In this document: positions 1 to 64,000 of the stretch, piece by piece
Layout: each line of letters starts with the position of its first letter
Numbering within the stretch: position 1 is the stretch's first letter
From: Apostichopus japonicus
Taxonomy: Eukaryota; Echinodermata; Holothuroidea; Aspidochirotida; Stichopodidae
Length of the DNA stretch: 64,000 nt
Reading direction: 5' to 3'
NCBI RefSeq assembly: GCF_037975245.1
Contig: NC_092580.1
Span: 32,389,001 to 32,453,000 of the forward strand
Notes under the pieces: generated by a model
What the model saw: only the letters and a program-made list of their open reading frames with translations
The model's database searches: none
Told to the model about the DNA's origin: nothing
Translations under genes and position numbers: made by a program

Positions 1-1723
1 TTGGAATTGAGGTGCGGGGGGGGGGGGGCTCAAGGACGTATTCACTAGGAGTCAATTGATATTCTGAAGGACCGTTTATTAACTATGTTAACGTACGCAT
101 ATATCGTGTGATAGAACAGTCCATGTTAATATGCATTGACTCTCATAAATGGAAGTGCTCGCGGAATATCATACACTATAGGGCATATTCCTAAACTGAT
201 AAATATACATGTTTATACATGCAGATCATATATATAACCTTGTATGCGCCAAGAGAGACCAAAGAATTTTCAGATCTGCTTCAAAGTTTAACGAGGACCT
301 GCTGCAGTGACGAGGGGACATATGGTCACACAATAACAAACAGACATACATGTATATATAATAACGACTGTACTGAACAAATGTGCATATATCAGGCATG
401 CGCGGTTTCTCCGTAATTAACCATAATGATTACACTTGGTTGAATTATAAACAGCATAATATCTTAATAGTCTTCTAATTTTGTCTTCCCGTGATTAACA
501 AAGAATGTGAAGTCGGCTGGTATGGGAGTTAAAAGACAGAAGATGAAGATAGCGGAATGAGAGGAAGATATGAATTTTCCGCGGCGGCCCCGGATAAAGA
601 GATTAAACGTCCGCGGCCTAATGGATTGTAATAAACCATGGAAGTATCGCATTGACGCGAAAATACTTTTACAAATACCGTTGTGCGCGTTTCGGGTTTT
701 TATCCATCGACATGAGGAATTTATCCCCTGAGAAAAATATATTGCTCTTTGTTAGTGAGAAAAATATATTTGCATCTGCCTTCAATGATGGTCACTTGGA
801 CGGTTGAATACTGATGTCCTAGAAAGATGGTGCAGGAGGTGGGGATGGGTAGGGAGGGGGGGGTATGTAGACATACCTCTTCTGTGACGCAGTCGAACAT
901 ACCTTGCTTAATTAACAAAAATAATAAATATATAGCCCAAAGAAATTTCACAGTAAAATACAAAAATCGTGAGCATTGACATTAAGGAAAGTTGACTGTC
1001 AACCAGCGTATAGTCTACTTCGTGTGTTCGGTACTGAATATTAGCTTCCTTAAACATATCAGCAATTAGGCCTATTTGTAATTAATATTTTGAGATGCCG
1101 ACTTTAACGACTTTTGACACTGTTTCTGCCATCTAGTATAGGCTGAATGGTTAACAGTATATTTTTCTAACCAATCTTCTAAACAGTGGTCTATGGTTGT
1201 AAATTATTCTACTACCCACCCCAGCCCCCACTCCCACAACCACTTTTCTCCATAGGATCGTGCAACACCAGCCCCCCCCCTCCTCCCCCCTCAGAGGAAA
1301 GAAAAATTGGTGTTAAAGATAACTATTGTGATAGGACTGTCTCTAGTCTCAATCACCTCAAAACAATTTCACTTAGAGAATGGTATATGCATACCCGCCT
1401 GCCTGACAACCCCACCCCTCCCCCTCATCCTTCCATATACGGCTACAAGTTGAGATGCAAAAACACCAGATGTAGATGTTTATGTTGTAGCAAATGATTA
1501 TCTTGATAACCAAATCCCAGTTCAAGCTACTATATATATTCCATAACTCCACATGTGTAAATGACTGGCCATGGGAAACGTGACAGATGGATGCATCATT
1601 GCTATCGTAGGAATCTTAATGTATCCGACAGGTGATATAAATATGTTCAGAGACGACATATAATTATCCGATTCCTGGTGTGATTACACTTGCAACAGCG
1701 CGGCTCACTACATGGCATTCGGT
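1..1723. other. Intergenic spacer, no supported gene
   Basis: AT-rich spacer with a poly-G run near position 17 and poly-C/CT-rich patches around 1270. The open frames here are short, have no splice context and resemble no family, so I do not call a gene. Confidence 0.6.
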
Positions 1724-2372
1724 TGTGAGGTCACGCACTTTCAACAGTGTGCCTATACTGTTATGATGTCACGCACTTTCAATAGTGTGACTATACTGTT
1801 GTGATGTCACGTACTTTCAGCAGTGTGGCTATACTGTTGTGATGTCACGCACTTTCAACAGTGTGACTATACTGCTGTGATGTCACGCACTTTCAACAGT
1901 GTGTCTATACTGTTGTGATGTCATGCACTTGCAATAGTGTGACTGTACTGTTGTGATGTCACGCACATTCAACAGTGTAGCTATACTTTTGTGATGTCAC
2001 GCACTTTCAATAGTGTGACTATACTGTTGTGATGTCATGCACTTACAATAGTGTGGCTATACTGTTGTGATGTCGCGCACTTGCAATAGTGTGGCTATAC
2101 TGTTGTGATGTCACGCACTTTGTTCAACAGTGTGGCTATACTGTTGTGATGTCACGCACTTTCAAAAGTGTGGCTATACTGTTGTGATGTCGCGCACTTG
2201 CAATAGTGTGGCTATACTGTTGTGATGTCACGCACTTTGTTCAACAGTGTGGCTATACTGTTGTGATGTCATGCACTTTGTTCAACAGTGTGGCTATACT
2301 GTTGTGATGTCACGCACTTTGTTCAACAGTGTGGCTATACTGTTGTGATGTCACGCACTTTCAATAGTGTGA
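1724..2372. repeat. 38-bp minisatellite, 17 units
   Basis: Seventeen consecutive units of about 38 bp, each opening with TGATGTCACGCACTTTCAA and closing with a CTATACTGTTG word. Four units (the 11th, 14th, 15th and 16th) carry a 3-bp insertion (TTTGTTCAA) and are 41 bp. Units 10-11 and 13-14 are near-identical pairs, which points to a higher-order amplification. The array is non-coding. Each unit carries a TGATGTCA word close to a CRE/bZIP site, probably by chance. Confidence 0.95.
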
Positions 2373-3690
2373 TATTCCTTCTCGTAGCGATTTTCAAGCA
2401 CCAAAATAAATATCAGAGAGGAATTTCTCTGGAGTTTATATAGAATGTATCTCTTCCTTCCTCGATTCATATTTTATTTTTGTTTTAACACACTGTAACC
2501 CCCCCCCCCCCACTCCCCGTTCCTCTCTACAAAGTTCATGTGCCATATGCAATGAAAAGCCCATATATGCAGCCCGTATATCCTGCCAATATCGGTATGG
2601 CGCGTACGTATATATTGATGCTTGCATAATTAATGCAACCGGTTTTCAACGGATTTATAACGTTTTATCAGTAACGGCTTCCTGTGGGCCCTGCAATAAG
2701 ATATTTGAAAGTTTATTGTAACAAATGTGATTTCCTGCTTCCGGTATGGCCTGCGATTAGAATTACGCCTGACAATTAACGTGGGAACATGGAGCTCTTT
2801 CATTGTTTTCTATTTCCTATGTAGCGCGACTGAACTTGGGCCACAGGAAGCTGAATAAACAAACCCACGTACGTCGAGCAATGTGAGTACACACCCGCAC
2901 ACACACAAAGATGAAGAGGGTAGTATAGATGAACCAAGTAGAGTCGTTTTCTTGTTAAGAGACCCCTCCAACTTTCTCCATGTTTCAAAGCTACAATCCC
3001 GAAAGAAATCCACACATACAGTCCCACATGGGCCTTCGAGTTACGGTCATTTGTATAGCCTATATACCAATATTTTTTTCCGAGAGTAATTTCGTGTTTA
3101 AGAAGACTCGTGTTGTAGAAGACTCTAACTTGAAACAAAGACTCCATGGAAATCAGACACTTTTACATGCTGACGAGTACTCGTTTGTAGTTATAGTCGA
3201 GGGCTTTACAGCAATCCCTGTTCGTCAAGGCATGATATCATTTAATTTTAATTATGAAAAATTTATTTCGAGACAATATACCAACTCGGTAAAGATTTTG
3301 TTTATTACTATTGTTAATATTTCATCAACACGAATTGGTTCCTTGAGTCTCGTAGGCCTTTTAACCTTCAGTCGTTGAACAAATCTCATGGAAACAAATA
3401 ACAATGACTTTCCATTTATAAACTCTACATATGCAGAATAAAATAAGTAAATAAATAAATATACATGTATGTATAAGCCTATATAAAACGAACTGACAAA
3501 AAGCTTAACACGTACGTAATTTTGTTTACTTATCATTATACGCTGGGCTGATAAATCAGTTCTTCCATGCATAACTCCATTCAAGTTGTTATTCTATAAA
3601 CCGACCTAATTGCCGTTGAATTGACATACCCCCCTCCAGCCAGACCAGACTTTTCCAATTTTCGCCATTAGTTTACTGTACAGCCACGCG
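2373..3690. other. Intergenic spacer, nothing recognised
   Basis: Contains a poly-C run near 2500 and several overlapping open frames on both strands between 2800 and 3584. None has a recognisable domain, and frames overlap on opposite strands. I see no gene here. Confidence 0.5.
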
Positions 3691-3726
3691 ACAAGCATTA
3701 TAGGACCGAGACGTGCTCGAGATCTA

Positions 3727-3736
3727 CGCATGCGCA
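3727..3736 (+). promoter_or_regulatory. NRF1-like palindrome in a candidate promoter
   Basis: The word CGCATGCGCA is very close to the NRF1 consensus TGCGCATGCGCA. It lies about 320 bp upstream of a start codon and splice donor at 4052-4091, in a locally CpG-richer stretch. It would fit a TATA-less promoter for a plus-strand gene, possibly the SREB receptor. This is inference from motif and position only. Confidence 0.35.
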
Positions 3737-4051
3737 TATGTTATCGACCGCTGTCTGTGGCTATCGCTTCCCACTGCACAAAGAAATTGTCGGGGAATAT
3801 TATTATTATCATCACCAGCAAGTTTGGTCAGCTGTATACGCGCTTACCGTGTAGTATTCCGTCTTTTGTTCGCTATACTTCGTGTTATGTTTATTAACGG
3901 TGTTTCTAGCAAAGCGAGCTGGGTTACGGATACAATATCGTATGCAAGCTGGATTATTTACAATCTACAGTGGTCTTAATAGCCATACTCGTACATAGTT
4001 TTACAGTGTCGTAATTATCGAGGGTAACCTATAGCCAGTGACAAATATGTT

Positions 4052-4090
4052 ATGGAAAACTCAAGTAGCGATGAACAGGAAATTGCCGAG
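4052..4090 (+). other. Candidate 5' exon end with a short ORF
   Basis: ATG at 4052 opens 13 codons (MENSSSDEQEIAE) that end exactly at a strong donor (GAG|GTGAGT). The next plus-strand exon with an obvious acceptor is the receptor exon beginning at 9822. Spliced there, the frame reads two more codons and stops at TGA 9828-9830, so it would be an upstream ORF and not the receptor's N-terminus. It could instead be the first coding exon of another gene whose later exons I do not see. Confidence 0.35.
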
Positions 4091-6828
4091 GTGAGTTATT
4101 TATTTAGACATTTTACTGAACTTTCATATTGCCGTGTTCTAAGAATCCAAATAAATATATTTACCTAGATATATGTGTATGTATGTGTGTGCATATATAC
4201 ACATATACATTGTAGCTAATGATATATGTATATACATATATATTTGATATTGACAAAAACAAGATAATTATAATCTGTTGGCGAGGTACGTCAACGTAAT
4301 ATCTTGAATTTTTGCAGTAATCGTGTCAGCCCAGAAGTTCTGCAATTTTGAGTATTATGATCGTATTGCTGGGTAAAGAAACACGCTAATTAGGAAATGA
4401 TTGCTGCGAAGACCAGTAACTTAAGTGTGTAACCTGGCATGAATAATCACAACAGCGAGCAGTTGGCGTTAATAGTGTTCGCGTGTATCACATTGTTTAC
4501 TTAGGTGTACTTTCATTTATAGGTACATATCAATACGTGCTCATGTAGTCCTAATGGTAAGGGAACTGTTATATTGAGTGTGTTTAGTGGGAAGTACGTG
4601 GTGCGGTGCGCAACCATGTAGTTGTAAGGTGTATTGAATTTTACTTGTACTAATTTAGGAAGTATACGTGTTGTTATATACAATTCACTGACGTGCGGTT
4701 AATTAACCGACCAAAACCAAACTTTGCTAGGGTTTATCATGTTTAAGGAAGCAATTTTGCATAGGTTACAAATGAATTCCAATTGAGACTATAGCCTATC
4801 CCCTGTAGCCCTACATATTGAAACAGTTAATCATCGTACGGGTAGTCATTAATTTATGGGTTAATTAAGCTTGACCCCATTTTAAGAGTTATGGAATTTA
4901 AATATAGTTAACGCGGGTATTGATATGGCTTTTCATAGTAAAGAATGTGCCCAGGATATATGTACAGGATATTCGAAATTTAGGGAGGCGGGGGGGGGGG
5001 GGGGGTCGGTACGTAGGGATGGAGGCGAAAAGTTTGGTTGGCATCCCTTCTGGGGAGGGTATCCATCTCCATTGAAACAATTTTGCCTGGGAAGCGGCCG
5101 GGCCAGTGCTTGTGTGTCATAAAAAGTAAGACGTTCAGTACGTGGAAGAAAGTTTGGTGAGGGAGGAGGGGGGGGGGGTGGAGAGGAGAAACGTTTCCCC
5201 ATGCTCTCAATGGATAAGGCTCTGCTTATCTTTGAATCAAAGATAACTTGTTCAGATAAATCTCGTTTTATTCTTACAATGGCTAATGAGAACACCTTTA
5301 TCAGAAACAGATCCCATCGTGAAATGAAACATATAGCCGGGTTAGTATCACACAGTATATATTACTGCTATTTTATTTATCAATTTTTTCTGTCGCCTGT
5401 TCGTCCCCTAAAATTTAGCTTTCCCCCTGGCTACGCCATTACCTGATCACCTGATGCATGTATATGCAATTGCTCAATGTAGACCTAAATTCGTTCGAAG
5501 TTGATGTTGAGCTCCAGGTCATGCAGGCGTTCTATGGGGCCCATGGGTCAGTACCCCTCCACCCACCCGATGTGAAAGGCTATTCATTTTATGCCGATAG
5601 CATTATTCCGTCGCTGCCATACCTTGCTTCCTAAATTTCGCCAGTAAGCCTGGAACCATATGGCCCAACTTTGACTACAATTCTGCAAATTAAGTCGTCT
5701 CGAGAAACAGAACTGCATTAAGACTGGTTTTATCACTAAGCATGGTAAAATTGTGCTCATATGGTACTCTACTGATACTATGTGTGGACCGGTGGATGTG
5801 ACCCCCCCCCCCCCCTCCAAAATGTAAAGTAGTTATACAACCATGTGTGTAGACCGAATTATAGACCTAATTTATAGCCTAGATATGCCTCAGAATGTAC
5901 CATTTTCCGTATTTTTTTGTGGGAATTATGCCCCCAGACACACCCCCTCCTTTATACATGGGAGTCGGTTTCGACGATCCCAGAGCCACACCCCTCCTTT
6001 TTTGAATCCAGGATCCGGCGACCCCTGCGTACTTCTACAGATGACATTGACCCGTATTGACCTTTATCTAAGTAAATCTGTTTCTCTTATCTGGGGATTT
6101 ATAACATAGCCTACGTCCAAAATAATGAGACGGAAGATGGCAGATATGCTAATATGACCACAATATTTCAGTATTTATTCACCGGCATCTATTAAAATAA
6201 CAATCTGTTTCTTGCCAAATGTTGAGTATCGGCCTACGGGATATCTAGGCTAAATTAATTGCAGACATCGCTAGAGAGAATCCGTGTGTTTCAACCAAGG
6301 TAAGAGTTTCAATCACGCGGTTCTCCTTTTTGCATCACTTTATGTCAAAATTTCACCGGATAACAATCCATCATCGAACAATGGGACGCCAATGTAGACA
6401 ATATTGCAGGTATAGAAACCAGGGAACAGGTTAGGTTTACGGAATTATAGAAACGACAGGAAATAAATGATCTTCATGCGAGCACAGTCCTGGTTCTTTT
6501 TATATCGTATAAAGTTTCATTTGACAACAAGACTTTCTTCCTGTTCTTGGTATTTCTATCTATCCGCTTACGTTTATCTTCAGATATCAATATGACTGTC
6601 TTTAAAAAGGTGTGAATTTCATCACATGATATAGTCAATTTCAAACCTACAGCTTTTAGTGACCTTTGGATATATAGGTGTAGGTTAAATCCCACGCAAA
6701 CCAATATATGCTAACATATAATTGGTATATCAAAATGACCGTGGAAAGCATCTAACCGTAAACTAGGTCTGTGAATGGATTGGGTAGGCCAATTATACTG
6801 CAGACGCAAAACGTTTGAACGCTGTATC

Positions 6829-7095
6829 CCAGCAAACACAAAAACGTTTTCAAAACGTTATTAACACGTTTCGTCTTTTGTTTTGATAACGTTATTTGTG
6901 GTGTAATAAATATGTCACGAAGACGTTTTCAGACTATTATTTCAAAACATTTTTTCTTTAAAACATTAATAAAACATTAGTAAAACATTAATATCTTATA
7001 AAAACGTTATGCCGACGTTTTCATAACACCACATTTAACGTTATAAAAACATATTTTAGAGGCTCTTTTAAAAATGTTATGATAACGATACTTAC
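6829..7095. repeat. AACGTTTT-rich dispersed repeat
   Basis: Begins with a CCCAGCAAACACAAAAACGT word and carries many near-palindromic AACGTTTT / AAAACGTTAT words. This arrangement recalls short non-autonomous DNA elements found in many marine animal genomes. I cannot define exact ends or a target-site duplication. Confidence 0.5.
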
Positions 7096-7496
7096 AAGAA
7101 CATAGACAAAAGTTATGACAAACACATGTTTATAATATCGGATTAAGTTTCTAAGGAACATATAGGTCAATAGGTTAGCCATCAGATCACATTAGACAAA
7201 TTAGATGATTTTTTTTTTTAGCTTTTTCGTAAGAATTATAATGCACGTCTGTTGAGAACAGGCTGTTTCAAAGAATGCATGCAAGTTATATACTATGTAC
7301 GTATCTAGCCAAGACAATAGAGTATACGGCGCCTTGTTAACATAATCATAACTGCTTGCTTATAATTGTATAGGCCTATACATCCTGACAAATAGACCCA
7401 GAACTCGAGTTGAAAGACAATACAACCATAATGGATAGTTGCCACGGAGACAGGATGATCACGTCACTTCAAGTGTATACCCGTGTATCATTGTTC

Positions 7497-7562
7497 ACAA
7501 TATCAAATTTATATAGCGCTCTAATCAGTCTAGGCGTGCTCTAAAGCGCTTTACAACGGGAA
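7497..7562. repeat. Dispersed 'tatagcgc...gcgctttac' repeat fragment
   Basis: Contains AAATTTATATAGCGCTC and, about 35 bp later, AAAGCGCTTTACAACGGG, a pair of words recurring in repeats of many marine genomes. Recognition is from memory of the motif; the window has no second copy to compare. Confidence 0.35.
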
Positions 7563-7690
7563 CAAATTTACTGAACGAAATAAAGAAGACTTCATAGGCT
7601 ATCTGAAATACATACGATTTATATGCAAATAATAAAGAGACTCGAATGTGATGAATTTCAATGCTTTAGAAGTTTATAGGTATATACGTA

Positions 7691-7692
7691 AT

Positions 7693-7758
<66 letters not shown>
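7691..7758. repeat. (AT)n microsatellite
   Basis: Almost pure TA dinucleotide run of about 65 bp. Confidence 0.95.
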
Positions 7759-7762
<4 letters not shown>

Positions 7763-9826
7763 TCAAAATATTTACCTATATCTACAGAAAGAGCGTTTTA
7801 CTGAAACATTTAATCATCTAATGCAACACACCTCAATGTCGGGCAAGGAACATGGAGGTGCAGTACCACCCCGAAATTACTTTTGAAAACTTTCTTGAAA
7901 GCAAATCTTTAGCCTTCTTCTTGGCGCCAGTGCTATACTGATCTTAAAAAAAAAAACTATTGATAAGCCCAAAACTTGGCATTCAATAAGATTGTTATAG
8001 TGAATATTGAAGAGACATGGATACAGCTAATGTGATCGCTGAATACTGGTACCAAGGGCAACTATTCTGCGCTTTGATATTAGACATATTAGACATTATG
8101 TTGGCGTATGGCTAGACGAATGCTTTTCTTCTTTTATGCTCATATTATTATTCGCGGTTGCCCGAGCTTACTGGCTGATCTCGTGTTCAATGCACAATGG
8201 TTATACAGTGGTGTTGAACCTGAATTGAACCTGAAAGCTATCTTAGAGCAAATCCACAGAGCGGGAGCGTAATACGAATCCCCTTAGAATTGTCTACGCA
8301 GTTTTCAGCTAAGCAATACTCTCCTGAAAGTACACATCTTTTGCTTTCTTGATTCAACAAGATCTTACTAAAATGGTGAATCACGGTTATAAGATGGCGT
8401 TTACAGTTATATGGATAGTACGGTGGGACGGATAATCGTTGTCAAACTCTCTCCAAGAAGATAAATGACCTGTAGCATATAGAGACAGTTTTCTTCAGTG
8501 CATGAATGCATGCATAAGATCTGCAATGTCATGCTATTTAGGCATGGCAGAATCGTTGTCCAAGTTGACTTTATCAGTTATTTTGGAACCTACGAAACGT
8601 TCCCACGATTCGTTACTTACATCCGTGTTCCTTCTTCCTGCTTGCAACACATGCAGCTATACAATGAAATTGAATGTTAGAATATCACAGCCAGTGTCAA
8701 TAAGGAATCATTACATGCATGGGCAGAATTGAAGAGCTTTGTCGTATAAAACACCCAATATAGAGTTCATTTGAAACCAGATCTAAGTATACGTCATACA
8801 TTGTATTCCCTATACATATGGCATATTGTGGAGTCAGTGACCTGTTGCATTAGCGGTATATGTACGTCACTTTGTCATTTCCAGCCGTGTATATGCTGGT
8901 GTGAAGTCAAATACGTAATAAGAGACCGACGCCGTGCTCGTTAAATCAAAGTATAACAGGTCGTATCAGCTCTACGAAATGACGTTTTTCGTTTTTATCC
9001 ATTCCTTCTGTAGTGTCCGTTTTGGATTTCAGTTCCGATCTTGGTTTTCCGTGATATCGGCGGTCTTGTTCACAATGAATGGCATGTGTATATAAAGGCT
9101 GTCCCGAAAGAATCAGCCAAGTAACGGTACAAATTTCCTTTCGCTGTCCAATAAATCATAAATGATCGTTCATTTTCTACAAAAGTCTCCATAACTTCCA
9201 ATTATAACTCGTTATTCGTTTCAGAACACTGTACATGAACATATGAGTTAATCCACCGGGGAGCGCGTGACTTCAGCAAAACAGAGGTGAATATTTTCAG
9301 ACGTTTAAAGTTGGCCCGGCATGTTTACCCTCCCACACCCCTCTTCCTTAGTTTGTATATAGGCGGGTTTCATAGTGTATTGACCTAGCCAACTGAGTGT
9401 AGATCATCGCTCCAATCGCATCAGTCCCTGATGCGCCCTCCTATGCGCCCTTTCTAGGCGTATACCTTCTTTTATGTTCATTTTATGTCAAACGTATTAT
9501 AGACCATATATAAATTTTATAACCGCATTCTTGACTGTATGTACAACTCACAGAAGTTTTCCACATTTCATTCTCTGGGAAGTTATCTATGACTGTCCCT
9601 TGTATCTATAGAAGCGCTCTTTGTATTCCTTGCCACGGCTCTTCGAAAATATATTAAATGTCTCATAAGATGATTTTATATAGTATAAGATGAATCTCTC
9701 ATATTACGTCATTTGAACATATATCGGTATATGTGTCTGTTCTTATTATACTTTTGTTTTGTTTTAGTAATTGGTATATTTTACATACAAGTTAAGTGTG
9801 TGTCTTTTTTCCTATCAACAGGTAAC

Positions 9827-9874
9827 ATGATCTCAACTTTAGTGGAACAAATAACGGAATGGGTAGACCAATAA
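9827..9874 (+). promoter_or_regulatory. Upstream ORF abutting the receptor start
   Basis: ATG at 9827 opens a 15-codon frame whose TAA (9872-9874) is followed with no gap by the receptor ATG at 9875 (TAAATG). It lies at the 5' end of the receptor exon, six bases after the acceptor AG. An uORF in this position would be expected to tune receptor translation through termination and reinitiation. Function is inference; the sequence arrangement is direct. Confidence 0.5.
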
Positions 9875-11023
9875 ATGTTGACGTCGACAGACACGTGGAC
9901 TGTATCTGGTATATCTACGAACATGAATTCATTCGACGGAGAAGGAACTGATCAGGAATCAAAACTAGCGGAAATCTTATGGATTTTCGCTATGATACTA
10001 ATTATTGGATTCAGTGTGGTTGGAAATCTAACGATATGTTACGCAGTATTTAAAAACCAGAGCCTACGGAAGCCTTGTTTCTACATGTTGTGCAATATCG
10101 CTGTAGCAGACTGCCTACGCGCAGGGCTGTGCTTTCCTGTTGTCATTTTAGCAATATGGACGGGCAATTGGATTTACGGAAAATTTATGTGTGATATGTT
10201 AGCGTTTATCAATATTTATTTGTACTACGGAGTCTTATATACGACATTATTCCTAAGTGTGGAGCGGTATCTCGTGGTGAGATTCCACCGTTTCCATCGG
10301 CAGAAACTGACTGGATTGACATGCCTTCTCGGTGTTCTCTTCGCCTGGGCGTTGTCCATAGCAACGGCGTTTCCACCAATCCTAAACCCGAATGCCTATG
10401 AATATGCATCGGCAGAGTTTCAGTGTACATTCAAGAGGAGAGGTTTCTCCGATCACGGTTCGGAAAGTGGTTATTATTCAGTTTTCTACGTTGCGGACAA
10501 TTTCTTGATAGTAATCTTTTACGTTCGCGTTTTTTTGTTTATGAGGACTCATCGTAAAATGCGGCCTCTGCAGTTTATTCCAGCCATCTCCAGCTCGTGG
10601 ACATTTTACGGTCCCGGTTCGACCGGACAAGCGGCTACAAACTGGTTCCTTGGTTACCGTCAAAACGCAACGCCTCCGCCCCATACAGCCACAACACAGT
10701 CTTCAACTAATCGCACACATCTTGCCTTACTTCATCCTAATTTTAATAAAGAAGAGAGGTTATCTAAGATATGTTTACTTTTAGCTATAGTCAATATTTT
10801 ACTATGGATGCCCTACATGGTTAACTGTGCTGGTATCGCGTTTGGCATGTTAAAAATACCCAACGTGTATATCACAAACTTCACTTGGTTAACATACCTT
10901 CAGACATGTGCGTCTCCTTTAATATGCATCATATTCGTTCCAGAAATAAGAATGTTTTGCTGCGCATGTGCAAAGAAATATCCTGCGTCAGAACGAGAAG
11001 TTTTACAAATCTCTTCGCAATAG
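9875..11023 (+). CDS. SREB-family orphan GPCR (GPR27/GPR85/GPR173-like)
   Basis: A 382-residue rhodopsin-class seven-helix receptor encoded by one exon, as is usual for SREB genes. TM1 carries GNLTICYA (about residues 47-54). TM3 has the disulfide Cys in FMCDML and ends with ERYLVV in place of DRY. Extracellular loop 2 reads EFQCTFKRRGF, close to the SREB EDQCTF motif. The strongest evidence is the third intracellular loop: HRKMRPLQF, SSWTFYGPGSTGQAATNW and NATPPP line up with the signature block of vertebrate SREBs. TM6 has LLWMPYMV. TM7 has ASPLICIIF where most class A receptors have NPxxY; SREBs also lack the Tyr, but here Asn is Ser as well. SREBs are conserved brain-expressed orphan plasma-membrane receptors with no agreed ligand. 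The exon begins at an acceptor near 9821, so a non-coding 5' exon lies upstream, perhaps at 3.7-4.1 kb. Family call is firm; which of the three vertebrate members it is closest to cannot be judged here. Confidence 0.93.
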   Translation: MLTSTDTWTVSGISTNMNSFDGEGTDQESKLAEILWIFAMILIIGFSVVGNLTICYAVFKNQSLRKPCFYMLCNIAVADCLRAGLCFPVVILAIWTGNWIYGKFMCDMLAFINIYLYYGVLYTTLFLSVERYLVVRFHRFHRQKLTGLTCLLGVLFAWALSIATAFPPILNPNAYEYASAEFQCTFKRRGFSDHGSESGYYSVFYVADNFLIVIFYVRVFLFMRTHRKMRPLQFIPAISSSWTFYGPGSTGQAATNWFLGYRQNATPPPHTATTQSSTNRTHLALLHPNFNKEERLSKICLLLAIVNILLWMPYMVNCAGIAFGMLKIPNVYITNFTWLTYLQTCASPLICIIFVPEIRMFCCACAKKYPASEREVLQISSQ

Positions 11024-11596
11024 AAACAAATACATTGTTGACAATTGTATGATGCTATAATATCAAATATACCAAAATACTACCGAAATTGATAAGGAAT
11101 TCTTGATGCAAAACTGACCCTTAAGATTTTACTAGTTGCTAGCAGTGATAAATACAGACTTCACAAGTCCATTTTATTTTTCATATAGCTCAGTTCAGTC
11201 ATTTTGTTACATTCAGCTAGGAAACATTAAAGCCATGGCTAATGGTGCAATCTTCTCTCTCTGTCATCCTCGCTCAAAAAAAAATCAGAGTATTTATTTG
11301 CCCATCCTTGCGTTTAGAGCTAATGACAGGCCTATTTTATGGTCTTTGCCTCATAATGCACCATTGACTGCCAATTTTTGTGTGCTGGAGATTCCACAAA
11401 CCCCTCCACCTATACAGGGTGGCGTCAATGATACCAGCCAGGTCCCACCCCTCCATTATAATTTCCTATAATTTCCTTCATTCGTCTATGGATCTTCCAT
11501 ATAGGTTCATGTCATTCCAAGCAGTCTGGGAAATTTACAATTTCCCCTACCCATTTCCCCTCCCAATTTGAAATCATGCGCGCGCCACATCCTTCA

Positions 11597-11675
<79 letters not shown>

Positions 11676-12490
11676 CACCATTGCCGGACCAGGGAGTTGT
11701 TATGGAACAACTCCCACACAGAAGACTACCTATCTTCCACGTGTGACTGTTCCTACCCTATATTGCTGTCTGTCACAATATGAGGCGGGCATTTACAGAG
11801 GGAGGTAAAAACACGACCTGCATAGAACAGCCGCAATATATTCTCAATGTGTAGGGAATTCGTTATACTCTCAGTGTAGAGTCATTATGCATAGAGCGTC
11901 AAATGTAATACGTCTTACGTGACTGTTGCCATAGTGACCCCTCGTGAAGTTGTAAACTTAATGATCAACGAAAACGTACGCGTAGTACTTTATGAAATGC
12001 GCGGGAAACGTTAATCATGATAGTTTCTCAAGTAGACTTCAGCCGTTTCTTAAATACTGTTGCTACCCATAAGGTATTTTTCACCCATGGACTAACGTAT
12101 TACGTGACTTGAAATAGGCCTGTGCATTTCAATTATTCCAGTATAGACAAACTTTAAGTTGACTGCAACTGAGTGAAAGTTTGTAAACACAATTCATATC
12201 TACATAATAACTTCCACCAAACAGTTACGCATTTAAGAGTTGATCACGTGCAGAGATCCAAAATGACCCGCAACTGGCCCGTTAGCCCCGCATTTGATGT
12301 CGAAAACCCGTCGACCCGCGCATACTATAGTCAAAATCCCGAATCCTGCTGAGTTGCTTTTGACTAACGTTTGTCACGTTTTTGTAATGTTTAGGTGCCA
12401 TAAAGAATCAGCCTATATATAGGTCCATTTAGCAGATCTGGTATAATAATACCCCAACATATGTAAAGGTGTTTTATGTTTTATGTATAT
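11024..12490. other. Downstream region and spacer
   Basis: Probable 3' untranslated sequence of the receptor followed by spacer. I see no clear AATAAA soon after the stop. Short open frames near 11136-11571 have no family resemblance. Confidence 0.4.
11600..11673. repeat. (AT)n microsatellite
   Basis: Uninterrupted TA run of about 70 bp; the open frame of alternating Tyr-Ile across it is an artefact. Confidence 0.95.
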
Positions 12491-12701
12491 CCTTCACCTC
12501 GGCCTTTTGGCTAAGATCATTATGTAGCACTTTGTTCCCCTTTTAGGGGAATCGTAAACCACACCTGACGATGATCACACAGTCACAGTCTCGATGCAAT
12601 TAAGGGGCCTGCATGGGGTTGAGAGCGGATCAATAGTTGGGATGTTTGGGTTTTCGCCGGTGCCCATGGGGTTCTTTCCTGGGTAACTTTTCTTAAAAAA
12701 A
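12491..12701 (+). mobile_element. U2-snRNA-headed SINE-like element, copy 1
   Basis: The 5' part (12498-12519) reads CTCGGCCTTTTGGCTAAGAT followed by CA, matching the 5' end of U2 snRNA without a mismatch. A body follows with GATGATCACACAGTCACAGT and GGTTGAGAGCGGATCA, then a tail with GGTTCTTTCCTGGGTAAC ending in an A-rich stretch. Body and tail recur at 51961-52094, 60901-60986 and 61525-61617. Too diverged after the head to be a functional U2 gene. It is best read as a short retroposon with a snRNA-derived head. Confidence 0.75.
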
Positions 12702-14250
12702 TATCCCACACCCCCTTTTAATATCCTCAGTACTTTAACTTCAAAAATAAACTAGCGACGATGAAAGATGCGTAAAATAGTCACATCAGTGGAATGTTAA
12801 CATACTTCATGTTCCACGCTGTCGATTGAGACAGAAAGAACATTGATTTTCATGTTAGTGTTCTGTGGTAGCCTATATGCAGCTGCATGTTAATATCACT
12901 TAAGTGCCTGAGAAAACTTATATCTGACGGTTAAATTTCTTCTTTTTCTTCACGTTGTCACAAGAGCAAATAACGGGCCATTATGTATGTTATATATATT
13001 ACCTGTAAGGTTAATCGACATCAAACTTATCATTAAACCAGCATCTATCGTCTGGAGATGGATGCATTAGAGGGATCGGGGTTGGAGTGGAAAATGGGGG
13101 TATTTTGGGGATGGGGCGAAAAGAGGTTCCTGACGCATTTTTAATTGACACCGACCTCACGCATGGTGTCATTAATGTGTCAGCAATATTACACCTCTGG
13201 ATATGCTAGAAGGTCAAACAATTGTTGTCAGTCATGTTATCATGACGCTATCACCATCAAAACATTTATTTCCTGACCGACGCATGCAGTCACTCATGTA
13301 AACAGTTTGATTGCTTGAACTTTGAGAAGAACTCAAAGATTAGAAACCGTCAGGAAGTTTAATTTTGAAGTAGTTAACAATTATATTCAGGGACCTTTAA
13401 CCAATTCGCAACTATGATTTGTTTTCTCACAATAATTGAACAGTAAGCCATATACGTATTCTTACTCGGACCAGAATAATTTCCGTCTGGCAACTTACAA
13501 AGCACCGCACCATTAAATATATATATTGTCCAATTGTTGTTATTGTCAAAGAGATTAAAAGATATAAAAATAATTTCCTCTGCTTTAAAAATGCACCACT
13601 TAAAATCACCTCTAGATTAAACTATCAAAGGCTCAGGCTGCATTTTAAGATCTTGCTGGAATAAATCACGTTATTCTTTACGTCAATTTATTTATCAAAA
13701 CTAGTTTGGTTCAATGTTAATCAAACCATGTCAAACGTTGGGGAGCAGTCATTGAGCCTACACCTATAACAACCAGTATAGCTGAACAAACCTAACATGA
13801 TAAAATATGACAATCTAGGCTTTCGTTTTTGTTTTTCATGCACTATTTATTTTAACATAATTTATAGAATTATACGTACTAAGAAATGTGTTCATCTAGT
13901 CTTTCATCGCCTTGAACAACCATTATAGCCTAAGTTTAAAGTGCATGATGGTTGGGAAGTTGTGGTTTCAATTATTAAACCTTTCATTAACTTTAATCTT
14001 ACATCTCATTTACCAGCAAATTGAGCTCTTATTTTGCTCATTTTTTTCTGTAAAATGTTTGAAATCAATAAATGTCTTTAAAGCATGCAACTATCTCCAT
14101 TAATATATACTTGATGTCGATATCTGACGTTCATTTATTTTGCTTGTCTTCCGTCTTTTCTTTCCAAGTGTGTTGATGTACTGTTTATAAATCACCAGCT
14201 GAAGGCGGGGGTTAGGGGGGGGGGGTTGATGTTCATAGCGTTTGTCTTCT
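12702..14250. other. Intergenic spacer
   Basis: AT-rich spacer. No gene, RNA or repeat recognised apart from a G-rich run at 14206-14226. Confidence 0.5.
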
Positions 14251-14790
14251 AGAGCTGGGCAGATGGGTTAGGCAATACTATGTTACATTTTCACTTGTTC
14301 TAGCTCAAAACCTTAAAGGGAGTGAAGACTCGCGCACAAAGAAACGTCTGAAGCCGGTAATCTGACCTAGTTTCGAATGAGGTGTAACAGAAGTGTTAGA
14401 CACCACCATCGATCCCAGAAAATACACACACAGCTTGCTACCGTCGTTAATTAGACACTAGTGACAGTGTACAGTCAGTTCATGCAGCTACGGTCATTAC
14501 CCACAACACAGTGTACATAGCAGTGCTGGACATCTCAGGTCCAGATCAAGATAACAAGGTATCACGTTTCATTGCTGTCTGCATTTTGTAGCGACAAGAA
14601 GAAAACTTCACTCGAAAGCAACGGAAAGTTAACTTTTTTTCAGTGGGCGTTACGCGGTTTGGGGCGAGTCTTCCGAGGGTATGTATCATGGTGGTCCAGG
14701 CCATTAGCTATCATATGGTGGATAGGATATGTCATTTGAAATCGTCTATGTTCCAGCGGCCTTGGAAAGTCAATGGAGTAGTTAGAGGAT
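14251..14790. repeat. Dispersed repeat interrupted by a MITE
   Basis: Flanks at about 14253-14310 (GGCAGATGGGTTAGG to AGCTCAAAA) and 14683-14780 (TATCATGGTGG to AAGTCAATGG) match, in order, a continuous stretch at 16565-16785. The match breaks exactly where the MITE at 14311-14681 sits, so the 16.6-kb copy represents the empty site. Confidence 0.7.
14311..14681. mobile_element. MITE with GAAGACTCGC termini, copy 1
   Basis: About 370 bp, sharing its full length with 50873-51229. The left end reads CTTAAAGGGAGTGAAGACTC and the right end, reverse complemented, reads CTCGGAAGACTCGCC, so the ends are inverted around GAAGACTCGC. It has no open frame. The superfamily is undetermined because the target duplication is not clear. 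Confidence 0.7.
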
Positions 14791-14999
14791 GAACTTAGAC
14801 AGAATTTTAGTCTTCATCGTCTTGTCATCATCCAAGAAAGTGAAAGGAAAAAATGTGAACCTAGTGCTCTTTAATAACTATTACGGTTTTCGACATATAC
14901 ATCTCTAAAATACACTTAGTCTCTGGAATGTTCCTTTAAGGCCAAGTTGATGATGACGTCATCTTCTCAGTACAAATTAAAATAATAATGTTCATGCTT

Positions 15000-16560
15000 A
15001 GCTTTAAAAATTCTAATAACTCGTCGAAAACATGAAGTTCCTATAACTTTATGTAAACAACTAATCTCCCTTAAATATCATTCAATACCATTTTGATCCG
15101 TGACAATTTGTCAAGATTTTGGAATGATGTTATCAATAAAACCTTTTTATTTTCCTACTGAATTTTTTAAATGCATCTGAGGAACTGACATAATGGTCTA
15201 TGAGTCACGACTCAGCAGTCAACTGAGTCACTTAAATTGATAAGCCTCGTGTGTAAAATGTCATTTCTCAAAATATTTAAAGTGGGATAGAAATACAACC
15301 TCAAGTAACAGATAACATCAAATGGAACTTTTGTACCTAAAATCACCCAACATAGAGCCTGGGCACGAAAACCAAACAATCTTCTCTCAAACCTAGTTTC
15401 CTTCCATCGAGACCGTAACACATATGATCATGCCGTTGTTACGTCAAGTGAGTATCAAAAGTCTCTGGTGTCCACCCCCTCCCCTCCCTCACACCATCCT
15501 TTTTTTACCTCTTCTGCTTCTTCTTGTTTCGGCTATCGTGATGTCTATATTAAAAAGTTATTCCCGCATCTGGCAAGCCAAACACAATATAAAACCATAC
15601 CAATTCATGTCTATTAGTAGCAAATTGGCGCTTGAAGGTCACCTGTAATTTAACCAGGAATAATTCATTTTACTATAGGTTGCGGTTTCCATAGTAACGT
15701 ATGCTTTTCCAGTTTACGGTTGAATTAAGTATTTTATCAGTTCTTTAATTACATGAACTTTGCTTAAAAACAGATTAATTAACCTTGGACAATCTCTGTT
15801 GGTTTTTACTCCAGACAAACTGTTAGTAAGTCTCAATACGTGTTTGCTGATGAATTTCGGAAAACAAACTTCCGAAGCAGATTCAATGTTTCTTGTTCTA
15901 AATGCACTCTGACCAGGTGGGTTTAATAGAGAAAAGCTGTCGCAATCGAAAGAAAGAAATTTATTTTCTGTTGCTCTTATGGCGCGAACGATTTACCGTC
16001 AAGTCACTGCGACCGTCCATATCATCATGTTCATTACACAAATGTAACCTATATATACTCGTATTGTTCACTTTTTTTTACCCAATTCCACGGAGGAAAC
16101 GTCTGAAAACACTTGTTTATTCAATGCAATGGAAGCAAATGACACAATTTCGCAAGCTACATCGGTAAGACTGAAAGAAAGATTATATTCAAGAGAAAGG
16201 ACCTAACACAGACTAGTCACGAAATGAAAGAAGTCATAGACCTAACGGTCGTAAACAAAACAGAGAGATTTGATTTGGCGCATGATCTGTTGGGCGGGGC
16301 TTGCAAATTTTGATTGAAGTTTGTAGAATCTACGGACTCGTTAAAAATCTGGTAAATTTCATTCAGCTCAAAATGTTTAGCGACAGATAACTCAATAAAA
16401 TGAATGATTATTAATATGAAAATTGCAAATAACGGTGTTGTTTTCACTGAGCTTTTAGGAAAATAAGCTGGAAAGGTCGAATTTAAAAGTTGGCAAATAC
16501 ACATTGAGACTTTAAGGCATTTTAGAAAATCTTGCGTGAACCAAGAAGATTCCGCAGCGA
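15000..16560. other. Intergenic spacer
   Basis: No supported gene. A short ATG frame at 16130-16165 runs into a GTAAGA donor-like word, but with no partner exon I do not call it. A 133-codon minus-strand frame at 16217-16618 overlaps the dispersed repeat and resembles nothing I know. Confidence 0.4.
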
Positions 16561-16564
16561 GACG

Positions 16565-16785
16565 GCTGGCAGATGGGTTGAGGAGCATTATGCTAAACTT
16601 TGAGCTGTTCTCGCTCAAAATCTAAACTATCATGGTGGCAACTGTTGAATGTGCTGTGATAGCCCAAGCCAACAGCTATCACAGTATCATATGGTGGGTA
16701 GGACATATTCAGTTGGGAACGTCTATCTATGCTCTTAGTCTCGGGAAGTGACGAGTTTAGTGTGTAAGTCAATGGAAGCAAGCTA
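16565..16785. repeat. Dispersed repeat, uninterrupted copy
   Basis: Matches the interrupted copy at 14251-14790 through words such as GGCAGATGGGTTGAGG, CTATCATGGTGG and ATCATATGGTGGGTAGGA. Minus-strand frames cross it (16593-16799, 16217-16618) but shift relative to each other. Element class unknown. Confidence 0.65.
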
Positions 16786-17636
16786 TCGTGGTGCGACACC
16801 TAAATTAAGTAACATCTGTCTCAAGATGGTTATCAAAGGGCACTTGTCCTTGACGACAAAAAAGGGTACACTGACATCGCGCAACTACTACGTGTAAACA
16901 CTAATTAGTGGACAATATCGGTCAAATATACTGGCATTTTGTAACCTGCATTTGTCCGTACGTATTGCATCCGATATATGTATTTAAACAAAGCTACAAC
17001 TAACACGGAGAACCGACAATGATTGTACTTCTAAAGATTGTACAGATCAATGGCATAATCAGTCCTTATCGGTGAGAGTTGGGAGGATAGAGGGGGTGGG
17101 TGGGGGGTGGTAGTGTGCATGCTGGCAGTAAGTTATAACCATCAATTTCCACCAGGACCCCATCAATTCCCTTACTTTCAAAGCCGACAGAATTTATTTT
17201 GCTTTTATCGTTTACGACGGACGCGTCGGGAGAAAAAAGTGGGGGGGCGGACATGGATAGGATGAACACACCCTTTGTATGATTAACCGTTATACCAATT
17301 AGACTAGTGGTGTCAGTAGTAGACATTTCGCTTCAAAAAACTTATTCACTTCTTGAACTTCATGAAAGGTTTACAATGCCTTCGTATAATCGCTCTGTAT
17401 AAGAGGACTCAAGCGTTTTCTCTTCCTTGACTCCTGAAAGTTAGTGTGAGTTTAAGTTAGTTTTTTCCCGCGAAAATGTGCTTGCGTTACGAATAATTCG
17501 ACAGACTAGGTTTGGAGTTACGAACTATAGGGGGCGGGAACGAGTCAAGAGGAAAATCATTTGCGATGATTTATTAATACATTTGAGCCCGAATTCCCTT
17601 GGAACCCCCCCCCCCCCCACATGATTCGACTGCTTC

Positions 17637-17712
17637 AGACAAGCATTCGATCCGCAAGTGTATGCAAGCATTCGATCCGCAAGTGTATGCAAGCATTCGA
17701 TCCGCAAGCGAC
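17637..17712. repeat. 25-bp tandem repeat, three copies
   Basis: CAAGCATTCGATCCGCAAGT plus GTATG repeated twice exactly, then a third partial copy. The near-identity implies recent duplication. Confidence 0.9.
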
Positions 17713-19582
17713 AAAATGAATATTAAGATAACTAAGAAGGTAGTCAAAGTGGGTACTTTTATGTAACGTATAAGTCTACGTTAGGTGACTTTACAACTGA
17801 GAGCGGTGATTTTATTGTTGTTTTTTCATTCAATTGAACAGAATATATGCTATTAATACACAGCGTAATGATCAAATGAGTCAGATAAAATAAAAGAAAT
17901 TTTCATTGTTAATTCACCTTCCAGGTCTCTCATGCGTTTATTTCTATTTAGAGGCCAATAGAAAAAAAAATAGAAAAAATATGTCTTTCTATCTTTACTC
18001 TTTATTGTTGTCAGATGGGAAAAAAACTGCGGCATTCGTTTTAAATCATTACTTCTGCAGGTTGTATGAATTAGACGACCTTTTGCAATTTTCAAATTGA
18101 ATAGTTGTCATGGTTATTGCTTTTTCAATAAATCAACAAATCGCATGTATTGTTAATTGCCAGCTATTACGAGAAAGCATCATAATACCGTTGTAATATT
18201 TTCAATGATTATATTTGTAAAGATTCCATTTATTAGGTAACGGATTGATCTCCAAAGGACAGTAATTGCCGTTTTTGTGTGTGTTTTTGATATTGAGATT
18301 GCGGACGACGAGGTGTTGAGCAGGAAGCGAGGGGATGGGGTGCGAGGTAGTTTACAAGTGGACATAGCAATTAACACAGAAACTGCATCATGTGTAACAA
18401 GTGACAAATTGTCAGCTGGTTATAACATATACCACAAACATCATTTACCAAAAACAAAACAGTGACAAGAAATTGCTCATAAGAATGAACAGTTCATAAG
18501 GAATAGGTATCTTCTTTTATTGTTGAGGAATATACTTGAAAGGTTAAAATATACATATGAATAACCCAAATAGTAAATATTAATTGCAATGAAAGTGGAC
18601 AAGAACCAAGGGTGGGTTAGAAATTCTTAAGCAAATGTACCATTAGCGAGGTGGGGGGGGGGGGGGAAGAGTATTTTATCGAAGTATTGTTGTTTTGAAA
18701 TAGTTATTGGTGTTTATTTAATTCATTTATAGTCCAATGAGAAATCGTTAGTAATGAAGTAGATTGATGCAGTGGTTAAACCTTCTCACAATACTGTTTA
18801 AGACAATAAAGAGCTTTTCATTTTTTCTTTCAATTTAAAATAATTATAGCATATGAAAATAATTACCATAATATCGTTCGACAAAATTCTAAACTTCATA
18901 TGAAGTGGAAAAAGAATTAATAAGTATAGGTTGCTCTACTCGGTGGTATGTTTCAAACATACATGGTATATGATCTTTTGACACAAAATACTCTCCTTGG
19001 GTAGATGTGAGGGTTAATTATATCAAAAAGGCTAGAATGCAAAAAGACTTATTATCCAGACACGCTTCACATCGGACTGTTCATATCATCCATTTCAGTT
19101 AGGTGGGAAATTTGCCTCAAATGACAAACTTTACTCACAATAAATGTAGGACTGGACCCAACACTAGCCCTAATTGTTTTCATCACAAAAGAAACATTAA
19201 TAAGCAAGTTAATGAATGAATCTGTTGATTCTAAACATATCGTCACATGTACACTTTGTACGTTAAACCCTCAATCACATTCTGGCATGCAAAAAACAAA
19301 TAGAACATTTCCAGATTTGGCAATTTCTCCATCTTTGTGAAATGAAACATCTCTATTCTAGCTATTTATGAGCTGTAATTTGTGAGATTTCAAAATCAGG
19401 TAGAGTCGACTAAAATCAGTGTAAAAATGCTGCTTTTAACTGAAACATCAAACTTTGATGTTCTTGTTGTGAAGTTGGAACCATTATTGTGATCTGGAAC
19501 CACACTGAACATAAAGCTGTAATGTTTGTGTTGAGTTGCCATTGTATCAGCTAGTGTTCTATTTTCATATAACTGGAAACAC

Positions 19583-19692
19583 TTCAATCTAAGAGATTTA
19601 CGTGTGGTTAATTTAAGAAACAATTCAATATAAGAGATTTATGTGGTTAATTTAAGAAACCATTCAATCTAAGAGATTTATGTGGTCAATGA
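19583..19692. repeat. About 40-bp tandem repeat, 2.7 copies
   Basis: Units start CAAT(C/A)TAAGAGATTTA and end TTAATTTAAGAAAC; three successive starts are visible. Confidence 0.85.
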
Positions 19693-21584
19693 CTTCTTAG
19701 CTACTTCTATTACAGTGTGGGAGTGCCATTTTGTGTCCCACAAATTTACTTTTAATCAGTAAACTTTTGAAGTTTGTGCCCTATTTGCTTCTTTGCTAAC
19801 TTTTATACTGGGGCTTGTCAGGACTAACAGAATATATTTCCAGGTATACCATATGTCCTTTAAGTATTCCTCATGGAACTGTCAGAGTGCCTCAAAATAA
19901 CCACAAAATACATCAAACAGGAAATTGACACAAATCCGATTTTTATTTTGCCTTTTGAGTGTAATCCAGTGTTATCATCCAGGCAGCAGAATCATTCAAA
20001 ATTTGACATCAAAACATTAGTGTTAAGACCCGACACCAACGTTTGTCTCCCACAACAGCCTTCGTATCATCTCTTAAAAGTATACCATTGTTCCTTGAGG
20101 AGTTTGGGCTTCAGCCATCTTCACTCCACTTTCCTTCACTTTAATGCAGTTTTAACTACATCTATGTAACATCACATATGATCGACACTTACAACAATGA
20201 AATCACCTGAATCTAAGCGGTCAGCCAAACAATGTGTTTAAATGAGTAAACATTGCCAGTTTAAGTACTTAATTAATGTTAATTAAATCATAAAACCAAG
20301 CTAGATATAGTTAATGCTTAATATTATATAGCCTTTATATACAACCTGTAAAAAAAGGGTTTTTTCTTCTTTCTTCTCCAATAATGTTTTGCTTTCAGCA
20401 TGTTTATTACTAAATTCATCGTACATGATGGAAATCACAAAGAAGTTCATTTCTTTATTTTCATCAGATATTTGTAACTTTGTCATGTCTTATTAAAAAC
20501 TAACTGCAAGAACCTTGAGTTTACATATCGAGGTAAGCAAGAAATGGTAAAACGGTGCCGAAATAAGAGACAAAATTGTTATAATACAAGTATCTGGCAG
20601 GTCTGATTCCCATAAAGGTATAAACTGCTTAAATTCTACTTAGTATGGAGAATGGAAGATAACTACTGCGAAATACATACAAAAAAACGGGGAAGGAAGA
20701 TATGAATAATTTCCATGTGCCTAGGATGAAAAAGAAATGACACAAGTACTAGATGGTGACAAAATAACCACTGTGGAAGTTAGAGTCTTCAGAAGATCTT
20801 CGCAAGATATGTTTTTAAAACTTATATCAAATATGATGATTCCCTTACTGTATTGATCTCTGCTAAGTATTTTCTTCAAATGTTAGGGATGTAATTTCTG
20901 GGATATTTTAAACATCTTCTTGTTACAAAATTTTAATACGTACTTCAGAGAAGACGAGAGAATGAACGGACACACAATATGTTGAATTTATAATTTTTAT
21001 AATTATGAATCTCTTCTTTCTTTTTCGCTTCTTGAAGGAAGGGAGGGTAGACTACTAGACTCAATCACCACATCAATGTTGTTATGTTGATACAGCTTTT
21101 GATCTCATCTCCCTACATGTAATGTATACGGAGATGAGATATTGTACTTCACACCCACATCAGAAACGTGGGGAAGTGTGTGTGAGCGAGTGAGTTTGTG
21201 TGTGAGTGAGTGAGCAAAACAGTGTGTCGCGATCTTACTTAATTTTTTTCCTTCAGCTGATGATGTCAGCATATTGATCAGTGGTGATACCTATAACTAC
21301 TGTTGATATAACTAACCATCTCTCACACTATACTTGTGATTTGATTAAGTTACATAATTTTTTTTTTAAAGATTATATAAATTATTATACCTCCACTCGC
21401 TGAAAATGAATACCAACATTATTGATCAGTGGCCTGTTTTTTTTCTTTTATCAAGGGTGCACCCATAGATTCATATGACCTAATACTCATCGTGCATCCC
21501 TAGTACTCTAGGGTCCCTCCTCTTACAGCTGTGGTGGATGTCCTGGCGTGATGCTGACTGTACGATATCTCTACTTTTTGTTTC

Positions 21585-24500
21585 TCAAAACTCAATCAAG
21601 TTTTCTTTGACTTCCTCTGTTTTGAACAGGTCCTGTGCAAATAAAATAAAAAAGCAATTAGTTCTTAGAAATCACTAGAATACTACAACAACAATAATGG
21701 AACACAAAATACAAACCAAAAACAACAACATCAAAAAGGAAGAAAGAAAAAGAAAAAGTAATTCACATAAATTATCTGATAAATTATAGCGAGATGCAGA
21801 AGAAATATGTCTACCAAGGAATTGTGTATTCTACAATGACAGGACACCTGAACCATTCGACTATTTCAAGAGGTCCTTAAGTTTGCTGTAGAGGCTGTAG
21901 CAGTGGTACTTACACAAGGAAGGAAACCAGAGGTAAAGTATGGTTAAAGGGACAGTCCCTGTATAGGGTTCCAGGACAAAATCCCCAGCACTATTATGCT
22001 TCCTGTTATCATTGGCATGCTATCATCATGAGTTTTAAATTTAATATATCATTTCCTTGTACAAACAATATAGAGTTAATGCACAGCAAGTATTGACAAC
22101 TTCTGCATTGTAAAGGCATGTCTTCAGAAATAAAGAAATCTTTGAGGAAGTTGCGATCACGCTGTGGGAAGACCACAGAACAAACAGGTACCATGGCAAG
22201 ACTTCTAAAGCAATATTTGGAGTTGTGTGCAATTACATAAGCCAAGCATATCACAGTGCATTGGTTATGTGACGATTTGATGATGTTTGATCACAATTTA
22301 AACATGTTTATCATTTACTTCAGTGCAAACAATTTGGCATAAAGTTTTAGTCACTGGATCATGACAGTCCCCCCCCCCCCCTTAACTGTCTCATGTATCA
22401 TGACCAATTCCAATAATGCCCAAATAATTGCGCAATCAGGGGAATTTGCCTTAAAGTTATAAACAAATCTAATCGTTGGATGGTGCTACATTTGCCCATA
22501 TTCTCACCTATTCAAACGATGCAAACTTAATAACCGACCAATCAGAGGCAATTGACCTTCAAGTTATATAGATCTATAAGTAAATCTAATTCACTGGATC
22601 ATACTACGTTTCTCAGTATTCTTGCCTATTTTCAAATAATGCAATCTGCATAGCAGCTAAATCAGAGGGCTAAATTGCTGCCCAATCAGAGGGCAGTTAG
22701 TGGTTGTTCCAAATCCACAGCCTATAACTAACTGCAAATTTTTTTAAACCAGTTTTCAGCTTCTTTAGCCTATGTGTGACAAGAATAAAATACTCTATAA
22801 TAATGCATGGAACACCGAGTTAATCATGTGTGTGAATCTTAGAAAACCATTCTCTCTATCATTCATTAGTTTTAAATGACTTCACAATTTTCCAACCCAT
22901 CACCCCCACTCCAAAACCTGTTTCTAAGGAATGCTGCAAATGACACAGAATGCAAATAAAGTTGCAAGAGGTGCAAGGACGTGAAACCGTTACCTTCAAG
23001 AATGGATTTGGTACAGACTTGGTTGGTAATTCATTAAAGTTGATGAGCTGGAAAATGAGAAGATAAAAACATAAATATTGCTTTCATAACTGGCAGACCA
23101 AATTTTGTGACCAAGTCGACCATGTCTTTCATCAGAATTTGGTATTCAATTTTGTAAATAACAGCCACAAGAAACTAGTAACATATAGGGTATCACACAT
23201 CAGACAATGAATAGAACAGTGCCCAACTTCAATTCATGAGCTAGTCTCTGCAGGCTTTATGGCTTCCAGTGTGTAATCTGTTCTCCGTAAGAAGCCATAA
23301 ATGTATACGAAAGCCACAAAAATAACCAAAATATATAAGAAGCCACGAAATGTCTTTGATCACTACCTTGAAATGTCAAGGTTGTTGATTAAATAACAGA
23401 ATTCTGACAAATATTATTTTAGAGTTAATTTTTTTGAAAAAGCAAAGATTTTTTAATTTTTTATCCCTAATTGAAACTTCTGTTACGAATGGTGACCAAA
23501 AGTGATGTCACACTTTCTTTGGCAATGGATTCATGGGATCTCTCAACAGACAATGGAAACGAACTGATATGTGATTAAATTACAGCTCGTTGAACTTGAT
23601 CACTACTTAATGAAGTCAAGCGTTGCAAGACTCATCCATTGTTGTGGTAAAGTCATAATTTCCAACCAAAGTTAACTTTTAATATTAACATGACAAGAGT
23701 TATTAATTTTCTTTCTCTTTTTTACCTTTGCTATCATTTAATTATCATTTGGATCAGCTGCTAGGAGATGTTTTTTCCAAGAAAAGACTGAGTAATATTA
23801 AACACAATGACATCATGAAGGATTAAACTGCATGGCACTACAAGAAATAACTTGATAAAAAAAACAGAAGGAAAATAGTTTGATGTTTATGAAGCAAAGT
23901 TTATCATTCACTCTTAATCTGTATAGTTAGGTATAACATAAAGAAATGTTTATGATGTTACAATTTGTGTTCTAAATATGTCAGTTGTGAATTTCTGTCA
24001 AAACTGGAGAATAGCTGTGATTTTCTCTATTGCTTTTGTAATTCTCTAGGTTGGTACCTCTGAACGGAAAGTTTGTTTGGACAAACAGGATACACAGAAA
24101 CAGAACAGCAAAAGAAGTTGGGTTTATAATTTTCCCCTGTCTTTTTGGCTTTCAGAGCCAAACTATGACCCCGTGGTTCTGGAGCCCAACCATGTGTTTG
24201 TTCGAATGGGAGTCTTAAAAGTTTTAAGAGCGAGTGTCATAGCATGTGGGAATGTTGTTACCGTGCCGATGGCTGGAGAAGTTGAAGGTTCTTCTTTGAC
24301 TCTCATTTGTGTCAGTTTCATCGGTTTCAGGTCTGGGGTCGATGCATTTAGAGACGGTGAGTTAAGATCCGAGATGTTAGACTGCACAGCTCGGAGTATT
24401 GCAGCCTTCTTGGCCGGTGGAGAACCATCCAACTTTGTTGAGGAATGACTGAGTATAAAAGAATAATATTAATATCTCAAATAGGAATAGCAAAGTCACT

Positions 24501-27500
24501 TTAATCAGATAACTTAGAGACCTGTGCAAGTAGCAAGATTATAAATGAAACGGTCACAGAATTCTTAAGATCTATCAAACTGACAATTTAAAAGCTTTCA
24601 CAGGCATTTTTAACTCACAATTAGTAAATGGGAGCCAATAAACATTGTTTAAAACATTTCTTCTGTAAAACATGAAAACTTGAAATATGTCTCAAATATG
24701 CCAAATATTCATGAACATATTCCTTAAAAAAAAAAATTAAAGTAAGATCATAACAAAAATGGTCTACGTGTCCTACAGATCCAGCAATAAACATATGGTT
24801 GTTTGATTGGTCCTTTCTTTAAGTTCTGTCACCTTCTTAAAGATGACAACCTGTTGGTTTTTTTATTCCTTTCTTTAATTCTGTTACCTTCTTAAAGATG
24901 ACAATCTCTCTCTTGTTTCTCCTTGGTCCTTGTTCGGAGTCGTAAAAACTGCTCTTCTCTTGACGCTGGTCGGGGTTTCCTTTTTGGGGGTTGGTAGGCA
25001 TGATCTCCTACGACTCCGAGCGGGTGTACCCACAGACGGAATGGAACTGTCCAAGTCGGAACAACTGCTCCTGGCGAGAAGACATGTGATAATTTAGATG
25101 AAGCAAGGAAGCAAAACGTTTTAGTTTAATGATAAAACATGAATACTGGAGAGTACTTCCTCTATTGTTTCTCAAAATTGATGTTTTTTCCTTCAGGGAT
25201 TAACAACTGTGACAAGATTAGCTGATTTGTTTATATTTATAATCCTCTTTGCTAGATGAACAGAGAAGATGAAGAGCAGAGAGTGAGAAGTAACAGCAAC
25301 TTTATTTTGGAAAAGCTTTGATAATATTTGTCAAGTTCTCTTTAAAACAATGAGAAGAACTTGCAATGTTTGACATTTGAAAAATACAATTATGGAAAGT
25401 TTCTGGATGACATAATTACAGGATGGTTAAAATCATTTAGTAGTCACTAGCTGATTAACGTCAGTTTGTGAAAGAAAGGTGGTATGATGTCTTTATTTTG
25501 TTCAGATGCTGTGATATTTGTTAGGGTTTGATAAATGTGGTGACCAGATTGCTGCTTTAAATTTATAGCCAGTGGCTGCTATAATTCAATTTTTCTGTAT
25601 TTCATTTAGTCTCAAGTAAGTCCACCTAATGTAACTTTAATCCAATTGTACATTTTAAAATCCATTTACAGTGTCTGGTGGAACTTGGAAATAGTCTGAA
25701 ATATGACACATGTACTGTAGCTGGGGGAAGACACATTTCGAATTCATTCTTCAAAAAGTCTCATCTACAGTATGTTGCTTGTTTTGACACCATGGCCCTA
25801 GTTGCATATCATACATAGCAGGTTTAGATGACCATTTCATTATTGAAGATACTATAGAAATCTTTCAAATGGTTAGAAAGATGATTCCAAAACTTTCTGC
25901 ATTACTCAAATGTGAAACACACCCAATAGTTTTAACACATCGCACTCTACCAAACTTCTCAACCGTCTGAATAGCATTGCTGATGCAAAAAGGCTTTGCC
26001 GCTCACCTCGAAACTGCAGTGGTAGCAGAGCTACTGGCCGAAGACAGAATCCTCTTCCGTGGTAGCAAAGGTTTTTCTTGGCCTCTCGGCGTGCATGGTA
26101 GCAAAGGTTTTTCTTGGCCTCTCGGCGTGCATGGGGTTGAAGGGCGACGCAGAGATGACCTCTTACAATCTGTGGGAAGGATTCAGTAAGTACTTTTACT
26201 TATAAAGGATATTGTAAATTGAATGAGATTATAAAGCCTACGCAAGAGTCGGTCATAACATCATAGCAAAGGAAAAAAAAACCTAAGACACTAGTGGACC
26301 AGACTGACTCCTTTTACTGATTATCTTGCAATATTTTTTTGCTAAAGGTAACAGGGAGAAATTCACAAGTCTTTATACTTCCTTTTTTTACTCTTTATAT
26401 AATAACACTGAGAACCTTCTTCAAGTCTTAAAGAATAACAGTGCAGATGTACTTGTGCTTGAATTATCATTCCTTTCTTTATCCATTGCTAAGTTTTGCC
26501 TGAGAGGTGTTGTTGTACATGAATCATCATGATGGTTCACCTGATGTATCTGCTTTAATGTATACCTGACACTACCAGTGACAACAACAATCTTAAGATT
26601 GCAATATTTTACAGACAGGGTTTCATGGTAAGATCAAACTGATACACTTGTGACATGATGTTTAATGGAAGCTTTTTGAGTTGAGATTGATGTTTCCATG
26701 CTATTCCACAGAGAGTAAAAACAAAGGGGTCTCCAAATTCGTGCTATTTATTAGCTACCTGCCAGTGGATTTGGACATCTGCCAGTAAAAAATAAATAAA
26801 GTCACTAGCATTTTTCTGCCAGTGCAAAATTAATGTTGGTTTTATCAATTTCAGGAAAATGCATGTTGGAATTTGATGTAAGCTAGTATATTTTCTATAT
26901 ACCAGGCTATTTTTAGCGGCTTTTGACAGGCCTAGAATTCCACAGTTTAAGCCACTTGCACAAGTGGCTTAAATTGTAGGATCCCCTGTAGGCCTGTAAA
27001 AAGAAAAAGGTAGAATTTTTCAAATTTGCATATACTGTATATGCATGTAGCTCATGGAAATGTCTGTTGATGAAACATAGAGATTTGAATCAACTGCATA
27101 TTGATTACTCACTCACTAAACATCAGTTGTTGTAAACATGTGGATAGGGGGGGGGTCTTGGTGTGACCAATGATAATCTTAGTGTGAGTAATATTTGGTA
27201 GGTTTAGTGAAATTGTTTGATATCTTGCAAACAAATGTATTTTTCTTATTGTTTTATTTTGTAAGTCTGTTTCTGAATGTAGCTTTTTGCATTTGGCCAC
27301 AACTTTACCACACCAATGCAGTTTTACTCAAATTAATGTAATAATGGATCAAACTTAAAGACAGCCAGACAAGGCTTTTTTTCAATGCATGACTATTAAT
27401 TAGCTGTCAGCAAGACAAATTGATCACATATAAAAGTTGGCCTGTGAAGTGAATAAAAAGCATTGTTAGTATTAATTTAATTCGTTTAGATTTAGCATTG

Positions 27501-30500
27501 TTAGTATTAATTTAGTTCGTTTAGATTTAGCATTGTTAGTATTAAGTTAGTTTGTTTAGATTTAGCATTGTTAGTACTAATTTAATTCGTTTAGATTTAG
27601 CATTGTTAGTATTCATTTAATTCCTTAGATTTAGCATTGTTAGTATTAATTTAGTTCGTTTAGATTTAGCATTGTTGGTATTAATTTAATTCATTTAGAT
27701 TTAGCATTGTTAGTATTAAGTTAGTTTGTTTAGATTTAGCATTGTTAGTACTAATTTAATTCGTTTAGATTTAACATTGTTAGTATTCATTTAATTCCTT
27801 AGATTTAGCATTGTTAGTATTAATTTAGTTCGTTTAGATTTAGCATTGTTGGTATTAATTTAATTCATTTAGATTTATTTTACAGATTAAGCATCAGTCT
27901 TCATATTATCAATTTAGAATCATACCAAAACTTAATTGAAAGCAGGATGCTATCTGGCAAAGCAATAGATATTAATGGCTGTACACAACAGTTTAAATAT
28001 ATATGTAAAGTAGTTGTTGAACTCAAATCAACATGAATCATGCTGGTTCTTACTTTCCGACTGTCCTGTATTGTTAGTATTAATTAAGTTTGTTAAGATT
28101 TAACATTGTTAGTGTTAATTTAGTTTGTTTAGATTTAGCATTGTTAGTATTAATTTAATACGTTTAGATTTAGCATTGTTAGTATTAATTTAACTTGTTT
28201 AGATTTAGCATTGTTAGTATTAATTTAATTCCTTTAGATTTAGCATTGTTCGTATTATTTTAGTTCATTTAGATGTAGCATTGTTAGTATTAATTTAATT
28301 AATTTAGATTTATTTTACAGATTAAGCATCAGTCTTCATGTTAACAATTTAGAATCATACCAAAATTTAAATGAAAGCAGCTGGGCTTTCTGGCAAAGCA
28401 ATAGATATAAAGGGCTGTGTACGACAGTTTAAATATAAATGTAATGTAGTTGTTGAGCTCAAATCAACATGAAAAAAAAAAGCTGGCTCTTACTTTCTGA
28501 CTGTCCTGTTGCCTCTGTCGGCTTCAAGACCTTTTCCATCGTCAACGTAGCTTTCAACGGCTGACTTTTCCGTTTCTTAAGTGGGGAGACAATTTTTTGG
28601 GATGCACTAGCAGGCTTTGGTCTGGCTAAGCCAGACGATCTACCAGTCAGACCCGATGGTTTCAGAAGACTTGGTTTGGAAGCAGGAACTGGGGAGGAAA
28701 ACAAAAAAAACATGAATATAAACAATTTACTTTAAGAGTAGAATCTGCTGTGTTTTAAGTAAGGTGTTGTGTGGACCATTCTTTTAGCTAGTTTGCTCAA
28801 GCCACAAGAACCTGTCAGTTATTTCAACCACAAAAATCCTTACGTATTAAAGACTTTGTTAATTCAAAGAGGCAAAGTGAGATAATATGAGCAAATGAAA
28901 TGTAAAATCTAAGTCCACATGCTCAAATTTGTCTTGGAGTTTTAAATTCTAAGTACAGTCATCCGATGGAGTATTTGCTCAGACTATTTTTAATGCCTTT
29001 TTAGTAGGTTTGGACGTGACAGGATGTAATATGTCAGGAATGATTAAACAGCTTGACCCCAGATGACACTACAGTAATTAGAAGAGGAACACACACATCC
29101 CCAGTGCAAGCAGACTGTCTGGTTACTCCAAAACCTGTGATATCAAGGCACGTGTTGTATTTCTTGAATGTCCTGACTCCCAAGGTCACGTTTGGAATTG
29201 ACTCCTACATAGTAATACATTACTTACTACGTGACACATCACAACCTTCGTACCCTGAAGGATAAAATAACAGCAAAATTATTCTTAATTCTCACTAAGA
29301 TGACCAGCAACTTCATTATAAGCTTTTATCATTTGGCCTAAATAACTAAAAGGAGACATAAACCCAAGCATCATTACTGGTCTACGTGATAGTGATTACT
29401 GTTATCAACAACTCATCCAGACATACTGTATAAGAAAGATTTTATTTCCATTTGGGACATATTTTTCAGATTTGATGTTTTCCTCACACACAAGGCTGAA
29501 TACTTGATCAAATCCAACTATGATATTAACCATATGAGCTTCAATTTTTTTTCATGTCTTTCTTACTGTACTTTATTTTACAATGTCAATTTTCAGTACA
29601 AAAGATGTTTCCTTTTTGTTGTGCAAATACATATTCTAAAATATTGAACCTCTCTGCATACATTAATGATAGAATTGGTTTCAATGTCAACATTAATAAC
29701 ATTCTGACTTAAATATATGAAAAAAAAGGGAATGTGAAAGGTTTCAGATCCTAGTGGTATAATGACATAACATAACATGTAATTACATACAATGACATAC
29801 CATAACATATAATTACATACAATGACATCCCATAACATATAATTACATACAATGACATACCATAACATATAATTACATACAATGACATACCATAACATAT
29901 AATTATATACAATGACATACCTGTACCATAAAATATAATTACATACAATGACATACCATAACATATAATTACATACCATAACATATAATTATATACAATG
30001 ACATACCATAACATATAATTACATACAATGACATACCATAACATATAATTATATACAATGACATACCATAAAATATAATTACATACAATGACATACCATA
30101 ACATATAATTACATACCATAACATATAATTATATACAATGACATACCATAACATATAATTACATACAATGACGTACTGTAACATATAATTACATAATGAC
30201 ATATATTTACATACAATGACATACCATAACTTCAAGACACAACTTTTAAAATAGGATTTCTCCCAAACTGAACAAGAACTGACTTCTCTGTTTGGAGGAG
30301 TCATTCTGCACAATGATCTCTCTCATATAAGCAATATCTATGTCTCTCTCATATTTAAGCCAAATAGGATAGTAGGAACTCGAATCTGTGTCCTCTTTGT
30401 CACCCAATGTTATGGTGACATCGTTCTTCAGAATGTAAACCATGACCAACAGAAACCTTACCAACTGTTTTAATATCAGACTGTACAGTCTTACTCAAAC

Positions 30501-33500
30501 TCTACATGAAATGAAAAGACCAAATTCTTAACTCCCCGGCAACCTACTTTTACGCTGCTGGACGTCTGCACTCTGGTTATCCTTTGCAGGCTGATGCTGC
30601 ATCACAAGAGAACCTCTTTTGTTCACGACACCATCTTGCTTCCCCTTCGGTGGCCTCAATTTACTAAGTCTTGGCATCTGTGAAAAATGGACAATTATTT
30701 CAAGGCAATGCTGATTAAGATTGTTAATATTAAGATTAGGGAAGGTGTGAAGCTGTTAACATGTGATACTGTATATTTAGTGAAACAGTGGTTAAATTTT
30801 TTGTAGCAGTATATCGCATTGTATATGATGTCCTACTGTAGTGAAGCAAGGGCTGTACAATTTGCAGGATAAGAAACATAGCATCAACACAGTTATGGAC
30901 TGCATGATGAAACATTCAGTGTGAAGAAACTCAGTACTGTACGGTAGCCTTGATGAATTTGGCCTAATGTGATCAACACTATACATCGTACTTCAAGGAT
31001 ACATTTGTATGCGCTAAACAGCGATCTGCTTAAGGCGTGATACGCTAGACTATAAAAAGTACAGAACAAACAATGCAAGTGTATGCTATGCTCTACATCC
31101 AATGAACCAACTCTTCCTTTACAGGTGAGTGCACTTACCGTAAATATAAAGTAACAGAATGCATTGCAAAGGAGATCATTCAAAGTAACCGATGCGTGAT
31201 AAAATGTGTGCAGTAGACATGAAAGGTGTTTGGAGTGTAACTTAAACAAATGCACATAATATACATAGACATTTAGCAAGTACAGCTACTTAGTTTACCT
31301 TACATTACACAATCAATAGATACTTAAGATACAGTTACTTCGTTCAACAAAGAGATTTGATACAATCAACAAAATACATTGCACTGTACGTCAATGATAC
31401 AATCAACTCACTAATGAAGCATTCATAGTACATTATCTTAAAGAGCTTCAGTACAGTAGTACCTGTGATGAATTTAACTGCTTGCTACAGGGGAGTGATG
31501 ACACACTGCTGATTGAGCTGTTACTGCTGGAGCTAGTGTTTAACACGTCTCTGTTACCATCTTGAGACCCAGAGCTGCTGGAGCGTCTAGTCCTGGGCAC
31601 CGGCAGCGACGCTCCCGACTGAAATTAATAGATTGTCGACAGTGAAAACGGTTAGGAATCAATATTTCTCCCTTGGAAAGATCTTGAGTTAGAAAAGACT
31701 CCTAATAGTGATATTAATGATTGAATGATGCCATAATTTGGGTCTATGTCAACTTTACAAAAGGGTTATCATCAATTCATCAAAGACACTATTTACATTA
31801 AAGTTGGCCATCTGCAAATTCTTTCATGCAGTATGCCCATGACATCAGGTGTTTGGCAAGTTAGTAGTTACTATACAACCCAGTTTATAAGAAGAACATC
31901 CTGTTCCAAAGCGCCTAACTGTTTGATAACAGTACTGGGGATGATCGTCACCTTGGACGGACTTGCCTGTACAGTGCTTTAAATAATCAAGTTTGCTACT
32001 CACTGGTCCTGTAAGTTGGGATGGTTTAGCTCGTTCAAGAGGGTTTGGTATGTCTGATTTCCTCTTCTGCATCGCAATACCGCCTCTCAGTTTACTCTTC
32101 CTCGTGGGTCCTTCTGAGGACGCCTTAACAGCAGGGGTTATACGTCTCTTAGTCTGATTCTTGTCGACGAGGTAGGTATCTCGTCGAGGACTTCTGACCG
32201 TCTTTTTAGTGAGTCGTTTATACCTTTCGATCACTGAGAGACCCCCCGGTTCCAACTTAGCGTCCCCTCCGTCGTGTTTGTGTTCCCTCTCGGGATCGTT
32301 TGAGACAGCGATATCTAAATCCACAGATAACTTCAATTCCTGATCTCCACCGGCTAGTGCCGGTGGAGATATTTTACAGGGTTTGACACTTTTCTCTTTG
32401 TTTTCTTGTCCCTCTCCAAGCTGCAAAGCGATAGAATTGGCCTCTTTGAATAATTCCACATATTGTTCCGCAGTCAGCAGTTTTTCAAGTGGGTTTTGTT
32501 CTTTCTTCTCTACTAGTTCCACCCTGGTCGCTATGCACTTTTCTTTGAAGCTGACAGGCCCAAGATAAACTTCATCATCATCATCTTCGTCGTCGTCATC
32601 AGCAGCCTCTTCTTTGTCATTTCCTCCTAGTTTTTCAACAAATACATCGTCTTCTTGGGTCGTATTTCCACTTTTCTGACTGAAAATTTGAAAATAATAT
32701 TTGAAAAGATATCACGACTAAGTGTGAGCAATTTCGTTACCACCAAAACTATTTCAAGAATATGCACGACATAGTGCCACAGCAATCCATAAAAAAGTTG
32801 TTAACTATTAAAAACTATTATTCTCACTATTCTCACTATTGTGTTCACCGTGCTCATTAACCTGTCTGTACTGTATTCTGTGCGTGTTTTTGTCCCTTCT
32901 GTTACTGTTACTTCATTTAGCCTCTGAAGAAGATCCTGCTAGGATTGAAACGTCAGGCCAACTTACTTTTACACAACTATTAAAATGACTCAATTCTTTT
33001 GAAAAGCAAGTTCAAGGCTCTCTGACAATCTTATTGAGCAAGATTATTCATCATCAGAGATGAATAGCACAGCTTAGAGATTTATTGAACATCTGCAGTC
33101 ACTGTGTATGTTCTGTTTGCTTGTTGCTTGATGGTTGACATTGACAAGATTGCCAGTGAATACAGTACCTCACATGAAAAACACTGAATCATATTAGTTT
33201 TCCATTTTATAAATGTCATAGTCCTTCCCCTGGCATGTACTGTAAGTCATCTGAACATTTGAAAATTACAAAAGGGCAAAAAAAAATTTTTCAAAATTTT
33301 AAATCACCATATGGTATAAAGGATATCTGAATCTTAACATGATTATTATGACAAAAATGGGCATAATAATAATTACCTCTCAGGGGAGACAGACAAATTG
33401 AAGTCAAATGTTTCTGCATCGATTAGGCCTGAGGATCAAAACATGGACGAGTATGAGAGTTATTATTATGTATTGTATTTTTGTGAATTTTTATATTACA

Positions 33501-33979
33501 TTGCATAAATTACACAAATCAATTTGCTGACCTTCATTTCAATTTTTTTGCTCTGATTCTCATGTTTTAAATAGAACTCGCTATGTAAATTCATTCTTGC
33601 AGAACATTTAAGCGTACCGTACGAGACTTGGCATGATTCTTTCACTAATTCCATCATAAGGTTAACATCATACATCCCTCTTTAGAAATGGTAAAATAAA
33701 GTTGAGTTCAAAGATATCACAAATTAAAAGCGCATTGTAATGAGGTGTTTTTAGAAGTATTTTCAAAAGGACTGTTTTGACTAGTTCACAGAAATGATAA
33801 AATTTCCATCCTGTGTACTACTTGTACAAAATGAAACGGGATCTATTGATCTCTATGAATCCTCTTCATTCATACAACACTGTATTTTTTTAACTTGATT
33901 AAAACTGCACACAGTTAAGTAACAGGCCAACAGACTTACCAGAATTTGAAAGGGTCGGAGGTGAATTAAGGTCATCCAT
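21585..33979 (-). CDS. GTSE1: GTSE1-like mitotic microtubule/clathrin adaptor, 11 coding exons
   Basis: GTSE1 is a G2/M-expressed plus-end-tracking protein that binds EB1, clathrin/TACC3 and microtubules on the spindle. Coding exons, high to low: 33979-33940, 33428-33377, 32679-32004, 31618-31463, 30677-30548, 28688-28494, 26169-26007, 25070-24888, 24448-24262, 23047-22994, 21632-21585. All borders are GT-AG and every phase closes, giving 1884 nt (627 residues; human about 720-740). Exon 2 reads LIDAETFDFNLSVSPE and exon 3 DDEVYLGPVSFKEKC then AEQYVELFKEANSIALQL, all close to the vertebrate N-terminus. SxIP (EB1-binding) candidates are SDIP in a basic stretch of exon 3 and SSIP in exon 8. Exon 8 RSRRSCLPTPKK recalls the Ser/Pro/Arg repeats of GTSE1. 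The last two exons supply LINF and terminal LIEF, clathrin-box-like like the LIDL motifs of the human C-terminus. Odd: exon 7 has an in-frame 36-bp tandem duplication (12 residues twice), and the ends of exons 6 and 8 are duplicated in the introns. Exon 9 read through its donor would end at a TAG near 24170, a possible short isoform. Confidence 0.93.
22395..22700. repeat. Diverged 110-120-bp tandem repeat in GTSE1 last intron
   Basis: Three similar blocks, each with an AATCAG(A)GG word (22433, 22540, 22660) preceded by an AA(A)NNATGC word and followed by a TTATA/CTAATC stretch. Identity is moderate, so this is an old array. Confidence 0.6.
24815..24905 (-). repeat. Duplicated end of GTSE1 exon 8 with decoy donor
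   Basis: The exon-8 end and donor (GTCATCTTTAAGAAG|GTAACAG in gene orientation) is copied about 60 bp downstream in the intron as GTCATCTTTAAGAAG|GTGACAG. Reading past the first donor meets TAA immediately, so the second donor cannot give a longer protein. Confidence 0.8.
26058..26133 (-). repeat. 36-bp in-frame tandem duplication inside GTSE1 exon 7
   Basis: Two exact 36-bp units encode CTPRGQEKPLLP twice. The frame is kept, so the protein gains one 12-residue block next to a basic Ser/Pro-rich segment. Identity of the copies suggests the event is recent or polymorphic. Confidence 0.9.
27459..27876. repeat. 35-bp tandem array A in GTSE1 intron 6
   Basis: Twelve units with consensus AGCATTGTTAGTATTAATTT then AATTCGTTTAGATTT. 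Units 3-7 and 8-12 form two near-identical five-unit blocks (about 174 bp), a higher-order repeat that includes a one-base-shorter unit (ATTCCTTAGA) in the same place of each block. Confidence 0.95.
27875..28069 (-). pseudogene. Duplicated intron segment with end of GTSE1 exon 6
   Basis: Matches 28311-28509 throughout, with scattered substitutions. Its upper end copies the last 16 or so bases of exon 6 plus the donor (CAGTCGGAAA|GTAAGAAC against CAGTCAGAAA|GTAAGAGC in the real exon). There is no acceptor or upstream exon body, so it is a truncated exon remnant carrying an intact decoy 5' splice site. Confidence 0.85.
28070..28311. repeat. 35-bp tandem array B in GTSE1 intron 6
   Basis: Seven units of the same 35-bp family as array A, beginning immediately at the edge of the duplicated exon-6 remnant. 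Arrays A and B are therefore part of one larger segmental duplication (array plus about 195 bp of intron and exon end). Confidence 0.93.
29760..30230. repeat. 30-bp tandem array in GTSE1 intron 5
   Basis: About 15-16 units of AATGACATACCATAACATAT plus AATTACATAC, with some truncated units. Because 30 is a multiple of three, the array opens long repetitive frames (Met-Ser-Leu-Tyr-Val / Asn-Tyr-Met-Leu-Trp patterns) on the minus strand. These lie between two GTSE1 exons and are not genes. Confidence 0.95.
32924..32954 (+). ncRNA. Hammerhead-like motif, copy 1 (GTSE1 intron 2)
   Basis: CTGAAGA is followed by a short hairpin (GATCC/GGATT) and GAAACGTC, the order of the hammerhead core (CUGANGA, stem II, GAAA, NUH). 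An extra A sits between the core and stem II, and stem III would be the two-base-pair palindrome ACGT. Similar minimal motifs are known in Penelope-like elements. Activity is doubtful. Confidence 0.4.
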
Positions 33980-35580
33980 TATACAGCTCTGAGAAGTTTG
34001 CTGGCTTCTTGAAGGAATATGTGGTTATTACTTTGGTACTCATGCAAGCCTGGCAGTCATTGCAGGCTAGCAAAATAACCTAAAGGAATTATTGAAGGAG
34101 AGAGAGAGAGCAAAGGAGAGATCAAAATGAATGAAACACAAAGTTGAAATGGTAGCTGCACTGTGATAGATTTTCACACCCTCAGAAGTCAGTACCGAGA
34201 ACTTCAAGATTTTTGTTAGACATGGACAAAACCGATATTACAAGAACATTTAAATAAGTTTGTTGTGTAACTTGCTGGACAATTTTAATAAATATTCTGA
34301 CTTTCTGAGTATTTACTCCTAAAATCAATCATTTTATCCTCAACATTTGGTTAACTACTGTATCTGGACACTTTTCTTAATTGCATTAATCCCATGCAAA
34401 AAGCAAATTGGAAAATTTAGTTTCGACTCTTACTTCTATATTGAGCTAGTCTTAAAGTTAAAGACCTACTGTGGATTTTTATGCAATTTTAGCTAGATGT
34501 TAATTATTCAATATTATATCACAAATGCTATAGAACATGGTTAAATTGCTAATTGCAAACTTGTTCCTACACTAGTAGCATTTTTTCAACACAGGAACCA
34601 TGTAGTATTTTATATGAGACAAAGTTCAGAGATTTCAAAAGTGCTACTGTACACAAAATCTGAACTCTAAAGTATTCCGTTTCACTAACATTTGTTAATG
34701 TGGAGTAATATACAGTATGATCAATTTGTAGCTGACTACAAAAGTATTTCTGAAAAGCATTAAGCTGTACATTTTTCATGATTTTGCTATACAGATACTG
34801 TGCCAAACCTGTTTCAGGATCTGTGACATTGACAGCATTATAAACTGATTTATGTAGGAAGTTTTGACAGCAGAATAACAAGCACAATCGATAAGAGAGA
34901 GCAAAGAAATATCCTTTTCTCAAAATATAGCAAAGCAAATTTACATGAGCACAGCAAAACTTTTATTTGGCCTTTCATCAGTTTTGTGCATCCATTATGC
35001 ACCACTGTATGCCATAACAGGTAGAAAACCTTCTACACAAACCCATAAGCTTTTACTTTGCAAAATTTGTAACAATTAGAGGTTGGAGTAGATTTAAACT
35101 TAAAGTGACTGTCACAGATATTTCATAACACTTTTTTACATTCTGTTTTGGCAGAATCAATCCCCAAAATAAGCAAGGGATTTTTTGGGACGTAGGGCGA
35201 GGGGCTAACAAAGACATTTAAAATGCAATATTGTTTGTAACTGTTGAAATGTGCATCTCATAAAAAGCTACCTGTATGTTCTGTAAACAAGTTTAATTTA
35301 TGTCACCCTTGGCAGATCTTCGGATCAGAGTTTCAGCATATGGTCTTGGCGTTGCGTTTCTTGCATCGCTGCAATGATATTGATAGGCAATGTATGAATA
35401 TGTTGTTAAGATTCGTTGTGACTTTGACCAAAACTTTAAACTGGGATCATGAATTTGCTCAACTACAGTAATAGGACTCTTTACTAAAGATCCTGCACAT
35501 TGTTCAAGTTGTAAAGAAGTAAATAGGCTTAGGTCTATTGACTGTTTTGTTTCATTTTCGAAGTTTCATAAAACAATTGG

Positions 35581-35687
35581 AACTTTGATCAAAGTTTCTG
35601 TACTAAACTCAAAAAGGAGGAAAGTTTTCTATAATTCTGTGAAGATAGTTTTGACTTTTTCTGGTTTCATTGGACTTTGATCAAAGT
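35581..35687. promoter_or_regulatory. Paired TCF/LEF-like palindromes
   Basis: AACTTTGATCAAAGTT (35581-35596, perfect 16-bp palindrome) and ACTTTGATCAAAGT (35674-35687, perfect 14-bp palindrome). Each contains two overlapping CTTTGATC/GATCAAAG words matching the TCF/LEF consensus. They lie about 0.3-0.4 kb inside the presumed first GTSE1 intron. Regulatory role is inferred. Confidence 0.4.
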
Positions 35688-35960
35688 TTATGAATTAAAA
35701 TAGAGTTGAAGCCTTATGGTGTTACATTACAATGCTTAATTTTGGTTTATTTAAGATGCGGTATGGTGAGCCTATGGTTCGGTCTCGACCTAGACTACAC
35801 AGAATTGGTGGCCTAAGCCTAACGTAAGGCAATGTCTCACGTTAGGCCTAGGTTAGGGCCTAACCTAACGTTGTAGTTTGGAAGTAACTTACGTTAGGAA
35901 TAGACCTAAATCCTTTTGAGCTTATAATCTCGTACCTTAAAATAAACATAATTCGCTTAC

Positions 35961-36060
35961 CCTCGCAATGATTCTGTATGAGTCCTATGATGTTAATATA
36001 CCAGGCTTGAGTTGAAGCGTTACGGATTGTTTTGCCTTTTCAGTCTAACTCAGCTGACTG
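35961..36060 (-). other. Candidate non-coding first exon of GTSE1
   Basis: In gene orientation a donor (GCGAG|GGTAAG style) lies at 35959-35960, and the coding ATG exon at 33979 has an acceptor AG close upstream of it. A 5' UTR exon here would place the transcription start near 36.05 kb. The exon's upper limit is a guess. Confidence 0.35.
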
Positions 36061-36062
36061 AA

Positions 36063-36098
36063 TTTAAACGTAGCGCCCTGAACTTTGAATAGTCCAAT
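36063..36098 (-). promoter_or_regulatory. CHR-like and CCAAT sites at the presumed GTSE1 promoter
   Basis: A CCAAT box (36094-36098, plus strand), TTTGAA (36084-36089) and TTTAAA (36063-36068) fall within 36 bp. CCAAT boxes with TTTGAA/TTTAAA CHR elements are the usual signature of DREAM/MuvB-controlled G2/M genes, the class that includes mammalian GTSE1. Motifs are short, so chance is not excluded. Confidence 0.4.
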
Positions 36099-36589
36099 AC
36101 GAGGGGTGTTTTACAACTGCTAAGAAACAACGGTACATAATCTGCACAAACAGTCATTTTATTATACGTAAGGTTTGACAAAAATTTTATGAAATATGTA
36201 GAATATCAATTTATTACACTTAAATCTTATTTAATTTAAAGCAGTAGAATACAGTTTTTTCAAATGTGTTTCCTATTACATTATAGGGATAGAGTTTTTC
36301 TGTGTCAAAGTTCACAAATATTACCTCATTGGCCTCTATTGTATCGACTGTGTTATGTGCTCTACACGGGAGTAGTAATCATTGACTTTATATAAAACGG
36401 GTTTTCTGTTGAGAAGACTATATTTATTAAGAGTTAATAAAAGTCAAGAGAAACCGGTGTAAGGAAGGGGAGGGCATGTCAAAGTTTCCTTATCCGCTCT
36501 TTAAAGTGGGTTAAGCACCATTTTAGGCCAACATATTTTCAAGACAATCTCTGTTAGACAGATAGTCGTCATTGTGTTCGCTTTCGATT

Positions 36590-37013
36590 GCCTGTTTTTC
36601 AGCGTTCCATACTTTTATTGTAAACAAACGTTACAATACCGTCAGTGCAGTGCTAGCAGTATTGTACTTAGTAGCAGACAACAGCAAATTGCTGCACAGG
36701 TGAAGGAATTATCGCCTGGCCTTCCACGGGTCAATGATTGCATCGCTCTGATAAATATTTTGAATATGAAACAATCGATTTATTGAGCAGATATCAAGGT
36801 AGTCAACGTGTACAAAAATATTAACTTAACAGAAAATGTGACTTTCCACAGTTTTAGCCAGTGAACAGCTGTTGGTACATACGCTAATGTAACTTAGTTA
36901 GAGATATCACGTTACCTTTCCTCTGTGTTTTTTGTGTAGGGGAACAGTATCGTGCAACTGTTCCTAGAGTGCAAGGACACTACGTTGAACATTGAGGGTC
37001 GAATTTCACTACA
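36590..37013 (+). other. Candidate 5' untranslated exons of MANBAL
   Basis: Two plausible donors on the plus strand: GCTGCACAG|GTGAAG at 36699 and CACTACA|GTAAGT near 37013, the latter exon preceded by a T-rich acceptor (TTTTTTGTGTAG) near 36940. Either could feed the acceptor just before the MANBAL start. No long coding frame. Confidence 0.3.
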
Positions 37014-37962
37014 GTAAGTAAATTTCACTGCAATAAGTTCTTAATGTCACCGTGTCTTGAATTTGACTGCAATAAGATTTCCCTCAAATTATAACCAAGA
37101 TGAAACATGCTGTAATGGAAACTAACATCAATTTGATTAGTACTGAACTATAAAGTCTCATTGAAGCAACAAGTTAGTGTACTCTCAATGTGTTTGTCCT
37201 AAATTCCTAAGCAGTTTTAGGTTTTATAAATAATTATTATTACTTGGGTTTAGCATTGAAACTAAATTAATTAGTAGCAATATCCTTAGAGGATGCTTTC
37301 AGGATGAAAAGATACATTTACATAATAATTTATAATCCTACTTGGCTGAAACCCTATGCCTAAAGTCTTTCTTACTACTACTGGTTTTGCATAGCCTAGG
37401 TCCAGTTTCTTCAGGTTTTGTTTAATCAGTCAAGAGAACAAGTCTATGTAAAAGGTTTACTAGAAATGAGAGGGTAGGGGGAGCATGATACTATGTATAT
37501 GTTCGACACATAATCTTGTTTATTGGGAGCACATGTTCATTTTTGAGTGCCTACAAAGTACAAATGCCTCGTTAGTAATAAAATCTGAATCTGAGAATAC
37601 TGTAGATGTGTTAGCTTTTTTTGAGCATGTGGTAATTAGCTAAAAGCTACAGTATGAAGTGAAGTATTCTTGCTAGGAATGTAAGAATATTGAACCAGAA
37701 GATGAGAAATGTACTCAGTAACTAATATATACATCGAAAAGTACTAGGTTGAAATAGGCCTGGTTCAGGGTCTCTTAAGTTGCCCAGAAAGAGAAAGTTG
37801 GGATTGTTGTTTTACCTTGAGAGTACACACTTCTTCAATTGTAGTTTGTAGCCTACCGTCCTATCTTGAGTATCCCATGAGGTTTAGTGAAAGGGAACAT
37901 TTTATCTAACAAAAAGTTTACTTTCCTTCTCAGACAGGAATTGACAGACAATTAATTTTACC

Positions 37963-40121
37963 ATGGCTGAAGAAGTTTCCATTGAAGATCTCCTTGTAAA
38001 TGAATACAGTACAATTGACAAGATTCTTGAGATTGGCTTATATATTGGAGCAGTCTTTCAACTTGTCTGCATAGGTGCAATCTTCTTTCTCAAGTCACCA
38101 GATGATGATGAGGAAGATGGGTCAGGAAATGATGGAGTAAGTATATATACTTCAAAGATGCTTTGAAATGTGTCTTACAGTAATTCATATTTATTGGATG
38201 AAAGGTTAGAGATTTTAGCCATGCCACTCTCCTTCCCTCCTCCCATCCCTCCCTACTCTCCATCCATTCTCTCACATCTTACTCCAAATAGGAAACAGAA
38301 AATCACATCACCAGTCAATGTTCAAAATGTTCCCAAAATCTGGTTTTCATCAATCTGCTTTTCTCCCTTGATGTTTTGTGTGTGAGCTATACCCAAAAAA
38401 ATCATTTCCATATATATTTGTTTTTGTTTATGATATCTTCTATATTAACAATTTTCAAAGGATGATGAGATCATATTGACTACCTTTATCTTACAACTGC
38501 ATATGTTGTTACCTAAGAGAATGACCAGAGGCTTCACAGTGCAGTAGAAGAATAAACAACATGAACTTAACCTGTTTCTGTCTTTGCTGCATATGATTTA
38601 TAAAGGACATGGGCGGCGATCCGTACTTCCGAGTGGGGGGGATATGACCTGGTTGACTATCTAAGCGTAGCGCCACCATGAGTTGGCGCGAAGCGTACAA
38701 GAAAATTTTGGGATTTACAAACCCTCTAGATGGCCGGAAACGGCACTTCCCGAAGTTTCCAAGCGGCATATATACCCAACTTTAAAATAGGGATATCATG
38801 TCCGAAATATCAAATAATAAGGATCCAAAATACTTTATTTTTAAATTTCGGGTGTTATTTTGGGAAAATTGCCCCTGTCAATCTTGTGTCAGGCGCTACG
38901 TTAGAATGTTCGAGAGCTCTTTTATATTATTCGATGAAGAAAATGGCCTCATGCAGGCTATTATAGGCCTATACACATGCAATACACAATTACACATAGT
39001 TACATTACTAGGTACCAATTGCTAGGGCATCCAGGTGAAACGTGTATTAAGCATTACCCTGGTAACATGAGATTCTCAGCTGTTCGAGGGAACATGTACG
39101 TGTGTAGGCCTACTATAGGGCCTATATGAATACTATGAGGGTGCATATATGTACTATATCAATACCGTGGGCGCAATAACACATTTTGTTGTTATAGGGC
39201 CAATGAAGCCTACAGTCAACTATTCTTGCTTTATAAAGACGGTTTATTTGAAAAGATCGCACTGCGTTTATGGTAGGCGAGAAATGAAGCTAAAAAAGAG
39301 CCGTACATTCACGATGATGCATAAATGTAGGCATGAAAAAATTCTTATCCCTGGCATTTAGTGGGGGGGGGATATGGTGTATTACATCCCCTCCACTCAT
39401 TTTCATGGGGGGATATATCCCCCCCTTCCCCCCCCCCCCCCCAGGATCGCCGCCCATGATAAAGGAAGCCTAATGTTCTCATTTCCACTATATAACTCTG
39501 CAAAAAAATAAACACCATTGCAATGCAAGTAATTGTTGTATATTTTGTGTACTGTAATGCATTGTCAAGTAGTTATGTCTTGACAAGGTAGCAGAACTAA
39601 AAAGTGACACAAAAAATGCTTGATATGCTAAACTCTCTGCAAATAATTCAAGGTTTACAACACACTACTGTGTATGCAACTTTGACAGTTTTGAAGTATC
39701 AGTTTGTGTGTGTTTTTTTTTTATTTGGGCCAATCATTGTGTTTAAAATATTGATGATGAGACCTATAAGCTGATCAAGGTATTTTTTTTTTAATTTTCA
39801 GTGCTAACTATCAGTATTTATTATTTTTGCTTTGGTTCCTTTCTTGCCAAATATTATTAGTAAATGTTGCATAAATAATAAACTGCAGTTCTTTATTTAG
39901 TATTTCTTTCTCTTCTTCTTCGTCTTCTTCTTTATCTGATCTGATTGATCAGGGCACAACAAGTTTGCTCAAGATCCTTGAAAATGGATATCAAATTTCT
40001 CTCTTAAATATTTGAATTTTATTTTGTATTGTTTTTTTTCTGCACACAGGGTACGTCAAATAACAACACACAAGAGAAAATGGCCAAGAAGGACCGAGCA
40101 GAGAGAAAGAAAAAAAACTAG
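37963..40121 (+). CDS. MANBAL: MANBAL / UPF0239 small membrane protein, two coding exons
   Basis: Exons 37963-38136 (58 codons, donor GGA|GTAAGT) and 40050-40121 (23 codons plus TAG, acceptor CACACAG|GGT), both phase 0, giving 81 residues; human MANBAL is about 85. The start has a good context (ACCATGG) and a T/C-rich acceptor about 30 bases upstream. The protein has a short N-terminus, one membrane segment (LEIGLYIGAVFQLVCIGAIF, about residues 27-46), an acidic stretch (DDDEEDG) and a lysine-rich C-terminal tail (AKKDRAERKKKN). The GLYxGAxFQxxC core is the UPF0239 signature, shared with Drosophila anon-73B1 and human MANBAL. Function in the family is unknown; a tail-type ER/membrane protein is likely. 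It is divergently arranged with GTSE1. A hAT-like element lies in its 1.9-kb intron. Confidence 0.88.
38608..39458. mobile_element. hAT-like non-autonomous element in MANBAL intron
   Basis: 851 bp bounded by inverted CATGGGCGGCGATCC termini and flanked by perfect 8-bp duplications ATAAAGGA (38600-38607 and 39459-39466). Eight-base duplications and a CA-starting end fit the hAT superfamily. Long G/C runs lie just inside both ends. No transposase frame remains. A central block (38655-38765, ACTATCTAAGCG ... TACAAGAAAATTTT) recurs at 49.9, 60.0 and 60.6 kb. Confidence 0.85.
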
Positions 40122-42392
40122 CACAGAAGTTGACTGGACTACAGCTTAAATTTTATTCTACTGGAATGGAGCTATGTTGCATCTAAAATCATTTAGTTTC
40201 CAGTCATGAAGCTCTCATGATAAAAAAGACTGAAATTTATGTAATTGGTAATTTGAAGAGAATTTTAAATCCAAATTAACACTGTTTGTATCATGTATGT
40301 CATAGCTTTCCTTACAGCTTTGTATTCCACCTTGGGGGGCTTGGTGGGCGGGGGAGGGAGGGAGGGAGGTAGGAGTAAAATCCTACCCCCAAAACACAAT
40401 TGTACGCTACTGGCAAAGTTTCAATGCTTTTTAGTTCTGATTAATTTGGAAATTGATTTTACTTTATTTGGATCTTCTTAGATAGCAAAGAATGACTTTG
40501 CTGAAAGAGGAATCTTATGAATTACTAAATTTTAAAAATTTTATCCGTTGCAAGTTGATACTTTGTGCAAGAACTGGTGATGTTGAAGTGTACTTAATAA
40601 GCCATTACCAAACTTTCAACTCCTTACAAAATGTGGTCTTATATTATTTGTGCATACGGCCAATTTTATTTCTGAAATCTGAGTTTATAATAATTAGTTG
40701 GGTGTGTGTAAATAATGTTTTGAAGTTCCAGCCTTTAATCTTCCAGTTTATATTTTCAGCATAGAGGGTTTGGTTCCTTGTCAAAAGTCTTCCAATCTTT
40801 TTGTAGTTATTTATTAAGTAATTTTGCTTTGCCAAATTCGTTTTTGTATCTTACAGGGGCATGATTTTGTTTATTTCAGATTGTCTTTTCGGCCAGAAAA
40901 TGGTTGCAACTTAATGGGGAAAACTTTTATAGTATGATGCTAATATGAATTAGCCATCTAAGAACCACATTAATCAGCCTGATAATAATTTCCACTATAA
41001 TTGTATGATAAGATGTACCACTATAGCTCCTGTTGCAAATGAAGAATAGGTAGAACCAAGTCACTTGAACATTCAGTCACCTTAACAATAAGTCACTTTA
41101 TCACTTTGTTAATCTAAGTCACCTTAATACTGTGGCTCCTGTTATAAATGAAGAAAAGGTTGAATCAAGTTTATCAACCTAAGTCATTCCTTTTTAAGAA
41201 GACAAGTCTGTCTTTTTCCATTACAATATACTCAAACTTGTGAGAAGCAAGTTTTAGTTTTTGAAATCTGAAATGATACTACTATAATACAATAATTTGA
41301 AATGTTTCGTTAAACTTGTAAATTTCAATCCTTGAAAGATTTTGAGTATGAATTATTGGTGCTTATTTGATTCTAGTTCACAAGAAAATTCGTTTGGATA
41401 TTATTGAAAGAAGACCAAAAAAAAAAAATTAATTGTAGAGGGGGGATATGTATTCATCCTTTCAACTTGTAGTAACTTCCAATATTCAGTATGTAAAGAA
41501 GTCAAATGTATGTGTTCCTGGTAAAATGTCTTCATTTATAAAGAGTATACAATTTCTCATAACGGTGATAGACATAAATTTGCTATTGCACTATGATATC
41601 ATATTGCTGTATGGCCATATGCTATTGTATTGTAGTATGACATCATCTGGCAAATAGCTATTTAAATATCTGTATTGAAACCTGAAATGCATACAAATTT
41701 AGAGATTTATATATTTTATAATTATATTTCTCATCTCGTTGTGTCGTGTATGTACAATGCTTCCATCTTAAACCTGTAACAGAAAATGCGAATGTTGTAA
41801 CAAGCTTGAAAAAAAAGCGTTTTTCCATGGGTGGCTAACAGAATAAGGTGGTTATAATTGTGTACCTTGCAGTGCTTTATATGTAGATGTAGTATTATGA
41901 ATTATGTTGTGCTATACTGTATTTCAATTCATACTCTTGAAGCTACATATCATCTACCTTTTCATTCGTAGAGAAAGTTTTATTATTTTTTCCGAGGGAC
42001 GCATTTCAAGTTTGAAAATTAAAACATTGATTTAAAGGTGAACTCAACATAAATTGTCCTCTCACAATTTCATCATTATGTTCGGACCGTTACAGGCCAT
42101 CAGTATTGCCAGCAATCTCGCCAAATATGACCAAAGAAAGTTTCACTCATGGTGAAATTTCAACAATCACTTTACCTTCAACCACAAGAAAATTTCACTG
42201 CTGAGACATTTGTTTTATGTGATAGAAAAATACCTCAATATCCGGTAAATTTGAATGAACGCATTCTCAAGAAAGGTTTAGTTTTGGAAAACCCTATTGC
42301 ACTTATTTATCATACTTAAAGCTCGCGCCATTATTGATGATATCTAAATTGTAAGGAACGTCATAGTTCGGTTCAGCCGTTCCCCGCTGCGC
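40122..42392. other. MANBAL 3' untranslated region and spacer
   Basis: AT-rich sequence with no further exon. It includes a G-rich run near 40340. No clear polyadenylation signal could be chosen. Confidence 0.4.
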
Positions 42393-43230
42393 ATGTCTCA
42401 GCTTCATGTTTCATCAAGGAGACATTCCTCGATACAATGTCCGAGATTCAGGTATACAAGTTGTAACCGGAGTGTTGTGATACTAAACATGTACGTTTCA
42501 AGTCGCAACCGAATAAATCAACAAAGGGATGTCACGTACAGTCCTAGATCATCAAGGCAGGACATAACATATGTGAAGGACTTCAAAAATACTGTTGCTA
42601 AGGAACTTGCAAGTCATAGGACACAGGACTCGAAAAAGAATGTATGACTATAATGTACTCTCATGGTAAAGGTATTGTATTAAGGCAATTAGGGCTCAAC
42701 GTGTTGCAGGCCCACATGAAACAAGTCGACTCAGTATGTGAAATGAAGGATGAAAATGGCAAAATTAGCATATCATACTGTTAAATATAATATTCGATGG
42801 TCAAACTTAATAAACCAACGCACAATACATGACCTTACAACATAGTTAAGGGAGTATAGGCAGCAATTGAATTGTCAAACAGCTGATTATGTAACTTAGA
42901 ACTCGATAGGTACCGTCATTACTTAGTTACAACTACTACGAAATGTGCAAAGTGGCTGGTCTGGATACTCTTCAACTGTGGTACGTCTATGGGGCGATTG
43001 GCTATAAGTTAACACACGGACATCAGATAGTGGTGGCGAGGTAGAATAGTATGTGAAATAGTACTTACAGGTTGGATCCAACACCAAATAATACAACAAG
43101 TAGTGGCATCAACCATCAAGTTGATCCGATCACAATATGGGTACAGGACAGTCAATTTAAAGAATATAGAACAGCCAAGCGGGAAACATTCAATCAAACA
43201 AAATATGATGAACAAAATGGTCTTCAAATA
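42393..43230 (+). CDS. Weak candidate gene, unknown product
   Basis: ATG 42393 opens a Ser/Arg-rich frame that is open to 42647. If a phase-2 donor at 42451 (TTCAG|GTATAC) is used, it joins in frame to an exon from 43071 (acceptor ACTTACAG) with a hydrophilic, non-repetitive frame containing ITIWVQDSQFKEYRTAKRE and TFNQTKYDEQNG. A further frame near 43335-43489 follows a TTCTTCAG acceptor, but I found no phase-compatible donor. I do not recognise the protein. The peptide composition looks coding-like, but this may be chance. Confidence 0.3.
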
Positions 43231-43901
43231 GTAGACTTTCTTCTGAAAATAATCAGCTTGTTTGTTCATTACGTTTGTTTGATTTATGAAAGCAAATAAT
43301 TTGGATGCACATAAAATGAATATATTCTTCAGGGTACGCTGGGTAAACCAGCCTCCCAACTCAAACTGTGAAGTTGGAAATCTAGACCCTAAATGTTTCA
43401 GGGGTGACGATTCTAAGGAAAGGGATGTCGGTATTAACTTGCCAAAATATTTTCAAAATAAATTCATTAAACCATGTACCTTTCATTAATTAATACAAAT
43501 GCTAAAGGGGATGCAATGCTGACAGGGCGGAAGAGGGTTCAAACTGGAGAGGCGCAAAGATCGAGGGGCAGTGGCACTTATCATTTGAATGTAAGATCCC
43601 AAATCTCAAAATGATCCAACCTGAAAACGAATCCCCCATGCATACCGTAGTAACAATTGCAGTACATCTATGTGTTTCAGCGAAAGGACACATTTATGAT
43701 ACTTATTGCTCTTAATTTTCCAACGACAGTGCAGTTTCTGGATCTCAATTCGAATTTTTAAATTAAAAAAAAAAATACGCTGGATATGATTAGCATGTAA
43801 ATTATACGTTGTTGAATCCTTGTTGGATCGGTGACTAGTCGGATCAGATATGTGGTACCGTCACACGTTTCACCTTTCTGCCAATACTGTACATCAAGGT
43901 C

Positions 43902-44986
43902 CTAAAGCTTGGCGTCAGGACAACAGGCTGTTTCGCTCAACCGCTCCATGATGGCCAGCATACGCCCAAACATGGCCATCAGTTCCTATTTAGAAGAAAC
44001 AAACGAGGATGTGACGTCATGATGAGTACCATCACTATCGGGAAAAAATAGGGTGGGGGGAAGGGGAGGTACATGTTGCCGTGGGTTCATCAATTGGTAA
44101 GCAATATTACTATAAATAATGTGTTCTAAGTTATAATATTCGATTCAGTTTTCTTCCGAAGAAAACCTGCCATAGGTTCGAAACGTCAGAACCCTCTTAT
44201 TTTAACAATAGAACCTGAAAATATACATCAATATGGAGATAAACAATGTATTAAACTACTACAATCTCATACAACAACAATCAACGATGCTTAAGATGGA
44301 ATCTAACAATTAATGGCTGTGGTCTCCTTTACGCGTTTTTTTTCTACTTCTCAAGTTTTGATGTCTTGTGCTGTTGTTTACCCTTCAACATACACATAAA
44401 GCCCGGGTCACATCTGCGCGATTCAACACGCGATTCAACTCGCAACTAAAATCACGCGAATCAGAAAAGTTGCTTCTGAGAACTTGCGCTGATTAGGACA
44501 TTGCTCTATTGCAAATCAACCCAAATCGACTGCGCAACTTTTATTGCGCAACAAATTGATACCCGTGTCTAACTACGCGATTCAACCTGCAATTGTATTG
44601 CGAGTTGAATCGCCTGTTGAATCGCGCAGATGTGACCCGGGCTTAACACTTCAACGCATGCACACACACACATCACTTCAACACAAACAACCCTTCATGA
44701 CACACGCACACAACACTTCAACACGCATATACACTTAAAAAATATTTTTTTTGCTTACTTCACTTGTAAACACGAAGTCGGTACTGGTGGTACTAGTGCT
44801 GGTACTAGTACTGCTGCTCCCTGAGTTATTGTTGTTGTTGTTATTATTATTATTGTTGTTGTTGTTGCTGCGACGTGACATCAACGTGTCAACAATTGCC
44901 ATATCTTCATTAGTAACTGCACCAGCGAGGCATTGGTGAGAAATGGCTAAGACAACCACAAGTACTGAACACAGGGCAATCTTCAT
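43902..44986 (-). CDS. Small secreted polypeptide precursor, two exons
   Basis: Exon 1 is 44986-44759 (76 codons, donor GAA|GTAAGC) and exon 2 is 43985-43902 (27 codons plus TAG, acceptor TTCTTCTAAATAG), both phase 0, giving 103 residues. Residues 1-21 form a clear signal peptide (MKIALCSVLVVVLAISHQCL, cleavage near AGA). Then VTNEDMAIVDTLMSRR with a dibasic site, a run of 14 Asn, a Ser/Thr stretch, and a C-terminal amphipathic helix-like segment ELMAMFGRMLAIMERLSE followed by TACCPDAKL. A TATA box lies about 95 bp upstream of the ATG. The layout (signal, dibasic site, short conserved-looking C-terminus with a vicinal cysteine pair) would suit a peptide-hormone or secreted helical-peptide precursor, but I do not recognise the family. 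The Asn run is encoded by an AAC/AAT microsatellite and probably varies in length. Its intron holds a MITE and a hammerhead-like motif. Confidence 0.6.
44156..44187 (+). ncRNA. Hammerhead-like motif, copy 2
   Basis: CCGAAGA, hairpin AACCT/AGGTT with loop GCCAT, then GAAACGTC. It has the same order as copy 1 at 32924 but a core substitution (CCGA for CTGA), so it is probably inactive. Likely a remnant of a Penelope-like or related element. Confidence 0.4.
44400..44643. mobile_element. MITE with about 45-bp inverted repeats, TAA target site
   Basis: 244 bp. Termini AGCCCGGGTCACATCTGCGC and its reverse complement, extended by GATTCAAC and GCGATTCAACTCGCA blocks on each side. Flanked by TAA on both sides (44397-44399, 44644-44646), consistent with a PIF/Harbinger TWA duplication. 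No open frame. It lies in the intron of the secreted-peptide gene. Confidence 0.8.
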
Positions 44987-45075
44987 GATGTCGAACGAAT
45001 GAAGCACGAGTTCAAGAAGGCGAAAAGTGAAAGAAAATGTTTAAGTTTTGGCCTCAGTCCTCTGGAGCTTACCAA

Positions 45076-45083
45076 TATATATA
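45076..45083 (-). promoter_or_regulatory. TATA box of the secreted-peptide gene
   Basis: CTATATATATTGG in gene orientation, about 95 bp before the ATG at 44986, which would place transcription start near 45050 with a 60-bp leader. A TATA-driven promoter suits a tissue-restricted secreted product. Confidence 0.5.
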
Positions 45084-45089
45084 GTTCTG

Positions 45090-46152
45090 AAAAGAGGTGC
45101 TACTACCATGAACTTTTGAAGACCATCCCGTCTATCCATATCCTTGAAATACTTTCATCTGATTGGTGGAGATGTCGATTTGATTCCCTGGAAGATTCTA
45201 TCCACAGATAAGTCGTATAGTTAATTACTTCGGGGTCTGGCATAATTAACTATAAGTTGATGAAGTAACGTCTTCAGGGTGCCGAACAATAAATGACTTG
45301 CAATTTCTTTCGAAAAATATAGAACTTCTAAAGACAATATTATTCGTTACTCCATTGTTAGGACATAGCAGTAACTTTGCCTCTCTTTTTGCAACTTTGT
45401 AGAGAATACTCCCCAGGTAGCATTGAGAATTTTCTTCGTCGTGTATTCAAACAATTTGAAACTTTGTAAACATTGTAGGTTTCAAAAATGTTTTGATTCG
45501 ACAGGGGAGTGTGAGGATGTAAAGGAATTTGCCAGTATATATTTTCAATCATGAACCAATGAACTAAATTAAGAAACAATGATTATGAAATTACTATTTA
45601 CTATTTATTAATTTATTCATGCATGGAGAGGTGGTACAGAAAATAATGATTGTAATGATCAGAATAGTAAATAGATAGATGGATATCATGAATGCGTCGA
45701 CGTGACTTCGGCCAGCTTCTTTAACTTCCAACACACCCCTTCCCCAGGGATTGAGCAAGTACATTACAAAATTAACTCTTAAGTCACAGACCTTGATACA
45801 CACTCTCAGACTCATACATGGTTCCCTTACAGCAGTACGTGTATCCATGTGATTATAATTATGCACCGTCTAGTGTCTAGTGCATATATCACATTTCTTT
45901 CTCAATCAGTGGCGTCGCCAAGGGGGGGGGGGGAAACCTAGTGCCCCCCGAGTGCCCCCCCCCCATCTGAGATTTGGGTTGGTAAAAAATATATATATAT
46001 TTTGTTATATTCAACTCCCATCATCTGAGTTGGTTTTTCACAAGGACAAAAAAGCACAGTAATTCGTATTTTCTTCAAATGAGCTGCGAAAAAATGAAAA
46101 AGTGTATCCTTGACCGTCGGGTATCGAAGTCGTAACCCGCGCCATCACAACA
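45090..46152. other. Spacer with a hAT-like terminus
   Basis: No gene seen. At 45907 the word CAGTGGCGTCGCCAAGGGGG, followed by G and C runs, looks like the left end of another hAT-type element; its other end was not found. Confidence 0.4.
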
Positions 46153-46790
46153 CTAGTTGGTCATAAGAACCTACGCTAGTCTTTCCTACTATTAACAGTA
46201 CACTCAATTCACCTAATAGGTGCAATTATATGTTTCACCATGAGGAGCATGCTATAAGTTCATGTTCCTCGGGCCCTCCCTTAAAAATACTTCAGGTTCT
46301 TGGCGACCACGTTGCGTTAGATAGTGTAAAACCGCCTACACCCCCATTTCATTTCATCATACAAAACAAAAAAAGCAAAAAGGTTTACAAAACGCATTTG
46401 AAAAAAAGCACTTTTTAAACATTGGCACTTAATCTCGCAACACGCGGAATTATCCAAACTGTTTCCAAAAGAACCGATTCTAGCCTACAAAAGGGCCCAA
46501 AATCTCAAAGATTTACTTGTTAACTCAAGGTTTCGTACTAACGAAGAATCAGCTAACTCTCAAGGTTTACACGAAGCTTTTTTAGATTCTCTTATAGTTG
46601 CACTATGAGTCCATAAAAACTCGTGCACAGAAATAGATGCATTTTGAGAAAGAGACGCCCAGGCCGAATATAAAATATTCAAAGGATACTACCGATGAAG
46701 CTCCTCCTATAAAGTTTGAGAGCAGAAACCGGTCTAGTTGGTCATAAGAACCTACGCTAGTCTTTCCTACTATTAACAGTACACTCAATT
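46153..46790. repeat. 57-bp exact direct repeats bracketing about 520 bp
   Basis: Positions 46153-46209 and 46734-46790 are identical over 57 bases (start CTAGTTGGTCATAAGAACCT, end ACAGTACACTCAATT). Exact identity in otherwise diverged spacer implies a recent duplication. The interval has no coding frame. Confidence 0.9.
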
Positions 46791-48908
<2,118 letters not shown>

Positions 48909-49827
48909 TATATATATGTGAGTGTGTGTGTGTGATAACAGTGCAAACACAATGTTAGCATACAGGAAACTATGACATGTTTTTTAAAAGTCTCCGCATA
49001 CCTAGCTATGTTTGTGTCACAGTATAGGCCATTCAATTGATGCAGCACTTTATAATTCCATTGTTTACTCCATATCATACTTTGAAATCAATAGTACCTC
49101 CAAGAAAGTTAAATCGATCAAGTTCTCCTAGTGTTTATGTAGGTTTGGTTGCAATAAGCTCTTTTGCATCAGAAAAGACAAAAACATAAATCAAATAAAA
49201 ACTGATAAGATTATATGAGGGCAAGTATTTCATTACACGGAAACCGTCCTTTCGTCGCCATGCACTTTATATTTAATACCAAGTAAAAGTTTGTTCTTTC
49301 TTCTGTATGTTTAATATATTTTAATATTGGTATATATGTCGACGAATTCCAATCATATAAATTGTTATTGAAGGACAAGAATAATATTTTGTGCTCAATT
49401 TCACTCCCTTAATGCTTTTTTTCATTACCATCCATTTTAAAGCTTTTGGAACTCCGCCCAAGAAGTGACCGCGACATAAAACTAGTGTCATTGGCAGTAT
49501 GTTGTTCCAGAAGTTAACGGTTATAATGGAAGCAAATCAAATCGTTTTCTTTATCTTGGAAGAGATGCTTGCGACGAGCAACTCAATAGCTAAGGAAAAT
49601 GATGTTCCATTTATATACGTCATGATTTAAAAGTTCTGTCGGGGCTCAGAGATTTTGTCAATTTACATGTGGGGCCATTGTGCAGCCATTAAGAGGTGAA
49701 ATCTTTTCTTTACCTGCTGTTTTCAAGACTGACGTAGAGCGGTGTCATCGGCAACAACAAAACAATGATAATATTGTCCATAGCGTCGCCACTCAATCCA
49801 CACTTGTCCCAATAGCAAACTTGGTAG

Positions 49828-50088
49828 CAGAGGCGTAGCGAAGAATTTGCCAAGGAAGGGGCGGAGTCTATGCAAACTATCTAAGCGTAGTGCCACCATA
49901 TGTTGGCGCGATGCGTGCAAGAAAATTTTGGCCGAAAATGCCTCCCAGATCGCTGGAAATGGCACTTCCCAGTAAGTTGCATCTAAGCATTTTTTAGTTT
50001 GAAATTACTCGCGATATCATAAAAAGATATGCTCAAGGGGGGGGGGGGCGGTCGCCCCCTTCGCCCCCCCCCATTGGCTGCGCGCTTG
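49828..50088. mobile_element. hAT-like MITE
   Basis: 261 bp with CAGAGGCGTAGCGAAG at the left and, reversed, CAAGCGCGCAGCCAAT at the right, flanked by exact 8-bp duplications CTTGGTAG (49820-49827, 50089-50096). It carries the ACTATCTAAGCG...GCAAGAAAATTTTGG block shared with the element in the MANBAL intron. A long G/C tract lies near the right end. Confidence 0.85.
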
Positions 50089-50096
50089 CTTGGTAG

Positions 50097-50872
50097 ACTT
50101 GAATGGGAGGGAGTTTTCTGAAGAGTGCTAAATTTTGGTCTAGTCTCAGATTATATCTTATTATGTTCCAATCCATGGCTACTATAAATTTGAGATATAA
50201 AAACATAACAAAAATTAATAACGACACTGAGAATATTAAACTCCAATCCCGATAGGACATAATTTTATTATAAGGTTACAAAAGTTCACAATTTATGCAG
50301 AATTATTGCAAGGAACAAAGAAAAGAAGAAAGGAAACAAAGAGTAATGCGAATTCAAAACTTTCTGGATTATTTTTTTGAAGTGACAGTTGCAGAATGAG
50401 TTTGTTGTAAAAGCTGCGTTTTAATTTTTTGTTAACTTCTTTTGACAATTATTTCATACAAAACGTTTCATTACTTTCATTACAAAAATGTTCCCTTTTC
50501 TGATCAGTACAAAACATCTCTTAATTATTCAGAGAAAACAATCCGGGATGATGAGAGGAATACAGAGGTAAAGAGATAATTAAAACATCTTTTACTGACG
50601 CTTCATAGCAACATATGCTGGAATTCATCACCACTGTACGGGTGCCCTGTATTGTCGACCTAACAAGCGTAATACTTAATCAGGTTTATCAAAGAATAGG
50701 GATACTTTTTTAAAGAAATTAAAAGTTATACCCAAGACAGAGATTTGGGAGGGAAAGGAAATAAGTTGATCCACTCTCAACACCCCTCCTAGCCCCCCCC
50801 CCCCCTTCCCTTACATCGAGACTTTAGCTGTGTGGTCATGACGATGTTATACCCCTGATCAAGTGAGTATAA
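50097..50872. other. Spacer, nothing recognised
   Basis: AT-rich with a poly-C run near 50793; no gene or structured repeat found. Confidence 0.45.
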
Positions 50873-51229
50873 CTTAAAGGGTGTGAAGACTCGCGCAAAA
50901 AGAAACGGATAATGCCGGTAATCTGACCTAGTTTCGAATGAAGTGTTAGACACCACCATCGATCCCAGAAAATACACAGCGTGCTACCGTCGGTAATTAG
51001 ACACTGGTGTACAGTTAATACATACAGCTGCGGTCAATACCCACAGCAAAGTGTACAAACGATACAGCGATGGACATCTCAGGTCCAGCTCAAGATAACA
51101 AGGTATCGCGTTTCATTACTGTCTGCATTTTGTAGCGACAAGAGCAAAACTTCACTTGCACTCAACGGAAAGTTAACTTTTTAAAGATAGCGGCACGCTG
51201 TTTTGGGCTAGTCTTCAATGCCTTTAAGG
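50873..51229. mobile_element. MITE with GAAGACTCGC termini, copy 2
   Basis: Full-length relative of 14311-14681 (same orientation), sharing blocks such as GGTAATCTGACCTAGTTTCG and ACACCACCATCGATCCCAGA. Here the inverted ends are clearer: CTTAAAGGGTGTGAAGACTC at the left against CCTTAAAGGCATTGAAGACT read inward from the right. Confidence 0.8.
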
Positions 51230-51960
51230 AAAGGGATATACTGAAACATGATCAAGTGAAAGTTTACAATTATAAATATAAGTATGGTTTATATTGGATA
51301 ATAATTAACAATGAGGCCTGAGACGAGAAGGTGACTTTATCATCAAATTTTGTATTTTTAAAGGATCATTCCGGAAAGTTAACATTATGTAAATCAGAGA
51401 CGGGGTTGCTATAGAGACGAATACGACCTGCACTATGAGATTTCCAGTTTTGTTGAACTGACAAATTAGAAAGCTAAACTCTCCCATATAAAACTGACTG
51501 CTGCGGATATGCGACACCATTCATGCCACATTGTGTGATGCTGTACGTGTATAAAGCATGTATATGGATTAACATAAGCAGTACACACACACAGTAGAAG
51601 AAATGACTTTTTGCTTATGACGTCATACGACCAGTGACATGATACTATCATTAGCAAAAGGCTGATGCAAATCGGACAACCAAAATGTAACGCTGTGTTG
51701 AGAAGTTCGATTGAGCATTATCTAAATTGAAGATATCATTTTGGAAGACAATGTGTAAATTAAATGTCTCGAATATAATACAAAAATAGCCCCCCCCCCC
51801 CTGCCCGCCAAAGTAGACCCATTCATACAGGTATACACTGCTATCGCTGATTATGACATGATAATACACTGCAAAATAGATATAGGTCTATACGCCGGTT
51901 TGAATATTCATTATTTTACATACGACTAGAGCGCATGCGCTTACACTTCCAAGGAATTCC

Positions 51961-52094
51961 ATGTGTAGTATCTGTTCCCGACGATGATCACACAGTCACA
52001 GTCCCGATGCAAGGGGACTGGGGTTGAGAGCGGATCAGTCGTTTGGTAGTTTGGTTTTCGTGCCCAGGTTCTTTCCTGGGCGACTTTTTCTTAG
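51961..52094 (+). mobile_element. U2-snRNA-headed SINE-like element, copy 2 (5' truncated)
   Basis: Starts within the U2-like head at ATGTGTAGTATCTGTTCC, which matches the branch-site recognition region of U2 (GTGTAGTATCTGTTC). Body GATGATCACACAGTCACAGT and GGTTGAGAGCGGATCAGTCG and tail GGTTCTTTCCTGGGCGAC match copy 1. Together copies 1 and 2 extend the U2 match to about the first 40 nucleotides of the snRNA. Confidence 0.75.
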
Positions 52095-52292
52095 AAAGTA
52101 GACTAGAGAGACAAAAATATCTACTTGTCATGCTTGAAAAGAAATCGCTGACTGGCACCGTCTAGCAATTTGACGGAAAACTTTCCACCATTGAATAAAA
52201 CATAAACATTAATAGGATGTTATTTTTCGGAATAAAGTTGATTGGAAAGTACCCTAAGTCAAACCTCCTGTAAATGAAAAAGAAAAACAAAA

Positions 52293-55200
52293 TCAAGGTT
52301 TCTTGGTAACTTTTTTGTCTTTCCATGTCTTTGGTTTTAGGCTTTTAGGCTTTCTGTTTCTACAGTACCTTGGACATGACGGCGAAACATTGGGTGTGCG
52401 TGCCGGGAAATTTCCCCTCACCCGTGGTTTTTTCATTCTCTCTTCTGTTTCGTCGCCCGTGTCGTCAGTTTGTTCAGGTAGCCCGGGCTCGTCATTTCGA
52501 TGCAATAACGAGGGACAAGAGAGCACGTAATCCGGCAGGCGTAACTCGATTATTACGTCATTCGAAATATCGCTGATCTGATCTACACGGTCACACACGT
52601 TGAGGTGTTGAATGATGTTCACTAATGACATAGAAATTAATAAAGAAAAAAAGTATAACCTAATAAGAGAAGTGATTTCTTTTTCTTTATGAAGAACAAA
52701 ACTTTAAAACAATAGTGACTCAATAACTACGGAGCTCTCAAGATAGTTAATTTGATACACAAACTACAACATCACAATATTTGATGTAATAGTATTTCTT
52801 AAACAATCAAAACCAATTCTTGATATGCAAGGATTCATTGAGGCATAATCCGTTTGATATGTTGAAATCTAATATAATCAATCATACAAGAAGAATGGCA
52901 AAAATTTAGAAAGAAAATAAATCCCTACAAGACGGAAACAAGTCGAATTGGGTTTTATTAATCTTACTTGCATATTTGATGGACTACAGTATATGTTTTT
53001 TCTTGAGATATGAGATTCGATTAACATTTCTTGACGATAAAAATTAAAACCCAACAATGTGATTTCTGCAACGTTTTATATTTAATCTCGGGTGCCCATA
53101 GGGCTCGTCGGGGCCCGGGGCTGCACCCCCTGCTTTCCCCTTCCCCTCCCCCATCCATCCTCCTCCTCTCAAACAAAAACTGATACCTCATTCTATTTTT
53201 CCATATTAAGAACAAGGCACTTCATACTTGCACTCATGTCAAAATGATCTAGTCTGAAGTTTCCTGTCTCTTACGCGAGACGGCCTTATCTGAAGGAACT
53301 TTGACGATGAAGTTTATGGTACATAGGCTATAAACCTACCCAGAGAGTCGTTGTATTATTAAATATACGCAAAACATTAATTTTATTGCTATACTGACCG
53401 TTTATCCCACTGCTATGAGTTCAGTTTGTATATCATGTAACACAATTAAGTTGAGAGGAACGATCCTGTAAACACCAGCGGCTTCTCGATTAAATTGAAT
53501 GGACTATACTTAGTCTATCATGCACACAGTATAGTTGAATCAGCTTATCAATAGCAACACAAATCAATAGAAAAATATGATATATTTTATGACTTCAAAT
53601 AACATGTTAAGGCCTGAAGTGTATCATACAACATTGTCGAAGACATTTAGTGTTGGATGCCATTCGTATGAATTTCACGGTCATTGTTTAATTGAAGATT
53701 AGAGGCCATTCTTTGAATTCGTAATTAGAATTGATAAAACATTTAATTAATAGTGAGGGCGTTATCATTGCCGTTGCTTTAAAGAAACATCGAAGACAGT
53801 TATCTTACTTAAGTGTGATTATCTTGAAAACCGAAAATAAAGTCACATAAACATCACTTTATCACCCGTTTCCTCTCTTCTTTGCCCTATGACATCACAA
53901 CTTAAACTTCTGCCTTTAAAATCATTCAGTGAGGAAAAGCTTTCTTTATTCGCTTACCGTGAAATAAGTAAGCGTTCCCGCGCTTTAGTTGAGACAACCC
54001 ACGTGATGTGTCGTCTGCATAGATAGTTACTACTGTATTCAAGTATTCCGAATCCAAACCTTTGAAGATTTCGTCAATATAGACCTGATATTCAACTATC
54101 CCACTTGCATGTCTTCTGGTTTCCTCCCTCTGGTATTGTGGATATGATCTGGAACGTAAGCCGTGTTGCGCTGCGTCGACTATCGTTCCTTGAAATGCTA
54201 AAGATATAGAAACCATAGAAACTAACCAGCCATCATGTAATTACGTCACTTCTACGTCGTTCATGAAAGTGCTAAGGCTGCAGATATAATACTGTCAGAC
54301 ATTTACCAGAGATCCTGTTGTCAAGTACAGTGCTACAGCATTTGATTATATAATGGTACTATTACACTTTATCACGGTCATGAACTTCCACTCAAAGGGG
54401 CATAACAGAAAAAGGATAAATTTAACGAAAAAAGGCATATTATGAAGGCTTACAGATGTGCATGTTTGTTGGCGTGCCATCATATTTTGTGCTTGCATGT
54501 TAAACAGTATAAATCAACTAATGCTGGTTTAAAACCAGTTGGATTCAATGTGATTTATGATATTTTACAAATTCGTTGGTAGAATTTGGGGAGATGTATC
54601 AACGAGTGTCGTCAATGAAGGGTGCAAAGTACTATATTAACCTTCTCATAACCTAGCTGAATATAGGGGTCATGTTATTAATTCTATATCTAAGCTCTGG
54701 AGGCCACGACAAGTAAGTCTTTCAGCTTGTAAGTCGGTGGAATAAATTAATTGTGATATATGCCACCAAGAACAATACACTAGAGATGTACTTGTAGTTG
54801 GTCGAAAAAACAATTAAGTGTTAGTGCTATAGTTATGTACTGCATGTTTGCCGTGTTTTGGAGGAAGTGAAGGGGGTCGGGAGGACCCATCAGGACAGTG
54901 TAACATATATACAAGGGTGCGAGATGGGCTAGATGGTTGAGTGAGGATCCATAAGATAATTTAGGGATCGGCTCACTATTTATATTTATGTGTATAAAAG
55001 CAGTATTGTAATTATTCTGTATACCAGGTTGTGCAACTCTAAATTTATCACGTTGAAGGAAAACGGTTAAACCCTATATAGGAAACATGGTAAACGGGCT
55101 TGCCATCAAATTTTGATTAACTCTGCTGTTTCGAGCCCACGCTCATAGGAAGGTTTATGATTGAGCTATATACCCACAATATGAATATTAATATACTTAT

Positions 55201-55547
55201 GTTCGTATACTGATATAGGCCTAGCTAATAATACATATCAGAGCAATAAAGCCAACTGAAGTGAAATTATACGTTTTCAAGGACAATGCTACTATTCTTC
55301 TTTCCATTCAACATTTAATTATCCAATAGTCATTGGTATCACAGTGAATATACACTTGTGAAAAAAAACACTATAAAATTCGATAAAAGTAGGCATATAT
55401 ACACTTACAGAAAGAACTCGAGCAGTACGCTCTCTGTATGGATGTGACATCCCGATCACACAAACTGCAGTCTGACGTCACTTGGAGTGTTAGTGCGCAT
55501 GTCATAAGAACGATGCGTCCATAGATTAGGATGCCCGGTGAATTCAT
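52293..55547 (-). CDS. TIMP-like secreted protein (NTR domain), three exons
   Basis: Exons 55547-55409, 54197-53958 and 52621-52293; both junctions are phase 1 with GT-AG borders, giving 235 residues (TIMPs 190-230). Exon 1 codes a signal peptide (MNSPGILIYGRIVLMTCALT...) ending near TSD, then CSLCDRDVTSIQRAYCSS, placed like the CxC...FC start of TIMPs. Exon 2 has FQGTIVDAA, EYQVYIDEIFKG and a strand TVVTIYADD followed by NAYLFH, the order of strands in a TIMP N-terminal domain (IKMFKG, EYLIAG). Exon 3 starts HLNVCDRV, like ITLCDF, then a strongly basic Lys/Arg/Pro-rich tail with SCPRYC. TIMPs inhibit metalloproteinases outside the cell; holothurian tensilins, TIMP relatives, stiffen collagenous tissue. 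Odd: CxxC replaces the N-terminal CxC, exon 2 has no Cys (the Cys70 equivalent is missing), and the C-terminal TIMP domain is replaced by the basic tail. Metalloproteinase inhibition is therefore doubtful. Confidence 0.78.
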
Positions 55548-58500
55548 GATCGAAAGTAGTACTTTGCGAGTAGAACTGATGTAAAACAAAAAATAATAAT
55601 GAATATAAATAAAAACATTCTTTATGTGGTCATTATTTTAATAATATCATCATATGGGCATCAAATTTTACATGTTCATAGTTTAAACGATTATGTGCTA
55701 CAATATTCACATCGTTCTTACATTACTAAAACATCCGATTATTTACCCGATCAACTACGGTTATACAAGTCAAATGTTAATGTGTGACAATTATAGTTTC
55801 TTTGATTAATTCTGTTTTAGTTAGATAATATGGATTCAAACAATTGTTGACAAATTCATGAAACCTTATACTTGTTCTTAGAATATTCACTTATTGTTTT
55901 CTTTTTATTACCATTGTTGAAATTATCGAAATCTGAAATCAATCACCAATACATATATGTGATTTAAATAAAACATGACAAATTGGTCGAATTACATTAA
56001 AGCATCAAAGCATCTAATAATAACTAGATAAATGTTTAAAAAATAAAAATAAAACTTGGTAACTCAATTATATATAGGGTTACACAGCGTCATTAGCCTT
56101 CATCATGATTTAACGTTATCAGTATTATTCCCAACTATGCTAGAAGTCAAATTATGGTCAGTAATTAATGCTAAAACATTAACAAGATTTTTACTTCCAC
56201 TGTAAAAGTAGAGATGTTTTTTCATTATATATTTCAATAATCCTCAATTGCTATAGGAATAATTTGGTGGATCAGAACCTCTGAGCAATTACTTTTGAAA
56301 AACTTCTAGCAATTTCTAGCATGCTAAAATGTGGGGCAAATACTGACTACCTTTATGAATTCATATATTATGTTCATATTTCTTTATAAATGACATTAAT
56401 ATTTCAATCCAAAATGCGTTATTGCGATGTAATTAGCGCAATGACATTTTCTTGACATGCAAAATGATGATGATTTTGAGGTTAGTTCCACCAACGTCAC
56501 CATGATTATAATTATAATTGAAATGAGGACCAAGATTCTGTTTCGTATATAATATATTTTATGCTATTTTATGTATATATTACACTGATATGTATTGCTA
56601 AGAAATGAAATGAACGATCGCGAGATGAAACGAAATGAGATGAAATAAGATACAATGAAAGTAACGAAATGATGTTGAAGGTATAAACTAAAGGAACTGA
56701 AATGAACAAATATCATCTCGGACGATTCTCAATGGGTATTCTCAACTTGTCCCTTAAACACGGCGCCATGAACCCTCTTTCGTAATCTATTGTTTCTTAT
56801 CTTTTAATTTGCATAATAATACCATCAATATAAAATGAAAATCAAACTATTACAATATTACACATCAAATTATAAATCAGTATCAAACATCCCTTCATGG
56901 ATGTCTGTTTTCGTTACTTTCATTCGATCATCCTCGTACTGGTTAGAAGTCACCCCCCCCCCACCCCCTTGCTGTAGTTGGTACATATATATGGTTATGA
57001 CTATATTATAAAAGACTTAACTACACAAATGAATCATAAAATAACAACTATATTGTATAGTAACTTTACGTATTACGTCCCTTTTAAAACCAATTGGTTC
57101 CAATAATTTTGCCTAAAAAAAATTAAATACTGGCAAACATTTTTCTGGTATTTCCTATGTTGATAGAACAAAATTAGCTTTACTGAAATTACAAGAACGA
57201 GCCCTGAACATAATTATAAAGGTGTGCTCTTTAAGCAAACTGCCAACATTTGACTATGGCTTGTTTTTTTTAATCTTCACTCAACCGTTCTTTTTTATGG
57301 CGGCGGGGTGTATAATAGTGTATCCATGGCTTTAAAGTGAATTTCGCTGCAGCATGTTCATATGATTACCTGCAGTGGTGTGAATTTATATATTTCAGAT
57401 GAAAATCGCTTATAGGCATTTTTATATTTTCAAAGCTAAAATAACAGAATTAAAACTGAACTGGTGTTGCTTTACTTACTGTATAATTCGATGGAAACCA
57501 GAAAAGGAGCAAGAACTAAGAACTATCCACAATCCCTCTTCTTTTCGACGCAAACAACTCTACTTCGATATCATTCTATTCAGGTTTTTTTTATACCATT
57601 TGTCGACATCAAAAAAAGGTTAAATTACAGTGAAAATTTATCATTTTGAACAGATCATATACATGCGCAGAAAGGCATTTTTCTTCCGTTATGCTGGTAG
57701 TTCGCTACCAGGAGGCTACTACCGTATATATATAGATTGAGCGTTGCCTACTATATGTGGAAAACTTTGGAGTTCCTTGAATGAAATCATTTTCTTGTAT
57801 TTTACTATACCTTTAGGTTACATCTATAAAGATGTATATATAGGGTTACCAGAGGCTTTAATCATTTCCTGAAACTAAAGATTGATATTATGGTCTGAGT
57901 TTAAAGACGTTTATAGTCCAGGGTTTACTTATTTTTAACAGATGATGGAGAACTAGATTCTAAGGTTTGCATTCAATTCGTACATTTAAAATGTTTTCCA
58001 AATATTGAAATATAGTATATGTACCATATGGGAAAATGAAGCAAAAAATGGTGTGCACGGATACCACACAGTGAATACGTTTAATTAATTTGTCTTGGAA
58101 ATCTTCAGTATATTTTAAGTAATATTAGCCTATTAAATTATATTGCAAGTTTTCAAGTTGAAAAATATCGGCTCCCCATTTGATAAGTCATCGGTATTTC
58201 TCAAAATTTTAACTATTCAAACGTATTTTCCACGGAGCCTTCTATCATCCAAATTATTCAAAAAACGTTGGAGGAGTAAATAAGTAGTCAGGTAAATATC
58301 TTGCTTGATGAAGTCAGTTTAACAGTATCATGGGCTATTTGAATTTGAAGGCATTGCCGGTGATCTTGGAACTAATTTGCATAATTTGCTTTGATGTAAT
58401 ATAGGCCTATTGCTTTAACCAAGATTTCAAACCAACTCCAAGGGAAATAATGGATATTTTATTGCGTGTTTTTCTTCGCCCTTGCCGGGATTTCATTTCT

Positions 58501-58688
58501 TACTTCTTCAGTTGAAACGTCTTAAAATTTTAACAGGTATTACATACCACGCCTATAACACGTGATCCCTTAAACCAGAGTTCATTCACTGTGTATATTC
58601 ATTTACAAGCTTATTTCAAAGTTAAGATGATTTTTTTCGCTACGTTGTTGTAGTTTGCTTTTGACTTTATATGATTTCATAAACTAGT
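55548..58688. other. Spacer, AT-rich
   Basis: No exon or RNA recognised. It includes a low-complexity GAAATGA-type stretch at 56603-56705 and a poly-C run near 56953. Confidence 0.5.
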
Positions 58689-58860
58689 TTGGAATTATTT
58701 GGCTATACCGCGGTAACCGCTTAACCGCTCAAAGAAAGAAATGGCTATACGTGTCTTACTAATAATAAATATTATTCGGCTATACCGGTAACCGCTTAAC
58801 CGTTCAAAAAGAGAAAAGGCTGTAGTGTGTCTGACTAATCATAAATATAAATTGTTTAGG
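58689..58860. repeat. Tandem dimer of an about 88-bp unit
   Basis: Both halves carry GGCTATACCG(CG)GTAACCGCTTAACCG, then an A-rich patch, GGCT(A)TA and CTAATNATAAATAT. Each half contains the partial palindrome CGGTTAAGCGGTTACC. Confidence 0.75.
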
Positions 58861-58970
58861 TAAGAATGTTGTTTGCATATTCAGTAGTCTTGTCTTATTA
58901 GAAGTTAGCAGCTTCAACCATGTTTTTTAAAAAGACACACAAAGTTTCTTCTGAGTACATTACAATCAGG

Positions 58971-59170
58971 CGCGTATCCAGGGGGGGCGTTGAGGGCGCG
59001 CGCCCCCCCGGGTAAGAAGAAGAAGAAGAGAGAAAAAAAGAGAGAAGAAGAAAGGGAAAAGGAGGGGGAAAAGTAGGAGGAAGGAGAGAAAGGATGGAAA
59101 AAGAAAAAGGAGAAAAAGGAGGGAACAGAAGAAATCGCCAAGACACCGGGAAGAGAAAGAGGAACAGTGC
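58971..59170. mobile_element. hAT-type terminus followed by a purine tract
   Basis: CAGGCGCGTATCCAGGGGGG is a typical hAT-like left end. It runs into a 150-base, almost pure A/G stretch (59013-59165). A second end-like word, CAGTGACGGATCGAGAAGGG, lies at 59203. The minus-strand Phe/Ser/Leu-rich frames across the tract are artefacts. Boundaries and target duplication are not resolved. Confidence 0.45.
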
Positions 59171-59920
59171 ACTGATCCCTATTATATACACAGGGTAGCC
59201 AGTGACGGATCGAGAAGGGGCGTCCGCCTCAGCCCACCCTTTACACCGACAACTCCATTTTTGACGTTTCCATTTTCCTCTCTCACTAATATTTACATAT
59301 ACTTTATATAGTATATCATGGCGCGTGTTTGTGCATGGACGCCTTAAACAATTGTAAAATTGTGCTATGAAACCAATTGTGGCTGGTCTTGAACTCGGCC
59401 TAGTCGTCTGGGAACATGACGCATTTCGGTATTAGCCCAGGATCTATATTTGAACTGCACTAGACATGTCCTTCGATGCAACACTGTCATCCAAATGATA
59501 AAATGTTATACAACGGAAACCGAATGCTAATTGTAACCCCACCCCTAGTACCGTAACTCATACAATGAATCTAAAAATAAAAACTAAAAATTCCGCATGC
59601 GATTTGAGAATTGAGCACATTTCCTGCTAATATCATGTAGTGGATCCAAAGGTGTATCATTGCCGGCGGGGGGGGGGGGGGGGTGTGGGGGGGGGGGGTG
59701 TGGGGGGGGGCAGACGCACACATCACTTCTTGAGATTGTTCCCACCTGCATGAAAACGCGCGCCCCTCAACCCTTCGCCCACCCCTCTTCCCGATGAGTT
59801 ACGAAACCAGACCCATCGTATACAAAAGTCTACTTGGATTATTTGTCCCCTGATTTTATTCTGCAGATGCCCATGCATTTCCCCAAACTAAAGTTCTAAG
59901 CCATGAGATCTAAAACTTAA
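59171..59920. other. Spacer with poly-G block
   Basis: A 50-base G-rich block at 59666-59710; otherwise unremarkable. Confidence 0.5.
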
Positions 59921-59924
59921 GGAT

Positions 59925-60045
59925 GTTTGGGAGCATCATTGGGTCTGGGAAGTGTTATTTCCGGTGATCTAGGAGGTGTATTTGCCAAAAATTTCTTGTA
60001 CGCTACGCGCGAACCCATGGTCGCGCTCCGCTTAGATAGTATCAG
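59925..60045 (-). mobile_element. Fragment of the hAT-like family
   Basis: Reverse complement carries ACTATCTAAGCGGAGCG, GCGTAGCGTACAAGAAATTT and CCTAGATCACCGGAAAT, matching the blocks at 38655-38765 and 49875-49975. Ends not found. Confidence 0.65.
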
Positions 60046-60510
60046 AGAACAGTCACGCGTCCCCAACATTATCCACGACTGATCTGCGCCCATGCACCGA
60101 TAAATTAACTGTGACTGAATTTTCGAAATTTCCCTGACCAACATTCCTAAACAATCTTCCATCTTCTCGTGCAATTTTGACCGGTCTGTTAGGGGTTGAA
60201 GGAGGTTTTTCTGTATTGGCTGTCCATGGATAAAATTTTGTGCAACATTATGGGTACGTTCTGAAGTGAATTCATTTCACGAGAAGTGTGACTTCTCAAA
60301 TTCTGAACGAATAATGGGCTTAAAACCTTGAAAAGTGGGGCTGACGGGTATTGTGGGCCGTGAGGTAGAATCACCTACAAAAGCAATGATCCACAGGAGA
60401 TGCGACGAGGTCGAACATGATGTGTGACTGGTGACAATCTTCATAAAGGTTATGGATGGAAATAAAAATATTGGGAAAATACTTGATTAACTCAGGCAAT
60501 AGTTAACATC

Positions 60511-60668
60511 TAGTTGGTCATTTTCAAGCCCGAGATTTGCCATTTCCAGTGATCTGGGGGGTGTCAAAACCAGAACTTTTCTTGTACGCTGCGCGCCAAC
60601 CGATGGTGGCGGTCCGCTTAGATAGCCATTCGCGCCCCCCGGGTTAGAAAATCCTGGAAACGCCCCTG
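60511..60668 (-). mobile_element. Fragment of the hAT-like family with one terminus
   Basis: Reverse complement starts CAGGGGCGTTTCCAGGATTT at 60668, then the CTATCTAAGCGGACCGCCAC...TACAAGAAAAGTT block and CCAGATCACTGGAAATGGC. One end is present; the other is undetermined. Confidence 0.65.
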
Positions 60669-60900
60669 AAAGGAGACAACAGCATAAAACGGCAAACAAC
60701 ATAAAAGTAAACAACATAATACATGGCCCTTTCGGCGTTCCATAGTCAACATTGTTCTTTGAGCAGCGACTGTTTGAACATGTACTATAAGCAGTATACT
60801 ATAAACTGAAAAGAACCAATCATGAACAGTATATTGTTTTTTAATAGGCAAATCATATCTTATACCGGATAATATGTTATTTGTGAATGTATGTTATTTC

Positions 60901-60986
60901 GTTGTTTGGTGCCCAGGTTCTTTCCTGGGTGACTAAATCGCTCTCGGCCTTTTGCCTAACATCATGCATGTGTAGAATCTGTGTCT
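60901..60986 (+). mobile_element. U2-snRNA-headed SINE-like element, copy 3 (tail then head)
   Basis: A tail piece (TGCCCAGGTTCTTTCCTGGG, 60909-60930) is followed directly by a head ATCGCTCTCGGCCTTTTGCC (60937) with ATGTGTAGAATCTGTG after it, matching U2 nucleotides 1 to about 40 with few changes. Tail-before-head order suggests a dimer or an insertion of one copy at the end of another. Confidence 0.65.
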
Positions 60987-61524
60987 ACGGGAATCTGCCC
61001 AATTTGCATAAAACGTATAACGTATACCCTCGCCTCTGTTTTGTACTTCATGATATCACGTGACAATAAATGCTGCGTATACCCCGCTTCAGGAATGCGG
61101 CGAACGTGATATGACGTAAAGTTATAGAAAAGAACCAATCACGAAAAAGCAATCGTTTTTTAATGAGTTAAACATAAGTTATGCCGGATAATTTGTGATT
61201 TGTGATGGTATTTTCATTTCATTTATTTTTTCCATTTCCTCACAATGTTTATATAATAAAAAGACGGTGAAGACAATACCATGCAAAGAAAATAATAAGT
61301 AATAAATCATATAAAAGAAAAATAATGGAAATTACGGAGTGTATGTTATTTTAGAATTCGAACACTTATTGTGAATGTAGTTAAAAACCTTCCCAAATAG
61401 TCGAATTGACTATCTGGATGAAGGTTTACTTATATTAAGCTATTTTTTTGTGAAAGTACTGGGAGACTTTGAATATCATGAGTACAGTATAGCATTATTT
61501 TCTATTTCTGGGGGAATCGTTCGC

Positions 61525-61617
61525 TCTTTGGTTTTTCGTGGCCAGGTGCTTATCTGGGTGACTTTTTTTAAAGAGTATCGCGATACACACATGGCGATGA
61601 TCACACAGTCACAATCT
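61525..61617 (+). mobile_element. U2-SINE-like fragments, copy 4
   Basis: Tail-like TCGTGGCCAGGTGCTTATCT followed by body words GATGATCACACAGTCACAAT. Again tail precedes body, as in copy 3. No recognisable U2 head here. Confidence 0.5.
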
Positions 61618-62680
61618 CGTTTTGTTGTTTTGTTGCATTTGGCCAATATAATAGCTTACCAACATATACTACACATGACCAGAAGGTTTCAAAACTTAAC
61701 TTAAGGACACTCTTTTCAGCACCTTGTGAGAGTTTTAGAATCAGTAATTATTTGCAAGGTATCAGCATATGATTGTGATAATGTTTCAAATTCATAGGTT
61801 TGCATAGTGACAGCATGATAAGGAAGTACTCACGGAACTTTGGTTCATCAAAGTAACATTTTCCCTCATATTTCATGCAGTCCCTTAAGTTTAACTTAAA
61901 GCAAACTCCCTATAGAAACCATCTTGACAGTAGCCGAAATTTAAACTATTATATATACCAGTTAGATATATTGCAACATTATAGCTTTACCAATTTCAGG
62001 GTGGTAACTTGCTAAAATGGTTCAAGTGATTCCATGTCATTGAGAATTGTTGAATTAGGAAACAGATGTCTCAATTTGGGGAAATGAACTTGAGAGTGGT
62101 TGTAGTTCATAGTGACAAATAGCTGACTTTGTAGCATATTAGATGACAATACTGATGACATATAGGCTATAAGGCCAGTTTTAGAGGTGTTCAATATGAA
62201 GAGAAAATTTGGCAACGGTGGTCTCCCCCCTCTCTCACCCCCTCTCTCTCTGCCCTGAAAACAATTGTGTGCATATGCTCATGGATTCGTCTTAATAAAC
62301 GCCTCAGTTTAAAACCTGTTTTCATATGGAAGAAGGGTCCTCTAAATGTCTAACAGATGAATGGATGAATGTACCTTGACTCATCATAGGGTCAATGTCC
62401 TCGTTTTATCAATTCGATACATCCAAAGATAATTAATTCGACCATACCTTAGTAACTACTGAATTGGGCCTACTACATTGTCCTCTGAAATAAATATAGG
62501 CGTGCCGCTATTTTGTCTGCAAGTGGTGTGCGCCTCTACGTGCATTGTAGATTTACTTTTCCTTTAATTATTATAAAGTTAGGTCAAGAGCGCATTGGTA
62601 GTAATAGAAGGGGATGAAGCCGCACTAATTCGTGAGAGAACAAATACAAGAAAAAACAAAAATCAAGAAACGACATAATT
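61618..62680. other. Spacer, nothing recognised
   Basis: Short open frames only; no repeat or RNA recognised. Confidence 0.45.
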
Positions 62681-62694
62681 TTTATTCATTTATT
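62681..62694 (-). terminator. Polyadenylation signals of the 63-kb gene
   Basis: Two AATAAA words on the minus strand (62681-62686, 62689-62694), about 210 bases after the stop codon at 62904, a normal 3' UTR length. Confidence 0.5.
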
Positions 62695-62719
62695 TATAGC
62701 AGACTGATACCAAAAAATG

Positions 62720-62840
62720 TTGGTTCATAAATTTTTGGTTCATAAATTTTTGGTAAATAAATTTTTGGTAAATAAAGTTTTGGTAAATAAATTTTTGGTA
62801 AATAAATTTTTGGTAAATAAATTTTTGGTAAATAAATTTT
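62720..62840. repeat. 16-bp tandem repeat, about 8 copies
   Basis: Unit TTGGTAAATAAATTTT; the first two copies read TTGGTTCATAAATTTT. It lies within the probable 3' UTR of the 63-kb gene. Confidence 0.93.
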
Positions 62841-62903
62841 ACAGAAAAAAATTAATTAATAAGTTTTAGGTTTTGGAAAAAAATAAAAAATGTAACATGA
62901 CAC

Positions 62904-64000
62904 TCAATTAAAAAAATTATTTTTAAACAATGTAAGAGAAAGGAAAAGCAATGTTTCTTCGAGGTTCGGGTAGAAGAGACCGTTTGGAAGATTTCCGGTA
63001 CCAGTTAGTTGTTCGGTTATCTCGATGTGAAGATCGCAATGATTCAATGGCATGTTGATGTTGACGGTTTCGGCGATGTCGTCGCCAATTTCAGCGAAAC
63101 ATTCAGAGACGGCAGGAGTGGGCTCGTCCAGTTGGATGTTAGCGGCGTCACCATTGGCCAGTGTTGCCTCAGTGATGGCGACGGCAGACTGAGGCAAGCT
63201 GATGGAGGAAGCAGTGGATGAGGATGTAAGGCTGACGGAGGAGGCTGAAGAGGACGAGAGACTGTGAGATGAGAAGTCGGCTGATGTAAGAGAACTGTCA
63301 TAATCGTCTGATAGGTAAGTCAATAGTGTCTCATTGCTGCTCATCTCCGATCCAGAGGCACTGCTGACGTCACCGTCATGGAGTAGAGATGTTATGTAGC
63401 TCGCACTTATGGTGGATCTGTATACAAGGAAAAGTACAAACATTTGTAAAAAAAAAAAGTATATTTTGTTAGGCGCAGAATCAATTAAGAAAACACGTTC
63501 AGTGGCATCTGATACACAGAAGGAGGAAAAACGAGGAATGAGGGATTATTTCCAACACGAAATGCTTTTATTTCAACACTTTTCCTGCTCACTAACTACT
63601 GCAACATGCACAATTACAGAAATTAGGTGACAAACAACCCCTTCCTTACCCCCCCCCCAACCCCAACCCACACAAGAGCAAACTTCAGGCTTCCCAAGTT
63701 AAAACTATAATGGGTCTTGACGAATATCGACAGCTTGGTCCCGACTGTCGATTTATAGGGGTTTTTATGAGACTTCTTTATACGAGCAGTGTGTCGTCGG
63801 CTTTAGTGTGGTTGGTATCTTGAATATATAATATATTAATTTAGTGAGCCAATGATTTGATGTGACTCTATACCTATTTAGGAACCTTTGGGTTTAACCC
63901 TCCCCACCCTGTTTGCATCCCTTCATCGTGCCGTCACATTTCTATATTACCTCGGTGTCTTCTTGCCATACTCGCTGAGAGTGACGTCACGTTCCGACAG
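62904..64000 (-). CDS. 3' end of an unrecognised gene, partial
   Basis: The last exon spans 63417-62904 (acceptor TTGTATACAG) and the preceding exon enters from beyond the window down to 63951 (donor GAG|GTAATA); the phase-2 junction is open. The visible C-terminus is about 188 residues: VTLSEYGKKTPRSTISASYI, an acidic/Ser segment (TYLSDDYDSSLTSADFSS), a 40-residue Ser/Ala run, then EIGDDIAETVNINMPLNHCD and a hydrophobic end. No membrane helix or catalytic motif is evident. The Ser/acidic pattern suits a disordered, phosphorylated cytoplasmic tail. I do not recognise the family. Two AATAAA words follow within 220 bases. Confidence 0.6.

What the first reader, a model, noticed from the sequence alone, without database searches (positions are those of the whole stretch)
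12491..12701. A SINE-like family with a U2 snRNA head
The first 22 bases of the head match the 5' end of U2 snRNA exactly, and a non-U2 body and tail are shared with three other loci in this window (51961, 60901, 61525). The 52-kb copy carries the U2 branch-site region and the 61-kb copy carries the first 40 bases. snRNA-headed SINEs have been described in a few animals (for example crocodilians), but I know of none from this kind of genome.
Basis: partly seen in the sequence, partly recalled or inferred. Interest (0 to 1): 0.78.

Follow-up and report, generated by a model that had tools for sequence, protein, structure and literature searches.

The report
SINE that borrows U2 gene heads
A short parasitic DNA family wears the start of the U2 splicing-RNA gene as its own front end, probably because copies land inside U2 genes, where the gene's own promoter could transcribe them; this suggests how a SINE can live without a promoter and where its RNA-gene head comes from.

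Summary
The window copies are old members of a ~193-bp SINE family with 1,258 exact body 20-mers genome-wide and none for the reversed pattern. Young copies start at U2 +1, and the head equals the species' own U2 nt 1-45. Target duplications of 8 nt or more flank 32 of 69 scored copies, against 7 of 2,707 shuffled flank pairs.

The U2 genes explain the head. In the U2 tandem array on C16, four of the U2 genes read carry the SINE body at about nt 37/38: promoter, U2 1-45 (or 1-53), body, tail, U2 38 onward. Of seven tail+U2 junctions genome-wide, six are on C16, in or near the array. One resident copy is 189/189 identical to a copy on C2. Keno-like LINEs in the array share this 3' junction.

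I propose that U2-resident copies, transcribed from the U2 promoter, are the source genes, and that U2 insertion remakes the head. Transcription, direction of copying and partner LINE are inferred. The SINE tail matches none of the three LINE 3' ends seen.

The parts
12489..12701 (+). old near-full-length copy: U2-derived head (own U2 nt 8-30 exact at 12498-12520), body, tail; no clear target duplication
   Evidence: (73% to consensus)
12570..12589 (+). diagnostic body 20-mer GATGATCACACAGTCACAGT
51960..52100 (+). younger truncated copy: U2 nt 28-44 joined to body from about CCGACG, tail to AGAAAGTA (99% over 124 nt); an 8-bp repeat GACTAGAG at 51924 and 52101 is separated from the head by 28 nt of other DNA, so it may be chance; the short head-body join may be a second head type or a deletion between CCC runs
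60889..60934 (+). tail fragment of one copy (83%)
60937..60982 (+). U2 head (consensus 1-43, 83%) of a second copy, directly after the tail fragment
61517..61621 (+). tail fragment followed by a body fragment (nested or rearranged copies)

Best explanation
It is a promoterless SINE that lives in U2 snRNA genes. SHOWN: the body is inserted in U2 genes at about nt 37/38 (GTAGT|ATCTG; the letters AGT are shared, so the join could lie at 34/35 to 37/38), the same 3' junction as Keno-like LINEs in the same array. The result is U2 promoter - U2 1-37 + duplicated target (to nt 45 or 53) - body - tail - U2 38 onward. The dispersed SINE is the stretch from U2 +1 to the tail end, often with its own target duplication elsewhere. 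INFERRED: U2-resident copies are transcribed from the U2 promoter. The read-through RNA, with U2 38 onward after the tail, is used by a U2-cutting LINE of the Keno type for target-primed reverse transcription, usually at AT(C/T) sites. Dispersed copies lack the promoter and are dead ends. Return to a U2 gene, by 5'-truncated insertion with a new duplication or by annealing of the cDNA's U2 head to the gene, remakes the head.
For: Own U2 nt 1-45 is identical to the consensus head, in the C16 gene and the four C15 genes read. In L094, 3 of 6 U2 units carry the body and 3 are intact; L101 adds a fourth, with one mismatch in its head. In the first unit U2 runs unbroken to nt 53, then body from CTGACG, then U2 38 onward: insertion of a 5'-truncated body with a 15-16-bp duplication that makes a new head. 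Tail+U2 junction: 7 genome-wide, 6 on C16 in or near the array, reversed control 0. Resident copy 2 equals dispersed L009 at 189/189, including the TTCCCCTC variant. Of 27 near-full-length copies with a duplication of 8 or more, 21 start within U2 nt 1-8, 4 have one or two extra bases before +1; exceptions are L006 (simple repeat) and L038 (nt 17) (these were chosen to start near the head, so this shows mainly that none begins upstream in the promoter). Neither U2 promoter matches any of the 89 sources, nor does U2 54-193 or the array spacer. After the tail, where the next base is A, T follows in 49/69 (background 31%) and TC in 16/69 (5%). T4 in the head and T5 before the 3' end speak against Pol III (sequence; established knowledge).
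Against: No RNA data: transcription of U2-resident copies is not shown. Identity between a resident and a dispersed copy does not give direction, and L009 lies in an unusual tandem of nine copies. The SINE tail matches none of LINE-A, B or C (last 20 nt: 28%, 52% and 34% of shuffles score as well; BLAST), though B and C also end in AAAGT. The LINE-B/C 3' end was found only at C16:30.885-31.163 Mb (17 of 17, exact pattern), so those LINEs do not themselves show the loose targeting that over a thousand SINE copies need. In three of four resident copies the head is of the same type as in dispersed copies, so these could be landing sites rather than sources. 37 of 69 scored copies have no duplication of 8 or more, and 38 of 107 tail-bearing hits begin after nt 15. 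The head is not better conserved than the body among copies (4.3% against 4.2-5.7% substitutions). The predicted RNA fold (z -3.8 on a hand-made consensus) has little covariation: 2 of 46 pairs.
Confidence: 0.72

Rival explanations
1. Ordinary snRNA-headed SINE: a U2 5' fragment was joined once to the body by template switching. Source loci are unknown dispersed copies, and the SINE copies in U2 genes are only landing sites reached because the helper LINE cuts U2.
For: Recurrent addition of U1/U2 pieces is described for crocodilian SINEU (recalled; paper not held). Heads of resident copies 2-4 are of the same type as dispersed heads.
Against: One resident copy shows a new head made by target duplication (U2 1-53). 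The dispersed copies read have no U2 promoter sequence, and no near-full-length insert starts upstream in it. The head ends where U2 duplications of about 8 to 16 nt would end it.
Confidence: 0.2
2. Pol III SINE: the U2 head acts as an internal promoter (TGGCTAAGATCA resembles an A box, recalled consensus).
For: Partial A-box resemblance by eye; no scan was run.
Against: TTTT at nt 14-17 and TTTTT before the 3' end should stop Pol III upstream of sequence that inserted copies keep. No convincing B box by eye. ARAGORN finds no tRNA in 4 of 4 loci given.
Confidence: 0.06
3. U2 retropseudogene debris or a piece of a DNA transposon.
For: None beyond the U2 match.
Against: Constant non-U2 body and tail, fixed ends that are not inverted repeats (read from the sequence), duplications of varied sequence and 8-19 nt, U2 54-193 absent from the 89 sources.
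Confidence: 0.02

Closest known systems
SINEU (crocodilian snRNA-headed SINEs, Kojima 2015; content recalled; seen only as citations or mentions in passages; paper not held)
   Same: U1/U2-derived head, LINE-dependent dispersal; recurrent addition of snRNA heads (recalled)
   Different: Here SINE-bearing U2 genes are seen in the tandem array, giving a mechanism for head gain. Relation of body and tail to SINEU could not be tested.
Keno (APE-type U2-specific LINE) and Utopia (RLE-type) (PMC4640811: passages and section 6 read)
   Same: 3' junction at the same U2 site to within a base and shared letters (the paper gives nt 39 for Utopia and says Keno is identical; I read 38); tandem U2 array occupied
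   Different: This element is ~193 bp, non-coding, and mostly outside U2
R2 SIDEs, short non-autonomous elements in 28S genes (recalled only; the one search failed)
   Same: Short non-autonomous parasite co-transcribed with the RNA gene it sits in
   Different: SIDEs are internally deleted R2 copies and stay in rDNA; this body has no match in LINE-A, LINE-B or the LINE-C pieces read, and it spreads genome-wide

Membership tests
SINE | short (<600 bp), non-coding, many copies, fixed ends | tested here: met
   ~193 bp; 1,258 exact body 20-mers; 53 of 116 hits reach from nt 8 to nt 190
SINE | target-site duplications of target-primed retrotransposition | tested here: met
   32/69 at >=8 nt vs 7/2707 shuffled pairs
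SINE | internal Pol III promoter | tested here: inconclusive
   no tRNA found in 4 of 4 loci given; T4 and T5 runs inside; no box scan or RNA data
SINE | 3' end shared with a partner LINE | tested here: inconclusive
   not shared with the 3 array LINEs read; other LINEs of the genome not examined
SINEU (snRNA-headed SINE) | head derived from U1 or U2 | tested here: met
   45/45 with own U2; RF00004 53.3 bits in L082
SINEU (snRNA-headed SINE) | body/tail homologous to crocodilian SINEU | not testable with these tools
   sequences and paper not held
U2-targeted retroelement (Keno/Utopia site) | 3' junction at U2 nt ~38 | tested here: met
   4 resident copies read; 6 of 7 tail+U2 junctions on C16 in or near the array
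U2-targeted retroelement (Keno/Utopia site) | insertions confined to U2 | tested here: not met
   none of the 89 sources (88 loci and the window) holds U2 54-193, array spacer or U2 promoter; 7 exact tail+U2 junctions against 1,258 exact body matches
Keno (for LINE-B) | APE endonuclease + RT LINE in U2 | tested here: met
   Pfam PF03372, PF00078, PF13966; U2 junctions; no tree made, clade not tested

The most novel reading that the evidence does not exclude
A promoterless SINE whose whole dispersed family is fed by copies sitting inside U2 snRNA genes: the target gene supplies promoter, transcription start and head, and every new U2 insertion mints a new head. snRNA heads of SINEs in general may be fossils of target-gene insertions by U2/U1-specific LINEs.
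Probability: 0.55. Interest if true: 0.85.

Novelty: new variant of a known kind. Interest (0 to 1): 0.77.

Why it matters
Where SINE heads come from, and how a SINE without a Pol III promoter is transcribed, are open questions. Here likely intermediates are visible in one assembly: U2 genes carrying the body, one with a freshly made head, and a dispersed copy identical to a resident one. It ties snRNA-headed SINEs to U2-cutting LINEs and makes the source-gene model directly testable with capped-RNA data.

Tried and rejected
Tail-only copies with non-SINE sequence upstream: 0 matches for one constrained pattern; not decisive, because a LINE family passes the four excluded bases only about one time in three. 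Rfam on the window at gathering: 0. Viral contigs for the body 20-mer: 0. tRNA origin of the body: none in 4 of 4 loci. A conserved RNA fold: stable, but hardly any covariation, so no functional claim is made. A LINE 3' tail in the U2-array LINEs: none. The organism could not be named: no eukaryote collection was on hand, and I did not search for mitochondrial genes.

Not answered, so open: count of head subfamilies, dispersal of the U2 1-53 head type, LINE-A dispersal, and a count of all U2 promoter+head sites.

Full report
WHAT IS IN THE WINDOW. The window lies at C20:32389001-32453000 of an unnamed 671.6-Mb genome in 35 contigs. At 12489-12701 there is an old copy (73% to the family consensus) of a short element. 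12498-12520 is identical to the own U2 nt 8-30. The body 20-mer is found at 12570, 51983 and 61596, the last with one mismatch. 51960-52100 carries U2 nt 28-44 joined to body and tail. 60889-60982 is a tail fragment followed directly by a U2 head. 61517-61621 is a tail fragment followed by body. A 70% relic lies at 15327-15431 on the minus strand.

THE FAMILY. The exact body 20-mer occurs 657 + 601 times in the genome; the reversed pattern occurs 0 times. I read 88 loci from the first 100 listed places, all on C1-C3: 8 cut out and 80. They were chosen by an exact 20-mer and are not a random sample. Together with the window they gave 116 hits to the working consensus, 69 of them spanning consensus nt 15 to 185; 53 reach from nt 8 to nt 190. 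The element is ~193 bp: a head equal to U2 nt 1-45, a body, and a tail ending CCCAGGTTCTTTCCTGGGCGACTTTTTCTTAAAAAGT. The closest pair on different chromosomes, L082 (C3) and L058 (C2), is 99.5% identical, so activity is recent. Rfam calls the head U2 at 53.3 bits (cut-off 46) in L082.

RETROTRANSPOSITION. With L009 set aside and only copies whose tail end could be placed, 69 of 116 hits were scored. 32 of 69 have a duplication of 8 or more next to the 5' end, against 7 of 2,707 shuffled pairings. A looser first count gave 53 of 107 against 55 of 2,109; it includes the L009 tandem, which inflates it. Duplications run from 8 to 19 nt. In 27 near-full-length copies with a duplication of 8 or more, the insert begins within U2 nt 1-8 in 21, one or two bases before +1 in 4, at -5 in L006 (a simple repeat) and at nt 17 in L038. 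These copies were selected to start near the head; 38 of 107 tail-bearing hits start after nt 15. What counts is that no insert starts upstream in the U2 promoter. After the tail, given that the next base is A, T follows in 49 of 69 (background 31%) and TC in 16 of 69 (background 5%); the U2 site reads GTAGT|ATCTG.

U2 GENES. RF00004 finds 46 full-length U2 genes, a lower bound: 42 in a tandem array (645-bp unit) on C16 at 31.015-31.156 Mb and 4 on C15. The C16 gene and the four C15 genes printed share nt 1-45, identical to the SINE head. Gaps in the array hold inserts. LINE-A (L089, 5,042 bp) has U2 1-30 on the left and U2 38 onward on the right. LINE-B (5,301 bp, stop-to-stop frames of 510 and 1,162 codons) has a 13-bp duplication, U2 38-50; its second frame matches Exo_endo_phos, RVT_1 and zf-RVT. 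LINE-C (3' ends in L095, L103, L114) shares only about the last 20 nt with B. A and B ORF2 are 36% identical over 1,139 aligned positions. All three have their 3' junction at nt 37/38, or within the letters shared with U2. PMC4640811 puts the Utopia junction at nt 39 and says that of Keno is identical (passages, section 6). By endonuclease type A and B resemble Keno; no tree was made, and 'Tx1 clade' for Keno is recalled.

THE KEY RESULT. From the spacing of U2 hits I predicted a U2 unit lengthened by about 150 bp (note, written with the fetch). In L094, 3 of 6 U2 units carry the SINE body; L101 adds a fourth. In the first, U2 is unbroken to nt 53, the body starts at CTGACG, and U2 resumes at nt 38 after AAAAAGT: a 15-16-bp duplication around a 5'-truncated body, which makes a U2-headed SINE in place. 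In the second and third U2 is exact to nt 45 and joins CCCTCGGG or CCTTAGGG; the fourth is like the third, with one mismatch in the head. The second resident copy equals the dispersed copy L009:5646-5834 on C2 at 189 of 189. Genome-wide, the exact junction tail+U2 38-53 occurs 7 times: 6 on C16, of which 5 lie within the span of listed U2 genes and one 8.4 kb outside it, and one at C20:14906446 (three of the seven, including the last, were not read). The LINE-B/C 3' end occurs 17 times, all on the U2 strand at C16:30.885-31.163 Mb; 10 lie within the span of listed U2 genes and 7 outside it, by up to 130 kb, and of all 17 I read the flanks of 5.

MECHANISM. The shown facts fit one cycle. The body inserts at the LINE site in a U2 gene; the U2 promoter then drives U2 1-45 - body - tail - U2 38 onward. 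A U2-cutting LINE reverse-transcribes the RNA from the tail end, where U2 38 onward can pair with the nicked target. Most insertions fall elsewhere, often at AT(C/T), and are dead because they carry no promoter: neither U2 promoter finds a match in the 89 sources. Copies that return to U2 regain promoter and head. Transcription, the helper and the direction are inferred. Against it: the tail differs from all three LINE ends, LINE-B/C are not found elsewhere, and resident copies could be sinks.

WHAT IT IS NOT. Pol III transcription is unlikely: TTTT in the head and TTTTT before the retained 3' end. No DNA-transposon features were seen. The RNA fold is stable (z -3.8), but covariation is slight in 42 of the 53 full-length copies (11 were left out of the alignment).

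PRIOR ART. The listings of the searches show no open-access paper about a SINE resident in U2 genes; of the listed papers I saw passages of four. The closest, Kojima 2015 on SINEU, is not held and may discuss head gain, so novelty of the mechanism is provisional.

Noticed in passing
L089; L109+L113+L110; L095/L103/L114 (C16 U2 array): Three distinct Keno-like LINE lineages occupy the same U2 array at the same 3' junction; A loses 7 bp of U2, B duplicates 13 bp; the one LINE-B copy read through has two long open frames.
   Followed up: partly
L009:5646-6938 (C2:21.947 Mb): Head-to-tail run of nine SINE hits, one full and eight 5'-truncated, separated by TATCCTATACGG-like repeats, as if insertion recurred at one site or the unit was duplicated.
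   Followed up: partly
G000:C20:14906446: A SINE tail followed by U2 nt 38-53 outside the C16 array; possible retrocopy of read-through RNA.
   Followed up: no
L044:1456-1490 (minus): A tail fragment joined to a second SINE exactly at GTAGT|ATCTGTTC of its U2 head.
   Followed up: partly
L097, L099 (C16:31041657, 31046970): A different reverse-transcriptase-like frame (YADD motif by eye) inside gaps of the U2 array.
   Followed up: no
window 9875-11023 +: 382-aa frame that looks like a rhodopsin-type GPCR (by eye, not searched).
   Followed up: no
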